64,000 nucleotides of DNA from Pigmentiphaga sp. NML030171 (GTDB taxonomy: Bacteria > Pseudomonadota > Gammaproteobacteria > Burkholderiales > Burkholderiaceae_B). The stretch is taken from assembly GCF_002188635.1 (NCBI RefSeq), contig NZ_NINX01000036.1, positions 124,001-188,000 of the forward strand, given 5' to 3'. The position numbers and the translations under genes are program-made. Below are positions 1 through 64,000 of the stretch, piece by piece. Each line of letters opens with the position of its first letter. The stretch's first letter is position 1. The notes beneath the pieces were generated by a model. The model did no database searches and was not told where the DNA came from. It worked only from the letters and a program-made list of their open reading frames with translations.

Positions 1-549
1 CATGCGCGGGTGCGCGCCACGCCGGTGGGGGTGCCGTGCCCGCCCATCTGGATACTGGGCTCGAGCCTGTTCGGCGCGCGCGTGGCCGCCGCCAACGGCT
101 TCGGCTTCGCCTACGCGCACCATATCGTCCCCGAGAACGCCCATGCGGCGATGCGGCTTTATCGCGAGGAATTCCGCGCCTCGCCGTTCGGCCACGAGCC
201 GCGCGCCATCCTGGCGGTGTCGGCCGTCTGCGCGCCCACCGCCGACGAAGCCGAGCGCCTGGCCTCCACCGCCGACCTCAGCATGATGCGCACGCGCAGC
301 GGCCGCACCCGCACCCCGCTGCCCAGCGTCGAGGAAGCGCTGGCCTACGTCTATCAGCCCGACGAAGAGGCGCTGCGCCAGTACAACCGCACCCGCATCC
401 ACATCGGCACGCCCGAGGCGCTGGCCGGCTCGATCGGCGCGCTGGCCCGTGCCACGCAGGCCGACGAGGTCATGATCAACTCCCAGATCCACAGCCACGA
501 ATACCGGGTCCGCAGCTACCAGTTGCTGGCCTCGGCGCTGATGGCCTGA
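1..549 (+). CDS. LLM-class flavin-dependent oxidoreductase, C-terminal part (5' end outside window)
   Basis: The frame is open from base 1 to the TGA at 547-549, so only the last 182 residues are present. The sequence around [20 protein letters not shown] and the following FAYAHH segment match the C-terminal half of bacterial luciferase-like monooxygenases (MsnO8 group), which use reduced FMN to oxidise an unidentified substrate. The end, with [10 protein letters not shown] and a [10 protein letters not shown] segment, is also typical of this family. The FMN-binding N-terminus and the substrate cannot be judged from this fragment. It is followed after 35 bp by a 3-hydroxybutyrate dehydrogenase on the same strand, possibly in one transcript. 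Confidence 0.85.
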
Positions 550-584
550 CCGCTTCCCACCCACGCGCATACCAAGGGATCAAC

Positions 585-1367
585 ATGCAGCTCCAAGGAA
601 AAGTCGCTCTCGTCACCGGCGCCGCCAGCGGCATCGGCAAGGAAATCGCCGACACGCTGGCCGCCGCGGGCGCCGCCGTCGCCATCGCGGACATCAACCT
701 GACGGCCGCCCAGGCGGTGGCCGACGAACTCAGGCTCAAGGGCTGCCAGGCGATGGCGGTGGACTTCGACGTGACCGACGAGGCGGCTGTCGAACGCGGC
801 ACCCAACAGGTGGTCGACACCTTCGGCAGCGTGGACATCCTCGTGTCCAACGCCGGCATCCAGGTCGTCAACCCCATCGACCAGTTCGCGTACGCCGACT
901 GGAAGAAGGTCATGGCCATCCACGTCGACGGCGCCTTCCTGACCACCAAGGCGGCCCTCAAGCACATGTACCGCGACGATCGCGGCGGCATCGTCATCTA
1001 CACGGGATCGGTGCATTCGCACGAAGCCTCGCCGCTGAAGTCGGCCTACGTCACCGCCAAGCACGGCCTGCTCGGCCTCGCCCGCGTGCTGGCCAAGGAA
1101 GGCGCCAAGCACAACGTGCGCTCGCACGTGGTCTGCCCCGGCTTCGTGCGCACGCCGCTGGTGGAAAAGCAGATTCCCGAGCAAGCCCGCGAGCTCGGCA
1201 TCCCGGAAGAGGAAGTGGTCAAGAAGGTCATGCTGGGCAACACCGTGGACGGCGAGTTCACCACCCTGCAGGACGTCGCGCAAACCGTCCTGTTCCTGGC
1301 GACCTTCCCCACGGCCGCCTTCACCGGACAATCGTTCGTCGTCAGCCACGGCTGGTATATGCACTAG
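585..1367 (+). CDS. 3-hydroxybutyrate dehydrogenase (short-chain dehydrogenase)
   Basis: This 260-residue protein is a classical short-chain dehydrogenase. It has the cofactor motif TGAASGIG near residue 12, the NAG motif, and the catalytic Ser with the YVTAK (Tyr-x-x-x-Lys) signature. The overall length and the C-terminal [12 protein letters not shown] ending fit D-3-hydroxybutyrate dehydrogenase, which converts 3-hydroxybutyrate to acetoacetate with NAD during use of polyhydroxybutyrate or ketone bodies. The ATG at 585 is the first Met before the conserved [10 protein letters not shown] start; upstream codons in this frame encode Arg-rich nonsense. The next gene, a patatin-like lipase, lies 204 bp downstream beyond a dispersed repeat, which fits joint action on polymer or lipid stores. 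The exact substrate is inferred. Confidence 0.85.
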
Positions 1368-1371
1368 AGAT

Positions 1372-1535
1372 GGGAGCCCCCCCTACGCGCTTACGCGCGC
1401 CCAGCATGGTGAGCCCCCAGCCGCTGCGTGGCAGCCCCCCGAGGGAGCCGGGGCCCGCCTTGGGACGGCCCGGCGCCGGCCCCCGTCGGGCGGCACTGGC
1501 GGACCGGCGGAGCCGGATCCGCGGTGCCCTGGGTC
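1372..1535 (+). repeat. Dispersed palindromic intergenic element, copy A
   Basis: The element begins 5 bp after the stop of the dehydrogenase with a C-run followed by TACGCGCTTACGCGCG. It ends with the near-palindrome GGACCGGCGGAGCCGGATCC and then CCCTGGGTCC. The same modules recur at 49941, 50081, 53023 and 57027. This copy is longer because of extra GC-rich palindromic sequence in its middle (about 1410-1490). No convincing gene lies within it. Confidence 0.8.
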
Positions 1536-1571
1536 CGGAGACATCCGCTACGTGCGCCATGGGTGACTGAA

Positions 1572-2741
1572 ATGACTCGTTCCATCCAATCGCGGCGCGG
1601 CGAACTCGGCTACGACACCGTCGCGCTCGTCCTGCAGGGCGGCGGCGCGCTGGGCTCCTACCAGGGCGGCGTCTATGAAGGCCTGGCCGAGGCCGGCCTG
1701 CATCCGGACTGGATAGCCGGCATTTCGATCGGCGCGATCAACGCCGCCATCATTGCCGGCAACGCGCCCGAGCGGCGGGTCGAACAATTGCAGCGGTTCT
1801 GGGACCACATCTGCCGTCCGCCGCTGCTGCCGCCCACGCCGGTGGACGCGTTGCGCGATGCGCTCGCCCATCTTCCCGGTCCGGCCGGCGCGGCGCTCAG
1901 CGCCTGGGAAGCCTGGCGCGCCGTCCTGGAAGGACAGAACGGCTTCTTCGTGCCGCGGCCGGTGCCGTCATGGCCCGCGCAGCACGACCCGGGCACCGCC
2001 AGCGTCTACGACAGCACGCCGCTCAAGCGCACGCTGGAAGAATTCGTCGATTTCGACCGGCTCAATCATGGCGGCACCCGCATATCGGTGGGCGCCGTCA
2101 ACGTGCGGACCGGCAACTTCGCCTATTTCGACAACACCACCCGGGTGCTGACGGCCGACCACATCATGGCTTCGGCCGCCCTGCCCCCCGGATTCGCGCC
2201 GGTCGAGATCGACGGCGAATACTACTGGGACGGCGGCGTCGTCTCGAACACGCCGCTCTACCAGATCCTGCAATCGAGTCCGCGCCGCTATTCGCTGGTC
2301 TTCCAGGTCGACCTCTGGAGCGCGCACGGCCAGGTACCCGGCAACCTGAGCGAAGTGCCCATCCGCCAGAAGGACATCCAGTATTCCAGCCGCACGCGCC
2401 TGGTGACCGACTACATGCGCGAAGTGCAGGAATACCGCGGCCTGCTGCGCGAACTGCTCAAGCACGTGCCGGCCGGGCACGGCCGCGAGCCCTGGATGAA
2501 GCGGGCGCGCGAACTGGCCAGCGACCGACGCATCAACGTGCTGCACCTGATCTACCGCGGCGAGAAATGCGAAGCGCCGTACAAGGACTACCAGTTCGGC
2601 CGGCTGGGCATGGAAGAACGATGGACCGGAGGCCTGGCCGACATACGCCGTACACTTGAACATCCGTCCTGGCTCGAGGTACCCAGCGCCGAACATCCGT
2701 TCGTCACGCACGACGTGCACCGGCCCGCGGACGGCCGTTGA
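1572..2741 (+). CDS. Patatin-like phospholipase with DUF3734 C-terminal region
   Basis: The 389-residue protein carries the patatin Ser-Asp dyad. The oxyanion-hole glycines are in LQGGGALGSY, the nucleophile serine in GISIGAIN, and the aspartate in DGGVVSN. Residues from about 240 onward match the DUF3734 region often fused to bacterial patatins. Patatins are acyl hydrolases of phospholipids or other esters. Placement after 3-hydroxybutyrate dehydrogenase suggests, but does not prove, a role in mobilising hydroxybutyrate polymers. The ATG at 1572 is chosen because upstream codons are repeat-derived. The stop (2739-2741) overlaps a possible TTG start of the next gene, so translation may be coupled. 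Confidence 0.85.
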   Translation: MTRSIQSRRGELGYDTVALVLQGGGALGSYQGGVYEGLAEAGLHPDWIAGISIGAINAAIIAGNAPERRVEQLQRFWDHICRPPLLPPTPVDALRDALAHLPGPAGAALSAWEAWRAVLEGQNGFFVPRPVPSWPAQHDPGTASVYDSTPLKRTLEEFVDFDRLNHGGTRISVGAVNVRTGNFAYFDNTTRVLTADHIMASAALPPGFAPVEIDGEYYWDGGVVSNTPLYQILQSSPRRYSLVFQVDLWSAHGQVPGNLSEVPIRQKDIQYSSRTRLVTDYMREVQEYRGLLRELLKHVPAGHGREPWMKRARELASDRRINVLHLIYRGEKCEAPYKDYQFGRLGMEERWTGGLADIRRTLEHPSWLEVPSAEHPFVTHDVHRPADGR

Positions 2742-2746
2742 ACGTC

Positions 2747-4426
2747 ATGAACGCCTATCTCACGCTCTTCGACATCGCCGGTTTCGTCGCCCTGCTGCTG
2801 TGGGGCGTGCACATGGTGCAGACCGGCATCCAGCGGGCCTTCGGTCCGCGCCTGCGCACCACGCTGGGCGTGGCGCTGGGCAATCGCATATACGCCTTCT
2901 TCGCCGGACTTGGCGTGACGGCCATCCTGCAAAGCAGCACGGCCACCGGCCTGATCGTGGCGGGTTTCGCCGCCAACGGCCTGGTGGGCCTGGTGCCCGC
3001 GCTGGCCGCCATGCTGGGCGCCAACGTCGGCACCACCCTCATCGTGCAGGTGCTGTCGTTCGACATCTCCCGCATCGCTCCCATCCTGGTGCTGATAGGC
3101 GTGGCCATGTTCCGCCGCGGCAACGCCACGCACGTGCGCGACCTGGGACGGGTCTTCATCGGCCTGGGCCTGCTGCTGCTGTCCCTGCACCTGCTGCTTG
3201 CGCAGCTCGAACCCTATCGCGACCTGCCCGCCTTGCGCTCGGCCTTGAAGGCGCTGTCGGGCCAGCCCGGGATGGCGATCCTGCTGGCCGCCGTGCTGGC
3301 CTGGGCCGCGCACTCCAGCGTGGCCATCGTGGTGCTGGTCATGTCCTTCTCGGCCCAGCGGCTCCTGCCGGTGGACGTCGCCTTCGCGCTGGTGCTGGGC
3401 GCCAACCTGGGCACGGCCATCAACCCGCTGCTGGAAGGCTCCGCCAAGGACGACCCCCAGGCCCGCCGGCTGCCGCTGGGCAACCTGCTGAACCGCGTGG
3501 TGGGGGTGCTGATCGGCCTGGCCATGCTGCACCACATCCATCCCTGGATGACCCAGCTGGCGGGCGACAACGCGCGCGCCGTGGCCAACTTCCACACGGT
3601 CTTCAACCTGGCGCTGGCAGTCCTATTCCTGCCGCTGCTCACCCCTTACGCCGCGCTGCTGCGCCGGTGGCTGCCGTCCAACCCCGCCGCCGACCCGGGG
3701 CAGCCCCGGTACCTGGACGCCGCCGCGCGCGACCTGCCCGTGGTCGCGCTGGGCAACGCGGCGCGGGAAGCGCTGCGCATGGCGGACACCCTGCAGACCA
3801 TGCTGCACCACTCGCGCCAGGCGCTTGCCACGGGCGATCGCAAGCGCATCGCCGAGGCGCGGCGCCTGGACGACGTGCTCGATCGCCTGAACGGCGCGAT
3901 CAAGACCTACGTCGCGGGCCTGGACCCCGACGAACTGACGCGCGAAGACCGGCGCCGGGCCGACGAGATCCTGACCTTCATCATCAACCTGGAACATGCC
4001 GGCGACGTCGTGGACAAGAACCTGCTCAACGACATCAGCAAGCTGACCAAGCGGGGACTTGCCTTCTCGCCCGAGGGGCGGCGCGAGCTCGACGACATGC
4101 ATGGACGATTGGAGGCGAACCTGCGCCTGGCCGCCTCGCTGTTCGTGACGGCCGACGCCCGCGCCGCGCGGCTGCTGGCCGCCGAGAAGGAGACCTTCCG
4201 CGGCATGGAAGGCCAGGCAACGCAAACCCATTTCGAACGCCTGCGCAGCGGCCGGATCGACACCACGGAAACCAGCGCCCTGCACCTGGACGTGCTGCGC
4301 GACCTGCGCCGCATCAACAGCCATCTCGTGGCATCGGCCGCCTATGCCGCGCCCGAGGTCCTGAGCGCGTCAGGCACCGGCCCCATTGCAACCGGCACCC
4401 CCGAGACCGCCGGCACGCCGGAATGA
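2747..4426 (+). CDS. Na/Pi cotransporter family protein with PhoU-like domain
   Basis: This 559-residue membrane protein resembles NptA/YjbB-type sodium-phosphate cotransporters. The first inverted half carries the signature QSSTAT at residues 62-67; the second carries a degenerate AHSSVA near residue 190 and a GANLGTAINP segment. After several hydrophobic helices, residues from about 340 to the end are helical and charged, resembling a PhoU domain. The family moves phosphate with sodium, often outward in bacteria. A TTG at 2738 is an alternative start overlapping the patatin stop; the ATG at 2747 is preferred. It ends 3 bp from the convergent ZIP transporter gene. The window's pst operon has no phoU, which makes this PhoU-like domain notable. 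Confidence 0.88.
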   Translation: MNAYLTLFDIAGFVALLLWGVHMVQTGIQRAFGPRLRTTLGVALGNRIYAFFAGLGVTAILQSSTATGLIVAGFAANGLVGLVPALAAMLGANVGTTLIVQVLSFDISRIAPILVLIGVAMFRRGNATHVRDLGRVFIGLGLLLLSLHLLLAQLEPYRDLPALRSALKALSGQPGMAILLAAVLAWAAHSSVAIVVLVMSFSAQRLLPVDVAFALVLGANLGTAINPLLEGSAKDDPQARRLPLGNLLNRVVGVLIGLAMLHHIHPWMTQLAGDNARAVANFHTVFNLALAVLFLPLLTPYAALLRRWLPSNPAADPGQPRYLDAAARDLPVVALGNAAREALRMADTLQTMLHHSRQALATGDRKRIAEARRLDDVLDRLNGAIKTYVAGLDPDELTREDRRRADEILTFIINLEHAGDVVDKNLLNDISKLTKRGLAFSPEGRRELDDMHGRLEANLRLAASLFVTADARAARLLAAEKETFRGMEGQATQTHFERLRSGRIDTTETSALHLDVLRDLRRINSHLVASAAYAAPEVLSASGTGPIATGTPETAGTPE

Positions 4427-4429
4427 ACC

Positions 4430-5287
4430 TCAGTGGGCGGACGGCGGGGGCGGAGAAACGGGATCGGCCGCGGTGACCGCCGGAGCGGCCTGCCCGTGCT
4501 CCGGCCCGTGGGCATGGCGGTGGAACACCGAGTTGACGGCATAGATCGCCAGTACGCCGGCCGCGATCAGCACGAATTGCGGCAGGCTCTCGCGCACTGT
4601 GGTGCGGCGCTGCATCTGCGGCATCAGGTCCGCCACCGCGATATATAGGAAACTGCTGGCCGCAAGCGTCAGCACGTAGGGGACCCATTGCCGGGAATCG
4701 GCCAGCAGGTAGTAGCCGACCAATCCGCCGGCGATGGCGGTCATGCTCGACAGCACGTTGAACAGCAAGGCTTTCTTGCGCGTGAAACCGGCGTTGACCA
4801 GCACGATGAAATCGCCCAGCTCCTGCGGAATCTCGTGCGCGGCGATGGTCAGCGTGGTCAGCACCCCCAGCATGGGATCGGCCAGGAAGGCGGCGGCGAT
4901 GACGATGCCGTCGCAGAAATTGTGCAGCCCGTCGCCCACCAGCACGGCCATCCCGCCGCGTCCGGCCTCGTGGGCATCGTGCCCGGGAGGATGCCCGTGC
5001 CCGTCGTGCTCGTGGTGGTGGTTGTGGCGCAGCACCGCCAGCTTCTCGAGCATGAAGAAACCCAGCAACCCCGCCAGCAGCAGCGCGAACAGCACGCGCG
5101 TGTCGGCCTCGGAATCGAAAGCCTCGGGCAGCGTGTGGAGCAGCGCCACCGACAGCATGACGCCGACCGAAAAGCTGATCATCTGGTGAAGAAAGCGGGC
5201 GAAATACCGGAAGGCCAGCCAGCCGGCGACGACCACCGACAGGACTCCGCTCGCCAGGGTGGCGAGCAGGATGAAGGTTAGGGTCAC
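4430..5287 (-). CDS. ZIP family divalent metal transporter
   Basis: This 285-residue protein has the ZIP hallmarks: a His-rich cytoplasmic loop (residues about 88-106) between helices III and IV, HNFCDG in helix IV (122-127) and HEIPQELGDF in helix V (151-160), which form the binuclear metal site. The HEIPQELGDF form is typical of LIV-1-like ZIPs. It probably imports zinc or another divalent metal across the inner membrane. The start is GTG at 5287. A second His-rich stretch and a Pro-rich tail close the C-terminus. It is convergent with the Na/Pi cotransporter. A short inverted repeat lies about 30 bp upstream. Confidence 0.9.
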   Translation of the reverse strand: MTLTFILLATLASGVLSVVVAGWLAFRYFARFLHQMISFSVGVMLSVALLHTLPEAFDSEADTRVLFALLLAGLLGFFMLEKLAVLRHNHHHEHDGHGHPPGHDAHEAGRGGMAVLVGDGLHNFCDGIVIAAAFLADPMLGVLTTLTIAAHEIPQELGDFIVLVNAGFTRKKALLFNVLSSMTAIAGGLVGYYLLADSRQWVPYVLTLAASSFLYIAVADLMPQMQRRTTVRESLPQFVLIAAGVLAIYAVNSVFHRHAHGPEHGQAAPAVTAADPVSPPPPSAH

Positions 5288-5318
5288 GGGATGCTCGTGA
5301 AACTCAGTTGCAGAAACA

Positions 5319-5335
5319 GAAGTATACGTAACTTC
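5319..5335 (-). promoter_or_regulatory. Inverted repeat upstream of the ZIP gene (candidate operator)
   Basis: GAAGT and ACTTC form a perfect 5-bp inverted repeat around a 7-bp centre, 31 bp before the GTG start of the ZIP gene and 7 bp past the stop of the PIN gene. The position suits a metal-responsive operator. I cannot assign it to Zur or any other regulator from sequence alone. Confidence 0.35.
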
Positions 5336-5342
5336 CGGAGTT

Positions 5343-5969
5343 TTACGAATCGATGTCGTCAGCCAGCAGCCGCGCGGTGCGGAACAGGCGTTCGCGCCTC
5401 AGGATGGCGGCCGGAGACTCGTCCCGGCCCAAGGTCCGGGCATACTCCGGCAGGCGCCGCAGCGCGGCCGCCAAGGAAACCCTGTCCTGGTCCACCCAGG
5501 CCGCCAATTGCCGGTCCGGATCCCTGACGGACACATCCAGGCGGCGCAGTTCCGAGCGATTGAAATCCTTCAGGTTCCAGGTCAGCACGCACACCTCGGG
5601 GCGCACGAGCCGGGCGCTCCGGGCACGGCTCGCCAGCCCCGCCGCGACCACGTGCCGGTCTTTCGGATCGCTGTAGTGCAGGCCCACCTCGTAGGCCGAG
5701 ACATCGCCGGCGTTCGCCTCGGGAAAGCGGCGCCCCATGGACGCCCATTCTTCTTCCAGCACCGCCGGCTCGACCTCCCAGATCCGGGCCGCGTTGCGCC
5801 GCCACTCCTGCCCGATGCGCTCGCTCCAGACCGGCCGGAACCAGCCGATCTGGGCCAGGTCCAGCAACAACGGCCGCAGGATGCTGGACATCAGCACGCA
5901 GGCATCCAGGACCAGCCACAGCGGCGGGTGGTCCGCGGCCGGCCCGGGTATCGGGGGAAACGCGTTCAC
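5343..5969 (-). CDS. PIN domain protein, translationally coupled to the dienelactone hydrolase
   Basis: The 208-residue protein has a PIN-like start with LDACVLMS (conserved Asp near residue 22), a central DPKDRHVVAAGL containing two aspartates, and TWNLKDF, consistent with an RNase-fold PIN domain. PIN proteins are metal-dependent ribonucleases, often toxins. No small antitoxin gene is adjacent, so a toxin role is only one possibility. The GTG start at 5969 overlaps the TGA of the upstream dienelactone hydrolase (GTGA), indicating coupled translation. Its C-terminal region of about 70 residues is Arg-rich and lies beyond a minimal PIN domain. Confidence 0.7.
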   Translation of the reverse strand: MNAFPPIPGPAADHPPLWLVLDACVLMSSILRPLLLDLAQIGWFRPVWSERIGQEWRRNAARIWEVEPAVLEEEWASMGRRFPEANAGDVSAYEVGLHYSDPKDRHVVAAGLASRARSARLVRPEVCVLTWNLKDFNRSELRRLDVSVRDPDRQLAAWVDQDRVSLAAALRRLPEYARTLGRDESPAAILRRERLFRTARLLADDIDS

Positions 5970-6841
5970 AGATGCCGCGCGAACCAGTCCTGGGCCAGCC
6001 GCCATCCTTCCTTGGCATCGGCCTCGCGGTAACTTGGCCGGTAATCGGCGTGGAATCCGTGGGGCGCGTCGCGGAACAGCACGAAACTCGACTCGCGAGC
6101 GGCCGGACCGCCCTTGGCCAGGGCATCCTTCATGGCATTGATGGAAGTCGGCGGAATGCCCGCATCCTGGCCTCCATACAGGCCCAGCACCGGTGCCTTC
6201 ACCTGCGCGGCGATGTCGACGGGATTGAGCGGCTGCAAGGCCGTGGGATCGCCGACGAGCTTTCCGTACCAGGCCACGCCGGCCTTCACCGCCGGATTGT
6301 GGGCGGCATACAGCCAGACGATGCGGCCGCCCCAGCAGAAACCGGTCACGCCCAGCCGCGTACGGCTGCCGCCATGCGTGGCGGCCCAGCGCGCGGTGGC
6401 GTCGAGATCGGCCAGGACCTGGTCGTCGGGCACCTTGCTGACCACTTCGGCGGACAACCTGGCGATCTCGGTGTACTTGGACGGATCGCCCTGGCGCGCG
6501 TACAGCTCGGGCGCGACCGCCAGGTAGCCGGCCTTGGCCCAGCGGCGGCAGACGTCGCGGATGTATTCATGCACACCGAAGATTTCCTGCACCACGAGCA
6601 CCACCGGCGCGTTCTTCTTGCCGGCCGGCGCCGCCCGGTAGGCGGGGATCTCGCCGCCGCGCACGGGAATCCTGACCTCGCCCGCGACCAGTCCGTCCGT
6701 GCCGGTGCGGATTGCCGTCTGCGCCATGACCGGCCCCGCGGCCAACGTGAAACCGCCGGCCAGCGTGGTGGTGAGGAAGCCGCGCCGGTTCAGGCTGAGC
6801 GGCGGCAGGAGACTGTCGAATTCGGTACCCGGGCTGTCCAT
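5966..6841 (-). CDS. Exported dienelactone hydrolase family protein
   Basis: This 291-residue alpha/beta hydrolase has the dienelactone hydrolase triad: Cys169 in GFCWGG, Asp226 in GGQD and His261 in APHGF. The N-terminus carries a twin-arginine-like segment (LNRRGFLTTTLAGG, residues 17-30) and an alanine-rich cleavage region ending at VMAQT, so Tat export to the periplasm is likely. Family members hydrolyse dienelactones or other esters; the substrate is unknown here. The ATG at 6841 is preceded by GGAGGGTTCC, a good ribosome site. It is the first gene of a two-gene unit with the PIN gene and lies downstream of the cNMP/GGDEF gene on the same strand. Confidence 0.88.
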   Translation of the reverse strand: MDSPGTEFDSLLPPLSLNRRGFLTTTLAGGFTLAAGPVMAQTAIRTGTDGLVAGEVRIPVRGGEIPAYRAAPAGKKNAPVVLVVQEIFGVHEYIRDVCRRWAKAGYLAVAPELYARQGDPSKYTEIARLSAEVVSKVPDDQVLADLDATARWAATHGGSRTRLGVTGFCWGGRIVWLYAAHNPAVKAGVAWYGKLVGDPTALQPLNPVDIAAQVKAPVLGLYGGQDAGIPPTSINAMKDALAKGGPAARESSFVLFRDAPHGFHADYRPSYREADAKEGWRLAQDWFARHL

Positions 6842-6882
6842 GGAACCCTCCTTGGGGACACGGCGGTTGACGAAGAAACGAT

Positions 6883-7875
6883 TCAGCCCGGCGGAGGTTC
6901 GACCGTGTTTCGGCCCCGTTCCTTGGCGCGCTCCAGTGCCGCCTGCGCCCTGGAAAACGTCGCCTCGAAATCCCCCTGTGCCCGGACCACGCCGGCCGAC
7001 AGGGTGATCTGCGTGCCCAGGCTGCCCCGCAGCGCGAACTGGCGTCCGCCGACGTGCAGGCGCAGGCGTTCGCACATGGCGAGCGTTTCCGCCAGCGAAG
7101 CCGGAACCAGCACGGCGAAGCGGTCGCCGGCCACCCGCGCCAGCATGTCGAGCGAGGGCAGCAGATTCCTTGTCAGATCGGCCAACTGGCGCAGGATAGC
7201 ATCGCCCGCGGCGCGGCCCAACGCCTGGTTCAGGCGGTCGAAACGGTCGATGTCGATCAGCGCCAGGCACAGGGGTTCGCCATCGCGCTCGGCGCGTGCC
7301 ATCTCGGCGGGGTAGGCCGTGGCCATCCATCGACGGTTGTAGAGCCCGGTGACGGCATCGTGACTGGCCATGAAGTCGATGCCGGCAGAAGCCTCGCGCG
7401 GATCGTGGCGCAGATTGGCCGCCCGCAGCCGCGCGCTCAGCATGTCCAGCGCGTTCAGCGCGATGCGCGGCACCGTTTCCATCACCGCGCGCAGCCGCGT
7501 TGCCTCCAGCGCCACCAGCCGGGCGGGCCACTGCGCGGCCACGTACACGGTACCGCCTTCGGGACCGACCAGCGCATGCTCGCCCAGGCCGTCGCCGGGA
7601 ACGAAGCGCGCCACCCGCTTCTGCAGGTCGGCGTCCAGGAAGGCGGCCAGTTGCCCTTCCACCAGCACATAGACATGGTGATTGGGCTCGCCCGGCTGCA
7701 ACAGGATCGCGCCGTGGGCGAGGTGGGTGGCGAAGGCGAACTCCCGGACCCGGTCGCGCTGGTCCGGCGTGCAGCCGGCGAACAGCGGCGAGCGGGCCAG
7801 GGCATCCAGGTCCTCGGCGGTCAGGTCGCCGGGCGAGCCGTCTGGAGGAAGATGGGAGGGAATATGGCCGGTCAT
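6883..7875 (-). CDS. Cyclic-nucleotide-binding plus degenerate GGDEF protein
   Basis: This 330-residue protein has an N-terminal cyclic-nucleotide-binding beta-roll (about residues 28-140) and a C-terminal GGDEF fold that opens with HDAVTGLYNRR. The diguanylate cyclase signature reads AGDRF (249-253) where active enzymes have GG(D/E)EF. Loss of the first Gly and the Glu-to-Arg change should abolish cyclase activity. I see no upstream RxxD inhibitory site. It may therefore act as a nucleotide sensor rather than a c-di-GMP synthase. The ATG at 7875 precedes MTGHIPS; upstream in-frame codons run into the divergent lipoprotein promoter region. Confidence 0.82.
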   Translation of the reverse strand: MTGHIPSHLPPDGSPGDLTAEDLDALARSPLFAGCTPDQRDRVREFAFATHLAHGAILLQPGEPNHHVYVLVEGQLAAFLDADLQKRVARFVPGDGLGEHALVGPEGGTVYVAAQWPARLVALEATRLRAVMETVPRIALNALDMLSARLRAANLRHDPREASAGIDFMASHDAVTGLYNRRWMATAYPAEMARAERDGEPLCLALIDIDRFDRLNQALGRAAGDAILRQLADLTRNLLPSLDMLARVAGDRFAVLVPASLAETLAMCERLRLHVGGRQFALRGSLGTQITLSAGVVRAQGDFEATFSRAQAALERAKERGRNTVEPPPG

Positions 7876-7953
7876 CCCCCGTTTATCGGCATCGAGGCGG
7901 GCAAATTGAGTTCGCCCTACAGTTCCGCCGGCCTGCGTCCGATAAGAGATTCC

Positions 7954-8394
7954 ATGAGCCCGCGAACCTTCCTTTCCCGTCCTTTCGCCCCCCCGCCGAC
8001 CCGCCGCGCGCTGCGCGCAGGATGCCGGCTGCTGGCCGCGTGGGTCCTGCTGGCGGCGGCCGGCTGCGACTACCTGGGCCTGCAGCCCGTCTCGCAGATC
8101 GAGGCCAGGAAGGACTCCGAGGGGCGCGCCATCGGCGGGGCCTGCCGCCAGGCCGGCCGCGCGCTGGAAGACTGCTACACGTTCAATCCGCACATGTCCA
8201 AGGCCGCGATCTTCACCGGCTGGAAGGAAATGAACGACTACATGCTGCAGAACAGTCTGACGGAAGTCCGCCCCGAGGTCGCGCCGGTGCTGCCCGCCGG
8301 CCGCGCCAGGGCCGACGCGGCACCGGCGGGCACTCCCATGGCCAGCCCGCCCGGCAAGCCGGCGGCACGCGCGACCGTTTACACTACGCCCTAA
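7954..8394 (+). CDS. Small lipoprotein of unknown function
   Basis: The 146-residue protein has a basic N-terminus, a hydrophobic stretch and the lipobox LAAAGC (Cys38), so it should be lipidated and anchored to a membrane. The mature part contains paired cysteines (GGACRQAG and LEDCYTF), which could form a disulfide, and a Pro/Ala-rich tail. It resembles uncharacterised Burkholderiales lipoproteins in outline only. It is divergent from the cNMP/GGDEF gene (78 bp between starts) and is followed by another lipoprotein gene 64 bp downstream. Confidence 0.7.
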   Translation: MSPRTFLSRPFAPPPTRRALRAGCRLLAAWVLLAAAGCDYLGLQPVSQIEARKDSEGRAIGGACRQAGRALEDCYTFNPHMSKAAIFTGWKEMNDYMLQNSLTEVRPEVAPVLPAGRARADAAPAGTPMASPPGKPAARATVYTTP

Positions 8395-8458
8395 GGCCGT
8401 CCCGACGCGGACGAGCGCCTTCCGGGAAACGCCTCATTTCCCGTCCACAGGACATTTC

Positions 8459-8929
8459 ATGTATCGCCGCTTGTCGCTTCTCGTCCTTGCGCTGGTCACC
8501 CTGCACGCCTGCTCCAAGTCCCCTCCGGACCCCCTGCCCTCCGCCGTGCCGTCGGCCACGGCCGACGGACCGCCTCGCTACGACGCCGAACTGGTCTACG
8601 TCGACTTCGCCGCCCGGGATCCGCGCGCCCTGGAAAAATACAGCAAGGGCCCCTTCATCGTGACGGGACGGCTGCAGAAGGTCCACATCGTCGGCACCGG
8701 CGAACTGCAACTCGATCTGAAGGCGGCCGACCCGGCCCATCCGGTGCGGGTCCTGCTGAAGTCCGACCCCGCCTGCGACGGCGGGCGCGACTGTCCGGAG
8801 CAGGTGGCGCTGGACACGCTGCCGCGCGGTTTCAAGGTCTACCTGGAATGCGAGCGGGCCACGCTGGAAAACGGCACGCCCACCGTGGCCGGATGCGTGT
8901 TGACGGGAGCGCCGGGCCGCATGGGCTAG
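8459..8929 (+). CDS. Small lipoprotein of unknown function
   Basis: This 156-residue protein starts with a short signal peptide ending in LHAC (Cys18), a lipobox. The mature domain contains YVDFAARDPRALEKYSKGPF and VTGRLQKVHIVGTGELQL, a beta-rich pattern like small OB-type periplasmic domains. It also has paired cysteines (DPACDGGRDC and LECERA). The function is unknown. It follows another lipoprotein on the same strand and may share its transcript. Confidence 0.7.
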   Translation: MYRRLSLLVLALVTLHACSKSPPDPLPSAVPSATADGPPRYDAELVYVDFAARDPRALEKYSKGPFIVTGRLQKVHIVGTGELQLDLKAADPAHPVRVLLKSDPACDGGRDCPEQVALDTLPRGFKVYLECERATLENGTPTVAGCVLTGAPGRMG

Positions 8930-9036
8930 GGCCTGTTCCCGCTAAAAGGAGGCTCGCACAGGCCGGGCATGGCCCCCAGGCGGGCTCCGTAGGCACGGGG
9001 GTTGCTGCCCGAAGGCTTTCCGCAAGGAGAGCCATC

Positions 9037-9540
9037 ATGCCTGAACGCAAGACGATCGAGAAAGCGAAGCAGGACAAGCGCCAGGGCAAATCCGCATCGA
9101 CCCAGGCCGGCGAATTCGTCAAGGAACAGATCCATCACGTGCGCGAAGGTCGGCACGGCGTGCGGTCGACCAAGCAGGCCATCGCCATCGGCCTGTCGGA
9201 AGCCCGCCGCTCCGGCGTGGACCTGCCCGCGCCCAAGCCCGGCCGCGCCAGCGCAAAGACCCGCGCCAAGGCCGAACAGGACGTGCGCAAGGGCGACGAA
9301 ACGCCGCACAAGAAGTCGGCCACGCGCTCACGGGCGACCAAGACCGCGCTGAAACGGGAAGGCAAGTCGGGGGCGTCGAAGAGCGCCCTGGCCGCTCACG
9401 CCAAGACGGCAGCCAAGCGCCGCAGCGCGGCGGACAGGTCGGCCGCTGCCAAGAAAGCGGCACGCACCAAGGGCGCGGCCGGACGCTCGGCGGCCGCCAA
9501 GAAGGCCGCCCGCACCCGGGCGGCCAACCGGCATGCCTGA
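9037..9540 (+). CDS. DUF6496-type Lys/Ala-rich, histone-H1-like protein
   Basis: The 167-residue protein starts with a helical region containing HHVREGRHGVRSTKQAIAIG and LSEARRSGV, the DUF6496 signature. It ends in about 100 residues rich in Lys, Ala, Arg and Ser. RSAAAKKAART occurs twice near the C-terminus. The basic, disordered tail resembles bacterial H1-like DNA-binding proteins, so nucleic acid binding is a reasonable inference. A strong ribosome site (AAGGAGAGCC) precedes the ATG at 9037. It ends 5 bp from the convergent gene at 9546, at the beginning of a run of small stress-type genes. Confidence 0.78.
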   Translation: MPERKTIEKAKQDKRQGKSASTQAGEFVKEQIHHVREGRHGVRSTKQAIAIGLSEARRSGVDLPAPKPGRASAKTRAKAEQDVRKGDETPHKKSATRSRATKTALKREGKSGASKSALAAHAKTAAKRRSAADRSAAAKKAARTKGAAGRSAAAKKAARTRAANRHA

Positions 9541-9545
9541 GCGGG

Positions 9546-9860
9546 TCAGTGCAGTCGCACCACCTTGCGGGAGATGACCTCGGCGCACTCGTCGCTGTCC
9601 GACGATTGGAACAGTCGATGGACGACAAACTCGGCACCGGGGTCGACCCCTAGGGCTTCGGCGGCGGCACGCCGCACTTCGGGGCTGGGGTTGCAGCAAT
9701 AGACGCCGGCCTTTTCGGCCGCGGCCGCGGGTTCGGCGCCCAGGTTGGTCAGCCACTCGCGGTCTTCGTTGAGCGCACACCAACGCGGTTCGCCGGCCGG
9801 GTCAGTGGCCGCTACGACAAAACACACCAGCTTCTTACGATCAATCACCATTGTTGCCAT
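9546..9860 (-). CDS. Hypothetical 104-residue protein
   Basis: I do not recognise this family. The protein has an N-terminal beta-rich segment (IDRKKLVCFVVAATDPAG), an adjacent Cys-Cys pair (GVYCCNPSPE) and two further cysteines before and after it, and an HRLFQSS stretch near the end. No signal peptide or membrane helix is visible. Start choice: ATG at 9860 is preceded by GGAGGG at a suitable distance; ATG at 9851 is an alternative. It is convergent with the DUF6496 gene and has its own promoter region of about 200 bp shared with the divergent gene at 10058. Confidence 0.6.
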   Translation of the reverse strand: MATMVIDRKKLVCFVVAATDPAGEPRWCALNEDREWLTNLGAEPAAAAEKAGVYCCNPSPEVRRAAAEALGVDPGAEFVVHRLFQSSDSDECAEVISRKVVRLH

Positions 9861-10057
9861 GAATACGGCCCTCCAGCGTGCGCCCATCGTAGACCAACCG
9901 GGCCTCGATGTCAGCGCCACCATACTGGGATATCTACCTATCCCGAGGTTGGCGAAAACCCTTGTTGAAACACCCGGATCGGGGAACCGTTAACATGCCG
10001 GTTGGACTCGACCCGAGCCTTGCAAATTCCCCAGAACATGCCGCAAAAGGAGCCATC

Positions 10058-10294
10058 GTGACCGACCCTGAATTCATGAAGGGACAACTCACCGCCTTGC
10101 AGAACGTCGTAAGCATGCTGATTTCGGCCCATCCGAATGCCGAGCAGTTGCGCCAAGTGATGCAGGCCATCGCGCAACAGGTGGAACCCACACTGAACGA
10201 AGCGCACCCCTCGTTCAAGAAAGGCTGGCAGAACGTCATCGCCACGCTTTGCCAGACCGAGGAAACCGGATCCGATACGACCGGACAGCACTGA
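10058..10294 (+). CDS. Hypothetical 78-residue helical protein
   Basis: A GTG at 10058 is preceded by AAAAGGAGCCATC, a near-ideal ribosome site, so it is preferred over an in-frame ATG at 9995. The product is soluble and mostly helical (LQNVVSMLISAH, LRQVMQAIAQQVEPTLNEA), with a single Trp and one Cys. I do not recognise a family. It ends 25 bp from the convergent CinA-like gene. Confidence 0.6.
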   Translation: MTDPEFMKGQLTALQNVVSMLISAHPNAEQLRQVMQAIAQQVEPTLNEAHPSFKKGWQNVIATLCQTEETGSDTTGQH

Positions 10295-10319
10295 CCGGCG
10301 CCACGGCGGCCGCGCCACC

Positions 10320-10811
10320 TCAGGTGCGCGCCGCGAGGTCCGCATAGTAGGGCAGGCGCTCCAGCGCGTGGCGGGCCGCCCGTTCCCGGACGGCGTTGCG
10401 CCCCCCCGGAAAACGGCGCGTTTCGCTGTACACCGCGATCTTCCCTTCCCCTCCCCGGAACACCCACGCGTAGCACTGGGTACCGGCGGCCACCCCATCG
10501 CCCCCGCCATCGGCCACGCCCGTGTTGGCGATCGCCACGTTGGCCCGGCTGCGCGCCAGCGCGCCCCTGCCCATGGCCCGCGCCACGTGCTCGCTGGTCA
10601 GGTTGTACGTCCGCAGGATACGTTCGGGCACCCCCAGGGCATGCCGCTTGGCATCGGGCGAATACACCACGAAGGCGCAATCGAGCAGCGCACCGGCCCC
10701 CTCCACGTCGGCCAGCATCGCGGCGATCAGCCCCGCCGTGCAGGATTCGGCCGTGGCAAGCAGCAGCTTGCGCTCACGCATCTCGCGCGCGATGTCTTCG
10801 ATGGTCCGCAT
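10320..10811 (-). CDS. CinA C-terminal-like nicotinamide-nucleotide amidohydrolase
   Basis: The 163-residue protein matches the stand-alone CinA C-terminal/PncC family. It has LLLATAESCTAGLIAA with the catalytic-region Ser, TSEHVARAMGRGAL, ANTGVADGG with GTQCYAWV, and a C-terminal NAVRERAARHALERL. These enzymes deamidate nicotinamide mononucleotide to nicotinate mononucleotide in NAD salvage. Start: ATG at 10811 has GGAGAGCCGC upstream and gives the usual family length of about 160 residues; ATG at 10826 is an alternative. The family's TGIAGP is TGVADG here, a small deviation near the active site. Confidence 0.85.
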   Translation of the reverse strand: MRTIEDIAREMRERKLLLATAESCTAGLIAAMLADVEGAGALLDCAFVVYSPDAKRHALGVPERILRTYNLTSEHVARAMGRGALARSRANVAIANTGVADGGGDGVAAGTQCYAWVFRGGEGKIAVYSETRRFPGGRNAVRERAARHALERLPYYADLAART

Positions 10812-11053
10812 GCGGCTCTCCGGCATTCCGATGCCACGCTCCAGCACGTGGCGTACCCGGGCGCGCCCGTCACGCCGGCCCCGATGGCCGCATGCATAAA
10901 ACTCCAGCGCCACATGTAAATCCTGCGAACCTGCGCCGTGCCTCCCCCGCCCCGGCCCGCCACGGGCCTCCTGCGCTGCCCCGCCAAGCTGGCACGAGGC
11001 TTGCGACCTCGCGGTCTCGTCAGCCGAACCATTCCCTAATCTTGGAGAACCTC

Positions 11054-11308
11054 ATGCCTACGCTTACGAGCCCCAAGCGCCCTCGAGGCTTTGCCGCCAT
11101 GGACCCACAGAAACAGCGGGCCATTTCCGCCGAAGGGGGACGCGCCGCCCACCAGTCTGGCAATGCGCACGAATTCAATTCGGAAGAAGCCCGAGCCGCG
11201 GGAGCCTTGAGCCACGCTCACAGGCGGCGCCGCGCGGCGGAAGCGCAGGCCCAGGCTCAAAGCCCTTCAAAGGAGGATGCGGTACAGACGAGCCCCGGAA
11301 GCTCGTGA
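11054..11308 (+). CDS. KGG-repeat stress-induced protein
   Basis: This 84-residue basic protein has the con-10/KGG pattern: GFAAMDPQKQRAISAEGGRA, then AHQSGNAHEF and SEEARAAGALS. Related proteins (such as YciG-type stress proteins) accumulate in stationary phase or after general stress; the molecular role is unclear. The ATG at 11054 has GGAGAACCTC upstream. The C-terminal third is Ala/Gln/Arg-rich and probably disordered. A GC-rich hairpin follows immediately. Confidence 0.82.
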   Translation: MPTLTSPKRPRGFAAMDPQKQRAISAEGGRAAHQSGNAHEFNSEEARAAGALSHAHRRRRAAEAQAQAQSPSKEDAVQTSPGSS

Positions 11309-11314
11309 CTCCCC

Positions 11315-11336
11315 GCCCCGGCCGTCCGGCCGGGGC
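11315..11336. terminator. Hairpin between the convergent KGG and CBS genes
   Basis: GCCCCGGCC and GGCCGGGGC form a perfect 9-bp stem with a 4-base loop between two convergent genes. The tail after the stem is only moderately T-rich in either direction, so termination strength is uncertain. It could serve both genes. Confidence 0.5.
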
Positions 11337-11351
11337 TTCCCCTGCTCGTTC

Positions 11352-11783
11352 CTAGCGAAACAACTCCCCCGTCGCACGCGCGGGCTCGGAGATTCCCGCC
11401 AGCGTATCGTCCGTCCCTCCCGCCCGCGTGGCCAGGTCCCCCAGCGAGACCACGCCCACCAGTTCGTTGTTCGATCCCAGGATAGGCAGGCGGCGTATCT
11501 GTTCATCCCGCATCTTGGCCTTGACCGTCTCGGCGTCCTCGTCCGCATAGCACCAGCTCACGTGCGGCGTCATGGCCTCCCTGACCCGTGTCGATACCGG
11601 CGCGCCGGCCGCGATGCAACGCACCGCGATGTCCCGGTCGGTCACGACGCCCACCAGGCGGCGGCCGTCGCATACGGGCACCGAGCCGATGTCCAGGTCG
11701 GCCATCAATTGCGCTGCGCGCTGGATGGGTTCATCGGCGGACAAAAAGGCGACGTCGCGGGTCATGATTTCTGCGATCTGCAT
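11352..11783 (-). CDS. CBS-pair domain protein
   Basis: The 143-residue protein consists of two CBS motifs, MTRDVAFLSADEPIQRAAQLM ... VGVVTDRDIA and MTPHVSWCYADEDAETV ... LVGVVSLGDLA. It is a stand-alone CBS pair, likely to bind an adenosine nucleotide or similar ligand. Such proteins are often stress or stationary-phase regulators in proteobacteria. The ATG at 11783 is preceded by CAGGAGAGC. It is convergent with the KGG stress gene and divergent from the LexA-box gene at 11940. Confidence 0.88.
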   Translation of the reverse strand: MQIAEIMTRDVAFLSADEPIQRAAQLMADLDIGSVPVCDGRRLVGVVTDRDIAVRCIAAGAPVSTRVREAMTPHVSWCYADEDAETVKAKMRDEQIRRLPILGSNNELVGVVSLGDLATRAGGTDDTLAGISEPARATGELFR

Positions 11784-11904
11784 GGTTGCTCTCCTGAAAA
11801 AAATGCCGCGGATGCGGCGTACCCTGGGCGAGCAACCCCCGTTCCCATGACGGCCACGACGGCCCCTGCGCGGACCTCTTGATTTCGCCACGATTTTCAG
11901 CGGA

Positions 11905-11924
11905 TACTGTACATACATACAGTA
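11905..11924 (+). promoter_or_regulatory. LexA (SOS) box
   Basis: TACTGTACATACATACAGTA contains CTGT-N8-ACAG with perfect 7-bp arms (TACTGTA / TACAGTA). It differs from the E. coli consensus TACTGTATATATATACAGTA at two central positions. It lies 15 bp before the ATG at 11940 and overlaps a possible -10 (GATACT) with TTGATT as -35. LexA binding here should repress the downstream gene until DNA damage. Confidence 0.8.
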
Positions 11925-11939
11925 ACGTGTGCGAGAACC

Positions 11940-12227
11940 ATGTATACCGTCACCTTGCAAGACTACCCCCAACTGCCCGAGGAACTCCGGCTCCAGGCCG
12001 AACGCCGCTACGCCCGCACGCTGGAAAAGGCACTGGGCGGCATCGAAGGCCTCGCCGCCGCCTACAAGGCCTGGAGCTGGGCCGAGGAATCCGCGGACGA
12101 CATCTCGGAAGAGGAACGCTCGCTGGCGCTGCGCTGGCAGCGCGCGGCCGTCAAGGCGGCCCAGGAAGGCTTCTCGGCCTTGGGCGAAACCGACTCCGCC
12201 TACTTCGAAGTCCGGCTGGAACGCTAG
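11940..12227 (+). CDS. Hypothetical 95-residue protein, probably SOS-regulated
   Basis: I do not recognise the family. The protein is acidic, helical and soluble: it starts MYTVTLQDYPQLPEEL, has ERRYARTLEKALGG, a Trp-containing KAWSWAEES stretch and ends FEVRLER. No DNA-binding motif, signal or membrane segment is visible. The ATG at 11940 is 15 bp downstream of a near-consensus LexA box, the only obvious regulatory signal, so a role in the DNA damage response is inferred. It ends 86 bp before tRNA-His. Confidence 0.68.
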   Translation: MYTVTLQDYPQLPEELRLQAERRYARTLEKALGGIEGLAAAYKAWSWAEESADDISEEERSLALRWQRAAVKAAQEGFSALGETDSAYFEVRLER

Positions 12228-12239
12228 CGGCCTGGGCGA

Positions 12240-12269
12240 TTCGCGTAATCGCCAGAAATTCGCTAGAAT
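12240..12269 (+). promoter_or_regulatory. Candidate promoter of tRNA-His
   Basis: TTCGCG (12240-12245) and TAGAAT (12264-12269) with an 18-bp spacer give a plausible sigma-70 promoter starting transcription about 35 bp before the tRNA. The -35 match is weak. Confidence 0.35.
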
Positions 12270-12313
12270 AGCGGTCTCGCTTGATCGGCCTCGATCAGCG
12301 CAGCGTTTCAAGT

Positions 12314-12390
12314 GGTGGCTGTAGCTCAGTTGGTAGAGTCCCGGATTGTGATTCCGGTTGTCGTGGGTTCGAGTCCCATCAGCCACCCCA
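12314..12390 (+). tRNA. tRNA-His (anticodon GTG)
   Basis: A full cloverleaf is visible: acceptor stem GTGGCTG/CAGCCAC, D-loop GCTCAGTTGGTAGAG, anticodon GTG in ATTGTGATT, T-arm GTGGGTTCGAGTCCCAT and encoded CCA. The extra G at position -1 (12314) expected of tRNA-His is present. Confidence 0.97.
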
Positions 12391-12520
12391 CCCGCATTCA
12401 GTACCAGCAGGTACCCCGCGCGCCAAGGCGCGGCATCGATCCCCAGGCCAGCGCCTTCGGGGATTTTTTATTGCCCGCGCGCATGGTCCGTCAACCGCCG
12501 CGGCTTCGGCAGCATAAACA

Positions 12521-12546
12521 AAACGCCCCTGCATGGCAGGGGCGTT
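12521..12546 (-). terminator. Rho-independent terminator of the cold-shock gene
   Basis: AAACGCCCCTGC and GCAGGGGCGTTT form a perfect 12-bp stem with a 2-base centre (which enlarges to a normal loop in RNA). On the minus strand the stem is followed by TGTTTATGC. It lies 26 bp after the stop of the cold-shock gene. Confidence 0.8.
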
Positions 12547-12572
12547 TCGTCTGGCTGGCCAGGGAAGACGGC

Positions 12573-12776
12573 TTACAGGACCCGGATCTTGGAAGCCTGG
12601 GGGCCCTTCGGACCCTGCACGGCCTCGAAGCTCACCTTCTGGTTTTCGTACAGCGTCTTGCGGCCTTCGGCCTGGATTTCCGAAAAGTGGGCGAACAAGT
12701 CCTTCCCCCCATCATCCGGCATGATGAACCCGTACCCCTTGTCGTCGTTGAACCATTTAACGATGCCTGTCGCCAT
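12573..12776 (-). CDS. Cold-shock domain protein (CspA family)
   Basis: The 67-residue protein is a complete cold-shock domain: [18 protein letters not shown] with the RNP1 motif [15 protein letters not shown] carrying RNP2, and the C-terminal [11 protein letters not shown]. It binds single-stranded RNA or DNA and acts as an RNA chaperone. A good terminator follows. A long AT-rich stretch precedes the gene, in line with the long structured leaders of cold-shock genes, but no specific thermosensor can be named by eye. Confidence 0.95.
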
Positions 12777-13389
12777 GATGCATTTCCTTCTTTGAATATG
12801 TGCGTACCGCGATAATCACTTAACCGGAATCAAGAACGGGGGCGTGCCCAAATGGAAAGCCGACTTGCCGACCCAACCGAGTAGAACCCTAGCCTGACAC
12901 CTGGAAAATGACTATGCGGGGCATCGTCGGCTTAGTCAACTCGTTTTCGTTTCCTTCGGATACAAGCATATTGCCGGGCATGTGGCGTTTATATGAATTT
13001 TTTCTTTGCCCATATATCCCTGCTTAAATGCGGGGATATACCCCTCTCGTGGCGGATTCCTAGGAATAGCGCGGCACATCGGCAACAAAGTGGACAAAAT
13101 CAACTAAATTTGCCAGGGTTAACGCTTAGATTTCACGAAATCAATCCCCCAAACCTATCGTTTTCCCGAATGAGGTAAATACCTACAACAAAAATGGCGG
13201 CGCGCATTTGCGCACGAGAAAAAATTACAAGCGCAGCACCCAATAATTACATGCAAGCGCCTCTCCCATAATCCTTGCCGCGGACCTTCCCAACGCGGAA
13301 CAGGAATTGCGGTTAAACCGGGGCGGTGTATCGAACCCACCGCCGGCGGGCATTCCGCCACCCCGCATCCATAATCAAGGAGTAGGCCC
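12777..13389. other. AT-rich intergenic region with a strong hairpin
   Basis: These 613 bases contain no convincing gene and are visibly richer in A and T than the rest of the window. The part nearest 12776 is the leader/promoter region of the cold-shock gene; the part nearest 13390 leads the Gln-rich gene. A hairpin at 13013-13040 (arms TATATCCCTGC and GCGGGGATATA, loop TTAAAT) is the most obvious structure. The tracts TTTTTTC and GAAAAAAT flank other parts. Two promoters and possibly a small RNA could fit here. Confidence 0.5.
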
Positions 13390-13635
13390 ATGAATCAGCA
13401 GAAGCAACCGTCCTCCGGCCAACAGACACAGGCCGGCCAGCGTAGCCAGAATCCGCAGCAAAGCCAGCAGCAGACGGGCAACCAGCAAGGACAGAAGGGG
13501 ACGTCCTCGCCACACCCCGACATGCAGCAGGGCCAGCAGCGCGGACAGGGCCAGCAGCAGCAACAGCAACAACAGCAGCGGTCGCAGACCGGCCAGCAGC
13601 AAAAGCCCGGTCAGCAACAGAAATCCGGCCAATGA
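13390..13635 (+). CDS. Gln-rich low-complexity protein
   Basis: The 81-residue product has 38 glutamines by my count, including nine in a row, with Gly, Ser, Lys and Pro between them. There is no signal peptide or membrane segment; it must be intrinsically disordered. A clear ribosome site (AAGGAG, 8 bases before ATG) argues that it is translated despite low complexity. The CAG/CAA tract could slip during replication, and 3-base steps would preserve frame. I do not know the function; small Gln-rich stress proteins occur in related genomes. Its neighbours are a cold-shock gene and another small unknown gene. Confidence 0.62.
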   Translation: MNQQKQPSSGQQTQAGQRSQNPQQSQQQTGNQQGQKGTSSPHPDMQQGQQRGQGQQQQQQQQQRSQTGQQQKPGQQQKSGQ

Positions 13636-13738
13636 GAGGCAATACGATCAGACGAGGCGTCGTGGCCGGCCAGGGCCCAGCCCTGGCCGGCGCGTCCATG
13701 GAACGAGCCGGAAGAAGCCGCAGGCAGCGGCCGTGGCG

Positions 13739-13999
13739 CTACTTTCCTTTTTCGAGCTTGTCGATGTAGCGCCTGGCGGCCTTTTCGGCATATCGATGGG
13801 CTTCGAATTCGGTGCCGAACACCTGGTCGTCGCCCAGGTGCTGGTCGGGAGGAACGGGGTGGTATTGCGATCCCGGGTCCAGCGATATCGTGGCGACACC
13901 CTCGAACAGCGACGTCATGCCTTCCCGGGGATGATTGACCGCGCGCGCAACGGTACGGATGTAATAACCCTTGTAGTGCTCTCCTGCGCCTTCTGACAT
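13739..13999 (-). CDS. Hypothetical 86-residue protein
   Basis: The protein is soluble and compact, with HYKGYYIRTVARAVNHP, a central GVATISLDPGS strand region and a helical, basic C-terminus (AHRYAEKAARRYIDKLEK). It looks like a small alpha/beta protein conserved as hypothetical in related bacteria; I cannot name the family. The ATG at 13999 follows an AGGAGACTTCT ribosome site. It is divergent from the GH13 operon, with 156 bp between starts, and may share regulation with it. Confidence 0.62.
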   Translation of the reverse strand: MSEGAGEHYKGYYIRTVARAVNHPREGMTSLFEGVATISLDPGSQYHPVPPDQHLGDDQVFGTEFEAHRYAEKAARRYIDKLEKGK

Positions 14000-14155
14000 A
14001 GAAGTCTCCTGCAGACGGTACACCCATGAGGCAATGCCACGGCGGAGAAAGTTCAACCGCCGCCCGCCTAGGGTACCCACCTGCCTTCCGGATTTCCCTT
14101 GGGAATATCACTTGCTGGACCACTCGCCCCGACAAGGACAAGGCCGGCAAACCGC

Positions 14156-15697
14156 ATGAATGGCACGCGCTCCGATGAAGCCTGGTGGAAAAATGCAGTC
14201 GTGTACCAGATATATCCCCGTTCGTTCGCCGATGCCAACGGCGACGGCGTGGGAGACATTCCCGGCATGCTCGCCCACCTGGACCACGTCCGCGACCTGG
14301 GCGCAGACGCGGTATGGGTGTCGCCGATATTCCGCTCGCCCATGGCGGATGCCGGCTACGACATCAGCGACTACTGCGACATCGATCCCTTGTTCGGCAC
14401 GCTGGGCGATGCGCAGCGGCTGATCGACGAAGCCCACGCGCGGGGCCTGCGCCTGCTGCTCGATTTCGTGCCCAACCATACCTCCGACCAGCATCCCTGG
14501 TTTCTGGACTCCCGCTCGTCACGGGCCAGCCCGCGGCGCGACTGGTACATCTGGCGCGACGAACCGAACGACTGGCGGGCGGCGCTGGGCGCGGGCAGCG
14601 CCTGGACCTGGGACGAGAAAAGCGGCCAGTACTACCTGCATTTCTTCCTGCCCCAGCAGCCCGACCTGAATTGGCGCAATCCCGAGGTGGTGGAAGCCAT
14701 GCACGGTGTGCTGCGCTTCTGGCTGGACCGCGGCGTCGATGGCTTTCGCATAGACGTGGCCCATTGCACCGGCAAGGATCCGACCTTCGCCGACCATCCA
14801 CGCTGCCTGGCCGGCGAGCCGCTGGCAGATTTCAACGACCAGCCCTACAGCCACGAGGTGCTGCGCGGCATACGGCGGCTGGTGGACAGCTATCCCGGCG
14901 AGCGCATCCTGGTCGGCGAGGTGAACATCCGCTCGACCGCCAGCGTCGTCCAGTACTACGGTGCCGGGGACGAACTGCACATGTCGTTCAACTTCCCGCC
15001 GCTGGATGCGCCCTGGGATCCGGTCGTCTTCCGTACCTGCATCCGCGAGGTCGATGCCCTGCTGCGGCCGGCCGATGCCTGGCCGACCTGGGTGCTGTCC
15101 AACCATGACAACGTCCGCCATCGCAGCCGCTACGGCGGCTCGCTGCGCCGGGCGCGCGCGGCGGCGATCCTGCTGCTGTCGCTGCGCGGCACTCCATTCC
15201 TGTTCCAGGGCGAGGAACTTGGCCTGGAAGACGCCCTCGTCGATCCGCAGCGGCAGGTCGACCCGGGCGGCAGGGATGGCTGCCGCGCGCCCATCCCCTG
15301 GACGGCGGCGCCGCCCCATGGCTGGGAAGGCGCTCCCCCGTGGCTGCCCTTCCCGCCCGACCCCGCGTCGCACTCGGCGCAACGGCAATGGGCCGACCCC
15401 GGCTCCATTCTCCATCTTTACCGGCAGGCGCTGGCGGTGCGTAAGGCCAGCCCCGCACTGCGGCTGGGCGACTGGGAAGAAATCGACTCCCCGCCGGAGG
15501 TCCTGGCATTCCGGCGCCGCCGGGGCGACGACGTCCGCCTGGTCTGCGTGAACTTCGCCGCACAGCCGAGGCGCTTCCATCCCCCGGGGGACTGGCGCAT
15601 CGCGCTGTGCAGCGACGGCCAGGCGCCGGGCTCGCGCTTTCGCGGGGAGTTGGCGGGCGAACACGCCGTGGTGCTGGAACCGGGAGCTGAGACATGA
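14156..15697 (+). CDS. GH13 alpha-glucosidase / alpha-amylase family enzyme
   Basis: This 513-residue enzyme has the GH13 regions in order: QIYPRSFADANGDGVGDIPG at the N-terminus, DFVPNHTS, DGFRIDVAH with the nucleophile Asp, ILVGEVN with the acid/base Glu, and LSNHDN with the third Asp. The DGVGDIPG and QQPDLNWRNP segments are typical of oligo-1,6-glucosidase and alpha-glucosidase members that act on short alpha-glucans. There is no signal peptide, so it is cytoplasmic. The ATG at 14156 fits MNGTRSDEAWWKNAVVYQIY. Its stop overlaps the start of a second GH13 gene (ATGA), showing coupled translation. Confidence 0.9.
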   Translation: MNGTRSDEAWWKNAVVYQIYPRSFADANGDGVGDIPGMLAHLDHVRDLGADAVWVSPIFRSPMADAGYDISDYCDIDPLFGTLGDAQRLIDEAHARGLRLLLDFVPNHTSDQHPWFLDSRSSRASPRRDWYIWRDEPNDWRAALGAGSAWTWDEKSGQYYLHFFLPQQPDLNWRNPEVVEAMHGVLRFWLDRGVDGFRIDVAHCTGKDPTFADHPRCLAGEPLADFNDQPYSHEVLRGIRRLVDSYPGERILVGEVNIRSTASVVQYYGAGDELHMSFNFPPLDAPWDPVVFRTCIREVDALLRPADAWPTWVLSNHDNVRHRSRYGGSLRRARAAAILLLSLRGTPFLFQGEELGLEDALVDPQRQVDPGGRDGCRAPIPWTAAPPHGWEGAPPWLPFPPDPASHSAQRQWADPGSILHLYRQALAVRKASPALRLGDWEEIDSPPEVLAFRRRRGDDVRLVCVNFAAQPRRFHPPGDWRIALCSDGQAPGSRFRGELAGEHAVVLEPGAET

Positions 15698-17316
15698 TGC
15701 CGCTCTGGTATCGAAACGCCATCATCTACCAGGTCGATCCCAGCCTGTTCCGCGACGCCAACGGCGATGGCCGTGGCGACCTCGAAGGCATCTCGGAGCG
15801 GCTGGAGTACCTGCGCGGCCTGGGCGTGACCTGCCTGTGGCTGACCCCCTTCTATGCCTCGCCGTTCCGCGACGGCGGCTACGACGTCATCGACCATCTG
15901 GCGGTCGACCCGCGCTTCGGCGCGCTACCCGACTTCGTCGCCCTGATGGCCAAGGCCGAGGAGCTGGGGCTGCGCGTGATCATCGACCTGGTGGTGCACC
16001 ATACGTCCGACCGCCACCCCTGGTTCCAGGCTGCCCGCCGGGACCGGACGTCGCGCTATCGCGGCTACTACGTCTGGGCCGATACCCCCGAGCCCACCGA
16101 AGAGAAACCCATCTTCCCCACCGTCGAGGACAGCGTCTGGACCTGGGACGAACAGGCGGGCCAGTACTACAAGCACATCTTCTATTCGCACGAACCGGAC
16201 CTCGACCTCGGCAATCCCGACGTGCGGCACGAAGTCGAGCGGATCATGGATTTCTGGCTGCGGCTTGGCGTCTCGGGCTTCCGCGTGGACGCCGCCTCGC
16301 ACATGATAGACAGCGCCCGCTCGCCCGATCCCGCCGACGACGGCTTCTGGCTGCTGGACGACATGCGCCGCTTCGTCTCCCGGCGGCGGGCCGATGCCGT
16401 GCTGCTGGGAGAAGTGGACGTGCCTCCCCGGCAGTACGTCGACTACTTCGGCCGGGGCGACCGGCTGACGCTGGTGCTCAATTTCTGGCTCAACAATTAC
16501 CTCTACCTGGCACTGGCGCGCGGGAAGGCCGAGCCGCTGGTGCGAGCCCTGGCCGGACAGCCCGTCCCGCCCGAAGGCGCGCAATACGCGCTCTGGCTGC
16601 GCAATCACGATGAACTGGACCTGGAACGCCTGAGCGAGGACGAACGGCGGGAAGTCATGGACTGCTTCGCCCCCGATCCCGACATGCGCATCTATCATCG
16701 CGGCATCCGGCGGCGGCTTCCCCCCATGCTGGGCGGCGACAAGCGGCGGCTGGCGCTGGTGCACGCGCTGCTGTTCTCGCTGCCGGGCACGCCCATCCTG
16801 CGCTATGGCGAGGAGATCGGCATGGGCGACGACCTGTCGCTGCCCGAGCGGCTGGCGGTGCGCACCGCCATGCAATGGTCGGACGAACCCGGTGCCGGCT
16901 TTTCCGCCGCGCGCCCCGAGCGGCTGGCGGTGCCGCTGATCGACTCGGACCCCTACGGCTACCGGCACGTCAATGTCTACGCGCAATCGCTGGACGAGGA
17001 CTCGCTGCTGACCCGTACCGGCAAGATGATCCGCGCCCGCCTGGGCATGCGGGAAATAGGCGCCGGCCACTGCCGCCCTGCCTCCATCGAATGTCCCCAG
17101 GTGCTGGCGCTGCGGCACGAACTCGACGGCGTGGCGGTCCTGACGCTGGCCAACCTCGGGCCGGAGGAGGTGCAGTTCACTCTGCACGACACCGACTGCC
17201 AGCACATGACGGACGTCATGGCCGACGGCCCCTACGACGCCCCATCGGGCCACCCGGTCCGGCTGCGGCTGCGAGGCTACGGATATCGCTGGCTGCGGCC
17301 GCGCGTTTCGCTGTAA
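15694..17316 (+). CDS. GH13 enzyme, trehalose-synthase-like
   Basis: The 540-residue protein is a second GH13 enzyme: NAIIYQVDPSLFRDANGDG, DLVVHHTSDRHPWFQ, GFRVDAASH with the nucleophile Asp, LLGEVDV with the acid/base Glu, and LRNHDELDLERL with the third catalytic Asp. The NHDELDLERL form and the C-terminal beta domain resemble trehalose synthase (maltose-trehalose isomerase) more than amylases, but the enzyme lacks the extended TreS-kinase partner. It begins with ATG at 15694 inside the end of the upstream GH13 gene. Together they probably handle maltose, trehalose or small glucans in the cytoplasm, as in osmotic or desiccation stress. Confidence 0.85.
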   Translation: MMPLWYRNAIIYQVDPSLFRDANGDGRGDLEGISERLEYLRGLGVTCLWLTPFYASPFRDGGYDVIDHLAVDPRFGALPDFVALMAKAEELGLRVIIDLVVHHTSDRHPWFQAARRDRTSRYRGYYVWADTPEPTEEKPIFPTVEDSVWTWDEQAGQYYKHIFYSHEPDLDLGNPDVRHEVERIMDFWLRLGVSGFRVDAASHMIDSARSPDPADDGFWLLDDMRRFVSRRRADAVLLGEVDVPPRQYVDYFGRGDRLTLVLNFWLNNYLYLALARGKAEPLVRALAGQPVPPEGAQYALWLRNHDELDLERLSEDERREVMDCFAPDPDMRIYHRGIRRRLPPMLGGDKRRLALVHALLFSLPGTPILRYGEEIGMGDDLSLPERLAVRTAMQWSDEPGAGFSAARPERLAVPLIDSDPYGYRHVNVYAQSLDEDSLLTRTGKMIRARLGMREIGAGHCRPASIECPQVLALRHELDGVAVLTLANLGPEEVQFTLHDTDCQHMTDVMADGPYDAPSGHPVRLRLRGYGYRWLRPRVSL

Positions 17317-17338
17317 TCCCCGTTTCGGAGACCTGCAC

Positions 17339-17713
17339 ATGCAAGCCCTGGGCAAACGCCGCTGGATCATCGCCGAAGGCTATCTGCCGCCTTCCGGGGA
17401 CGACCGCACTCGCCAGACCGCCAGCCATGAAACCGCCTGCATCCTGAACACGGGCGACGCTCCCGCCCAGGTGCGCCTGACGGTGTATTTTTCGGACCGC
17501 GAGCCTGCCGGCCCCTACCGCGTCCTCGTGCCTGCGCGGCGCACGCTGCATCTTCGGTTCAACGACCTGCGCGACCCCGAACCGATACCGCTGGACACCG
17601 ACTACGCCAGCGTCATCGAATCGGACGTGCCCATCGTGGTGCAGCACACCCGCCTGGATTCCCGCCAGGCCGCCCTCGCCCTGATGACGACGATGGCCTA
17701 CGGCGCGGACTGA
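17339..17713 (+). CDS. Sensory rhodopsin transducer (ASRT) family protein
   Basis: The 124-residue protein is a clear member of the Anabaena sensory rhodopsin transducer family: GKRRWIIAEGYLPPSGDD, SHETACILNTGD, YFSDREPAGPYRV, ARRTLHLRFNDL and SDVPIVVQHTRLDSRQA. The founding member forms a soluble tetramer that signals from a rhodopsin. There is no rhodopsin gene in this window; instead the gene follows two coupled GH13 enzymes by 22 bp on the same strand. Published analysis of the superfamily proposed small-molecule, perhaps sugar, binding, which fits this operon better than light signalling. Confidence 0.9.
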   Translation: MQALGKRRWIIAEGYLPPSGDDRTRQTASHETACILNTGDAPAQVRLTVYFSDREPAGPYRVLVPARRTLHLRFNDLRDPEPIPLDTDYASVIESDVPIVVQHTRLDSRQAALALMTTMAYGAD

Positions 17714-17719
17714 CGCCCG

Positions 17720-18199
17720 TCATTTCCGCTTGATGACACTGACGTTGCCGTCGGCCTCCAGATACAGGGCCTTCACGTCGTCGATCGATTCGATGCCCTG
17801 CTGCCGGTACTTCGCCTCGAGCTCCTCGTCGGTGATCGACTGCCGCCGCATGTTGTCGCGCAGCTTCCTGCCGTTGCGTATCAGCATGACCTTCTCCGGA
17901 TCGACGAACCGGCGCACCGGCGGAAAATGGAACGCCAGGCGGTCCAGGGCCATGTTCCAGGCGACCAGCGTGATCACGAGCAGCGCCGCGTCGGTCACGC
18001 TCTTGCCGTCGCCGGCCATGCCGTTCTGCGCCGCGTCGGCCACGATCACGATCAGCAGGATGTCCGCGATGCCCATCGAACCGACGTCGCGGCGGACGAC
18101 GAACCGGAACAACAGGAACAACAGCCAATACATGACCGTGCCGCGGACCAGGGTCTCGAGCGGCGGAATGGAAAAGGCGAAGATTCCAGGCCAGTCCAA
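17720..18199 (-). CDS. DUF421 (YetF/YcaP-like) membrane protein
   Basis: This protein of about 159 residues has two or three N-terminal membrane helices (WLLFLLFRFVVRRDVG, ADILLIVIVADAAQNGM, ALLVITLVAWNMAL) followed by a YetF-type cytoplasmic domain with GRKLRDNMRRQSITDEEL and KALYLEADGNVSVIKR. The role of this family is unknown; links to membrane or spore stress have been suggested. No ATG fits the start: TTG at 18199 has GGGAGACGC upstream, and TTG at 18238 is an alternative. It ends 6 bp from the convergent ASRT gene and begins near tRNA-Arg. Confidence 0.85.
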   Translation of the reverse strand: MDWPGIFAFSIPPLETLVRGTVMYWLLFLLFRFVVRRDVGSMGIADILLIVIVADAAQNGMAGDGKSVTDAALLVITLVAWNMALDRLAFHFPPVRRFVDPEKVMLIRNGRKLRDNMRRQSITDEELEAKYRQQGIESIDDVKALYLEADGNVSVIKRK

Positions 18200-18277
18200 G
18201 GCGCGTCTCCCGTAGTCGTGACGGGAAGCGGTTCGCAAGAAGCGGGCCTGACGGAGGGAAAGGAAAGATGCGTGGAT

Positions 18278-18354
<77 letters not shown>

Positions 18355-18488
18355 CCCGGAGCGCGCAAGTTTACCACCAGGCCGCCCCTCCCCCGTCCGG
18401 CGGTTCCGGGCAAACACCTAGGCCCCCAAGAGAAGGATTTGCGACACAATGCAGCAGGCGCATGCGGCATAGCCTGACACAGGAAACC

Positions 18489-19258
<770 letters not shown>

Positions 19259-19262
<4 letters not shown>

Positions 19263-19972
19263 ACGGTCCGGCGCTGGAAATCCGGAACCTGCATGCCTGG
19301 TACGGAGAATCGCACATCCTGCACGGCGTGGACCTGGACGTGGCGCGCGGCGAAGTCGTCACGCTGCTGGGCCGCAACGGCGCGGGCCGCACCACCACGC
19401 TGCGCGCCATCCTGGGCCTGACCGGCGCGCGCCGCGGATCGGTGCGCATAGGCGGCGTGGAATCCATAGGCATGCCCACCCACCGCATCGCCCACCTGGG
19501 CGTGGGCTACTGCCCCGAGGAGCGCGGCATCTTCGCCTCGCTGTCCTGCGAGGAAAACCTGATGCTGCCCCCTCCCCTGCGCGGCACCGGCGAACGGGCC
19601 ATGTCGGTCGAGGAAATCTACGAGATGTTCCCCAACCTGCGCGAGCGCCGGCATTCCCCCGGCACACGGCTGTCCGGCGGCGAGCAGCAGATGCTGGCGG
19701 TGGCCCGGATACTGCGCACGGGCGCCGACCTCCTGCTGCTGGACGAGATCTCGGAGGGGCTGGCGCCCGTCATCGTGCAGGCCCTGGCACGCATGATCCG
19801 GGCCCTGAAAGCGCGCAACTACACCATCGTCATGGTGGAACAGAATTTCCGCTTCGCCGCGCCGCTGGCCGACCGCTTCTACGTGATGGAACACGGCCGC
19901 GTGATCGAAGCCTTCGCATCGTCGGACCTGGCCGCCAAGCAGGACACCCTGCACGAACTGCTTGGCGTATGA
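19259..19972 (+). CDS. livF: LivF-type ABC transporter ATP-binding protein
   Basis: The 237-residue ATPase has Walker A LLGRNGAGRTTT, signature LSGGEQQ, Walker B LLLLDEISEG and the H-loop-equivalent VEQN (Gln in place of His, common in LivF). The invariant Walker A lysine is arginine here; the codon is CGC at about 19390. It pairs with LivG to drive import. ATG at 19259 overlaps the livG stop. The next gene, for the binding protein, begins 23 bp downstream. Confidence 0.9.
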
Positions 19973-19995
19973 GGAGTACCTCTTAGGAGACGCGC

Positions 19996-21219
19996 ATGAA
20001 GAAGCAAGCCCTTGCAGCGGCCATCACGGCCGGTTTGGTCCTGGGATCCACCGCGCCGACGCTGGCGCAGGCGCCGAAGATTTCCGGCGACGTCATCAAG
20101 ATAGGCTTCATCACCGACGGCTCGAGCGTCTATGCCGATATCGACGGCCCGGCCGGGGCCGATGCCATCCGCATGGCCGTGGCCGACGCCGGCGGCCAGG
20201 TCAACGGCAAGAAGATCGAAGTCCTGTACGCCGACCACCAGAACAAGCCCGACATCGCCTCGGCCCGCGCCCGCGAATGGATAGACCAGCAGGGGCTGGA
20301 CCTCCTGATAGGCGGCACCAACTCCTCCACCGCCCTGGCCATGGCCAAGGTGGCCACCGAGAAAAAGATTCCCTACATCGTCATCGGCGCCGGCTCGTCG
20401 CGCCTGACCAACGAGGACTGCTCGCCCTACATCGTCCACTACGCCTACGACACGGTCGCGCTGGCGCGCGGCACCGGCTCGGCCGTGGTGGCCCAGGGCG
20501 GCAAGAGCTGGTTCTTCCTGACCGCCGACTACGCCTTCGGCCACTCGCTCGAAGCCGACACCAGCGCGGTGGTCAAGGCCGCGGGCGGCACGGTGGTGGG
20601 GTCCATCCGCCATCCCCTGGCGGCTTCCGACTTCTCGTCCTTCCTGCTGCAGGCCCAGGCCTCCAAGGCGCAGATCCTGGGCATGGCGAACGCCGGCGGC
20701 GACTTCATCAACGCCACCAAGGCGGCGGCGGAGTTCGGCGTCACCAAGACCATGAAGATCGCCGGCCTGCTGGTGTTCATCAACGACATCCACACGCTGG
20801 GGCTGAACGCCACGCAGGGCCTGTATCTGACCGATGGCTGGTACTGGGACCAGAGCAACGAGTCGCGCGCCTGGGCCGCCAAGTTCGAACAGAAGCTCAA
20901 GCGCAAGCCCTCGTCGCTGCAGGCGGCCGACTACTCGGCCGCGTCCTTCTACCTGAAGGCGGTCAAGGCCACGGGCACCGACGATCCCGACACCATCATG
21001 AAATGGTTCAAGTCGAACAAGATCAACGACATGTTCGCCCATGACGGCTACGTGCGCGCGGACGGCCGCATGATCTACGACATGTACCTGTTCCAGGTGA
21101 AGACGCCCAAGGAATCCAAGGGTCCCTGGGACTACTACAAGGTGGCGCAGAAGCTGCCCGGCGACAAGGTCTACACCACGCCCGCCGAATCCAAGTGCCC
21201 GCTGCTGAAGAAGTCATGA
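19996..21219 (+). CDS. Periplasmic substrate-binding protein of a LIV-type transporter
   Basis: This 407-residue protein has a Sec signal peptide (KKQALAAAITAGLVLGS ... LAQ) and a type I periplasmic binding fold (Peripla_BP_6) starting with IKIGFITDGSSVYADIDGPAG. The family delivers branched-chain amino acids, amides or aromatic compounds to LivHM. This sequence is closer to the branch with GPAGADAIRMA and TNSSTALAMA, whose ligands are diverse, so leucine should not be assumed. There is a ribosome site TTAGGAGACGC before ATG. Its TGA overlaps the ATG of the permease gene. Confidence 0.92.
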   Translation: MKKQALAAAITAGLVLGSTAPTLAQAPKISGDVIKIGFITDGSSVYADIDGPAGADAIRMAVADAGGQVNGKKIEVLYADHQNKPDIASARAREWIDQQGLDLLIGGTNSSTALAMAKVATEKKIPYIVIGAGSSRLTNEDCSPYIVHYAYDTVALARGTGSAVVAQGGKSWFFLTADYAFGHSLEADTSAVVKAAGGTVVGSIRHPLAASDFSSFLLQAQASKAQILGMANAGGDFINATKAAAEFGVTKTMKIAGLLVFINDIHTLGLNATQGLYLTDGWYWDQSNESRAWAAKFEQKLKRKPSSLQAADYSAASFYLKAVKATGTDDPDTIMKWFKSNKINDMFAHDGYVRADGRMIYDMYLFQVKTPKESKGPWDYYKVAQKLPGDKVYTTPAESKCPLLKKS

Positions 21220-22100
21220 CGATCTTCGGCGTCCCGCTGCAGGCGATGCTCGGGCAATTGCTGCTCGGGCTCGTCAACGGCTCCTTCTATGCGGTGCTGT
21301 CGCTGGGGCTGGCCGTCATCTTCGGCCTGCTCAACGTCATCAACTTCGCACACGGCGCCTTGTACATGGTCGGCGCCTTCCTGGCCTGGCTGGGCCTGCA
21401 GTACCTGGGGCTGGGCTATTGGTGGATGCTGGTGCTGGCGCCGCTGGCGGTCGCCCTGCTGGGTGTCGTGATCGAACGCACGATGCTGCGCTGGCTGTAC
21501 AAGCTCGACCATGTCTACGGCCTGCTGCTGACCTTCGGCCTGACGCTGCTGATCGAGGGAGTGTTCCGCAGCTTCTACGGGGTCTCGGGCCAGTCCTACC
21601 CCGTGCCGGAACTGCTCCAGGGCGCCACCGACCTGGGTTTCATGGTCCTGCCCAACTACCGGGCCTGGGTCGTGCTGGCCTCCCTGGCCGTGTGCCTGGC
21701 GACCTGGTACGTAATCGAGCGCACGCGCCTGGGCGCCTACCTGCGCGCCGGTACCGAGAATCCCCGGCTGGTGGAGGCCTTCGGCGTCAACGTCCCGCTC
21801 ATGGTGACGCTGACCTACGCCTTCGGCGTGGCGCTGGCGGCCTTCGCGGGGGTGCTGGCGGCCCCCGTGCAGCAGGTCTCGCCGCTGATGGGGTCGAACC
21901 TGATCATCGTCGTCTTCGCCGTGGTGGTCATCGGCGGCATGGGGTCCATCATGGGCTCCATCCTGACCGGCCTGGGCCTGGGCGTGATCGAGGGCTTCAC
22001 CAAGGTGTTCTATCCCGAGGCATCGAACACCGTCGTCTTCGTGCTGATGGCCCTGGTGCTGCTCGCGCGGCCCGCCGGCCTGTTTGGAAAGGCCACATGA
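21216..22100 (+). CDS. livH: LivH-type inner-membrane permease
   Basis: The 294-residue hydrophobic protein has the LivH pattern: LLLGLVNGSFYAVLSLGLAV, GLLNVINFAHGALYMVGAF, and the coupling region ENPRLVEAFGVNV, ending in GGMGSIMGSILTGLGLG. It forms the translocation path with LivM. ATG at 21216 overlaps the preceding stop; the stop overlaps livM by 4 bp. Confidence 0.93.
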   Translation: MTIFGVPLQAMLGQLLLGLVNGSFYAVLSLGLAVIFGLLNVINFAHGALYMVGAFLAWLGLQYLGLGYWWMLVLAPLAVALLGVVIERTMLRWLYKLDHVYGLLLTFGLTLLIEGVFRSFYGVSGQSYPVPELLQGATDLGFMVLPNYRAWVVLASLAVCLATWYVIERTRLGAYLRAGTENPRLVEAFGVNVPLMVTLTYAFGVALAAFAGVLAAPVQQVSPLMGSNLIIVVFAVVVIGGMGSIMGSILTGLGLGVIEGFTKVFYPEASNTVVFVLMALVLLARPAGLFGKAT

Positions 22101-23080
22101 ACCGACACCTTGCCGGCTGCCTGGCGCTGGGGCTGGGCGTACTGCCCTACCTCGGCGTCTATCCCATCTTCGCGATGAAGCTGATGTGCTATGCGCTGTT
22201 CGCCTGCGCGTTCAACCTGCTGCTGGGCTACACCGGGCTGCTGTCGTTCGGGCACGCCGCCTTCCTGGGCAGCGCGGCCTACGCCACCGGCTATGCGCTC
22301 AAGACCTGGGGGCTGCCCACCGAGCTGGGCATCCTGTTCGGCGTGGCCGTCGCGGCGGCGATCGGGCTGGTCATGGGCGGGCTCGCCATCCGGCGCAGCG
22401 GCATCTATTTCGCGATGATCACGCTGGCCGTCGCGCAGATGCTCTACTTCTTCTACCTGCAGGCACCCTTTACCGGCGGCGAGGACGGCCTGCAGGCCAT
22501 TCCGCGCGGCACGCTGCTGGGCCACATCGACCTGGGCAACGACATGGCGCTGTACTACGTCGTGCTGGCGATATTCCTGTTCGGCGTGTTCCTGATCTAC
22601 CGCACGGTGCAGTCGCCGTTCGGGCAGGTCCTGAAAGCCATACGCGAGAACGAGGCGCGCGCCACTTCGCTGGGCTACGACGTCAACCGCTACAAGCTGC
22701 TGGCCTTCGTGCTGTCCGCCGCGCTGACCGGGCTGGCGGGGGCGACGAAATCGGTAGTGTTCATCTCGGCCACGCTCAGCGACGTGGTCTGGCAGATGTC
22801 CGGCCTCGTCATCCTCATGACCCTGGTGGGCGGCATGGGCACCCTGACCGGCCCCATGGTGGGCGCGCTCATCATCGTCCTGGTCGAGAACAAGATCGGC
22901 GAATGGGGCAACGCGCTGGCGAATGCGACCGGCATCGCGTGGTTCGGCAGCCTGGGCGACGCCGTCACCATCGTCACGGGCCTGATCTTCGTCGTCTGCG
23001 TGCTGGCCTTCCGGCGCGGCATCGTGGGCGAACTGGGTGCCTGGCTGGAGCGGCGGCGGGCGCGGCCGGCGCGCTCGTAG
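22097..23080 (+). CDS. livM: LivM-type inner-membrane permease
   Basis: This 327-residue permease has LLLGYTGLLSFGHAAFLGSAAY near the N-terminus, the coupling segment AIRENEARATSLGYDVNRYK, and a late GGMGTLTGPMVGALI. It completes a full five-component importer. It is the last gene of the operon, ending 5 bp from the convergent topoisomerase gene. Confidence 0.93.
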   Translation: MNRHLAGCLALGLGVLPYLGVYPIFAMKLMCYALFACAFNLLLGYTGLLSFGHAAFLGSAAYATGYALKTWGLPTELGILFGVAVAAAIGLVMGGLAIRRSGIYFAMITLAVAQMLYFFYLQAPFTGGEDGLQAIPRGTLLGHIDLGNDMALYYVVLAIFLFGVFLIYRTVQSPFGQVLKAIRENEARATSLGYDVNRYKLLAFVLSAALTGLAGATKSVVFISATLSDVVWQMSGLVILMTLVGGMGTLTGPMVGALIIVLVENKIGEWGNALANATGIAWFGSLGDAVTIVTGLIFVVCVLAFRRGIVGELGAWLERRRARPARS

Positions 23081-23085
23081 GGCGA

Positions 23086-24132
23086 TCAGCCCAGGCCGTC
23101 CAGGAACGCCAGCAACCGCCGCTCGGCCGCGCTCAGCCCGCGCGGACCGGAAGCGGGCCAGGTCGCCGGCAGTTCCCCCCGCAGATAGGCATCGATGATG
23201 GCCGGATGGATGTAGCAGGCCCGGCACACCGCCGGCGTATTGGCCAGCCGCTGCGCCACCGCCTTCACCGCCTCGACCACGGCCTGGCGCGCGGCCGCGC
23301 CTTCCTCGCGCGGCATGCGCCGCAGCCACTCCAGCGCCAGCACCGAGCCGGCCCAGGTCCGGTAGTGCTTGGCCGTGAAATCCCCCTGCCCCGCCTCGCG
23401 CAGATAGGCGTTCACGGCCGACGAATCGATGCCGCGCGGCTGCCCCGCCTCGTCCAGGTAGTGGAACAGCGTCTGCCCGGGAATCTCCATGCAGCGGCGC
23501 ACCACCCGCGCCACCCGGCGATCGGCAACGGTGACGTCGTGTTCGATCCCGCTCTTGCCGCGGAAGCGCAGCCGCAGGCGCGTGCCCGACAGCGACGCAT
23601 GGCGCGGCCGCAGCGTGGTCAGGCCGAACGAACGGTTCTGCCTGGCGTAGGCGCGGTTGCCCACCCGCACCAGCGTCGCCTCCAGCAGGCGCACCACCGC
23701 GGCCAGCACTTTTTCCTCCCCCAGCCCCGGCGCATCGAGCGCCCGCTGCACCCGGCGCCGGATGCGCGGCAGGGCCCGGCCGAATTCCGACAATTGCGCA
23801 TACTTGTCGGCGTCGCGCACCGCCTGCCATTGCGGGTGGTAGCGATACTGCTTGCGTCCGCGCGCATCGCGGCCGGTGGCCTGGATGTGCCCTGCCGGGT
23901 CGGGGCATATCCACACCTCACCATAGGCCGGCGGGATGGCCAGGGCATTGATGCGGGCGATCTCCTTGGGGTCGCGGATACGCTCGCCCCGCTGGTCCAC
24001 GTACACGAACCGGCCCCGGAACAGCTTGCGGCCATACCCGGGCCGGGTGTCGTCCACATAGACCAGTTCCGGGGCGGCCCCGTCGCCGGCCAGCGCGGTC
24101 AAGGCGGAGGAAGATGCATGGGTGAAGTCCAT
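23086..24132 (-). CDS. DNA topoisomerase IB (poxvirus-like)
   Basis: The 348-residue protein matches bacterial type IB topoisomerases. Features are YVDDTRPGYGRKLFRGRFVYVD, INALAIPPAYGEVWICPDP with HIQATGRDARGRKQYRYHP, RVGNRAYARQN with a catalytic Arg, FTAKHYRTWAGS with Lys and Arg, and the nucleophile Tyr307 in ACYIHPAI. These enzymes relax supercoils by nicking one strand through a 3'-phosphotyrosine. The ATG at 24132 is the best start; the upstream frame is long but of random composition. It is divergent from the SMP-30 gene (191 bp). Confidence 0.92.
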   Translation of the reverse strand: MDFTHASSSALTALAGDGAAPELVYVDDTRPGYGRKLFRGRFVYVDQRGERIRDPKEIARINALAIPPAYGEVWICPDPAGHIQATGRDARGRKQYRYHPQWQAVRDADKYAQLSEFGRALPRIRRRVQRALDAPGLGEEKVLAAVVRLLEATLVRVGNRAYARQNRSFGLTTLRPRHASLSGTRLRLRFRGKSGIEHDVTVADRRVARVVRRCMEIPGQTLFHYLDEAGQPRGIDSSAVNAYLREAGQGDFTAKHYRTWAGSVLALEWLRRMPREEGAAARQAVVEAVKAVAQRLANTPAVCRACYIHPAIIDAYLRGELPATWPASGPRGLSAAERRLLAFLDGLG

Positions 24133-24323
24133 GGCACGGGTCGAGCAGGCTTCGTGCCAGGCGGCCGGCACGGGCTTTCCCCTGCCGCGATTCCTGGTGG
24201 AAGTGAAAAATCTACTCGCCCACGACGCAGAAGCTGCCATCGCGCGGACTGGCGGCAGGCGCGCCGATCGCCGACAATCGAAGCTCCGGGCGCACCCACC
24301 AGCGCCCCGCTCCAGGAGGCACC

Positions 24324-25259
24324 ATGTGGCAGGCATCGCAGCGCTATCCCGACCCCGCCATCCGCGCGTTCGACGCCCGGTTCGAGCAATACCGGCTGCC
24401 GTCGGCCGCGGTCGAGCGCCTGGCCACCGGCTGCCGCTGGAACGAAGGGCCGGTCTGGTTCGGCGACGGCCGCTACCTGCTCTGGAGCGACATCCCCAAT
24501 GACCGCGTCATGCGCTGGGACGAGATCAGCGGCGCGGTCAGCGTCTTCCGTTCGCCGTCCGGTCACGCCAACGGCATGACGCGCGACCGGCAGGGGCGCC
24601 TCGTCACCTGCGAACACAGCGGCCGCCGGGTGACCCGCACCGAGCACGATGGCGCCGTCACCGTGCTGATGGACCGCCATGACGGCAAGCCGCTGAACTC
24701 GCCCAACGACGTCGTCGTCAAGTCCGACGGCACGGTCTGGTTCTCCGATCCGCCCTTCGGCATAGCCGGCTACTACCAGGGCCTTCCGGCCAGGCAGGAG
24801 CTGCCGTCCAACCTCTACCGGCTCGATCCCGCCACCGGCATGGCCGAGGTCGTCGCCGGCGACATCGCCAGCCCCAACGGCCTGGCCTTCTCGCCGGACG
24901 AATCCGTGCTGTACGTGGTGGAGTCGCGCGCCAAGCCGCGCCGCATCCTGGCCTTCGACGTCGCGGCGGGCAAGAAACTGTCCAACCGACGCGTCGTCAT
25001 CGATGCCGGACCGGGCACCCCGGACGGCCTGCGCGTGGACGTGGACGGCAACCTGTGGTGCGGCTGGGGCATGGGCAGCGACGAACTGGACGGCGTGCGC
25101 GTGTTCGCGCCGGACGGCGAGGCCATCGGCCACATCGCGCTGCCGGAGCGCTGCGCCAACCTGTGCTTCGGCGGCCGGCACCGCAACCGCCTGTTCATGG
25201 CCGCCAGCACGTCCATCTACGCGCTGTACGTCAACACACAGGGCGCCGCCGGCGGCTAG
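24324..25259 (+). CDS. SMP-30/gluconolactonase family sugar lactonase
   Basis: This 311-residue six-bladed beta-propeller has the metal-site residues in WNEGPVWF (Glu), HANGMTRDRQGRLVTCEH, LNSPNDVVVKSDG (Asn), ASPNGLAFSPDE and GTPDGLRVDVDGNLWCG (Asp). The family hydrolyses sugar lactones such as gluconolactone with a divalent cation. ATG at 24324 has CCAGGAGGCACC upstream. The stop overlaps the convergent DMT gene by 4 bp. The substrate is not predictable. Confidence 0.9.
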   Translation: MWQASQRYPDPAIRAFDARFEQYRLPSAAVERLATGCRWNEGPVWFGDGRYLLWSDIPNDRVMRWDEISGAVSVFRSPSGHANGMTRDRQGRLVTCEHSGRRVTRTEHDGAVTVLMDRHDGKPLNSPNDVVVKSDGTVWFSDPPFGIAGYYQGLPARQELPSNLYRLDPATGMAEVVAGDIASPNGLAFSPDESVLYVVESRAKPRRILAFDVAAGKKLSNRRVVIDAGPGTPDGLRVDVDGNLWCGWGMGSDELDGVRVFAPDGEAIGHIALPERCANLCFGGRHRNRLFMAASTSIYALYVNTQGAAGG

Positions 25260-26137
25260 CGCCTGTTCACCAGCACCAGCCCCGACACCACCAGCGCCAC
25301 GGCCAGCAGGAACATCGGCCCGACCGGTTCATGCAGGATCAGCGCCGCGGCGGCCACGCCGAACAGCGGCGACATCGACGTGCCCGCCTGCAGCGTGCTG
25401 GCCGGGTACAGTGTCAACAGCCGCAGCCAGAGCAGGAAGGTCGTGGCGGCGATCCACACCGTCTGGTAGGTCAGCGCCAGCACGGGCGCCAGGCTGACCC
25501 CGCGCACCGATTCGCCGGTGGCCATGCCGGCGCCCAGTCCGATCACGGCCGACATCGCCAGCTGGTACAGCAGCACCTTCTCGGGAGGTGCCGTGGCCAG
25601 GCGCGTGGCCTTGATGCCTAGCGTCGTCGCCGCCCAGAACACCGCCGCCCCGATGATCATCAGATCGCCCAGCCACGCATGCGGCGACGTGGCCCCGCGC
25701 GGGACACCCATCACGATGGCGGTCCCGCAGAAAGACAGGCCCAGCCCCACCCACTGCGGCCAGCGCAGGCGCTCCGCCGGCAGCAGCCAGGTCGCCCCCA
25801 GCGCCACGAAAAACGGCGCCGTATAAAGAAAGAGCGAAGTGCGGCTGGCGTCGGTCCACTGCAGGCCCAGGTAGATCAGCACGAACTCGCCGGAGAATAG
25901 CAGCCCCGAGAACAGGCCCAGCCACAGCGAGCCGTCCCGCACGAACAGCCTGCCCCGCCCGGTGGCCAGGCAATAGAACAGCACCAGCAGCCCGGCCCCG
26001 GCCGAGCGTATGCCCATCTGCAGAAAAGGCGGGAAATCGGGCAGCGCGATCTTGACCGCGACCTGCTGCCCGCCCCAGCTCGCGCAAAGCAGCACGAGCA
26101 TCGCGATGGCGGCGATATCCAGGGAACGTTTGGACAC
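25256..26137 (-). CDS. EamA/DMT-family transporter
   Basis: The 293-residue protein has about ten membrane helices in two EamA repeats (first containing ASWGGQQVAVKIALP, second beginning near AWLGDLMIIGAAVFWAATTLGIKATR). Such proteins export amino acids or other metabolites. The start is GTG at 26137, 6 bp after the stop of the aldehyde dehydrogenase on the same strand, so the two probably form an operon. Confidence 0.88.
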   Translation of the reverse strand: MSKRSLDIAAIAMLVLLCASWGGQQVAVKIALPDFPPFLQMGIRSAGAGLLVLFYCLATGRGRLFVRDGSLWLGLFSGLLFSGEFVLIYLGLQWTDASRTSLFLYTAPFFVALGATWLLPAERLRWPQWVGLGLSFCGTAIVMGVPRGATSPHAWLGDLMIIGAAVFWAATTLGIKATRLATAPPEKVLLYQLAMSAVIGLGAGMATGESVRGVSLAPVLALTYQTVWIAATTFLLWLRLLTLYPASTLQAGTSMSPLFGVAAAALILHEPVGPMFLLAVALVVSGLVLVNRR

Positions 26138-26143
26138 GGCGAT

Positions 26144-27649
26144 CTAGCGATGCTGTTCCTGCGCCGTGGTGGCCACCAGCCGCACAGCGGCCAGATCGGC
26201 GCCCGTCAGCACGCCTCCGCGGCCCAGCAAGCGGCCATGCTCCCAGTTGGACAACCCCAATTCCGGCTTGCCCAGCGCATACTGGCCATCCACCCATCGC
26301 GTGAAACCGTCGCCCACGAACGGCGCATCGATACGCAACCGGAAACGCTGGTGCGCCTGCGGATCGCTGGCGATCAGGCTGGCCACGAAACGGGGGCTGT
26401 AGCGATTGAACAGCGCCACCGCCTCGTCCACCGACTCCACCACCACCAGCGACAGTTCCGGCGTCTCTTCCCATTCCCACTCCTGCCCCAGCCGCGCCTC
26501 GGGCAACGGGCTGGCATAGGGCTCGTCCACGTCCCCCTCGGCACGCCGCACCAAGGTGCGGCGCCCGAACAGCTCCGCCGGCACGAAAGGCTGCGCCGAA
26601 GGCGTGACATGCAGGCGCGGTGCCCCGCTCAAGGCAGCCCCGGCCTCGTCGATGGCGCGCAGGAAGCGCGGCATCAGGTCCGCCACCCGCTCGCGCACGA
26701 TGCAGCACACGTTCAGCGTATTGCAGACCTTGCGGTCCAGCGAATGCCGCACCGCCCGCTCGAAACGCTCGCCGTCCGCGCTGGGATCCGCCACCAGCCA
26801 GGCGCCGCCCGTGCCATGCGCGCTGACCGGCACACCCGCCTGCCGCGCCACGCTGCTCAGCTGCATCACCGCCGTACCCGACCCCCGCGCCACCGCCAGC
26901 GCCAGCCGGTTGTCGCTGAACATCGCCCAGCCCGCCGCGCGGTCCTCGACCTCGACCAGGCTGACCGCCCCCTGCGGCAGCCCCGCCGCCTCCAGCGACG
27001 GCCGCAGCGCATGGCGCAAGAGCGCGCTGGCCGTGCCCAGCGCATCGCTGCCTATCCGCAGCACCGCCGTATTGCCGCTGGCCAACACCCCGCAGGCGTC
27101 CACCAGCACGTTCGGCCGGCCCTCGAACACGAAAGCCACCACGCCCAGCGGCACCCGCAGCACGTCGACCTGCCAGTCGCCATGGTCCACCCGGCCCAGC
27201 ACCCGGTCATCCTGCGCCGCCAGGCCCGGCCAGACCCGCAGCCCCTCGATCATCGCGGCGCGCATCTTGTCCGACACCTTCAACCGCGTCGTCGAACGGC
27301 CCCGCTGCTGCGCGCGCCGCACGTCCTCCTCGTTGGCCGCCACCACCTGCGCCCAGACCTCGTCGCGCTCCAGCGCGTCGGCGAAGGTCTCGTAGAACCG
27401 GTCCACCGCGCCCGGCCGTGCCTGCGCCAGCGCCTCGAAGGCCGCGCGCGCCTCGCCCACCCGTGCCCGGACCACCTCATCCACCTGCCCGGGAATCCGC
27501 AGCAGCGCCCCGCTTTCCTGCACCACCAGCAGCCGGTCACCCGCCTGGAAGGCGCGCGCCAGCTCCGCATCCACACGGGTATACCGGTTACCGCCGTAAG
27601 GAATCACCATCCCCGGTTCCAGGCGATCCAGGGTCCCTTGTTCGTTCAT
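26144..27649 (-). CDS. ProA-like aldehyde dehydrogenase family protein with N-terminal extension
   Basis: The 501-residue protein resembles gamma-glutamyl phosphate reductase from about residue 60: VPLGVVAFVFEGRPNVLVDACG, SGNTAVLRIGSDALGTA, the catalytic Cys in VCNTLNVCCI, and an FTRWVDGQYALGKPELGLS ending. It is longer than ProA (about 415-420 residues) because of an N-terminal 60-80 residue region with LEPGMVIPYGGNRYTRVD and LLVVQESGALLRIP. The substrate is uncertain: either a paralogue of ProA or another acyl-phosphate/aldehyde dehydrogenase. ATG at 27649 has AAGGAGAGCTTC upstream. It is followed by a DMT exporter, suggesting synthesis and export of the same metabolite. Confidence 0.8.
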   Translation of the reverse strand: MNEQGTLDRLEPGMVIPYGGNRYTRVDAELARAFQAGDRLLVVQESGALLRIPGQVDEVVRARVGEARAAFEALAQARPGAVDRFYETFADALERDEVWAQVVAANEEDVRRAQQRGRSTTRLKVSDKMRAAMIEGLRVWPGLAAQDDRVLGRVDHGDWQVDVLRVPLGVVAFVFEGRPNVLVDACGVLASGNTAVLRIGSDALGTASALLRHALRPSLEAAGLPQGAVSLVEVEDRAAGWAMFSDNRLALAVARGSGTAVMQLSSVARQAGVPVSAHGTGGAWLVADPSADGERFERAVRHSLDRKVCNTLNVCCIVRERVADLMPRFLRAIDEAGAALSGAPRLHVTPSAQPFVPAELFGRRTLVRRAEGDVDEPYASPLPEARLGQEWEWEETPELSLVVVESVDEAVALFNRYSPRFVASLIASDPQAHQRFRLRIDAPFVGDGFTRWVDGQYALGKPELGLSNWEHGRLLGRGGVLTGADLAAVRLVATTAQEQHR

Positions 27650-27864
27650 GAAGCTCTCCTTGGCCATTCCGCCGCCGCGCCCCATCCGGCGGATGGACGC
27701 GGCTCGGCCCGCATGGAAAGATATTACCCCGGCGCACCGGCCATTCCGGGGTGGAGGGCCTTGCTGCCGATCCCTTTGGCCCACCTATTCATTGGGTGCC
27801 CGCGTTCAAGAAATGGCCGGCCGGGCCGTAAGGGGGCCTGGCATCGGGTACAATGCGGGTCCGT

Positions 27865-27941
27865 CGGGGCGTAGCGCAGCCTGGTAGCGCATCTGCTTTG
27901 GGAGCAGAGGGTCGCGAGTTCGAATCCCGCCGCCCCGACCA
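27865..27941 (+). tRNA. tRNA-Pro (anticodon TGG)
   Basis: The acceptor stem is CGGGGCG/CGCCCCG with A73 and encoded CCA; the D-arm is GCGCAGCCTGGTAGCGC; the anticodon loop TTTGGGA gives TGG; the T-arm is TCGCGAGTTCGAATCCCGC. TACAAT 11-16 bases upstream could be its -10. Confidence 0.97.
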
Positions 27942-27949
27942 ATGAAATC

Positions 27950-27984
27950 AAGGCCTTAGACGCTTTCACCCGTCTAAGGCCTTT
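27950..27984 (+). terminator. Rho-independent terminator of tRNA-Pro
   Basis: AAGGCCTTAGACG and CGTCTAAGGCCTT form a perfect 13-bp stem around an 8-base loop, followed by TTGTCTTGTC. It begins 9 bp after the CCA end of the tRNA. Confidence 0.85.
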
Positions 27985-28099
27985 GTCTTGTCCGGCTGGT
28001 GGGTAAACCAATGGGTACATCGCCGCGAAAACATGGGCTGGCTGGCGGACCGCCGCAAAGGAAGTCCAGAGGCGCACGCCCGGTTCGCAGACTGAGTCG

Positions 28100-29221
28100 T
28101 CAACGGTCTCCCCACACCTCCCGTGCCGTCTCCAGCACCAGCTTCAGCTTGTCGCGCTGGGCCGCCACGGCGATGTCATTGCCGTGCACCGTACTGGCAA
28201 AGCCGCACTGCGGCGACAGCGCGAGCTGTTCCAGTGGTGCATGGCGCGCGGCCTCGTCGATGCGGCGTTTCAAGTCGTCCTTGGACTCCAGTGCGCCGAA
28301 CTTCGTGCTGACCAGGCCAAGCACGGCGATCTTGCCCTTGGGCAGGAAGCGCAACGGCCGGAAGTCGCCGCTGCGGTCGTCGTCGTATTCCAGGAAGTAG
28401 GCGTCGACGTTCATCTCGGCCAGCAGGGCCTCGGCCACCGGCTCGTAGCCGCCGCTGGCGGCGAAGGTGCTCTTGAAATTGCCCCGGCACAGGTGGATGG
28501 CCAGGACCATGCCTTCGGGCTTGTAGGCCGCGACCTTGTTGATGAACCGGGCGTAGCGGTGCGGCAGTTCGTCGGGATCGTCGCCCCGGCCGGAGGCGGC
28601 GGCGCGCATGCGGGCGTCGCACAGATAGGCCAGGTTGGTGTCGTCGAGCTGCACGTAGCGGCATCCGGCGGCCGCGAGCGATTTCAGTTCGTCGCCGTAG
28701 GCGCGGGCGACGTCGTCGTAGAAGTCGGGATCGAGTTCGGGATAGTGCTTCGCGCTGATGCCGGCGCGGCCGCCGCGGAAGTGCAGCATGGTCGGCGATG
28801 GGATCGCCACCTTGCCGACGCTACCGGGCGACAACTGGCCTTGCAGGTATTCGAAGTCGGCGCGCTGGATGTCGGCCACGTGGCGCACCTTGTCGACCAC
28901 GCTGATGACGGGCGGCGCGAGTTCGGTCTTGCCGTCGGCGCGCTGCACCGCGACCGGCTCGCCGCTGGACACGCCGCCCAGCCGGCGCAGGAAGTCGACG
29001 TGGAAATAGGTCCGGCGGAACTCGCCGTCGGTGATGCTTTTCAGGCCGACGTCTTCCTGGAACCTGACGATTTCGGCGATGGCGCGGTCTTCGACGCGCC
29101 GCAGTTCCTCGGCCGTGATCTCGCCCTTGGCATGGCGGTCGCGCGCCTGGATCAGGTAAACGGGGCGCAGAAAGCTGCCGACGTGGTCGGCGCGGAACGG
29201 GGGGTTCAGGGGCAGGCTCAT
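28100..29221 (-). CDS. Cobalamin-independent methionine synthase II family protein (MetE C-terminal-like)
   Basis: This 373-residue protein matches the catalytic barrel of MetE rather than the full enzyme. The zinc ligands are recognisable: His and Cys in AIHLCRGN, Glu in YFLEYDD and Cys in LSPQCGFAS, the same His-x-Cys/Glu/Cys set as in MetE. Such half-length proteins can transfer methyl groups from other donors to thiols, or replace MetE in methionine synthesis. It begins with ATG at 29221, 4 bp after the metE stop, so it is the second gene of a metE operon likely to be controlled by MetR. Confidence 0.87.
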
Positions 29222-29225
29222 GTTC

Positions 29226-31520
29226 TTACCTCGCTTGCTGGCGCAGGGTCCGGGCGGCGGCCACCATGTTGGTCAGCGCGGGGATGACCTCGGCCCACTG
29301 GCGGGTCTTCAGGCCGCAGTCCGGGTTGACCCACAGGCGTTCGGCCGGCACGCGCTCGGCCGCCTTGCGCATCAGTTGCACGATATGCGCCTCGGTCGGG
29401 ATGTTGGGCGAATGGATGTCGTAGACGCCGGGCCCGATCTCGTTCGGGTACTTGAAGTCGTCGAAGGCATCCAGCAGTTCCATGTCCGAGCGCGAAGTCT
29501 CGATGGTGATCACGTCGGCGTCCATGTCGGTGATGGCGTGGATGATGTCGTTGAACTCCGAATAGCACATGTGGGTATGGATCTGGGTCTCGTCGCCCAC
29601 GCCGTTGGCGGCGATGCGGAACGATTCAACCGCCCAGTCCAGGTATTCCCGCCATTGCGCGCGGCGCAGCGGCAGCCCCTCGCGCAGCGCGGCCTCGTCG
29701 ACCTGGATCACGCGGATGCCGGCACGCTCCAGATCCTGCACTTCGGCGCGGATGGCCAGCGCAAGCTGGCGGCACGACACCGAGCGCGGCTGGTCGTCGC
29801 GCACGAAGGACCAGTTCAGGATGGTGACCGGGCCGGTCAGCATGCCCTTCATCGGCTTGTCGGTCAGCGACTGCGCGTACCTGATCCATTCGACGGTCAT
29901 CGCCCGGGGACGGCTGATGTCGCCGAACAGGATGGGGGGCTTCACGCAGCGGGACCCGTAGGACTGCACCCAGCCGAACTGGCTGAACACATATCCTTCG
30001 AGCTGTTCGCCGAAGTACTCGACCATGTCGTTGCGTTCGGCTTCGCCATGCACCAGCACGTCCAGGCCCAGGGCTTCCTGCTCGCGCACGCTGCGGCCGA
30101 TCTCGGCCCGCATGGCGGCCAGGTAGCCGGCCTCGTCCAGCGCGCCGGCCTTGTACTGGCTGCGCGCCTGGCGGATCTCGGCGGTCTGCGGGAATGAACC
30201 GATGGTGGTGGTCGGGAAGGCCGGCAGCTTCAGCAGGGCGGACTGCTTCGCGGCCCGTTCGGCGTAGGCATGCTGTCGCCGTCCCATGTCGGCCGTCAGG
30301 CTCGCGACGGCTTTCTTGACGGTCGGATTGTTCACGCGCGGCGATGCCCGCCGCGCCTCGATCGCGGCATGATTGGCGGATAACGCCGCCTGCGCCGCGG
30401 CACGCCCCTCGCGCAGCGCTATCGCCAGCACGTTGAGTTCGTCGAGTTTCTGCAGCGCGAAAGCCAGCCACTGCTTGACCTCGGCATCCAGCTTCTGTTC
30501 GCTGTCCAGGTCCACCGGCACGTGCAGCAGCGAGCAGGACGGCGCGATCCACAGGCGCTCGCCCAGCTGCGCGGCCACCGGCACCAGCCAGTCCAGCACG
30601 CCATCCAGGTCGGTCTTCCAGATGTTGCGGCCGTTGATCACGCCCAGCGACACCACGCGATCGGCCGGCAGGCCGGCGATCAGCGGCTCGACTTCCCCGC
30701 GCGCGTTGACCGTGTCCAGGTGCACGCCCTGCACGGGCAGTTCGCACACCAGCGGCAGGTTCTCCTGGAGCTGGCCGAAATACGTGGCCAGCAGCAGCTT
30801 CACCGGGCCGCCGGCGAACGCGGCATAGGCGGTGCGGAAGGCCTCGCGCCAGGCGGGAGCCAGTTCGGTGACCAGCACCGGCTCGTCGATCTGCACCCAT
30901 TCGGCTCCCTGAGCGGCCAGCGTGGCCAGCAGTTCGACGTACGCGGGCAACAGGCGCGGCAACAGCGCGAGCTTGTCGGAGTCGTCCTTGGCCTTGCCCA
31001 GCCACAGGTAGGTGACCGGGCCGATGACGACCGGCTTACCCTTGACGCCTTGCGCGCGGGCCTCGGCCAGTTGTTCGACGTAGCGCGAGGCGTCCAGCTT
31101 GAACGTCGTGTCGGCCGTGAACTCGGGGACGATGTAGTGGTAGTTCGTATCGAACCACTTCGTCATTTCGCCGGCGGCAACCCCGCCGCAGCACGCGGCA
31201 TGTTCTTCCGCGGCCCCGGCCGAGCGGCCGCGCGCGACGCGAAAGTAATTGTCCAGCGCATCGCCATGAAAGCCTTGCACGCGCGCCGGCAGGTTACCCA
31301 GCGTGAAGCTCATGTCCAGCACCTGGTCGTAGAACGCGAAATCGCCTACCGGCGCCAGGTCCAGGCCCTTCTGGCTGGCCCAGTTCAACTGGCGCAGCCT
31401 CGCGCCGAGCGCCTTCAGCTCGTCGCGCGAGGACTCGCCCCTCCAGTAGCGCTCGAGCCCGAACTTGAGTTCGCGCTTGGCGCCGATGCGCGGAAAACCT
31501 AGGTTGTGAGTGGTGACCAT
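29226..31520 (-). CDS. metE: Cobalamin-independent methionine synthase
   Basis: The 764-residue enzyme has both MetE halves: N-terminal [23 protein letters not shown], and the catalytic barrel with [12 protein letters not shown], zinc ligands His and Cys in [10 protein letters not shown], Glu in [11 protein letters not shown] and Cys in NPDCGLKTR. It transfers the methyl group of 5-methyltetrahydropteroyl-triglutamate to homocysteine without B12. ATG at 31520 is chosen; ATG at 31532 is also possible and neither has a strong ribosome site. It is divergent from metR with a 134-bp shared region, the classic MetR-controlled layout. Confidence 0.95.
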
Positions 31521-31589
31521 GTGAACTGCCATCCAATGAATGAGTGCGCGAAACGACGCGGGAAGGCAGTCATGATAGGGACATCGATC

Positions 31590-31616
31590 GATGAAATAAA
31601 ATGGCATTATTTCATC
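31590..31616. promoter_or_regulatory. Operator in the metE-metR intergenic region
   Basis: GATGAAATAA and TTATTTCATC form a perfect 10-bp inverted repeat with a 7-bp centre, in an AT-rich patch between the divergent genes. It contains TGAA and TTCA half-sites like those of MetR, though spaced more widely than the classic TGAA-N5-TTCA. It probably binds the LysR-type regulator encoded next to it. Confidence 0.6.
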
Positions 31617-31654
31617 TATCCATTATATTTATTCATTAATTGCCGGGTACCCCC

Positions 31655-32563
31655 ATGCTCGAACGCATACACCTCGTCATCATCCGGGAAGTCGACCGCC
31701 AGGGATCGCTGACCGCCGCCGCCGGCACGCTGCATCTGACGCAATCCGCGCTCAGCCACACCGTCAAGAAGATCGAGCAACAACTGGGCACGCCGATCTG
31801 GGACCGCGAAGGCCGCAGCCTGCGGCTGACCCAGGCCGGCCAGTATCTGCTCGCGCTGGCCGAGCGGCTGCTGCCGCAGTTCGAGCACGCCGAGTCGCGC
31901 ATGAAGCAGTACGCGGCGGGCGAGCGCGGCACCCTGCGCATCGGCATGGAATGCCATCCGTGCTACCAGTGGCTGCTCAAGGTGGTGTCGCCCTATCTGG
32001 CGCGCTGGCCCGACGTGGACGTGGACGTCAAGCAACGCTTCCAGTTCGGCGGCATCGGCGCCCTGTTCGGCTACGACATCGACATCCTCGTCACGCCCGA
32101 CCCGCTCAGGCGCCCTGGCCTGCGCTTCGATCCGGTGTTCGATTACGAGCAGGTGCTGGTCGTGGCGGAGAACCATCCCTTCGCCACGCTGCGCTACGTC
32201 AAGCCCGACCAGCTCGCGGACGAGACGCTGATCACCTACCCGGTCGAGACCGACCGCCTCGACATCTACAACCAGTTCCTGCGCCCCGCCGGCGTCGCGC
32301 CGCGCCGGCACAAGACCATCGAGACGACGGACATCATGCTGCAGATGGTGGCCAGCAACCGCGGAGTGGCGGCCTTGCCGCGCTGGCTGGCCGAGGAATA
32401 CGCCGACCGCATGCCCGTGGCGAGCGTGAAGCTGGGCAAGGACGGCATCGCCAAGCAGATCTTCCTGGGCACGCGCGAGGCCGACGCCGGCATCGACTAC
32501 CTGGCTTCGTTCGTGGCCTACGCGCGGGGGTCGATGGCGCAGGCGCCGCGTCCGCGACGCTGA
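31655..32563 (+). CDS. metR: LysR-type regulator MetR
   Basis: The 302-residue protein has an N-terminal LysR helix-turn-helix (REVDRQGSLTAAAGTLHLTQ, SALSHTVKKIEQQLG) and a co-inducer domain that contains MECHPCYQWL and QRFQFGGIGALFGYDIDILV, characteristic of MetR. MetR senses homocysteine and activates metE. Position and divergence from metE support this. ATG at 31655 is preferred over a GTG-type start 15 bp upstream. Confidence 0.93.
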   Translation: MLERIHLVIIREVDRQGSLTAAAGTLHLTQSALSHTVKKIEQQLGTPIWDREGRSLRLTQAGQYLLALAERLLPQFEHAESRMKQYAAGERGTLRIGMECHPCYQWLLKVVSPYLARWPDVDVDVKQRFQFGGIGALFGYDIDILVTPDPLRRPGLRFDPVFDYEQVLVVAENHPFATLRYVKPDQLADETLITYPVETDRLDIYNQFLRPAGVAPRRHKTIETTDIMLQMVASNRGVAALPRWLAEEYADRMPVASVKLGKDGIAKQIFLGTREADAGIDYLASFVAYARGSMAQAPRPRR

Positions 32564-32645
32564 TCGCGACGGCGGGGCGGTATCGCCGACTGGACCGGAA
32601 AGTGTTACAAGATGCTTCCGAAATAATCAACAAGAGGACAGTCGC

Positions 32646-34580
32646 ATGCCCGCCCCCAATCTCCCGGCTTTCCGCATCTTCGCGGCTCGCCTGCGATCGG
32701 CATTCGCCGTCGCGGCGCTGGCCTTGCTCGTCGTCAGTTGCGGGGGGTCCGGCAGCCAGCCGGCCGCCAAGGCGGACATCACCCTGCTCGTCTACATGAT
32801 GGGCACCAACCTCGAAAGCGAAAACGGCGCGGCCACCGGCAACATCGCCGAGATGCAGAGCGTCGCGCCCAGTGACCGGGTGAACGTCGTGCTGACCACC
32901 GGCGCCGCCGACAAGGATGGCTGGCGCACCGTACAGCGCAAGCGCGTACGCGGCCAGCAGGTCGAATTGCTGGACGACCTGGGCGCCGTGGACATGGGCA
33001 GCGCCCAGACCTTGCGGGACTTCCTCGCCTGGGGCATGAAGACCTACCCGGCCGAACGAACCATGCTCGTGCTATGGGACCACGGCGGCGGCCCCAACCG
33101 GGGCATAGGTTCCGACCCGTTCACCAACAACGCGCTGTCGCTGGACGACATACGCGGCGCGCTGGCCCCCGCCACCCAGGCTTCCGGGCGCAAGCTCGCC
33201 CTGGTAGGCTTCGATGCCTGCCTGATGGGCTCGGTGGAAGTCGGGCAGGCCCTGGCTCCCTATGCGGACTACATGATCGCGTCGCAGGAGCTCGAGCCCG
33301 GCACCGGCCAGGACTGGGCCGCGCTGGTGTCGCACCTGACCCGGTCCCCCACGGACAGCACCGAAGCCTTCGGCCGCACCATCGTCGACGCTTTCATCGC
33401 CAAGCAGTTGAAGGAAGATCCCGCGGCCGAAGCCACGCTGTCGCTGGTGGACCTGAGCCGGATAGGCGAAGTTGGCGCCGCGCTGGCCGACATCGGCGCC
33501 ACGCTGAACGGGCAACTGGCCGCCGACCCGGTGCAGACCTGGCTGGACATCGCCGAGGCCCGCGCCAAGGCATTCATCTTCGGCTCGGTCCTGCTGTCCC
33601 CCGGCCCCGCGGAACTGGTCGACCTGCGCATGTTCGACTGGAACGGCATCAGGCTGGCCGACGGACAGCGGGAAAGACTGACGCAAGCCCTGGAGCGCGC
33701 CGTGGTCCACCAGAAGCACACCGCGGCCTTCTCCAACCTGGCCGGCCTGACGTTCTACCTGCCGCAGCGCGTCGCCGAGACATCGGCCGACACGAAGACC
33801 TACGCCTCGCTGGCCTTCCTGCCCGAGGCGCAGCGCGGCTTCATCCGGCAGCATTCCGACGTCGGCACCGACAATACCAAGCTGCCGCTGCCCACCGTCG
33901 GCGCCATCGACTGGCACGATGGCTCGCCGACCGCCCCGACCTCGGTCGACGCGCCCTTGAATGCCGTGGACCGGGCGCTCGTGGCCCGCGATTTCGCCGC
34001 GGTCCAGGACGCTTCCGGCTGGATCACCGCCATCAAGCCGCTGACGGACAGCACCGTCGACAAGCTTGTCGACCCGTCTTTCATGCAAGGCTGGTTCAAC
34101 CTGGACGACGCCGGCACGCCCATCTATTTTTCCGCGCTTCCCGACGGCATGCGCTTTGCGGTCGACGCTCCCGAGAACTTCCTGATTCCCGTCACGCTGC
34201 ACATTCCCCCGCCCAGCGACGCCGATGATGACGACAACCTGCAGCGGGGCCTCCTGATCGTATCGGACGCCGCCGAACCAGGCGTCCTGCGCATCACCGG
34301 GTTCCTGAGCGCACTGGCGAACAACAACTCCGCCGGGGTGGCACGCCCCCAAGGCCTGCCGGAGAATGCCCGCGCGCAACCCCTCTGGCTGGCACAGGAC
34401 GAGAACGACCTCGGCCACTGGATCGCGCCGCCAGCCGCCGCCGACGTGCCGTTCGTGCCCATCACCCCGGGCCAGCGGATCTCCCGTGGAACGCGCGAGC
34501 CGCTGCCCGCGGGTGCCAAGGCTCGCCTGGGCATCGTGGACGTGCGGGGCTGGATCAGCCTGAATCCGCTCATCTATTGA
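32646..34580 (+). CDS. Clostripain-family (C11) cysteine peptidase, lipoprotein
   Basis: This 644-residue protein has a signal peptide with lipobox VVSC (Cys32) and a C11 peptidase domain: ADITLLVYMMGTNLESENG, catalytic His146 in WDHGGG and Cys192 in GFDACLMGSVEV. C11 enzymes cleave after basic residues and are often activated by self-cleavage. A C-terminal region of more than 250 residues has no name I can give. It is 82 bp after metR on the same strand, but likely independently transcribed. It is convergent with pstB, 108 bp away. A surface or periplasmic location is expected. Confidence 0.85.
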   Translation: MPAPNLPAFRIFAARLRSAFAVAALALLVVSCGGSGSQPAAKADITLLVYMMGTNLESENGAATGNIAEMQSVAPSDRVNVVLTTGAADKDGWRTVQRKRVRGQQVELLDDLGAVDMGSAQTLRDFLAWGMKTYPAERTMLVLWDHGGGPNRGIGSDPFTNNALSLDDIRGALAPATQASGRKLALVGFDACLMGSVEVGQALAPYADYMIASQELEPGTGQDWAALVSHLTRSPTDSTEAFGRTIVDAFIAKQLKEDPAAEATLSLVDLSRIGEVGAALADIGATLNGQLAADPVQTWLDIAEARAKAFIFGSVLLSPGPAELVDLRMFDWNGIRLADGQRERLTQALERAVVHQKHTAAFSNLAGLTFYLPQRVAETSADTKTYASLAFLPEAQRGFIRQHSDVGTDNTKLPLPTVGAIDWHDGSPTAPTSVDAPLNAVDRALVARDFAAVQDASGWITAIKPLTDSTVDKLVDPSFMQGWFNLDDAGTPIYFSALPDGMRFAVDAPENFLIPVTLHIPPPSDADDDDNLQRGLLIVSDAAEPGVLRITGFLSALANNNSAGVARPQGLPENARAQPLWLAQDENDLGHWIAPPAAADVPFVPITPGQRISRGTREPLPAGAKARLGIVDVRGWISLNPLIY

Positions 34581-34688
34581 ACGCGGCGACGCTCGGGGGG
34601 GCGCCCGGGTGGGAAGGCGGCTGCCACCGGCCGCCCGCGCGGCGCGACCGGTTCCTTGAGCGGATACCGGCGCGCGGAGCCGGAAGGC

Positions 34689-35465
34689 TCAGCCGAAACG
34701 GCCGGTGATGTAGTCTTCCGTCGCCTTCTTGGTCGGCTTGATGAAGATCTGGTCCGTCACGCCGAATTCGACCAGCTCGCCCAGGTACATGTAGGCGGTG
34801 TAGTCGGAACAGCGCGCCGCCTGCTGCATGTTGTGGGTAACGATGACCACCGTGTAGTCGTTCTTCAGTTCGGCGATCAGTTCCTCGATCTTGGCCGTGG
34901 AGATCGGGTCCAGGGCCGAGCACGGTTCGTCCAGCAGCAGGACCTCGGGCTTGATGGCGATGCCGCGCGCGATGCACAGGCGCTGCTGCTGCCCGCCCGA
35001 CAGGCTGTGGCCGCTCTGGTGCAGCTTGTTCTTGGCTTCTTCCCACAGCGCGGCCTTGGTCAGGGCCCATTCCACCCGCTCGTCCATCTCGCCCTTGCTC
35101 AGGTTCTCGAACAGGCGCACGCCGAAGGCGATGTTGTCGTAGATGCTCATCGGGAACGGCGTGGGCTTCTGGAACACCATGCCGACCTTGGCGCGGATCA
35201 GCGAGATGTCCATTTTCGAGGTCAGCAGGTTCTCGCCGTCCATGTTGATCTGGCCTTCCGCGCGTTGCTCGGGATAGAGCTCGAACATGCGGTTGAAGGT
35301 GCGCAGCAGCGTCGACTTGCCGCAGCCCGACGGACCGATGAAGGCCGTGACCTGCTTCTCGGGAATCTGCATGCTGACGTTGCGCAGGGCGTGGAATTTC
35401 CCGTAGTAGAAGTTCAGGTTCTTGACTTCCAGCTTGGGATTCGAAATGTTGACGATGTTTTCCAT
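34689..35465 (-). CDS. pstB: Phosphate ABC transporter ATP-binding protein
   Basis: The 258-residue ATPase has Walker [22 protein letters not shown] (the PstB-specific segment after the Q-loop), signature LSGGQQQRL, Walker [14 protein letters not shown] and H-loop THNM. It powers PstSCA. It is the last gene of pstSCAB; no phoU gene follows, since the next gene is convergent. ATG at 35465 lies 24 bp after pstA. Confidence 0.97.
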
Positions 35466-35489
35466 GGCGTGTCCGGTTTGTCGCGGGCG

Positions 35490-36347
35490 TCAGGCGGCCT
35501 GTTTGCGGAACATGATGCGAGCAATGATGTTGATGGCCAGGACCAGCAGCGTGATCAGCGTCGCGCCGGCCCAGGCCAGGCGCTGCCAGTCGGCGAAGGG
35601 GCTCATCGCGAACTGGAAGATCGTGACGGGCAGGTTGGCCATGGGAGCGTTCATGTTGAACGACAGGAACTGGTTGTTCAGCGCGGTGAACAGCAGCGGC
35701 GCGGTCTCGCCGGCGATGCGGGCCACGGCCAGCAGGATGCCGGTGACGATACCCGAACGCGCGGCGCGATAGCACACCATGGTGATCATCTTCCAGTGCG
35801 GGCAGCCCAGCGCGATGCAAGCCTCGCGCAGGCTGTTGGGCACCAGCTTGAGCATGTCGTCGGTGGTGCGGACCACGACCGGGATCACGATCACGGCCAG
35901 GGCCAGCGTGCCCGCCCAGCCCGAGAAGTGCTGGATGCGCGCGACGAACACGGTATAGATGAACAGGCCGATCACGATCGACGGCGCGGACAGCAGCACG
36001 TCGTTGATGAAGCGCGTGGCCGGGGCCAGCCAGCCGCGCTGGCCGTACTCGGCCAGGTAGGTGCCGGCCAGGATGCCGATGGGCGTGCCGATCAGCGTGC
36101 CCATGCCGGCCATCATGACGCTGCCCAGCAGCGCGTTGAGCAGGCCGCCGTTCTGCCCCGGAGGAGGCGTGATCTCGGTGAACAGCGCGGGCGATATCGC
36201 CGCGGCGCCCTTGGACAGCAAGGTCAGGATGATCCAGAACAGCCAGAAGAGACCGAACACCAGGGCGACCGCCGACAGGGTCAGCATGACCTTGTTGGTC
36301 AGCCGGCGGCGGCGGTAGACGGAGTTCTGCATGGTGATGACGGACAT
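35490..36347 (-). CDS. pstA: Phosphate ABC transporter permease
   Basis: The 285-residue permease has six membrane helices, the PstA signature [18 protein letters not shown] near residue 58, [14 protein letters not shown], and the coupling loop [14 protein letters not shown]. It works with PstC. ATG at 36347 follows the pstC stop by 9 bp. Confidence 0.97.
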
Positions 36348-36356
36348 CGCGGCTCC

Positions 36357-37382
36357 TTAGGACCGGGCGCCTTCGCTCTTCGCCAGGCGCAGCAGCAGGA
36401 GCTTCGAGCAGGCGAGCACGATGGTGGTGATGAGGAAGAGGATCAGGCCCAGCTCGATCAGCGCCGACAGGTGCACGTCGTCGGAGGCTTCGGCGAATTC
36501 GTTGGCCAGGGACGAGGCGATCGAATTGCCCGGCGCGAACAGCGAGCCGGACAGCCGGTAGGCGTTGCCGATGACGAAGGTCACGGCCATGGTCTCGCCC
36601 AGCGCGCGGCCCAGCCCCAGCATGATGCCGCCGACCACGCCGACCTTGGTGAACGGCAGCACCACGCGGGAAACGACTTCCCAGGTGGTCGCGCCCAGCC
36701 CGTAGGCCGACTCCTTCAGCATGGCCGGCACGAGTTCGAACACGTCGCGCATCACGGCGGTGATGAAGGGAATGATCATCACCGCCAGGATGATGCCGGC
36801 GGTGAAGACGCCTATGCCGAAGGCCGGCCCCTGGAACAGGATGCCGGCCCCCGGAATGTTGCCCAGCGTGGCGATCAGGAAGGGCTGCACGTACTGCTTG
36901 AACAGCGGGGCGAAGATGAACAGGCCCCACATGCCGTAGATGATGGAGGGAATCGCCGCCAGCATTTCGACGGCGGTGCCCAGCGGCCGGCGCAGCCAGG
37001 TGGGCGACAGCTCCGTCAGGAAGAGCGCGATGCCGAACGACACCGGCACCGCGATCAGCAGCGCGATGGCCGAGGTGATGAGCGTGCCGACGATGGGCAC
37101 CAGCGCGCCGTATTCATTGTTGACCGGGTCCCATTCGGAGGACCACAGGAACGAGACGCCGTATTTCTCGAGCGTGATCTGGCTGCCCAAGACCAGCGAC
37201 ACCAGGATGGCGGCCAGCAGGCTCAGCACGGCAAAGGCGAAGAACCGGGTCAGGTTCTTGAACAACGCGTCCATGGCCGCGTTACGGTTTTTCTTCATCG
37301 GGGGCGTATTCCCGGTAGTAGTCGGCTCGGAGGAAGAATTTCCTCGAATCTCGCCCGAAATGTTATCAAGGACCGCGCTCAT
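36357..37382 (-). CDS. pstC: Phosphate ABC transporter permease
   Basis: This 341-residue permease has [37 protein letters not shown] and the coupling loop [20 protein letters not shown], all typical of PstC. Its cytoplasmic N-terminus, about 45 residues, is longer than in E. coli and Ser/Thr/Asn-rich. A hairpin with a T-tract separates it from pstS. Confidence 0.96.
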
Positions 37383-37432
37383 GGGAGTTTCCGGAAAGGG
37401 AGACAGGTCGACCCCGGGGGCCAGGAGACGCG

Positions 37433-37467
37433 AAAAACGGGGCGGACGACTCCGCCCGGCCCCGTTT
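37433..37467 (-). terminator. Attenuator-like hairpin between pstS and pstC
   Basis: On the minus strand AACGGGGC...GGGCGGA pairs with TCCGCCC...CGTT around a GTCG loop (with a 5-base bulge) and is followed by TTTTTCGCG. It lies in the 110-bp gap after pstS. Partial termination here would give more binding protein than permease, a known feature of pst operons. Confidence 0.7.
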
Positions 37468-37492
37468 CACGCCACTATGGCACCTCGGCGGA

Positions 37493-38533
37493 TCAGTACA
37501 GCGACTTGCCGCTGGCGTCCTTGATGTCGGACTTCCACAGCGAACGGATCTGCGTCGTCACCGCGTCGGGCAGCGCCACGTAGTCCAGTTCCGAAGCGGA
37601 CTTCTTGCCGTTCTTGAAGGCCCAGTCGAAGAACTTCAGGACTTCGGCGCCTTGCGTCGGCTTGTCCTGAGCCTTGTGCATCAGGATGAAGGTGGCGCTG
37701 GTGATGGGCCAGCTCTTCTCGCCCGGCTCGTTGTTCAGGATCACGCCCATGCCCGGCGCGCTCTTCCAGTCGGCATTCGCGGCGGCGGCGGCGAAGGCGG
37801 CCTCTTCCGGCTGGACGAACTTGCCGTCCTTGTTCTGGACCTGGCCGTGCGCCAGCTTGTTCTGCTTGGCGTAGGCGTATTCGACGTAGCCGATGGCGCC
37901 GGGGAACTGCTTGACGTAGTTGGCGACGCCTTCGTTGCCCTTGCCGCCCTGGCCGGCGGGCCACTTGACGGCCTTGCCTTCACCCACGGACGACTTCCAG
38001 TCGGCGGAAACCTTGGACAGGTAGTTGGTCCAGCCGAAGGTCGTGCCCGAACCGTCCGAGCGGTGGACGACGATGATGTCGGCAGCAGGCAGGTTCACGC
38101 CGGGGTTCAGCTTGGCGATGGCCTCGTCGTTCCACTTCTTGACCTTGCCCAGGTAGATGTCGGCCAGCAGCGCGCCGGTGAACTTCAGTTGGCCGGGCTG
38201 GATGCCTTGCAGGTTGACCACGGGGACGATGCCGCCGATCACGGCCGGGAACTGGACCAGGCCGTTCTTGGCCAGGTCTTCACCGCTCATCGGATCATCC
38301 GACGCGCCGAAATCCACGGTCTTGGCGATGATCTGCTTCTGGCCGCCGCCCGAACCGATGGACTGGTAGTTCACCGTGTTGCCCGTGGCAGCCTTGTAGT
38401 CCGAGGCCCACTTGGCATAGATGGGATAGGGGAACGACGCGCCGGCACCGGTGATGTCGGCAGCGTGCGCGGACAACGCGGCAACGCCCAGCACGACGCC
38501 CACCGACACTTGCTTGAATACGAGTTTGAACAT
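37493..38533 (-). CDS. pstS: Phosphate-binding periplasmic protein
   Basis: The 346-residue protein has a Sec signal peptide ([22 protein letters not shown]) and the PstS phosphate-binding segments: [41 protein letters not shown] and [22 protein letters not shown] at 38533 has AGAGGACCTGCAA upstream; a further in-frame start 36 bp upstream is less likely. A Pho box lies 57 bp before it. It is the promoter-proximal gene of pstSCAB. Confidence 0.97.
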
Positions 38534-38590
38534 TTGCAGGTCCTCTGCTTTGTGGGAGGTAAAACTCACGACGGCGTCAGATTACGTAGC

Positions 38591-38612
38591 AAATATGACA
38601 TGACCATGACAG
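38591..38612 (-). promoter_or_regulatory. Pho box upstream of pstS
   Basis: On the minus strand two 11-bp repeats, CTGTCATGGTC and ATGTCATATTT, match the PhoB half-site pattern CTGTCAT-N4 in direct tandem. A weaker third GTCAT lies 12 bp further upstream. The block ends 57 bp before the pstS start, a normal PhoB activation distance. Confidence 0.8.
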
Positions 38613-38642
38613 CACACATGACGGTCATGGAACTGGACATGT

Positions 38643-38660
38643 AGAATCATTAACGATTCT
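38643..38660 (+). promoter_or_regulatory. Candidate Fur box upstream of the AraC regulator
   Basis: AGAATC and GATTCT form a 6-bp inverted repeat around ATTAAC, within an AT-rich run that continues CATTCAT. It resembles Fur boxes, lies 13 bp before the ATG of the AraC gene, and fits with the iron role of the operon. Confidence 0.55.
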
Positions 38661-38673
38661 CATTCATAAAAAA

Positions 38674-39549
38674 ATGATGCCTGCTCCCGTGCCCGAACAA
38701 TGGCATGTCCCCGCGATGACCGCCTCGCTGTCCATCAGCGGTGGCATATTGCGCATGGATCAAGACCAGGCCATTACCGAGCAGAACGACGCCGGCTTGA
38801 AGCTGGTCCTGCTGCTGGGCGGGGAACTGCGTTATTCGATGCAAAAACACCGCCAGATAGGTCTCAAGGGCCCCGCGGTCCACCTCAGCCTGAGCCGCAG
38901 CCCGTTCATGGTCAGCCATGCCTTCCATGCCGCCTCACCGCTGCGCTACGTGGCCGTGCGCATGCCCGAGGAAGCGCTGCAGGAAGGCCTGGACCTCGAC
39001 ATCGGGCGGCATGCCCGCCAGCGCAACGGCACCGACACCCCGTTTTTCCTCGACCGGCAGGCCAACCGGATCCTGCAGGCCCTGGGCCGGCAATTGCTGG
39101 CCTGCCCCCTGCGCGGGAACCTGCGTGATCTCTACCTGGCCGGCAAGGCGCTGGAATTGACCGCCACCGTGCTGGCCGGCCTGGAACTGACTCCCGCCGC
39201 CAGCCCGGCCCAGGCCGATGCGCTCATGCTGTCGCCGCGCCAGCTCGACGCGCTGCACGAGGCCCGCGCGCGGCTGCTCGAACAGCTTTCCGATCCGCCC
39301 GGCCTGGCGGCCCTGGGTCGCCAGGTCGGCCTGAACGTCACGACGCTGACGCGGGGGTTCCGGGCCGTGTTCGGCTGCAGCGTCTATCAATTCGTGCGCG
39401 ACCAGCGCCTCGAACTCGCCTATCGCATGCTGGCCGCCGGCCGATGCACCGTGGCCCAGGCCGCGTTTGCCGCCGGCTACAGCGATTCGCATTTCTCCAA
39501 GGCTTTCCAGAAACGTTTCGGCATCGCGCCGCGCGGACTGCGCCGCTAG
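38674..39549 (+). CDS. AraC-family regulator of siderophore uptake (PchR/AlcR type)
   Basis: The 291-residue protein has an N-terminal sensing domain (LLGGELRYSMQKHRQIGLKG, LSLSRSPFMVSHAF) and a C-terminal AraC DNA-binding domain (LAALGRQVGLNVTTLTRGFR, QFVRDQRLELAYRMLA, AFAAGYSDSHFSKAFQKRFG). PchR and AlcR relatives bind ferric siderophore in the cell and activate the adjacent receptor and transport genes. It starts at ATG 38674 (a second ATG follows directly) and is divergent from pstS. Confidence 0.87.
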   Translation: MMPAPVPEQWHVPAMTASLSISGGILRMDQDQAITEQNDAGLKLVLLLGGELRYSMQKHRQIGLKGPAVHLSLSRSPFMVSHAFHAASPLRYVAVRMPEEALQEGLDLDIGRHARQRNGTDTPFFLDRQANRILQALGRQLLACPLRGNLRDLYLAGKALELTATVLAGLELTPAASPAQADALMLSPRQLDALHEARARLLEQLSDPPGLAALGRQVGLNVTTLTRGFRAVFGCSVYQFVRDQRLELAYRMLAAGRCTVAQAAFAAGYSDSHFSKAFQKRFGIAPRGLRR

Positions 39550-39622
39550 CCCGCGGATACGCCCGATCGCCAGATTGATACCGGCAACCGCCAATTCGTC
39601 CCCGGCGCCCTCCCTAGAATTG

Positions 39623-39639
39623 TTGAGATTGATTCTCAA
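39623..39639 (+). promoter_or_regulatory. Fur box upstream of the TonB-dependent receptor
   Basis: TTGAGA and TCTCAA form a perfect inverted repeat with TTGAT between, giving a sequence close to Fur boxes of related bacteria. It ends 23 bp before the GTG start of the receptor gene, so iron-bound Fur should repress the operon. Confidence 0.72.
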
Positions 39640-39662
39640 TTCAAGAAAGGGAGAGGGTCTCC

Positions 39663-41798
39663 GTGGATATCCGCAAGCCATTTCATTCCCGGCCTGGCGC
39701 CTTCCGACCCGGCCCGGCCCGCACCGCGCTGGCCTCGGCCATCATGCTGCTGGGCGCCGGTGTCCATGCCCAGGCCGTCCCCGAGCCGCCGGCCAGCATG
39801 CTGCCCGCGGTGACCGTCACCGGCGGCGCGGACACGCCGTCGTCGTTGCTCAAGACGTCGCAGTCCGCCAAGGAAACGCCGCAGTCGATCACCGTCATCG
39901 ACCGCGAGCGCATGCAGCAGCAGAACCTGCAGACGCTGGAGGAAGTGCTGCAGCAGGCGCCCGGGATCACCGTCCAGCCCTATCAGCAGCTCACCACGGG
40001 CTACTACGCCCGTGGCTTCAAGATCGACTCCTTCCAGCAGGACGGCGTGCCCGTGCTCATGGGCCAGACGGCCGGTGCGCCGGAAGACATGGGCATGTAC
40101 GAACGGGTGGAAATCCTGCGCGGCGCCAACGGCCTGCTCCAGGGCACGGGCAACCCGGCCGCCACCGTCAACCTCGTGCTCAGGCGGGCGCCGCGGCGGT
40201 TCGAGGCGCGCGGCGCGCTGACCGCCGGCAGCTGGAACCGCTACCGCGCCGAAGCGGACGTGGGCGGCCCGGTGAACGAAAGCGGCAGCCTGCGCGCAAG
40301 GCTGGTGGCCAGCCATGAGGACCGCGATTTCTTCTACGACGTGGCAGGCCAGAAGTCCACCAATCTGTACGGCACGGCTGAACTCGACCTGGGCCCCGCC
40401 ACCGTGCTGTCGGTGGGTGTCCATCACCAGCGCATCCGTTCCATCACCAACATGGCCGGGGTTCCCTTCTATCGCGACGGCCGCGATATCGGCCTGCCGC
40501 GCTCGACCTACCTGGATGTCGCCTGGGACCGCTTCGACTGGGACAACACGCGGCTGTTCGCCGGCCTGGAGCATGCGTTCGACAACGGCTGGACCGCCAG
40601 GCTCAACGTCAACCACCTGACGGGCGACGCCGACCTGAAATATGCCGGCGCCAATGGCGCGGTCGATCCCGCAACGGGCACCGGTCCGCGCCTGACCGGC
40701 GGCGCCTATGAATTCGAGAACCGCCAGACCAGCGCCGACGGTTACCTGAACGGCCCCTTCACCCTGTTCGGCCGGCGGCACGAGGCGCTGGTCGGGATCA
40801 ACCACCTGCGCACCAGCACCGAGCAGTTCTCCGCCAGTTTCCTGGCGCCGATCGGCGTGCCGGTGGACGTATGGAAATGGGATCCGCGCAGCGTGCCCGA
40901 ACCAGCGGTCGGTCCCTACGCGTCGCGCGGGCCGACGCGCATGGTCCAGTCGGGCATCTATGCGATGGGCCGGTTTTCGCTGGCCGATCCTCTCAAGCTG
41001 ATCCTGGGGGGACGGGTGAGCCGATGGAAGCAGGACACCGCCTCCGCCAGTTCCCGGCTCAGCAGCGAGTTCACGCCCTATGGCGGCCTGGTCCTGGACA
41101 TCACGCCGCAGTGGGCGCTCTACGCCAGCTACGCACAGGTCTTCCAGCCCCAGACACAGACCACGTGGGAGGGCGGCATGCTGGATCCGGTCCAGGGAAG
41201 CAACCGGGAAGTCGGCATCAAGGGCGGCCTGCTGGAAGGGCGGCTGGATGCCAGCCTGGCCCTCTTCAACATCCGGCAGCGCAACCGCGCGCAGACCGAC
41301 CCCGCGCATCCTTGCGCGGGCGCAGTCTGCTACTACATCGCTGGCGGCGAAGTCGAGAGCCGCGGGATCGAGGCGGAAGTCAACGGCCGGGTCATGCCGG
41401 GGCTGGACCTGTCGCTGGGCTATACCTACAACGCCACGGAGTACCTGAAGGATGCTCAGTCGCAGGGACAGCCCTTCGCCCGCTTCACGCCCAAGCACAT
41501 CTTCAGGCTCTGGACGAATACCGTACTGCCCGGAAACGATGGCCGGCTCAGCGCGGGCGTGGGCATCCAGGCGCAAAGCGCCTACACCGTGCAGTCCGGC
41601 GGCGTGACCCTGCGCCAGGGCGGCTATGCCCTGGCCAGCCTGCGGATCGGCTACCGCATCAACAAACACATGAGCGCGGCGCTGCACGTCAACAACCTGT
41701 TCGACCGGCGCTACTACCAGAGCCTGTCCGGCACCAGTTGGAACAACCGCTACGGCGAACCCCGCAGCGTGGCGCTGACGCTGCGCATGGAGTACTAG
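39663..41798 (+). CDS. TonB-dependent siderophore receptor
   Basis: The 711-residue outer-membrane protein has a signal peptide (cleavage near GVHAQA), a plug domain (KETPQSITVIDRERMQQQNL, VEILRGANGLLQGTGNPAAT) and a 22-strand barrel ending in LTLRMEY with the terminal aromatic residue. There is no N-terminal signalling (STN) extension, so regulation goes through the AraC gene rather than a sigma factor. It imports a ferric siderophore that I cannot name. The GTG start at 39663 follows AAAGGGAGAGGG. The next gene begins 1 bp after its stop. Confidence 0.92.
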   Translation: MDIRKPFHSRPGAFRPGPARTALASAIMLLGAGVHAQAVPEPPASMLPAVTVTGGADTPSSLLKTSQSAKETPQSITVIDRERMQQQNLQTLEEVLQQAPGITVQPYQQLTTGYYARGFKIDSFQQDGVPVLMGQTAGAPEDMGMYERVEILRGANGLLQGTGNPAATVNLVLRRAPRRFEARGALTAGSWNRYRAEADVGGPVNESGSLRARLVASHEDRDFFYDVAGQKSTNLYGTAELDLGPATVLSVGVHHQRIRSITNMAGVPFYRDGRDIGLPRSTYLDVAWDRFDWDNTRLFAGLEHAFDNGWTARLNVNHLTGDADLKYAGANGAVDPATGTGPRLTGGAYEFENRQTSADGYLNGPFTLFGRRHEALVGINHLRTSTEQFSASFLAPIGVPVDVWKWDPRSVPEPAVGPYASRGPTRMVQSGIYAMGRFSLADPLKLILGGRVSRWKQDTASASSRLSSEFTPYGGLVLDITPQWALYASYAQVFQPQTQTTWEGGMLDPVQGSNREVGIKGGLLEGRLDASLALFNIRQRNRAQTDPAHPCAGAVCYYIAGGEVESRGIEAEVNGRVMPGLDLSLGYTYNATEYLKDAQSQGQPFARFTPKHIFRLWTNTVLPGNDGRLSAGVGIQAQSAYTVQSGGVTLRQGGYALASLRIGYRINKHMSAALHVNNLFDRRYYQSLSGTSWNNRYGEPRSVALTLRMEY

Positions 41799-41799
41799 G

Positions 41800-43479
41800 G
41801 TGCCGGCTCCGCACTGGCCCCTGCGCACCGGCCTGGCCGTCCTGGGCGCCCCCGCGGCCGCCATCGGGCTGGCGATCGCCATCGCGCGCCGGGCGCCGCT
41901 GGACGATGCGCTGGACCGGCTGTATGCCGGCATGTTCATCGGCGTGCTGGCGCAGTTGCTGTTGCTGGGCGGCAGCCTGCTCCTGGGCACACGCGCAGCC
42001 GTGCCCATGCGCCGCGCCGTGGCCGTCACCCACGCGTGGGCCGGCATGATCGTGGGCCTCGTGCTGTTCGTGGTCTGCCTCACCGGCGTGTTCGCCGTGC
42101 TCAAGCAGGAAGTCCGCTATTGGGAGATGCCATCCGAGCGGCAGGCCCCCGCCCCGCGACCCGACCTGGACGCCCTGCTGCATGCGGGCCAGGCGCGATT
42201 CGGCGATGCCGCGTCGCTGATGATCCAGTTGCCGGACGGCCTGCGGCGCCATGCCATCGTGGCCTCCGCCGGCGGCCGGCCGGCCGCCGGCCAGGCCGCG
42301 CTGGTCCTGCGCGCCGACGATGCCCGTCCCATGCCCGCCACCCGTGGCGGCGCGGCGGAGCTGCTGGTCACGCTGCACAACACCCTGCACGCGGGCTTTC
42401 CGGGGCGGGTGGTCGTCAGCCTGTTCGGCTTCGCGCTGGCCTTCCTGGTCGTGGGCGGTGTGGCCAACCATCCCCGCCGGTCCCCCGGACTGCTGCGCCT
42501 GCGCATCGGCGCGGATGTCCGGACGCTGGCGCTGGACGTCCACAAGCTGCTGGGACTCTGGCTGTCGCCGCTCCTGCTGCTGATCGCGGTGACGGGCATC
42601 TTCTCGGGCCTGGGCGCGCTGGCGACCGTCAACCTGGCGCCCCACGCCTTCCCCGACGACCCGCGCCGGGCCATGCAGGCGCTGATGGACAATGCTTCCT
42701 TCCCCGCGCTGGGGCAGCCCGCCGCCATGTCCAGCCTGAACGCCCTGGTCGACAGGCACCGGCAGGCCCATCCCGGATTCCAGGTGGAAAGCGTCGCCAT
42801 CCGGCACTGGGGCGATGCACAGGCCTACGCCACCCTGCGCGGCCACGGCGCCGGCCAGTTGAGCACCGGCGTGTTCGAGCGCTTCCACTACCGCCTGCGC
42901 GACGGCGCGCTGCTGCGCCACGACAGCGCGGCGCAGCGTGGGCCCTGGACCCAGGCGTTCATCGCCATCCAGCCCCTGCACTTCGCGCAGTACGGCGGCA
43001 CGGCCAGCCGCTGGCTGCATGCGGCGGGCGGCCTGGCCGCCGCGCTGCTGGCCGCCTCCGGCACCTGGCTCTGGCTGCGGCGGCGGGCAACGCCGGAGCG
43101 TCCCCTGGCCTGGCCGAGGCGGATCGCACAAGGCGTCTGCCTGGGGTTGACGCTCTCGTGCAGCGTGCTCCTGGCCATGACCTGCCTGACGCCGGACGCC
43201 ATGCCGGACCGGCCGGCGCTGCAAGCGTGGGCCTTCTGGGGCTCCTGGCTGGCGTCGGCCGCCGGCTTCGCCTGGCCCGGACACGGCGGCCGGCGCACCA
43301 CGGCCGCGCTGCGGCTTGCCGGCCTGCTGCTCTGGCTGGCGGCCATCGCCGACCTGGCGCGCCAGGCCGGCCACCCGCTGGCCGCCCAACTGCCGGCGCT
43401 GGCCTTCGACCTCCTGCTGATCCTGGCGGGCACCCTGACGTGGCGGCTCGCCCGTTTTTCCTTTCGCCATCCATCATGA
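41800..43479 (+). CDS. PepSY-associated membrane protein of the siderophore cassette
   Basis: The 559-residue protein has a TM-rich N-terminus, then a PepSY_TM arrangement: THAWAGMIVGLVLFVVCLTG, LHNTLHAGFPGRVVVSLFGF, LDVHKLLGLWLSPLLLLIAVTGIFSG and further helices to the C-terminus. Related proteins act with siderophore receptors and may reduce or release iron at the inner membrane. The GTG start at 41800 is directly after the receptor stop, and its own stop overlaps the cupin gene (ATGA), so three genes are translationally coupled. Confidence 0.82.
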   Translation: MPAPHWPLRTGLAVLGAPAAAIGLAIAIARRAPLDDALDRLYAGMFIGVLAQLLLLGGSLLLGTRAAVPMRRAVAVTHAWAGMIVGLVLFVVCLTGVFAVLKQEVRYWEMPSERQAPAPRPDLDALLHAGQARFGDAASLMIQLPDGLRRHAIVASAGGRPAAGQAALVLRADDARPMPATRGGAAELLVTLHNTLHAGFPGRVVVSLFGFALAFLVVGGVANHPRRSPGLLRLRIGADVRTLALDVHKLLGLWLSPLLLLIAVTGIFSGLGALATVNLAPHAFPDDPRRAMQALMDNASFPALGQPAAMSSLNALVDRHRQAHPGFQVESVAIRHWGDAQAYATLRGHGAGQLSTGVFERFHYRLRDGALLRHDSAAQRGPWTQAFIAIQPLHFAQYGGTASRWLHAAGGLAAALLAASGTWLWLRRRATPERPLAWPRRIAQGVCLGLTLSCSVLLAMTCLTPDAMPDRPALQAWAFWGSWLASAAGFAWPGHGGRRTTAALRLAGLLLWLAAIADLARQAGHPLAAQLPALAFDLLLILAGTLTWRLARFSFRHPS

Positions 43480-43916
43480 CCCGACACAAACTCCCCGCCC
43501 CCGCCGGCGACGCCTCGCGCCAGCCCCGGCTTTTCGCGCTGTCCTCTTCGCTGGCCGTCCTCCAGGCCGACGCGACCGTCCATCTGATGCCCTTCCAGCG
43601 GAATGGCCTGCCGCGGGCCGGCTGGATCATGGGCATCAAACCCATTTCCGATACCGCCTCGGTCCACGGCAACCACTGGGAGCGGCATCCGCGCGGCGAC
43701 GAAATCCTGACGCTGCTGGAGGGATCGCTGCGTGTCGTCCTGGCCGCGGACGCGGGCGCCGAATGCGAACTGAAAGTCGTCGCGGGCGAATCCCTCGTCG
43801 TTCCCCAGGGATGGTGGCACCGGCTGGAGGTAGGCCAGCCGGGCCGCCTGATGTTCGTCACTCCCGCCACCGGCAGCGAGCACCGCCTGCACCGCCCCCA
43901 CGACCAGGAAGACTGA
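43476..43916 (+). CDS. Cupin-fold protein of the siderophore cassette
   Basis: This 146-residue protein has a cupin core: GNHWERHPRGDEILTLLEGS (with His residues of motif 1) and GESLVVPQGWWHRLEVG (motif 2). A metal site is likely from the His/Glu pattern. The function in iron uptake is unknown; it may bind a siderophore breakdown product or regulate the system. ATG at 43476 overlaps the upstream stop; the MFS gene follows after 1 bp. Confidence 0.82.
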   Translation: MTRHKLPAPAGDASRQPRLFALSSSLAVLQADATVHLMPFQRNGLPRAGWIMGIKPISDTASVHGNHWERHPRGDEILTLLEGSLRVVLAADAGAECELKVVAGESLVVPQGWWHRLEVGQPGRLMFVTPATGSEHRLHRPHDQED

Positions 43917-43917
43917 C

Positions 43918-45159
43918 ATGCACACCCATTCCCCCGCCTCCACTACACGGCGCGGCGCCACGCTGCTGCAATGGCCCATGATCGCCTGCCTGTACGCTTC
44001 CCAGGGCATCCCCTTCGGGCTCGCGATGGAAGCGCTGCCGGCCATCCTGCGCGGCCAGGGCGCCAGCCTCGGGGCCCTGGCCTACCTACCCCTGGTAAGC
44101 CTGCCCTGGGTACTGAAATGCGGCTGGGCACCCATCGTGGACAACCACTGGTCGCCACGCCTGGGACGCCGGCGCAGCTGGATCCTGCCCATGCAGGCGC
44201 TGGTCCTGGCGCTGCTGCTGGGCGTCATGGCGATCGGTGTCACGCAGGCCACCCTGCCCTATCTGCTGGCGCTGTCGGTGGCCGCGTCGCTGGCCAGCGC
44301 CACGCAGGACATCGCCACCGACGGCCTGGTCGCCGAACGGTTCGAACCCCATGTGCTCGGCACCGCCAACGCGGTCCAGGTCGCCGGCACCATGATCGGC
44401 TTCTTCTACGGCGGCCCGGTGTTCCTGATGGCCTATGCGCGCGTCGGCCTGACGGGCGCGCTGCTGCTCCTGGCCCTGCCCATCGCGCTCAGCCTGGCGC
44501 TGGTCGCCGCCTGGCGCGAGCCCGCGTCCCTCTCCGATCGATGGCCGCGCCCGCGGCAGGCCAGCCTGTGGCGCTTCCTGCGGTCAGGCCGGCATGCCTG
44601 GGCCCTGGTCGCCGCCGCCTTCCTGTCCGCCGTGACCGTGGTGGCCTGCCACGGACTGTCCAAGCTGCTGCTGGTCGATGCCGGCTGGGCGCTCGAGAAG
44701 ATCGGGCAGGTGGGCATGGTCGGCGGCGCAGTCACCATCGTCCTGGGATGCGGAGGCGGCGCCTGGCTGGTGTCGCGGCTGGGCACCTGGCCGGTGTTTT
44801 TCACCGGCATCGCCTCGGCGGGCGTGGCGGCCGCGGTCTGGACCGCGCTGGCGTGGACCTCGCCCGCGCTGCCCGCCTACGCGGTCTGGGTGGCGACGCT
44901 GCTGACCAGCTTCGGCGCCGGCAGCGCATCCGTCGCGATGATGACCGCCGCCATGCGCTTCGCCCACGCGCGCGACCAGGCCGGCACCGACATGACCGCC
45001 GTGCAGAGCATGCGTGACCTGGGCGAGATGGCCGCGTCCTCGTCGCTGATGGCCCTGGCCGCGCTGGCGGGCTACGGCGGCAGCTTCATGGTGGGCGTCG
45101 GGCTGGCGCTGGCCACGCTGGTACTGACGCCCGCGCTGCTGCGGTCGCGCCGGGCCTAA
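43918..45159 (+). CDS. RhtX/FptX-type MFS siderophore permease
   Basis: This 413-residue, twelve-helix transporter has MIACLYASQGIPFGLAMEALPAIL and ATQDIATDGLVAERF, segments characteristic of the RhtX/FptX family, single-protein inner-membrane importers for siderophores such as rhizobactin 1021 or pyochelin. It completes an uptake cassette without an ABC transporter. Its stop overlaps the convergent ppk gene by 4 bp. Confidence 0.87.
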   Translation: MHTHSPASTTRRGATLLQWPMIACLYASQGIPFGLAMEALPAILRGQGASLGALAYLPLVSLPWVLKCGWAPIVDNHWSPRLGRRRSWILPMQALVLALLLGVMAIGVTQATLPYLLALSVAASLASATQDIATDGLVAERFEPHVLGTANAVQVAGTMIGFFYGGPVFLMAYARVGLTGALLLLALPIALSLALVAAWREPASLSDRWPRPRQASLWRFLRSGRHAWALVAAAFLSAVTVVACHGLSKLLLVDAGWALEKIGQVGMVGGAVTIVLGCGGGAWLVSRLGTWPVFFTGIASAGVAAAVWTALAWTSPALPAYAVWVATLLTSFGAGSASVAMMTAAMRFAHARDQAGTDMTAVQSMRDLGEMAASSSLMALAALAGYGGSFMVGVGLALATLVLTPALLRSRRA

Positions 45160-47249
45160 CCGGCTGTTTCGTCGAAACCGCCCAGCGCCTTCATCAGGTG
45201 CGCATGGAGGTTGAACGGCCGGCGGCGCGATCGCACCCGGACGTAATCCCCCGAGGGCTGCTGCTGCCAGGCCAGCTGGTTGTCGCACAGGGCGAAGGTG
45301 AAGGATTCATCGATCACCCGCTTCTTCAGGGCCGGGTCGAATATGGGGAAAGCGACCTCGACCCGGCGGAAGAAATTGCGGTCCATCCAGTCGGCGGACG
45401 CCAGGTAGACCATCTCCTGGCCGCCGTTCAGGAAGTAGAACACCCGCGAATGCTCCAGGAAGCGGCCGACGATGGACCGCACGGTGATGTTCTCCGACAG
45501 CCCGGGGACGCCCGCGCGCAGGGTGCATACGCCCCGCACCACCAGATCGATGCGCACGCCGGCGCGGCTGGCCTTGTACAACTCCTCGATTACCGAGGGC
45601 TCGAGCAGCGAGTTCATCTTGGCCATGATCCGCGCCGGCTTGCCCGCCCGCGCATGGCGTGCCTCGCGGCGGACCAGCGCCACCATGGTCTCGTGCAGCG
45701 AGAACGGCGCCTGCAGCAGGCATTTCAGGTGGCGGCGCGCGCCCAGTCCGGTCAGTTGCGAGAAGATTTGCTCCATGTCCTCGCACATGCGCGCATCGGC
45801 GGTGAACAGGCCGAAGTCGGTGTAGAGGCGCGCGGTGCTGGGATGGTAGTTGCCGGTGCCCAGGTGGCCGTAGCGGCGGATGCGGCCGCGCTCATGACGC
45901 AGCACCAGGGCCATCTTGGCGTGGGTCTTGTGCCCCACCACGCCGTAGACCACGTGCGCGCCCACCTCTTCCAGCCGGGCGGCCCAGTTGATGTTGGTCT
46001 GCTCGTCGAAGCGTGCCATCAGTTCCACCACCACGGTCACTTCCTTGCCCGAACGGGCGGCCGCCAGCAGCAGGCGCATCAGCTCGGAGTCCTCGCCGGT
46101 GCGGTAGATGGTCTGCTTGATGGCGACCACGCCGGGATCGGCCGCCGCCGCCGTCAGGAAATCGATGACCGGCTGGAACGACTGGTAGGGATGGTGCAGC
46201 AGCCGGTCCTGCGTGGCGATGGCCTTGAACAGCTCGTCCGGCGTCAGGTTGTTGCGGTCGAAGGGGGACGGAATGGCCGCGCGGAACGGCGGGAATTTCA
46301 GCTCCGGCCGGTTGATGCCGTTCACCAGCTGCATCAGCCGCGCCAGGTTGACCGGCCCGTCCACCCGGTAGGCGTCGGCGGGCGTCAGGGAGAATTCCTT
46401 GAGCAGGAAGTTCTCGAGCTCCACCGGGCTGGAGTCGGCCAGCTCCAGCCGGACGCCGTCGCCGAAATGCCGCTGCGTCAGCTCGCCTTGCAGGGCCTGG
46501 CGCAAGTTGGTGATTTCCTCGTCATCGACGAACAGGTCGCTGTTGCGCGTCAGGCGCCACTGGTAGCAGCCGTCCACCGTCATGCCGGGGAACAGGTCGC
46601 CCACGAAGGCCTGCATGAACGAGGTCAGCATGACGTAGCCGTGAGGGTGGCCGGACAGCTCGGGCGGCATCTGCGTCAGGCGCGGCAAGGCGCGGGGCGC
46701 CTGCACGATGGCGATGGCGGCATTGCGGCCGAAGGCGTCGCGTCCCGACAGCTGGACGGCGAAGTTCAGGCTCTTGTTGAATACCCGCGGGAAAGGATGG
46801 GCCGGGTCGAGGCCGATGGGCGTCAACAGCGGCATGACGTCCAGCCGGAAGACCTCGTGCGCCCACGCCCGCTGCGCCGGGGTCCAGCTCTGCGCCATGT
46901 GCAGCACGATGCCCTCGGCCTGCAGCCGCGGCAGCACCTCGCGGTTCAGCAAGGCATATTGGCGCTCGACCAGCGCATGGGCGGCCTCGGATACACGCTG
47001 CACGACCTCGGCCGGCGTGCGGCCATCCAACCCGCGCGCACCGGGATTCTGCCGCACCTGTTCATGCAGGCTGGCCACGCGGATCTCGAAGAACTCGTCC
47101 AGGTTCGATGCGACGATGCACAGGAACCGCAATCTCTCGAGCAGGGGCGCCCGGTCGTCCTCGGCCAGGGCCAGCACTCGTTCGTTGAACTTGAGCAAGG
47201 CAAGCTCGCGATTCAGGAACAGGTCTTTGGCAGGCAATCTGGCAACCAT
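45156..47249 (-). CDS. ppk: Polyphosphate kinase 1
   Basis: The 697-residue enzyme has the PPK1 domains: FLNRELALLKFNERVLALAE at the N-terminus, LLTPIGLDPAHPFPRV, AIKQTIYRTGEDSELM, and the phosphohistidine region VGHKTHAKMALVLRHE followed by HLGTGNYHPSTARLYTDFGL. It makes long-chain polyphosphate from ATP. ATG at 47249 is 135 bp from the divergent ppx. A Pho box lies between. Confidence 0.97.
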   Translation of the reverse strand: MVARLPAKDLFLNRELALLKFNERVLALAEDDRAPLLERLRFLCIVASNLDEFFEIRVASLHEQVRQNPGARGLDGRTPAEVVQRVSEAAHALVERQYALLNREVLPRLQAEGIVLHMAQSWTPAQRAWAHEVFRLDVMPLLTPIGLDPAHPFPRVFNKSLNFAVQLSGRDAFGRNAAIAIVQAPRALPRLTQMPPELSGHPHGYVMLTSFMQAFVGDLFPGMTVDGCYQWRLTRNSDLFVDDEEITNLRQALQGELTQRHFGDGVRLELADSSPVELENFLLKEFSLTPADAYRVDGPVNLARLMQLVNGINRPELKFPPFRAAIPSPFDRNNLTPDELFKAIATQDRLLHHPYQSFQPVIDFLTAAAADPGVVAIKQTIYRTGEDSELMRLLLAAARSGKEVTVVVELMARFDEQTNINWAARLEEVGAHVVYGVVGHKTHAKMALVLRHERGRIRRYGHLGTGNYHPSTARLYTDFGLFTADARMCEDMEQIFSQLTGLGARRHLKCLLQAPFSLHETMVALVRREARHARAGKPARIMAKMNSLLEPSVIEELYKASRAGVRIDLVVRGVCTLRAGVPGLSENITVRSIVGRFLEHSRVFYFLNGGQEMVYLASADWMDRNFFRRVEVAFPIFDPALKKRVIDESFTFALCDNQLAWQQQPSGDYVRVRSRRRPFNLHAHLMKALGGFDETAG

Positions 47250-47305
47250 GGAATATCCGCAAAAATGGGCGACGAAGCTGAGACGGTTATTTTTGCGTCA
47301 AAATG

Positions 47306-47323
47306 ATGACTACCTTATGACAG
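47306..47323 (-). promoter_or_regulatory. Candidate Pho box upstream of ppk
   Basis: On the minus strand CTGTCAT-AAGG-TAGTCAT gives two half-sites exactly 11 bp apart, 56 bp before the ppk start. A further CTGTCAT on the plus strand (47334-47340) faces ppx. Both suggest PhoB control of polyphosphate metabolism. Confidence 0.6.
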
Positions 47324-47384
47324 TGCAACCATTCTGTCATCGAAGCGCCTTATTCTTGCAGTTCGCATTCCTTCTTTCCATTCC

Positions 47385-48875
47385 ATGAACCAATTGCTCG
47401 CCGCCGTCGATCTCGGCTCCAACAGTTTCCGCCTGGTGATCGGCCGCGTGGTCGACGAAGGCGGGACCATCCAGATCTACCCGGTCGACCGGCTCAAGGA
47501 AACCGTGCGGCTGGCGGCGGGCCTGCGGGCGGACAAGACGCTGGATACCTCGACCACCGATTTCGCGCTGCAGGTGCTGCGCCGTTTCGGCGAACGCCTG
47601 CGCAGCTTCCATCCGGAACGCGTGCGGGCAGTGGCCACCAACACGTTCCGCGTGGCGCGCAACGTCGCCGAGTTCCTGCCGCTGGCGGAAGAGGCCCTGG
47701 GCTTTCCCATCGAGGTCATCGCCGGGCGCGAGGAAGCGCGCCTCATTTTCTCGGGCGTCTCGCACTCCCTGCCCCCTTCCCCCGCCAAGCGGCTCGTGGT
47801 CGACATCGGCGGCGGCTCGACCGAGTTCATCGTCGGACGGCGCTTCGAGCCCGAGCTGATGGAATCGCTGTACATGGGATGCGTGAGCTTCAGCCGCGCC
47901 TACTTCCCCGACGGCATCATCGACGCCCACGCCATGAAGCAGGCCGAAATGGCCGCCCGCCGCGAGATCGAGGTCATCGCCAAGCAGTATCGCAAGGCGG
48001 GATGGCAGGAAGCCTACGGCTCGTCGGGAACGAGCAAGGCGCTGGGCGCGATCCTGACCGAGTCCGGCTTTTCGGAATCCGGCATCACGCGCCGCGGCAT
48101 GGACAAGCTCAAGGACAAGCTGATCAAGGCCGGTACGGTCGAACGCGCGCAGCTGGCGGGCATCAAGCCGGACCGCATCTCGGTGCTGCCCGGGGGCCTG
48201 GCCATCATGAGCGCGATCTTCGACGAGCTGGGCCTGGACGTGATGCGCACGGCCGACGGCGCGCTGCGCGTGGGGGTGCTGTACGACCTGGCCGGCCGCG
48301 ACGCCTCGCTGGACAAGCGCGACGACACGGTGCGCCAGTTCATGAGCCGCTACAAGGTGGACCGCGCCCAGGCCACGCGCGTGCGCCAGACGGCGCTGGA
48401 ACTGTTCAAGCAACTGGTGCCCATGCCCGCCGACGAGCACCAGGAATTGACCCGGGTGCTGGGCTGGGCCGCCGACCTGCACGAGATCGGCCTGTCCATC
48501 GCCCACAACACCTATCACCGGCACTCGGCCTACATCCTCGAACACGCCGACATGCCGGGCTTCTCGCGCCAGGACCAGGCGCTGCTCGCGCTCCTGGCGC
48601 TGGGCCACCAGGGCAAGCTGGCCAAGCTCCAGCACCTGGTCAACCACCACGAGCAATGGATCGCCATCCTGTGCCTGCGCCTGGCGGCCATTCTCTACCG
48701 CCGGCGCGAGGACATCGCCGCGCCGCCCATCAAGGTCTCGGTCAAGGGATCGTCCATCATCGTCAAGACCGACGCGGCCTGGATGAGTGCGCACCCGCTG
48801 ACCGACTTCACGCTGCGCGCCGAGGAATCAGAATGGCGCAAGGTGGGATTCACGTTCGAGCTGCTTGAGCTCTGA
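47385..48875 (+). CDS. ppx: Exopolyphosphatase
   Basis: The 496-residue protein is a Ppx/GppA phosphatase: AAVDLGSNSFRLVIGR (phosphate loop 1), ATNTFRVARN, GREEARLIFSGV, VVDIGGGSTEFIVG (loop 2) and SSGTSKALG. A C-terminal HD-like region (LGWAADLHEIGLSIAHNTYHRHSAYIL) is present as in long Ppx. It releases phosphate from polyphosphate ends. It is divergent from ppk. Confidence 0.95.
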   Translation: MNQLLAAVDLGSNSFRLVIGRVVDEGGTIQIYPVDRLKETVRLAAGLRADKTLDTSTTDFALQVLRRFGERLRSFHPERVRAVATNTFRVARNVAEFLPLAEEALGFPIEVIAGREEARLIFSGVSHSLPPSPAKRLVVDIGGGSTEFIVGRRFEPELMESLYMGCVSFSRAYFPDGIIDAHAMKQAEMAARREIEVIAKQYRKAGWQEAYGSSGTSKALGAILTESGFSESGITRRGMDKLKDKLIKAGTVERAQLAGIKPDRISVLPGGLAIMSAIFDELGLDVMRTADGALRVGVLYDLAGRDASLDKRDDTVRQFMSRYKVDRAQATRVRQTALELFKQLVPMPADEHQELTRVLGWAADLHEIGLSIAHNTYHRHSAYILEHADMPGFSRQDQALLALLALGHQGKLAKLQHLVNHHEQWIAILCLRLAAILYRRREDIAAPPIKVSVKGSSIIVKTDAAWMSAHPLTDFTLRAEESEWRKVGFTFELLEL

Positions 48876-49015
48876 ACGCAGGCGCCGGGTCAGCCGGCGC
48901 AATACCTTCACCCCGGTGCGGCGCAGCCGCCGCGTCAACCGCAAGCGCCTGCGCCGCGTTGCCGACGGACGCGGGAACGCGGCCGCCAGGCGGCGGCCAG
49001 GCGACGCCACGGACC

Positions 49016-49819
49016 TCACGAACGCCTCGAGACCTGGGATTCCAGCCCGAAGTGCCGGCGATAGCGATCGTCCAGCGCGTCGATGGACAGCAGCATGGGG
49101 AAATCGGCCGTGTTGAAATCGGCGTCCCAGGCCGGTTCGCCGCAGACGCGGGCCCCCACCTTCAGGTAGCCCTTGATCAGCGGCGGCACGCGGGTCGGCA
49201 GGTTGCAGTCCAGGCGCTCGACGGGAAGGCGGTGCAGCGGCTGCACGCGCAGGTCGCGGGCCTGTTCGATGTCGGCCGCCACCGAGCGGTACACCCCGGC
49301 CGCGGTCGCGCCGTCGTCGCGCAGGCTGACGCTGGCGCAACCGAACACGTAGCGCTTTCCGGTGCGGCGCAGGAACTCGGCCAGCCCCGACCACAGCAGC
49401 ATGATGACGGCGCCGCTGCGGTAGTCGCGATGGGTGCAGGAACGTCCGAACTCGACCAGCTCGCTGCGGATGGCGCCCAGGCCGGACAGGTCGAACTCGG
49501 ATTCGGAATAGTAGCCGCCGGCCTGGCGGGCCTGATCGGGCCCCAGGATGCGGTAGGTGCCCACGACCCGGCCGGTATCCAGTTCGCGCACGATGAGGTG
49601 TTCGCACCATGCATCGAACCGGTCCTCGTCGATGCCGTCGATGGCGGTCGGGAACACGGCCCCCATGTCTTCGGTGAACACCTCGTAGCGCAGGCGCTGG
49701 GCTTGCCGGACCTCTTCCCAGGAACGCGCCAGCCCCACAGCCAGGCCGGGGGTCTGGACACCGCCTTGAAGTTCGTCGGCCAGGCCGCGACGCGCTTCGA
49801 TGCGGGTGAATTCGAGCAT
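49016..49819 (-). CDS. GNAT-type acyltransferase, OlsB-like (ornithine lipid synthesis)
   Basis: The 267-residue protein has the OlsB/hemolysin-like GNAT pattern: EVRQAQRLRYEVFTEDMGA, then DAWCEHLIVRELDTGRVVGTYRIL, SESEFDLSGL, ELGRSC-type VEFGRSCTHRDYRSG and PLIKGYLKVGARVCGEPAWD. OlsB adds a 3-hydroxyacyl group from acyl carrier protein to ornithine, the first step to ornithine lipids, which replace phospholipids when phosphate is scarce. No olsA is adjacent. ATG at 49819 has AAGGAG 7 bases upstream; a GTG at 49825 is too close to it. A Pho box at 49873 supports phosphate control. The 140 bp between ppx and this gene hold nothing I recognise. Confidence 0.85.
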   Translation of the reverse strand: MLEFTRIEARRGLADELQGGVQTPGLAVGLARSWEEVRQAQRLRYEVFTEDMGAVFPTAIDGIDEDRFDAWCEHLIVRELDTGRVVGTYRILGPDQARQAGGYYSESEFDLSGLGAIRSELVEFGRSCTHRDYRSGAVIMLLWSGLAEFLRRTGKRYVFGCASVSLRDDGATAAGVYRSVAADIEQARDLRVQPLHRLPVERLDCNLPTRVPPLIKGYLKVGARVCGEPAWDADFNTADFPMLLSIDALDDRYRRHFGLESQVSRRS

Positions 49820-49872
49820 ATGCACACTCCTTGACAGGTAAGTCGAGTGTCGGTGCTTAGCGTTTCACGTCA

Positions 49873-49890
49873 TTGACAGAATAATGACGG
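49873..49890 (-). promoter_or_regulatory. Candidate Pho box upstream of the OlsB-like gene
   Basis: On the minus strand CCGTCAT-TATT-CTGTCAA shows two half-sites 11 bp apart, each one base off CTGTCAT, ending 53 bp before the ATG. The AT-rich N4 linker also matches the consensus. Confidence 0.65.
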
Positions 49891-49940
49891 TACCATGAAT
49901 CGGTCACAATTCGTGCCCTTGTTGAAACGCCTGCTTACGA

Positions 49941-50030
49941 ATGGAGCCCCCCCCTACGCGCTTACGCGCGCCCCCCAGGGGGCGAAACCGGCGGACCGGC
50001 AAAGCCGGATCCGCGGTTTCCTGGGTCTAG
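49941..50030 (+). repeat. Dispersed palindromic intergenic element, copy B
   Basis: In + orientation: a C-run with TACGCGCTTACGCGCG, CCCCCCAGGGGGCG, then GGCGGACCGGCAAAGCCGG with ATCCGC, ending CTGGGTCTAG. It faces copy C across about 50 bp, and the outer CTGGGTCTAG / CTAGACCCAG ends pair. No gene lies in 49820-50172 apart from promoter elements of the OlsB-like gene. Confidence 0.85.
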
Positions 50031-50080
50031 GGAAACTGTCTTGGACTGAAGCACCGGCGCCACAACCCGAGAAACGGGTA

Positions 50081-50170
50081 CTAGACCCAGGATGCGGTGG
50101 ATCCGGCTCCGCCGGTCCACCCGCATCGCCCCCTTGAGGGGGCCCGCGGAAGCGGGTAGAGGGTGGGCTT
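50081..50170 (-). repeat. Dispersed palindromic intergenic element, copy C
   Basis: The reverse-orientation partner of copy B: CTAGACCCAGGATGCGG, then GTGGATCCGGCTCCGCCGG with TCCACC, GCATCG, CCCCCTTGAGGGGG and a diverged CCGCGGAAGCGGG in place of the ACGCGC module. Read on the minus strand it begins 3 bp after the sixA stop. Confidence 0.85.
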
Positions 50171-50172
50171 CC

Positions 50173-50646
50173 CTAGACAAACTCGGGATTGATGACCGCG
50201 CGGACGACGACCTGGAAGTCTTCGTCGCGCTGGCGGCGGGCCAGCCACCACAGGCCGCCCTTCTTCAGGCTCCAGGGCAGGTCTTCGCCGGCCAGCAGGG
50301 TGCTGGCCACACGCCCCAGCGTGGGCTGGTGGCCCACCACCAGCACCGATCGCGGCGACAGGGGCCAGCCGGAGGCGGCCAGGACGTGGGCGGGCGCGGC
50401 CTCGGGCGCCAGTTCCGGCACGACGGTGTAGTCGCAGCCCAGGGCGTCGGCGGTCTGGCGCGTGCGCACCGCGGGGCTGGCCATGACCATCAGGTCGGAA
50501 GGGCCATGGGCCCGGAGCCACGCGGCGACGGCCTCGGCCTGCTTGTGCCCGCGCCGCGTCAGGGCGCGCTGCAGGTCGTTCGGGCCGTCTTCAGCCTCGG
50601 CGTGGCGCCAGAGAATCAGGTTCATGGATGCTGCTTGCATGGTCAT
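50173..50646 (-). CDS. sixA: SixA-type phosphohistidine phosphatase
   Basis: This protein of about 150-157 residues is a small histidine phosphatase with the phosphohistidine motif LWRHAEAED near the N-terminus, RALTRRGHKQAEAVAAWL, SPAVRTRQTAD and the second His in VVGHQPTLG. SixA removes phosphate from His-containing phosphotransfer proteins such as PTSNtr components. ATG at 50646 has GGGAGCTTCGATC upstream; ATG at 50625 gives the usual MNLILWRHA start but lacks a ribosome site. It lies 51 bp downstream of glmM on the same strand. Confidence 0.88.
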   Translation of the reverse strand: MTMQAASMNLILWRHAEAEDGPNDLQRALTRRGHKQAEAVAAWLRAHGPSDLMVMASPAVRTRQTADALGCDYTVVPELAPEAAPAHVLAASGWPLSPRSVLVVGHQPTLGRVASTLLAGEDLPWSLKKGGLWWLARRQRDEDFQVVVRAVINPEFV

Positions 50647-50697
50647 GATCGAAGCTCCCGATTTTGCCTGCCGGGCATGACTGAGGCTTGACAGACC

Positions 50698-52038
50698 CTA
50701 GGCCAGGCTGGCGGACAGGAGTCCCAGGCACTCGTCGACCAGGGCCTCCTCGGCCGCCTCGACCATCAGGCGCAGCTTGGGCTCCGTACCCGAGGCACGG
50801 ATCAGTACCCGTCCCTGGCCGTCCAGGCGCCGCTCGACCTCTTCCCTGGCATGGGCCAGCCCGGCGTGCTCGTGCCAGTCCAGGCCCGGCGCGAGCGGAA
50901 CGTTCACCAGCTTCTGAGGATACAGCCGCAGCGGCTCCAACAGCTCGGCCAGCGACTTGCCCTGGCGGCGCATCGCCGCCAGGACCTGGAGCCCGGCCAT
51001 GGTGCCGTCCCCGGTCGTATGCCGGTCCAGGCACAGCACGTGGCCGGAACTCTCGCCACCATACAGCCAGCCTTTCTTGCGCAGCATCGCCAGCACGTAG
51101 CGGTCGCCCACGGCGGCGCGCGCGAACGGCACGTTCAGGTCGCGCATCCGGTGCTCGAAGGCAAGATTGGTCATCTGCGTGCCGACCACGCCCGCGACCG
51201 GTCCGGCCAGCAGGCGGTCGGTCACGATGGCATACAGCAGCTCGTCGCCGTTGTAGCGCCTGCCGTCGCCATCGACCATCAACACGCGGTCGGCATCGCC
51301 GTCGAGCGCGATGCCCAGGTCGGCCTTCTGCGCTCCCACCGCCTCGGCCAGCGCATCCAGGTGCGTGGCGCCGACGCCGTCGTTGATGTTCATGCCGTTG
51401 GGCGCGCAGCCTATACAGCTGACGGTGGCCCCCAGCTCCTCGAACACGGCAGGCGCCACGTGATAGGCCGCGCCATGGGCCGCGTCGATCACCAGCCGCA
51501 TGTCGGTCAGGTCGAGATCGTTGGGGAATCCGCTCTTGCAGAATTCGATGTAGCGGCCCGCGGCATCCGTCAGGCGCTTGGCGCGGCCCAGCTTGCCGGA
51601 CGGCACGCATCCGACCGGTTCGCCCAGCGCCGCCTCGATGCGCAGCTCGACCTCGTCGGCCAGCTTCATGCCCGTGGCCGAGAAGAATTTGATGCCGTTG
51701 TCGAAATAGGGATTGTGCGAAGCGCTGATCACGATGCCGGCCGACAGGCGCAGCGCCCTGGTCAGGTATGCGATGGCCGGCGTGGGCATGGGACCGGCCA
51801 GCAGCACGTCGATGCCCGCCGCGGACAGCCCGGCCTCGAGCGCCGATTCCAGCATGTAGCCGGAGATGCGCGTGTCCTTGCCGATCAGGACGACCGGCTT
51901 CCCTCCCTCGCGATGTTCGGCCGTCAGGACCCGACCGGCCGCATACCCCAGGCGCAGCGCGAATTCCGCGTTGATGACCTTTGATCCGACCTTGCCCCGA
52001 ATGCCGTCGGTTCCGAAATACTTGCGTCGTCCAACCAT
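50698..52038 (-). CDS. glmM: Phosphoglucosamine mutase
   Basis: The 446-residue enzyme has [13 protein letters not shown] at the N-terminus, the phosphoserine loop [15 protein letters not shown], metal loop DGDADRV, sugar loop GGESSGH and phosphate loop [10 protein letters not shown]. It converts glucosamine-6-phosphate to glucosamine-1-phosphate for cell wall precursors. It follows folP by 51 bp in the conserved ftsH-folP-glmM order. Confidence 0.98.
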
Positions 52039-52089
52039 CTTGGATGGCCCCCTGCTTGTTGTTCTTGTCCGCGCGAGAGCGCGCGGCCA

Positions 52090-52956
52090 TCATTCGTCCC
52101 AGGCCTGCACCGCTTGCCAGACCTTCAGGGCGTCCACGGTGGCCGCGACGTCGTGGACGCGGACGATGGCCGCCCCGCGATCCACCGCGGCCAGGGCCGC
52201 CGCGACGCTGCCCGCCACCCGTTCCCCCACGGGCTTGCCGGTCACCGCCCCGATCATGGTCTTGCGGGACACTCCGATTAGTAGCGGATATCCCAGCGCA
52301 CCGATAGTGGGCAAACTACGCATGAGCTGGTAGTTGTGGGCGGTAGTCTTGCCGAACCCGAATCCCGGGTCCAGGCAGATCCGCTCGCGTGCCACGCCTG
52401 CCGCCAGCAGGCGCTGCGCCTGCTGGCGCAGGAAGGCGGCCACCTCGCCGGCCACGTTACCGTAGACCGGCGCCTGCTGCATGGTGCGCGGTTCGCCCTG
52501 CATGTGCATCACGCACAAACCGCTCGCCCCCCGCGCCACCGCCTCGATGGCCCCCGGCTGCCGGAATCCGTAGATATCGTTGATCATGTCGGCGCCCGCA
52601 TCCAGCGCCGCCCGCATCACCGCCGGCTTGAAGGTGTCCACCGACAACGGCACCCCGCAATCCCGCAGCGCCTCGATCAACGGCAACAGCCTTGCCAGCT
52701 CGTCCTCCAACGACACCGGCGCGGCCCCCGGCCGCGTCGACTCGCCGCCGATATCCAGCATGTCGGCCCCTTCGGCGACCAGTTGCCGCGCATGCGCGAT
52801 CCCCGCATCCAGCGCCAGACTCTTCCCCCCATCGGAAAACGAATCCGGCGTGACGTTGATGACCCCCATGACCAGCGGCCGGGAAAACTCAAGAGAAAAG
52901 CGACCGCACTGAAGCCGAAGCGGACTATCAGAATGAATTGGCACGGAACCCTGCAT
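52090..52956 (-). CDS. folP: Dihydropteroate synthase
   Basis: The 288-residue enzyme has VMGVINVTPDSFSDGG, DIGGESTRPGAAPVS, VDTFKPAV, NDIYGF and the late DPGFGFGKTTAHN and GVSRKTMIG loops that bind pterin and p-aminobenzoate. It makes dihydropteroate for folate and is the sulfonamide target. ATG at 52956 is the first good start. It is separated from ftsH by a hairpin and a repeat element. Confidence 0.97.
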   Translation of the reverse strand: MQGSVPIHSDSPLRLQCGRFSLEFSRPLVMGVINVTPDSFSDGGKSLALDAGIAHARQLVAEGADMLDIGGESTRPGAAPVSLEDELARLLPLIEALRDCGVPLSVDTFKPAVMRAALDAGADMINDIYGFRQPGAIEAVARGASGLCVMHMQGEPRTMQQAPVYGNVAGEVAAFLRQQAQRLLAAGVARERICLDPGFGFGKTTAHNYQLMRSLPTIGALGYPLLIGVSRKTMIGAVTGKPVGERVAGSVAAALAAVDRGAAIVRVHDVAATVDALKVWQAVQAWDE

Positions 52957-52977
52957 GCATGCTTACGCCACGAAACA

Positions 52978-53003
52978 ACAAAGGGCGGCAAAAACGCCGC
53001 CCT
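52978..53003 (-). terminator. Terminator-like hairpin between ftsH and folP
   Basis: On the minus strand AGGGCGGC and GCCGCCCT form an 8-bp stem with a GTTTTT loop, followed by TTGTTGTTTCG. It lies past the repeat that follows ftsH and 22 bp before folP, so it would limit read-through into folP-glmM. Confidence 0.6.
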
Positions 53004-53022
53004 CCACCAGCCAGTTGCCCTC

Positions 53023-53094
53023 CCAGGGCGGATCCGGCTCCGCCGGTCCGCCAGTGCCGCCCCTGGGGGCCGCGCCAAGCGCGTAGGGGGACCG
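53023..53094 (-). repeat. Dispersed palindromic intergenic element, copy D
   Basis: Read on the minus strand it starts immediately after the ftsH stop: GGTCCCCCTACGCGCTTGG, CCCCCAGGGGCGG, then GGCGGACCGGCGGAGCCGG with ATCCGCC, CCCTGGGA. The module order matches the other copies. Confidence 0.85.
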
Positions 53095-54981
53095 CTAAGC
53101 CACCGCTGTTGCGTTCTGCGCGACGCCGCCGGTGCTGGGCGGCGTGTTGGGCGGCGCGCCGGCCGAATCCGAGGCCTTGGGCGGCCGCGGCGGACGTCCG
53201 TCGATGATGTCGTTGATCTGGTCCGCGTCGATGGTTTCCCACTCGAGCAGCGCGCGGGTCATGGATTCGACCTTGTCGCGGTTGTCCTCCAGGATCTTGC
53301 GCGCCACCGCGTACTGCTCATCGATGATGCGGCGGATCTCGCCATCGACCTTCTGCATGGTCGCCTCGGACACCTGGGTCGTCTTGGTGATGCTGCGGCC
53401 CAGGAACACCTCGCCTTCGTTCTCGGCATAGACCATGGGGCCCAGCGAGTCGGTCATGCCGTAGCGGGTGACCATGTCGCGCGCGATCTGGGTCGCCCGC
53501 TCGAAGTCGTTCGAGGCGCCGGTGGTCATCTGGTTCATGAAGACCTCTTCGGCGATACGGCCGCCGAACAGCACCGCGATGGTGTTCAGCATGCGGTCCT
53601 TGTCCATGCTGTAGCGATCGCCCTCGGGCAACTGCATGGTCACGCCCAGCGCGCGGCCGCGCGGGATGATGGTGACCTTGTGCACCGGGTCGGTCTTGGG
53701 CAGCATCTTGGCGACGATGGCGTGGCCGGACTCGTGGTACGCGGTGTTGCGGCGCTCTTCCTCGGGCATGACGATGGAGCGGCGCTCGGCGCCCATGATG
53801 ATCTTGTCCTTGGCCTTCTCGAAGTCCAGCATGTCCACCGTGCGGCCGTTGCGGCGGGCGGCGAACAGCGCGGCCTCGTTCACGAGGTTGGCGAGGTCCG
53901 CGCCCGAGAAACCGGGCGTGCCGCGGGCCAGGATGGTGGCGTCGACGTCGGACGACACCGGCACCTTGCGCATGTGGACCTTCAGGATCTGCTCGCGGCC
54001 GCGGATGTCGGGCAGCGGCACCACGACCTGGCGGTCGAAGCGGCCCGGGCGCAGCAGCGCCGGGTCGAGCACGTCGGGCCGGTTGGTGGCGGCGATCACG
54101 ATGATGCCCTGGCCGGTCTCGAAGCCGTCCATTTCCACCAGCATCTGGTTCAGGGTCTGCTCGCGCTCGTCGTTGCCGCCGCCCAGGCCGGCGCCGCGCT
54201 GGCGGCCGACAGCGTCGATTTCATCGATGAAGATGATGCAGGGGGCATGCTTCTTGGCGTTCTCGAACATGTCGCGCACGCGGGCCGCGCCCACGCCGAC
54301 GAACATCTCGACGAAGTCCGAGCCGGAGATGCTGAAGAACGGCACCTTGGCCTCGCCGGCGATGGCGCGCGCCAGCAGGGTCTTGCCGGTACCCGGCGAG
54401 CCCACCATCAGCACGCCGCGCGGAATGCGGCCGCCCAGCTTCTGGAATTTCGAGGGGTCGCGCAGGAAGTCGACCAGTTCCTGGACGTCTTCCTTGGCCT
54501 CGTCGCAGCCCGCGACGTCGGCGAAGGTGACCGTGTTCGAATTCTCGTCCAGCATGCGCGCACGCGACTTGCCGAAGTTGAACGCGCCGCCGCGTCCGCC
54601 GCCCTGCATCTGGCGCATGAAGAATATCCAGACGCCGATCAGCAGCAGCATCGGGAACCACGAGACGAAGATGCTCATGAAGAGCGAGGGCTCTTCCTTG
54701 GCCTTGCCCGATACCTGGACGCCGTACTTCATCAGGTCGCTGACCAGCCAGAGATCGCCGGGGGACGTGATGCTGTAGGGACGGCCGTCGGTGGGCGTGA
54801 CGCTCAGCACATCGCCCTGGATGTCCACTTTCTGGATGCGCCCGGCCTTGGCCTCTTCCATGAACTGGGAGTAGGACACGGTGTCCTGCGGACGGGTACG
54901 GCCCTCGAACTGCTTGAAGACCGTAAACAGGACGAATGCGATCACCATCCAGACCGCGACTTTGGAGAACATGTTGTTCAA
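53095..54981 (-). CDS. ftsH: ATP-dependent zinc metalloprotease FtsH
   Basis: The 628-residue protein has two N-terminal membrane helices flanking a periplasmic domain, an AAA+ domain with Walker A GSPGTGKT, Walker [10 protein letters not shown] and the second region of homology [17 protein letters not shown], and the zinc site HESGH. It degrades membrane proteins and short-lived regulators at the inner membrane. The start is TTG at 54981, preceded by TAGGAGATCGACC; the ATG at 54972 lacks a ribosome site at the right distance. Walker A has Ser where most homologues have Pro. It follows rlmE on the same strand. Confidence 0.97.
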
Positions 54982-55060
54982 GGTCGATCTCCTACTTGAT
55001 TGCCGATCGGTCGACCTGCCGGAAAATATCCGGCCCGATCGGACACTAAGTCCGATTCTA

Positions 55061-55711
55061 CTATTGTCGGCCGCCGGGATTCTTCAGCCCCACCCCCACG
55101 AGAAAGGTCTCGGAGGATTTGTCCCGCGACGCCTTGGGCTTGCGTTCCACCACTCGGCGGAAAGTCTGCTTGAAACTCTGCACGATCTGGGAAAAGCCGC
55201 TGCCGTGAAAAGCCTTCACGATCAGCGCCCCGTCGGGCTTGAGGTGCTCCTGCGCGAACTCCCGTGCCAGATCGCACACGTGCTGGATACGCGCCGAGTC
55301 CGCAGCCCCGACTCCCGATAGATTGGGGGCCATGTCGGAAATCACAAGGTCCACCGGCTGGCTTCCCAGCAGGGCCTCGAGCTGATGCAGCACGGCTTCC
55401 TCGCGAAAATCGCCCTGGATGAATTCCACGCCGGCCACCGGCTCCATGGGAAGCAGGTCCAGGGCGATGATCCGTCCCCGTATCGTACCCTGCGGGCCGG
55501 CCAGGCGCTCGCGGGCGACCTGGGACCAGCTGCCGGGCGCCGAACCGAGGTCGATCACCACGTCGCCGGGCCTCATGAGCTTCTCGGTATCCAGGATCTC
55601 GGTCAGTTTGAAGGCGGCCCGGGCACGGTATCCCTTCTGCTGCGCGAGCTTCACATAGGGGTCGTTGATGTGCTGGTGCAACCAGTTCTTCGAAAACTTG
55701 TTCTTGGCCAT
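55061..55711 (-). CDS. rlmE: 23S rRNA (uridine 2'-O) methyltransferase
   Basis: The 216-residue protein is RrmJ/Fts[22 protein letters not shown] motif [35 protein letters not shown] and KAFHGSGF, with the K-D-K-E tetrad of 2'-O-methyltransferases. It modifies U2552 of 23S rRNA. It is divergent from yhbY (117 bp) and upstream of ftsH, the common order in proteobacteria. Confidence 0.97.
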
Positions 55712-55828
55712 ATCTGCCCGGTCGCCCGGGTCGGTATCGATTCAAATCAATGCGGCATCGCCGCGCTATCGGGAGCATACTGCGGACTGGCCATCGCGCC
55801 GTTGGCCCGGCTCCCGTACAATCTCGTC

Positions 55829-56578
55829 ATGCCAGTCCTAGACATCAATTCGACATTGCGCAGCGCCCTCCGGGCCGCTGCCCACCCGCTCAAGCCGGTC
55901 GTCCTCATCGGCGACAAGGGCCTGAGCGACGCCGTCCTGCAGGAAATCGACCGCAACCTCTCGGCGCACGGCCTGATCAAGGTCCGCGCCGGCGGCGAGG
56001 ACCGCGCCACGCGAGACGAACTGCTCTACAAGATCTGCGGCGAGCTGTCCTGCGCGCCCGTCCATCACCTGGGCAAGATCTTCATCCTGTACCGTCCCAC
56101 CGAACGCGATCCCGACGCGGCCGACCTGCTGGGCGCCCGCAAGCCCAAGCCGGACGTGTCCACGCTGGGTACCGGCGCGCGCAAGGCCAACGAAGCCCAC
56201 CTGCCCAAGAAGCTGGCGGTGGCCGGCAAGCCCGCCGCACCGGCCCGCACCAGGGCGGAACGCCCGGACCGGGCCGAGCGCGACGGCGGCGCCATGACCG
56301 CGCGGGAACGCTACCTGGGCACGGACAAGCGCCAACGGCCGTCCATCCACGAGGAAACCGGTTCGCGCCGGGGCGCCGCGCGCACCACGCCGGCCCGCCG
56401 GCCCTCGGGCCTTGGTTCGACGCTGGGCGCCGCCCGCAAGACCGCAGCCGGCAAGCCCGCGGCCAAGCGGGCGGGCAGCGCGCTGTCGTTGCGCGCCGGC
56501 GCCCGTGGCCGGCCGGCCGAAGGCGGTCAACGCACGACCGCCACCAGCCGCAAGCCCAGGACCGCCACCAAGAAGTAA
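55829..56578 (+). CDS. YhbY family RNA-binding protein with long basic C-terminal extension
   Basis: Residues 1-95 form a CRM domain: STLRSALRAAAHPLKPVVLI, GLSDAVLQEIDRNLSAHGLI, KVRAGGEDRATRDELLYKI, HHLGKIFILYRP. Typical YhbY is about 97 residues and binds pre-50S ribosomal RNA. Here a further 150 residues, rich in Ala, Arg, Lys, Pro and Gly and probably disordered, extend the protein to 249. The last 52 bp overlap the convergent DUF4149 gene. ATG at 55829 is the natural start. Confidence 0.92.
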   Translation: MPVLDINSTLRSALRAAAHPLKPVVLIGDKGLSDAVLQEIDRNLSAHGLIKVRAGGEDRATRDELLYKICGELSCAPVHHLGKIFILYRPTERDPDAADLLGARKPKPDVSTLGTGARKANEAHLPKKLAVAGKPAAPARTRAERPDRAERDGGAMTARERYLGTDKRQRPSIHEETGSRRGAARTTPARRPSGLGSTLGAARKTAAGKPAAKRAGSALSLRAGARGRPAEGGQRTTATSRKPRTATKK

Positions 56579-56952
56579 AGCACGCTCGACACCCCGTGCC
56601 AGGTCCCGAAATCCGCCCAGGCGGGAACGGCCTGGCCGGCGGCGATCAGGGCTCGTCCGTAGTCCAGCACGGGCCGGGTGCCGAAATACCCCAACCCCAC
56701 TCCCACCGCCATGAGCAGCACGGCGCGGCGCCCCGCCGCCCCCAGCGGCAGCCCGCGCCCCAGCCGGTCCAGCAGCAGCATCGACAACGCCACCACCAGC
56801 CCGCCATACGCCAGCAACCGGAACAGCGATCCCGCCGTCGCCGCCGCGCGCATGGGCTCGAGCTGGGAAAACAACAACGGCGCCACCACCAGCCCGATCG
56901 TCCAGAGCGCCCCACACCACAGCGCCGCCAACAGCCGCACCACCGTAGCCAT
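56527..56952 (-). CDS. DUF4149 membrane protein
   Basis: This 141-residue protein has four hydrophobic helices: RLLAALWCGALWTIGLVVAP, FRLLAYGGLVVALSMLLL, AVLLMAVGVGLGYFG and SSVLYFLVAVLGLRLV. It matches DUF4149, often near yhbY/greA in beta-proteobacteria. The ATG at 56952 has GGAGG 7 bases upstream. Its 3' end overlaps the end of the yhbY gene by 52 bp. The role is unknown. Confidence 0.87.
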   Translation of the reverse strand: MATVVRLLAALWCGALWTIGLVVAPLLFSQLEPMRAAATAGSLFRLLAYGGLVVALSMLLLDRLGRGLPLGAAGRRAVLLMAVGVGLGYFGTRPVLDYGRALIAAGQAVPAWADFGTWHGVSSVLYFLVAVLGLRLVAVVR

Positions 56953-57026
56953 CAATCAGCCTCCAGGGCAGACCAACACATTGAATCAGGACAAAAATAG
57001 GGCAAAAGAACCCCACCCCCTCAAGT

Positions 57027-57104
57027 CCAGGATGCGGTGGATCCGGCTCCGCCGGTCCACCCGCATCGCCCCCTGGGGGGCGCGCGTCAGCGCGTAGGGG
57101 GGGA
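57027..57104 (-). repeat. Dispersed palindromic intergenic element, copy E
   Basis: Read on the minus strand it starts directly after the greA stop: a C-run then TACGCGCTGACGCGCG, CCCCCCAGGGGGCG, ATGCGG, GTGGACCGGCGGAGCCGG with ATCCACC, and GCATCCTGG. It is the most regular copy. Confidence 0.88.
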
Positions 57105-57581
57105 CTATATATACCGGACGTCCAGAACCTCGTACTCCCGGATGCCGGACGGCGCCTGCACCTCGGCCACGTCGCCGACCGATTTGCCGATCAGCGCGCG
57201 CGCGATGGGGCTGGATACCGAGATCAGGTTGGACCGGATGTCCGCCTCGTCGTCGCCCACCACCTGGTAGGTGACACGCTCGCTGGACTCCAGATCCTCC
57301 AGGTCGACCGTGGCGCCGAACACGATGCGGCCGCCCGCGTCCAGTTCGACCGGATCGATGATCTGCGCATTCGACAGCTTGGCCTCGAGCTCCTGGATGC
57401 GCCCTTCGATGAAGCCCTGTTTTTCCTTGGCGGCATCGTATTCGGCGTTCTCGGACAGGTCTCCCTGGGCGCGGGCATCGGCGATCGCGGTGATCACGGC
57501 GGGTCGCTCCACCGTCTTGAGTCGATGCAGTTCCTGCTTCAGGCGCTCGGCCCCGCGCAAGGTCAGCGGAATGGCAGCCAT
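57105..57581 (-). CDS. greA: Transcription elongation factor GreA
   Basis: The 158-residue factor has the coiled-coil N-terminal domain ([38 protein letters not shown] with the acidic [13 protein letters not shown] tip that stimulates RNA cleavage) and the C-terminal FKBP-like domain ([15 protein letters not shown]). It rescues backtracked RNA polymerase. ATG at 57581 is used. A strong terminator lies about 95-130 bp upstream on the same strand. Confidence 0.97.
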
Positions 57582-57675
57582 GTGTACTTCCTTTGCGTCT
57601 GTGGATTTCGCATCCCCGCGAAGGCGCAAGCTGGCGCCTGCCGCGCTACGGGCGCGGCCGGGAATGGCGATGGTG

Positions 57676-57710
57676 AAAAATAAAACCCCGGCTCGATCAG
57701 GAACCGGGGC
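57676..57710 (-). terminator. Rho-independent terminator upstream of greA
   Basis: On the minus strand GCCCCGGTTC...GAGCCGGGG forms a stem of about 7-9 bp with a CTGATC loop followed by TTTTATTTTT. It lies after the small membrane-protein gene (57789) and 95 bp before greA, so it either ends that transcript or sits in the greA leader. Confidence 0.85.
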
Positions 57711-57788
57711 GATCAATGTAGATTGTCCGAAAACTGGCGAGAACGCGCAAGCGCCCTCGGGCAAACTTTACCGTTTGAAAACCAAGGG

Positions 57789-58181
57789 TTAACCCTTGGA
57801 ACAACCGGCCGGCCGCGCCGCCATGGCTATTCCCAGCACCAGCACCCCCAGCAGGACGATGTGGAACACGAGGTCCGGCCAGGTCTGCGGCCCCACTCCG
57901 ATCACGATGGTGAAAACGCCCACCAGCGTCCCCAGCAGGGCGAATGCCTGGACCCCCAGCGCAATGCGGCGGGCCGCGCCGGCCCACCGCCGCCCCGCAA
58001 GCAAACCCAGAATCAGCACCCCGGCGATGATCCCTTCGGCCGTGGCCGCCCTCGCATGCCCGTAGGCATGGCCCAGGACGCCGGCATGGACCAGGCTGGC
58101 GGCGGCGAACAGCGCGGCCTCGGCCGCCAGGAAACAGGCGACTTTCGGGCGGATGCTCGTCTCGTTGCGTAAGGCATTCAT
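57789..58181 (-). CDS. Small four-helix membrane protein
   Basis: The 130-residue protein has four hydrophobic helices (FLAAEAALFAAASLVHAGVL, EGIIAGVLILGLLAG, IALGVQAFALLGTLVGVFTIVIG, FHIVLLGVLVLGIAM). I do not recognise a named family. It is divergent from a MarR regulator; its ATG on the minus strand overlaps the regulator's proposed ATG within the single tetramer CATG. That position suggests it is the regulator's target. Confidence 0.7.
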   Translation of the reverse strand: MNALRNETSIRPKVACFLAAEAALFAAASLVHAGVLGHAYGHARAATAEGIIAGVLILGLLAGRRWAGAARRIALGVQAFALLGTLVGVFTIVIGVGPQTWPDLVFHIVLLGVLVLGIAMAARPAGCSKG

Positions 58182-58593
58182 GGCTTCCAGCGCCGCCGAC
58201 GCCTGGAAACTGATGTTCGATTTCCTGATGAAGTCGGCCCCCCAGCGCCTGGAGAGCCAGCAGAAGCATGGCCTCACGCCCAACGATTCGCGCGCGCTCT
58301 TCTCGCTGGACAAGGCGGGGAAGCCGGTGGGCACGCTGGCGCGTGAGTGGGGGTGCGATCCATCCACGGCGACCTGGCTGGTGGACCGCCTCGAACGCGC
58401 AGGGCTGGCCGAGCGGGTACCCTCGCCCGACGACCGGCGGGTCAAGCTGGTGCGTGTGACGCGCAGGGGTACGGAGACCCTGCAGGACCTGATGGCCGCC
58501 TATCAGCGCCCGCCCGCGGAGATGTCACGCCTGTCACGGGACGAATTGGCGGCGCTGGTCGGCATCCTGGGCAAGCTGCGCAAGGACGCCTGA
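58180..58593 (+). CDS. MarR-family transcriptional regulator
   Basis: The 137-residue protein has the MarR winged helix: LTPNDSRALFSLDKAGKPVG, LAREWGCDPSTATWLVDRLE and AERVPSPDDRRVKLVRVTRRG, with a helical C-terminus. MarR proteins repress nearby transport or stress genes until a small ligand binds. ATG at 58180 has AAGG 6 bases upstream; an earlier ATG at 58153 would add 9 residues and overlap the divergent gene further. Confidence 0.87.
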   Translation: MASSAADAWKLMFDFLMKSAPQRLESQQKHGLTPNDSRALFSLDKAGKPVGTLAREWGCDPSTATWLVDRLERAGLAERVPSPDDRRVKLVRVTRRGTETLQDLMAAYQRPPAEMSRLSRDELAALVGILGKLRKDA

Positions 58594-58636
58594 CGGCGCC
58601 CTTCCCTTGCCTTCGCATCTGGCGGCGCGCCAAGAC

Positions 58637-58668
58637 AAAGGGCGCTCCCCCTTGCGGGGAAGCGCCCT
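58637..58668 (-). terminator. Rho-independent terminator of carAB
   Basis: On the minus strand AGGGCGCTTCCCC and GGGGGAGCGCCCT form a 12-13 bp stem around GCAA, followed by TTGTCTTGG. It lies 28 bp after carB. Confidence 0.88.
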
Positions 58669-58695
58669 CGCCGGGAACGTTCCGGCGGGAAGCCG

Positions 58696-61932
<3,237 letters not shown>

Positions 61933-61940
61933 GACGCGGC

Positions 61941-63092
61941 TTAACCTTGTTGCTTGCTCTGTTGCATCAGTTGGGTGAACCGATCGAACAGGACGACGAT
62001 GTCGTGGGGTCCCGGGCTGGCCTCGGGATGGCCTTGGAAGCAGAACGCCGGCCGGTCGGTCAGCTCGAAGCCCTGCAGCGAGCCGTCGAACAGCGACACG
62101 TGCGTGACGCGCGTATTGGCCGGCAGGGTCTCGGGGTCGACGGCGAAGCCGTGGTTCTGGCTGGTGATGAAGACCCGGCCGGTGGCGACGTCCTTGACCG
62201 GATGGTTGGCGCCGTGGTGGCCCAGCTTCATCTTCAGCGTCTTGGCGTTCAGCGCCAGGCCCATGATCTGGTGTCCCAGGCAGATGCCGAACACCGGGAT
62301 CCGGCGCTCGAAGAAGGCGCGGGTGGCCTCGATGGCGTAGTCGCAGGGCTCGGGATCGCCAGGGCCGTTCGACAGGAACACGCCGTCGGGATTCAGGGCC
62401 AGCACCTCGGCCGCCGGGGTCTGCGCCGGCACCAGGGTGACGCGGCAGCCGCGGTCCACCAGCAGGCGCAGGATGTTCCACTTCACGCCGAAGTCATAGG
62501 CGACGACGTGGAAGCGGCCATCGCCCTTGGGCGCGTGGCCGGCGCCCAGGCGCCAGATGCCTTCGGTCCACTCGGCGGCCTTGTCCACGGACACGACCTT
62601 GGCCAGGTCCAGGCCCGACATGCCGGGGAATTCGCGCGCCAGGCGCAGGGCTTCCTGTTCGTCGCTGCCGGCGTACACGCAGCCGTTCTGGGCGCCCTTG
62701 TCGCGCAGGATCCGGGTAAGCTTGCGGGTGTCGATGCCGGCGATGCCCACGACGTTCTGCTGGACGAGATAGTCGGACAGCGAACGCTGCGAGCGGAAAT
62801 TCGACACGACCAGCGAGTAGTCGCGCACGACCAGGCCCGCCACGTGGACCTTGGCGGCCTCGCGGTCCTCGTCGTTGATGCCGGTATTGCCGATGTGGGG
62901 ATAGGTGAGCGTTACGATCTGGCGGCTGTAGCTGGGATCGGTAACGATCTCCTGGTACCCTGTGATGGCGGTATTGAACACGACCTCGCCCACTGCATGG
63001 CCAGGCGCCCCGATGGACGTGCCACGAAAGATCGTGCCGTCGGCAAGCGCCAGTATTGCGGGGGTAGTCTCGGGAAAGAGAGACGGCAACAA
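61941..63092 (-). CDS. carA: Carbamoyl phosphate synthase small subunit
   Basis: The 383-residue subunit has the N-terminal [16 protein letters not shown] domain and a class I glutamine amidotransferase domain with the nucleophile Cys in [10 protein letters not shown] and His/Glu in GHPEASPGP. It supplies ammonia to CarB. The start is probably TTG at 63092, with GGAGATTCTC upstream; this matches the length of E. coli CarA (382). It leads the carAB operon. Confidence 0.95.
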
Positions 63093-63438
63093 GAGAGAAT
63101 CTCCGAATGGAGTCCTCCTCCCGAGGGTACGCCAACAGGCGCCGCAAGGTGTCGGGCGGCACAACCCGGCTCAGCCATTCTTGCGCAGCTTCCTGCGCGG
63201 GCCTGGCGCGGTGCCAACTCGCCACTCGCCGCCGTCCTGCGGCACCGGAAACGGGCACGGGACGGCGAATCGCATGGCGGCACCAGGCCTTCGACGGCTA
63301 CGGCTGCAACAGATGATCTGCAGCACGCGGTTGTACGAATCAGCAGCGGGGATCGGGGTACGCGCTAAGGGGAGGACGTGGAATTTGAACGTCAAACCTT
63401 ACAATTATAGCTTATAGAACCTGTTATACGGAGGAACC
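63093..63438. other. carA-tal intergenic region
   Basis: These 346 bp separate divergent carA and tal. I see no convincing gene in either strand. The tal side is AT-rich, with TTGAAC (63385) and TACAAT or TATAGC near 63400-63411 as possible promoter parts. I could not identify a pyrimidine- or arginine-responsive operator. Confidence 0.45.
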
Positions 63439-64000
63439 GTGTCCAACCAGCTCGAAGCCCTGCGCCAGCATTCCGCCGTCGTCGCCGACACGGGCGACTT
63501 CGAAGCCATGCGGGCGTTCCGTCCCACCGACGCCACGACCAACCCTTCCCTGATCCTGAAGGCGGTCCAGAAGAGCGAATACCGGCCCCTGCTGGACCGG
63601 GTGGTGCGGGACCACGCGGGCGCTTCCACGGCCGAGCGGATGGACCGCCTGCTGGTGGCCTTCGGCCAGGCCATCCTGGACATCGTGCCGGGCCGGGTCT
63701 CCACCGAGGTGGACGCCCGCCTGTCCTTCGACACCCGCGCCACGGTCGAGCGCGCCCGCGCCATCATGGCGCTGTACGCCGCCGCGGGCATCCCCAGGGA
63801 ACGGGTGCTGATCAAGATCGCCTCGACCTGGGAAGGCATCCAGGCCGCGCGCGTGCTGCAAAGCGAGGGGGTGCGCTGCAACATGACCCTGCTGTTCTCG
63901 CTGGAGCAGGCCATCGCCTGCGCCGAGGCCCGGGTGCAGCTGATCTCGCCCTTCGTCGGCCGCATCTACGACTGGCACAAGAAGAACCAGGGCGCGGCCT
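63439..64000 (+). CDS. tal: Transaldolase, N-terminal part (3' end outside window)
   Basis: The frame runs off the window after about 187 residues. It contains [13 protein letters not shown] (31-40), [13 protein letters not shown], and the Schiff-base Lys126 in [11 protein letters not shown], the transaldolase signature, followed by [11 protein letters not shown] and [11 protein letters not shown]. The enzyme moves a three-carbon unit in the pentose phosphate pathway. The GTG start at 63439 is preceded by GGAGGAACC. Confidence 0.95.

Follow-up and report, generated by a model that had tools for sequence, protein, structure and literature searches.

A putative transport-only ferripyochelin uptake operon with a cupin gene between pstS and ppk in Pigmentiphaga

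The gap between pstS and ppk in Pigmentiphaga (positions 38674-45159 of the 64 kb of DNA analysed here, the window) holds genes for an AraC regulator, a TonB receptor, a PepSY membrane protein, a cupin and an RhtX/FptX permease, and it raises the questions of which siderophore such a cassette would bring into the cell and what a cupin would do among transport genes. All five cassette genes lie on the plus strand; with their flanks and candidate sites they are as follows:

37493..38569, minus strand: pstS, left flank, outside the cassette (NF008171 and TIGR00975, above cut-off)
38652..38666, plus strand: conserved Fur-like block aacgattctcattca upstream of araC (a 13-base run shared unchanged by 6/6 Pigmentiphaga genomes)
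38674..39549, plus strand: araC, PchR-like AraC-family regulator, 291 aa (HTH_18/HTH_AraC)
39568..39593, plus strand: weak candidate regulator site, direct repeat CGCCA with 21 bp spacing (6/6 Pigmentiphaga genomes, aligned by eye)
39625..39643, plus strand: Fur-like near-palindrome TGAGATTGATTCTCA upstream of the receptor gene (11/19 to the Fur consensus)
39663..41798, plus strand: fptA-like ferripyochelin TonB-dependent receptor, 711 aa (TonB receptor and Plug; match to PDB 1xkw)
41800..43479, plus strand: putative fptBC fusion, FptB-like N-terminus and FptC-like PepSY_TM/PiuB membrane protein, 559 aa (PepSY_TM, E 4e-42)
43476..43916, plus strand: single-domain cupin, 146 aa (Cupin_2; AlphaFold model; motif ligands)
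43918..45159, plus strand: fptX-like inner-membrane permease of the RhtX/FptX family, 413 aa (MFS_1; TIGR02718 above cut-off)
45156..47249, minus strand: ppk, right flank, outside the cassette (TIGR03705, above cut-off)

The content, order and tight packing of the five genes, as given in an earlier sequence-only reading, are borne out by the gene coordinates and profile matches: the receptor and PepSY genes are 1 bp apart, the PepSY and cupin genes overlap by 4 bp, and a 1 bp gap separates the cupin gene from the MFS gene, which is convergent with ppk, their stop codons overlapping; pstS and araC are divergent. In comparisons with three congeners all five cassette genes have dN/dS values of 0.12-0.29. 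The genus, placed by the same reading with Bordetella or Achromobacter, is Pigmentiphaga.

Among solved structures the receptor matches FptA (PDB 1xkw) at E 4.3e-233, the next best being 9e-110, and it is 54% identical to FptA, the range across the receptors of cupin cassettes being 52-62%. Passages of PMC9774294 list Phe114, Leu116, Leu117, Met271, Tyr334, Gln395 and Trp702 as the FptA residues that contact pyochelin. Five of these seven are identical in the window receptor, which differs by F114Y and L116Q, giving a pocket of YQLMYQW. FptA itself reads FLLMYQW, as does the receptor of G384, a genome carrying a pyochelin-type cluster, and that of Burkholderia cenocepacia reads YLLMYQW; nine comparison receptors all depart from the full set (for example HHLMYNW, SHATNSP and HNGYYHT). 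The cassette thus has an FptA-type receptor with a pyochelin pocket, like that of an fptABCX operon. The receptor's likeness to FptA and its largely conserved pocket make pyochelin, or a close analogue, the very probable ligand. That it should be an analogue and not pyochelin itself, be it a different siderophore of the hydroxyphenyl-thiazoline type or iron bound to a quinolone, we consider rather improbable: the identity to FptA of 54% in the window, the two pocket differences, the altered pockets of tandem receptors at five g4 loci and the statement in part of PMC10846271 that PQS-Fe, too, is handled by FptA and FptX in Pseudomonas aeruginosa would all suit an analogue, but the remaining pocket residues are those of FptA, Y114 is shared with B. 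cenocepacia, a pyochelin producer, and the match to the enantio-pyochelin receptor is much more remote (3qlb, E 8e-37).

Uptake of alcaligin or rhodotorulic acid was rejected because the FauA and FhuE models, first and third in NCBIfam, fall well short of their cut-offs, with 461 of 900 and 401 of 666 bits, and FptA is far ahead among solved structures. Receptors of the cupin cassettes form one clade on one side of a branch (SH-aLRT 100), in a tree where five receptors, of which three sit on long branches, make up the comparison outside the clade. An Ensifer locus (L095) carries a receptor at 39%, but no further cassette gene at the threshold applied.

The PepSY protein looks like a fusion of FptB and FptC. 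Its PepSY_TM region (PF03929) scores 145.4 bits against a cut-off of 28.8; residues 8-61 match the FptB-position gene of an operon on a Klebsiella plasmid (39%) and residues 78-494 the PepSY gene of that operon (38%), the corresponding values for the G061 operon being 42% and 38%, and the protein is 40% identical to the PepSY protein of G384. There is also a weak sequence match (E 0.005) to PDB 7abw (FoxB). With these matches to both FptB and FptC, it is therefore a normal part of fpt systems, and FptB and FptC are found between fptA and fptX, as one protein. The idea that the cupin is itself FptB was ruled out, as the gene in the FptB position encodes 82-94 aa of another kind, the product matching the N-terminus of the window PepSY protein. 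Part of PMC10866019 suggests FptC as a periplasmic reductase feeding PchHI, and we propose that the PepSY protein may act as a periplasmic ferric reductase and be an optional part of the cassette. The permease exceeds the TIGR02718 (RhtX/FptX) cut-off with 364.3 bits against 356.15 and is 55% identical to the FptX-like permease of G384; matches above this cut-off occur in 8/151 genomes, seven of which have the cupin alongside.

An absence of biosynthetic genes, and hence a foreign siderophore, had been proposed before and is upheld at the level of the genome: searches of the host for an NRPS condensation domain, for IucA/IucC and for PchB above cut-off found none of them, and the locus does not correspond to a pyochelin biosynthesis and uptake cluster with its pchA-pchI biosynthesis and ABC genes. 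A native siderophore is ruled out on these grounds, for the enzyme types to which the search was limited. The FptA-like receptor, the FptB-FptC fusion and the lack of biosynthesis genes therefore identify the cassette, as judged from sequence, as a transport-only ferripyochelin uptake operon of the fptABCX type. PchB above cut-off is likewise absent from all 37 genomes with the cupin; G061 has a cupin-less cassette yet also no PchB above cut-off, so the cupin does not strictly track non-production.

ABC-exporter genes adjoin all four cupin-less fpt operons compared. The PchHI pair is clear in two of them, those of B. cenocepacia (56-58%) and G384 (from which the queries were taken). In the Klebsiella plasmid operon a single ABC gene is full-length (39%), accompanied by a short fragment resembling PchH; the two ABC genes of G061 match at no more than 32-39% and may belong to exporters with no relation to PchHI. 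Beside the cupin cassettes ABC genes gave partial matches only, in nine of 37 stretches, and near the window cassette there is only a match to the ATPase part, at 29-30%.

Control of the cassette by both Fur and the AraC protein is likely. The sequence-only reading had called it Fur-controlled; Fur-like sites are indeed present, but their consensus scores are weaker than it implied. The best match in the window, 13/19, lies upstream of araC, is reached by three positions in the 64 kb and does not keep its register in five relatives, where the best matches are 10-12/19, and the score of the site upstream of the receptor gene is reached by 51 positions. A Fur-like match of 11-14/19 is present downstream of araC in all 36 complete cassettes. 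The GATAnCGG core within the CGCCA repeat lies between araC and the receptor gene only in the six Pigmentiphaga genomes and was absent from that place in the cassettes of other genera; at two g4 loci (L148, L151) a match at a different place was set aside. The AraC protein is 36% identical over 266 aa to that encoded by an AraC gene adjoining the NRPS genes of G384.

How the cassette came to lie between two phosphate genes can be addressed within Pigmentiphaga, where five of the ten other genomes have the identical order at the same junction, a recurrence that is therefore not chance. In three congeners (G073, G096, G116) pstS adjoins ppk with short spacers, and in a fourth (G155) a scar remains, the last 182 aa (84% identical) of a PLP-dependent enzyme whose gene in G151 lies between the cassette and ppk. 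The earlier suggestion of an insertion is supported by this comparison and appears the simpler reading of the junction. Loss of an ancestral cassette wherever it is now absent seems to us improbable: the G155 remnant shows that loss at the junction can happen, but the species in which pstS is next to ppk are those with the most divergent ppk (77-84%), and neither pstS nor ppk was found within the fetched stretches of 31 loci from other genera.

Far from being a stray gene, the cupin was found in 37 of 268 family genomes, across five genera; 36 of the 37 share the order araC-fptA-(fptBC)-cupin-fptX, in which fptX follows the cupin immediately. Its description in the sequence-only reading as no standard part of fpt/rht systems holds for the fpt operons of B. 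cenocepacia, the Klebsiella plasmid, G061 and G384, from which it is missing, but not for this family, where its place is so regular. All 37 genomes have araC, and PepSY is kept in 7/36 cassettes, shortened in one of the seven. The cupin and fptX genes overlap in 25 of 35 loci and lie no more than 6 bp apart in the other ten, and 1 bp apart in the window, spacings that depend on the gene starts chosen. Plasmids searched with the cupin gave 17 distant matches, none covering 80% of the query, and viral contigs gave none. With few candidates scored per genome, a class-wide permease search (E 1e-90) found 1/369, the window's own genome, and order-wide searches found 4/399 for the permease (E 1e-80) and 3/399 for the cupin (E 1e-20), one of the latter partial and with no other cassette genes near; a scan of genome contigs returned only five loci. 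Among open-licence papers, judged mostly by title, none concerned a cupin in pyochelin uptake.

The window cupin matches Cupin_2 with 28.9 bits (Pfam gathering cut-off 27.2), as do 27 of 28 cupin family members. E69, H71, E76 and H115, which from cupin motifs are the predicted metal ligands, are invariant in 37/37 cassette cupins and common also to all seven non-cassette cupins compared. K55, V63 and H64 are equally invariant in the cassette cupins and occur in 0/7 of the others, in which V63 and H64 fall in a gap; G53 of the cassette cupins is shared by one of the seven. The AlphaFold model (pLDDT 87) retrieved cupins in a fold search, with tied scores to many unrelated ones; no match to an aromatic-ring or quercetin dioxygenase stands above the rest, the Z of 11.3 to Ni-quercetinase being tied with storage proteins and others.

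Taken as a whole, the cassette is on balance probably a transport-only operon for ferripyochelin piracy, under Fur and AraC control, with the cupin as a partner in iron release or ligand processing. Ferripyochelin from neighbours would pass the outer membrane by way of the FptA-like receptor, be carried over the inner membrane by the FptX-like permease, and in the cell also activate the PchR-like regulator. The cupin, as a constant and closely spaced cytoplasmic partner of FptX, would bind the imported ferripyochelin at its Glu-His-Glu-His metal site, upon which iron would be released, or the ligand oxidised and inactivated; it would so stand in for the FptC/PchHI route that is mostly missing from cupin cassettes.

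For the cupin alone, the proposal of a metal protein in the cytoplasm that processes imported ferripyochelin or strips it of its iron is tentative, and we hold it at somewhat less than an even chance. Our rating is modest since just two of the four comparison operons give a clear ABC-gene contrast, and since a review calls fptBC and pchHI non-essential; moreover, with the FptBC fusion intact in the window and in the other Pigmentiphaga, the cupin does not simply take its place in these genomes. The bolder version, a cytoplasmic enzyme of siderophore pirates that opens or destroys the ligand to take its iron, seems unlikely, and the weak ABC pairs and the review weigh on it as well. If true, such an enzyme would free these bacteria from the FptC/PchHI route and would stop foreign pyochelin from building up inside the cell.

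Also unlikely, in our view, is a cupin that assists the PchR-like AraC protein in regulation or sensing, holding or presenting ferripyochelin or buffering the inducer so that the cell detects a siderophore not of its own making. AraC-family sensor domains and cupins have a common barrel fold, and the constant presence of araC in cupin genomes would fit such a role, but the cupin gene adjoins fptX and not araC, the four putative metal ligands are invariant in a way that fits an enzyme or metal binder better, and araC also adjoins two cupin-less operons (L096, L094). In G050 (L053) an araC-cupin pair survives without receptor or permease, and there the regulatory role fits at least as well. A metabolic passenger with no part in siderophore use is very improbable, for although the fold is large and functionally diverse and similar cupins stand at six other loci of family genomes without any further cassette gene nearby, the place of the cassette cupin is kept in 36/37 genomes of five genera while PepSY is mostly absent, its K55, V63 and H64 set it apart from the other cupins, and its dN/dS in Pigmentiphaga is 0.12-0.29.

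If the cupin is a ligand-opening enzyme of the bolder kind it would, to our knowledge, be the first cupin dedicated to the release of iron from a siderophore. Passages of PMC10846271 note little information on how iron leaves ferripyochelin, and together with parts of PMC9774294 they describe its release as poorly known even in P. aeruginosa. A small soluble protein such as this cupin, accompanying FptX in the family's pyochelin-type uptake cassettes, most of which have no FptC, offers a definite candidate that is easy to test, and its presence would point to those relatives of Pigmentiphaga that may pirate pyochelin from Pseudomonas and Burkholderia.

In comparison with the fptABCX operons of P. 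aeruginosa and Burkholderia, the window cassette has in the same order an FptA-like receptor with its pocket mostly kept, FptB- and FptC-like parts and an FptX-like permease, together with a putative PchR-like regulator and Fur-like sites; it differs in that a single protein unites FptB and FptC, a cupin gene precedes fptX, and neither an adjoining pchHI-like pair nor biosynthesis genes were found; most relatives with the cupin subtype lack fptBC. Its permease is above the family cut-off for RhtX/FptX permeases, and what sets it apart is the cupin encoded with it, as in 7/8 of the genomes above cut-off in the sampled family. The PepSY_TM region likewise exceeds the cut-off, as in the ferrisiderophore reductases PiuB, FoxB and FptC, from which the protein differs by its FptB-like N-terminal extension. 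The cupin has the E69, H71, E76 and H115 of Cupin_2 proteins with a WExHPxGDE-type motif, but is distinguished from the others by K55, by V63-H64 and by its fixed place before fptX, and it is a new part relative to the known fptABCX operon.

The five tightly packed genes of the sequence-only reading are confirmed in order and spacing (araC, receptor, PepSY, cupin, permease). The host genome (5.86 Mb) belongs to Pigmentiphaga, its congeners including P. kullae K24, P. humi, Pigmentiphaga sp. NML080357 and the MAG Burkholderiales bacterium 67-32; Bordetella and Achromobacter are of the same family. Comparison of the pstS-ppk junction across relatives finds the cassette there, in unchanged gene order, in five of ten other genomes of the genus. 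In those five, the cassette proteins are 74-95% identical to those of the window, as against 92-99% for PstS and Ppk, and dN/dS is 0.12-0.29 for each of the five cassette genes (window against three congeners).

In three congeners (genomes G073, G096 and G116) pstS adjoins ppk, and in G155 a 0.7-kb spacer lies between the two, encoding the C-terminal 182 aa of a PLP-dependent enzyme; its counterpart in P. humi, at 84% identity, belongs to a five-gene block. That block (L047:10509-15453, minus strand) lies between the cassette and ppk and encodes a LysR regulator, a TctC-type binding protein, an amidohydrolase, an Asp/Glu racemase and the PLP-dependent enzyme. The G155 scar (L045:4208-4758) suggests that such a block was formerly at the junction and was later deleted; in G135 a ppk match is absent at the threshold used. 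DNA appears to have been acquired and deleted here on more than one occasion. The proposed insertion of the cassette between pstS and ppk is favoured by the three congeners and the G155 scar, but is at most the simpler reading of these sequences.

The closest solved structure to the receptor is the ferripyochelin receptor FptA (1xkw, E 4.3e-233), followed by a ferripyoverdine receptor (E 9e-110). Among the pyochelin pocket residues described for FptA are Phe114, Leu116, Leu117, Met271, Tyr334, Gln395 and Trp702 (PMC9774294). At these seven aligned positions the window receptor has Y Q L M Y Q W, and all 36 receptors from complete cupin cassettes align as Y-[Q/L/F/M]-L-M-Y-Q-W; the Burkholderia cenocepacia receptor has YLLMYQW, those of a Klebsiella plasmid and of genome G384, from outside the family, both have FLLMYQW, and that of the family genome G061 has YNLMYMW. 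The full pocket set is found in none of nine comparison receptors in the alignment, one of which spans only part of the sites. Of the nine, an Ensifer receptor has SMGFYNW and two others are more divergent. In five loci (L132, L134, L135, L136 and L054) the first FptA-like receptor gene is preceded in tandem by a second. The products of these extra copies, which adjoin cassettes of genus g4 and make up five of the nine, share 53-55% identity with the window receptor, have the pocket H[H/R]LMYNW (His at 114, Asn at 395) and perhaps serve another siderophore. The window's own genome probably encodes a second related receptor, at G000:C8:25411-27158 (L002-L004), with 67-76% DNA identity to the receptor gene.

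The view that the siderophore is foreign is supported, as the host genome yielded no condensation domain and no IucA/IucC (the same searches were positive in 4 and 2 of 14 control genomes, respectively) and no PchB above cut-off. The enterobactin-like NRPS cluster of P. aceris was described as absent from the other Pigmentiphaga genomes then available (PMC6788695). PchB above cut-off was found in none of the 37 genomes with a cassette cupin and, of two cupin-less genomes examined, in G384 and not in G061. In G384 it lies, with two NRPS genes and an aryl-AMP ligase slightly below the model cut-off, close to the receptor, PepSY and permease genes, and the locus is a putative pyochelin-type cluster. 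The window permease scores above the RhtX/FptX cut-off and is 55% identical to that of G384; the AraC regulator is 36% identical to the product of the araC gene adjoining the G384 NRPS genes.

Fur control had also been proposed. A 15-bp block upstream of araC has 13 consecutive bases invariant in 6/6 Pigmentiphaga genomes, and a Fur-like site between araC and the first receptor gene, often the palindrome GAGAATAATTCTC, has 11-14 of 19 consensus matches in 36/36 cassettes. This conservation speaks for the proposal, but score alone is not distinctive: 51 window positions score at least 11 against the Fur consensus, so that individual sites rest on conservation. A direct repeat of CGCCA with 21-bp spacing (window:39568-39593, upstream of fptA), kept in 6/6 Pigmentiphaga genomes, is a candidate regulator site.

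The cassette cupin occurs in 37 of 268 family genomes (E 1e-20):

Cupin genomes by genus label: g1, 6; g4, 25; g37, 3; g41, 1; g31, 1; g12, 1.

Described at first as non-standard in fpt/rht systems, the cupin is indeed missing from four compared fpt operons, but is part of araC-fptA-(fptBC)-cupin-fptX in 36 of the 37 (the permease is broken by a contig end in four). The exception, G050 (g12), has araC and cupin alone, receptor and permease missing (L053:7852-9247), a possible cassette remnant. In an independent draw of 151 family genomes, eight have an RhtX/FptX gene above cut-off and a cupin adjoins it in all except G061; beyond the family, in thin wide searches that scored few candidates per genome, permease relatives occur in G384 and G272, with no cupin near either.

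PepSY is present in 7 of the 36 cassettes, namely all six from Pigmentiphaga and that of G063, where the match begins only at residue 186; this FptC-like gene (L052:9236-10459) lacks the region for the N-terminal third of the protein, the FptB part with it, next to an intact cupin gene and an intact fptX. The Klebsiella pneumoniae conjugative plasmid carries a cupin-less fptABCX-like operon (L094:2905-7948) beside radical SAM, cytochrome P450 and VapBC genes, annotated in the order TonB receptor, small hypothetical, PepSY protein, RhtX/FptX transporter. The small gene, presumably FptB given where it stands relative to the known fptABCX arrangement, aligns to residues 8-61 of the window PepSY protein and the plasmid PepSY protein to residues 78-494; a separate 94-aa gene in G061 aligns to residues 5-61. 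Because the small gene and the PepSY protein match separate parts, the window protein looks like an FptB-FptC fusion.

ABC-exporter genes adjoin all four cupin-less operons. With the gene pair adjoining the G384 receptor as reference, B. cenocepacia has both homologues (56-58% identity), the Klebsiella plasmid has one homologue (39%) together with a short fragment of the second, and the two G061 genes (32-39%) may be unrelated exporters. Near cupin cassettes, partial matches occur in 9 of 37 stretches (25-33%, mostly the ATPase part; one short piece 40%), the search covering cassette stretches alone, with short flanks in some contigs. In a receptor tree from a quick search without bootstrap, with five rows outside the cupin clade and some on long branches, a single branch (SH-aLRT 100) separates all cupin cassettes from the rest; within them, PepSY-bearing cassettes and Advenella, in whose cassette a PepSY match was not found, make up a subclade (99). 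We read the cupin as marking a subtype, gained once, and fptBC as lost afterwards.

The cupin (146 aa) has, by eye, no hydrophobic N-terminal stretch and is therefore probably cytoplasmic. E69, H71, E76 and H115, which from cupin motifs we take to be metal ligands, are invariant in 37/37 cassette cupins and common to 7/7 cupins from elsewhere. The cassette cupins also all have K55, V63 and H64, which occur in none of the seven (where the alignment has a gap at 63-64), and G53 is shared with one. An AlphaFold model (pLDDT 87; alignment input 28 of the 37) matches many cupins with tied scores, no function being singled out.

Little information exists on ferripyochelin iron release (PMC10846271), and neither fptBC nor pchHI seems to be essential for uptake (PMC5681537); FptC has been suggested to reduce ferripyochelin in the periplasm, with PchHI importing the iron (PMC10866019). 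Where a cassette has neither FptC nor an adjoining PchHI pair, ferripyochelin would be expected to enter the cell intact via FptX, its iron then being freed in the cytoplasm, and the cupin, a soluble protein with a putative metal site whose gene abuts fptX, would be a natural candidate for that release.
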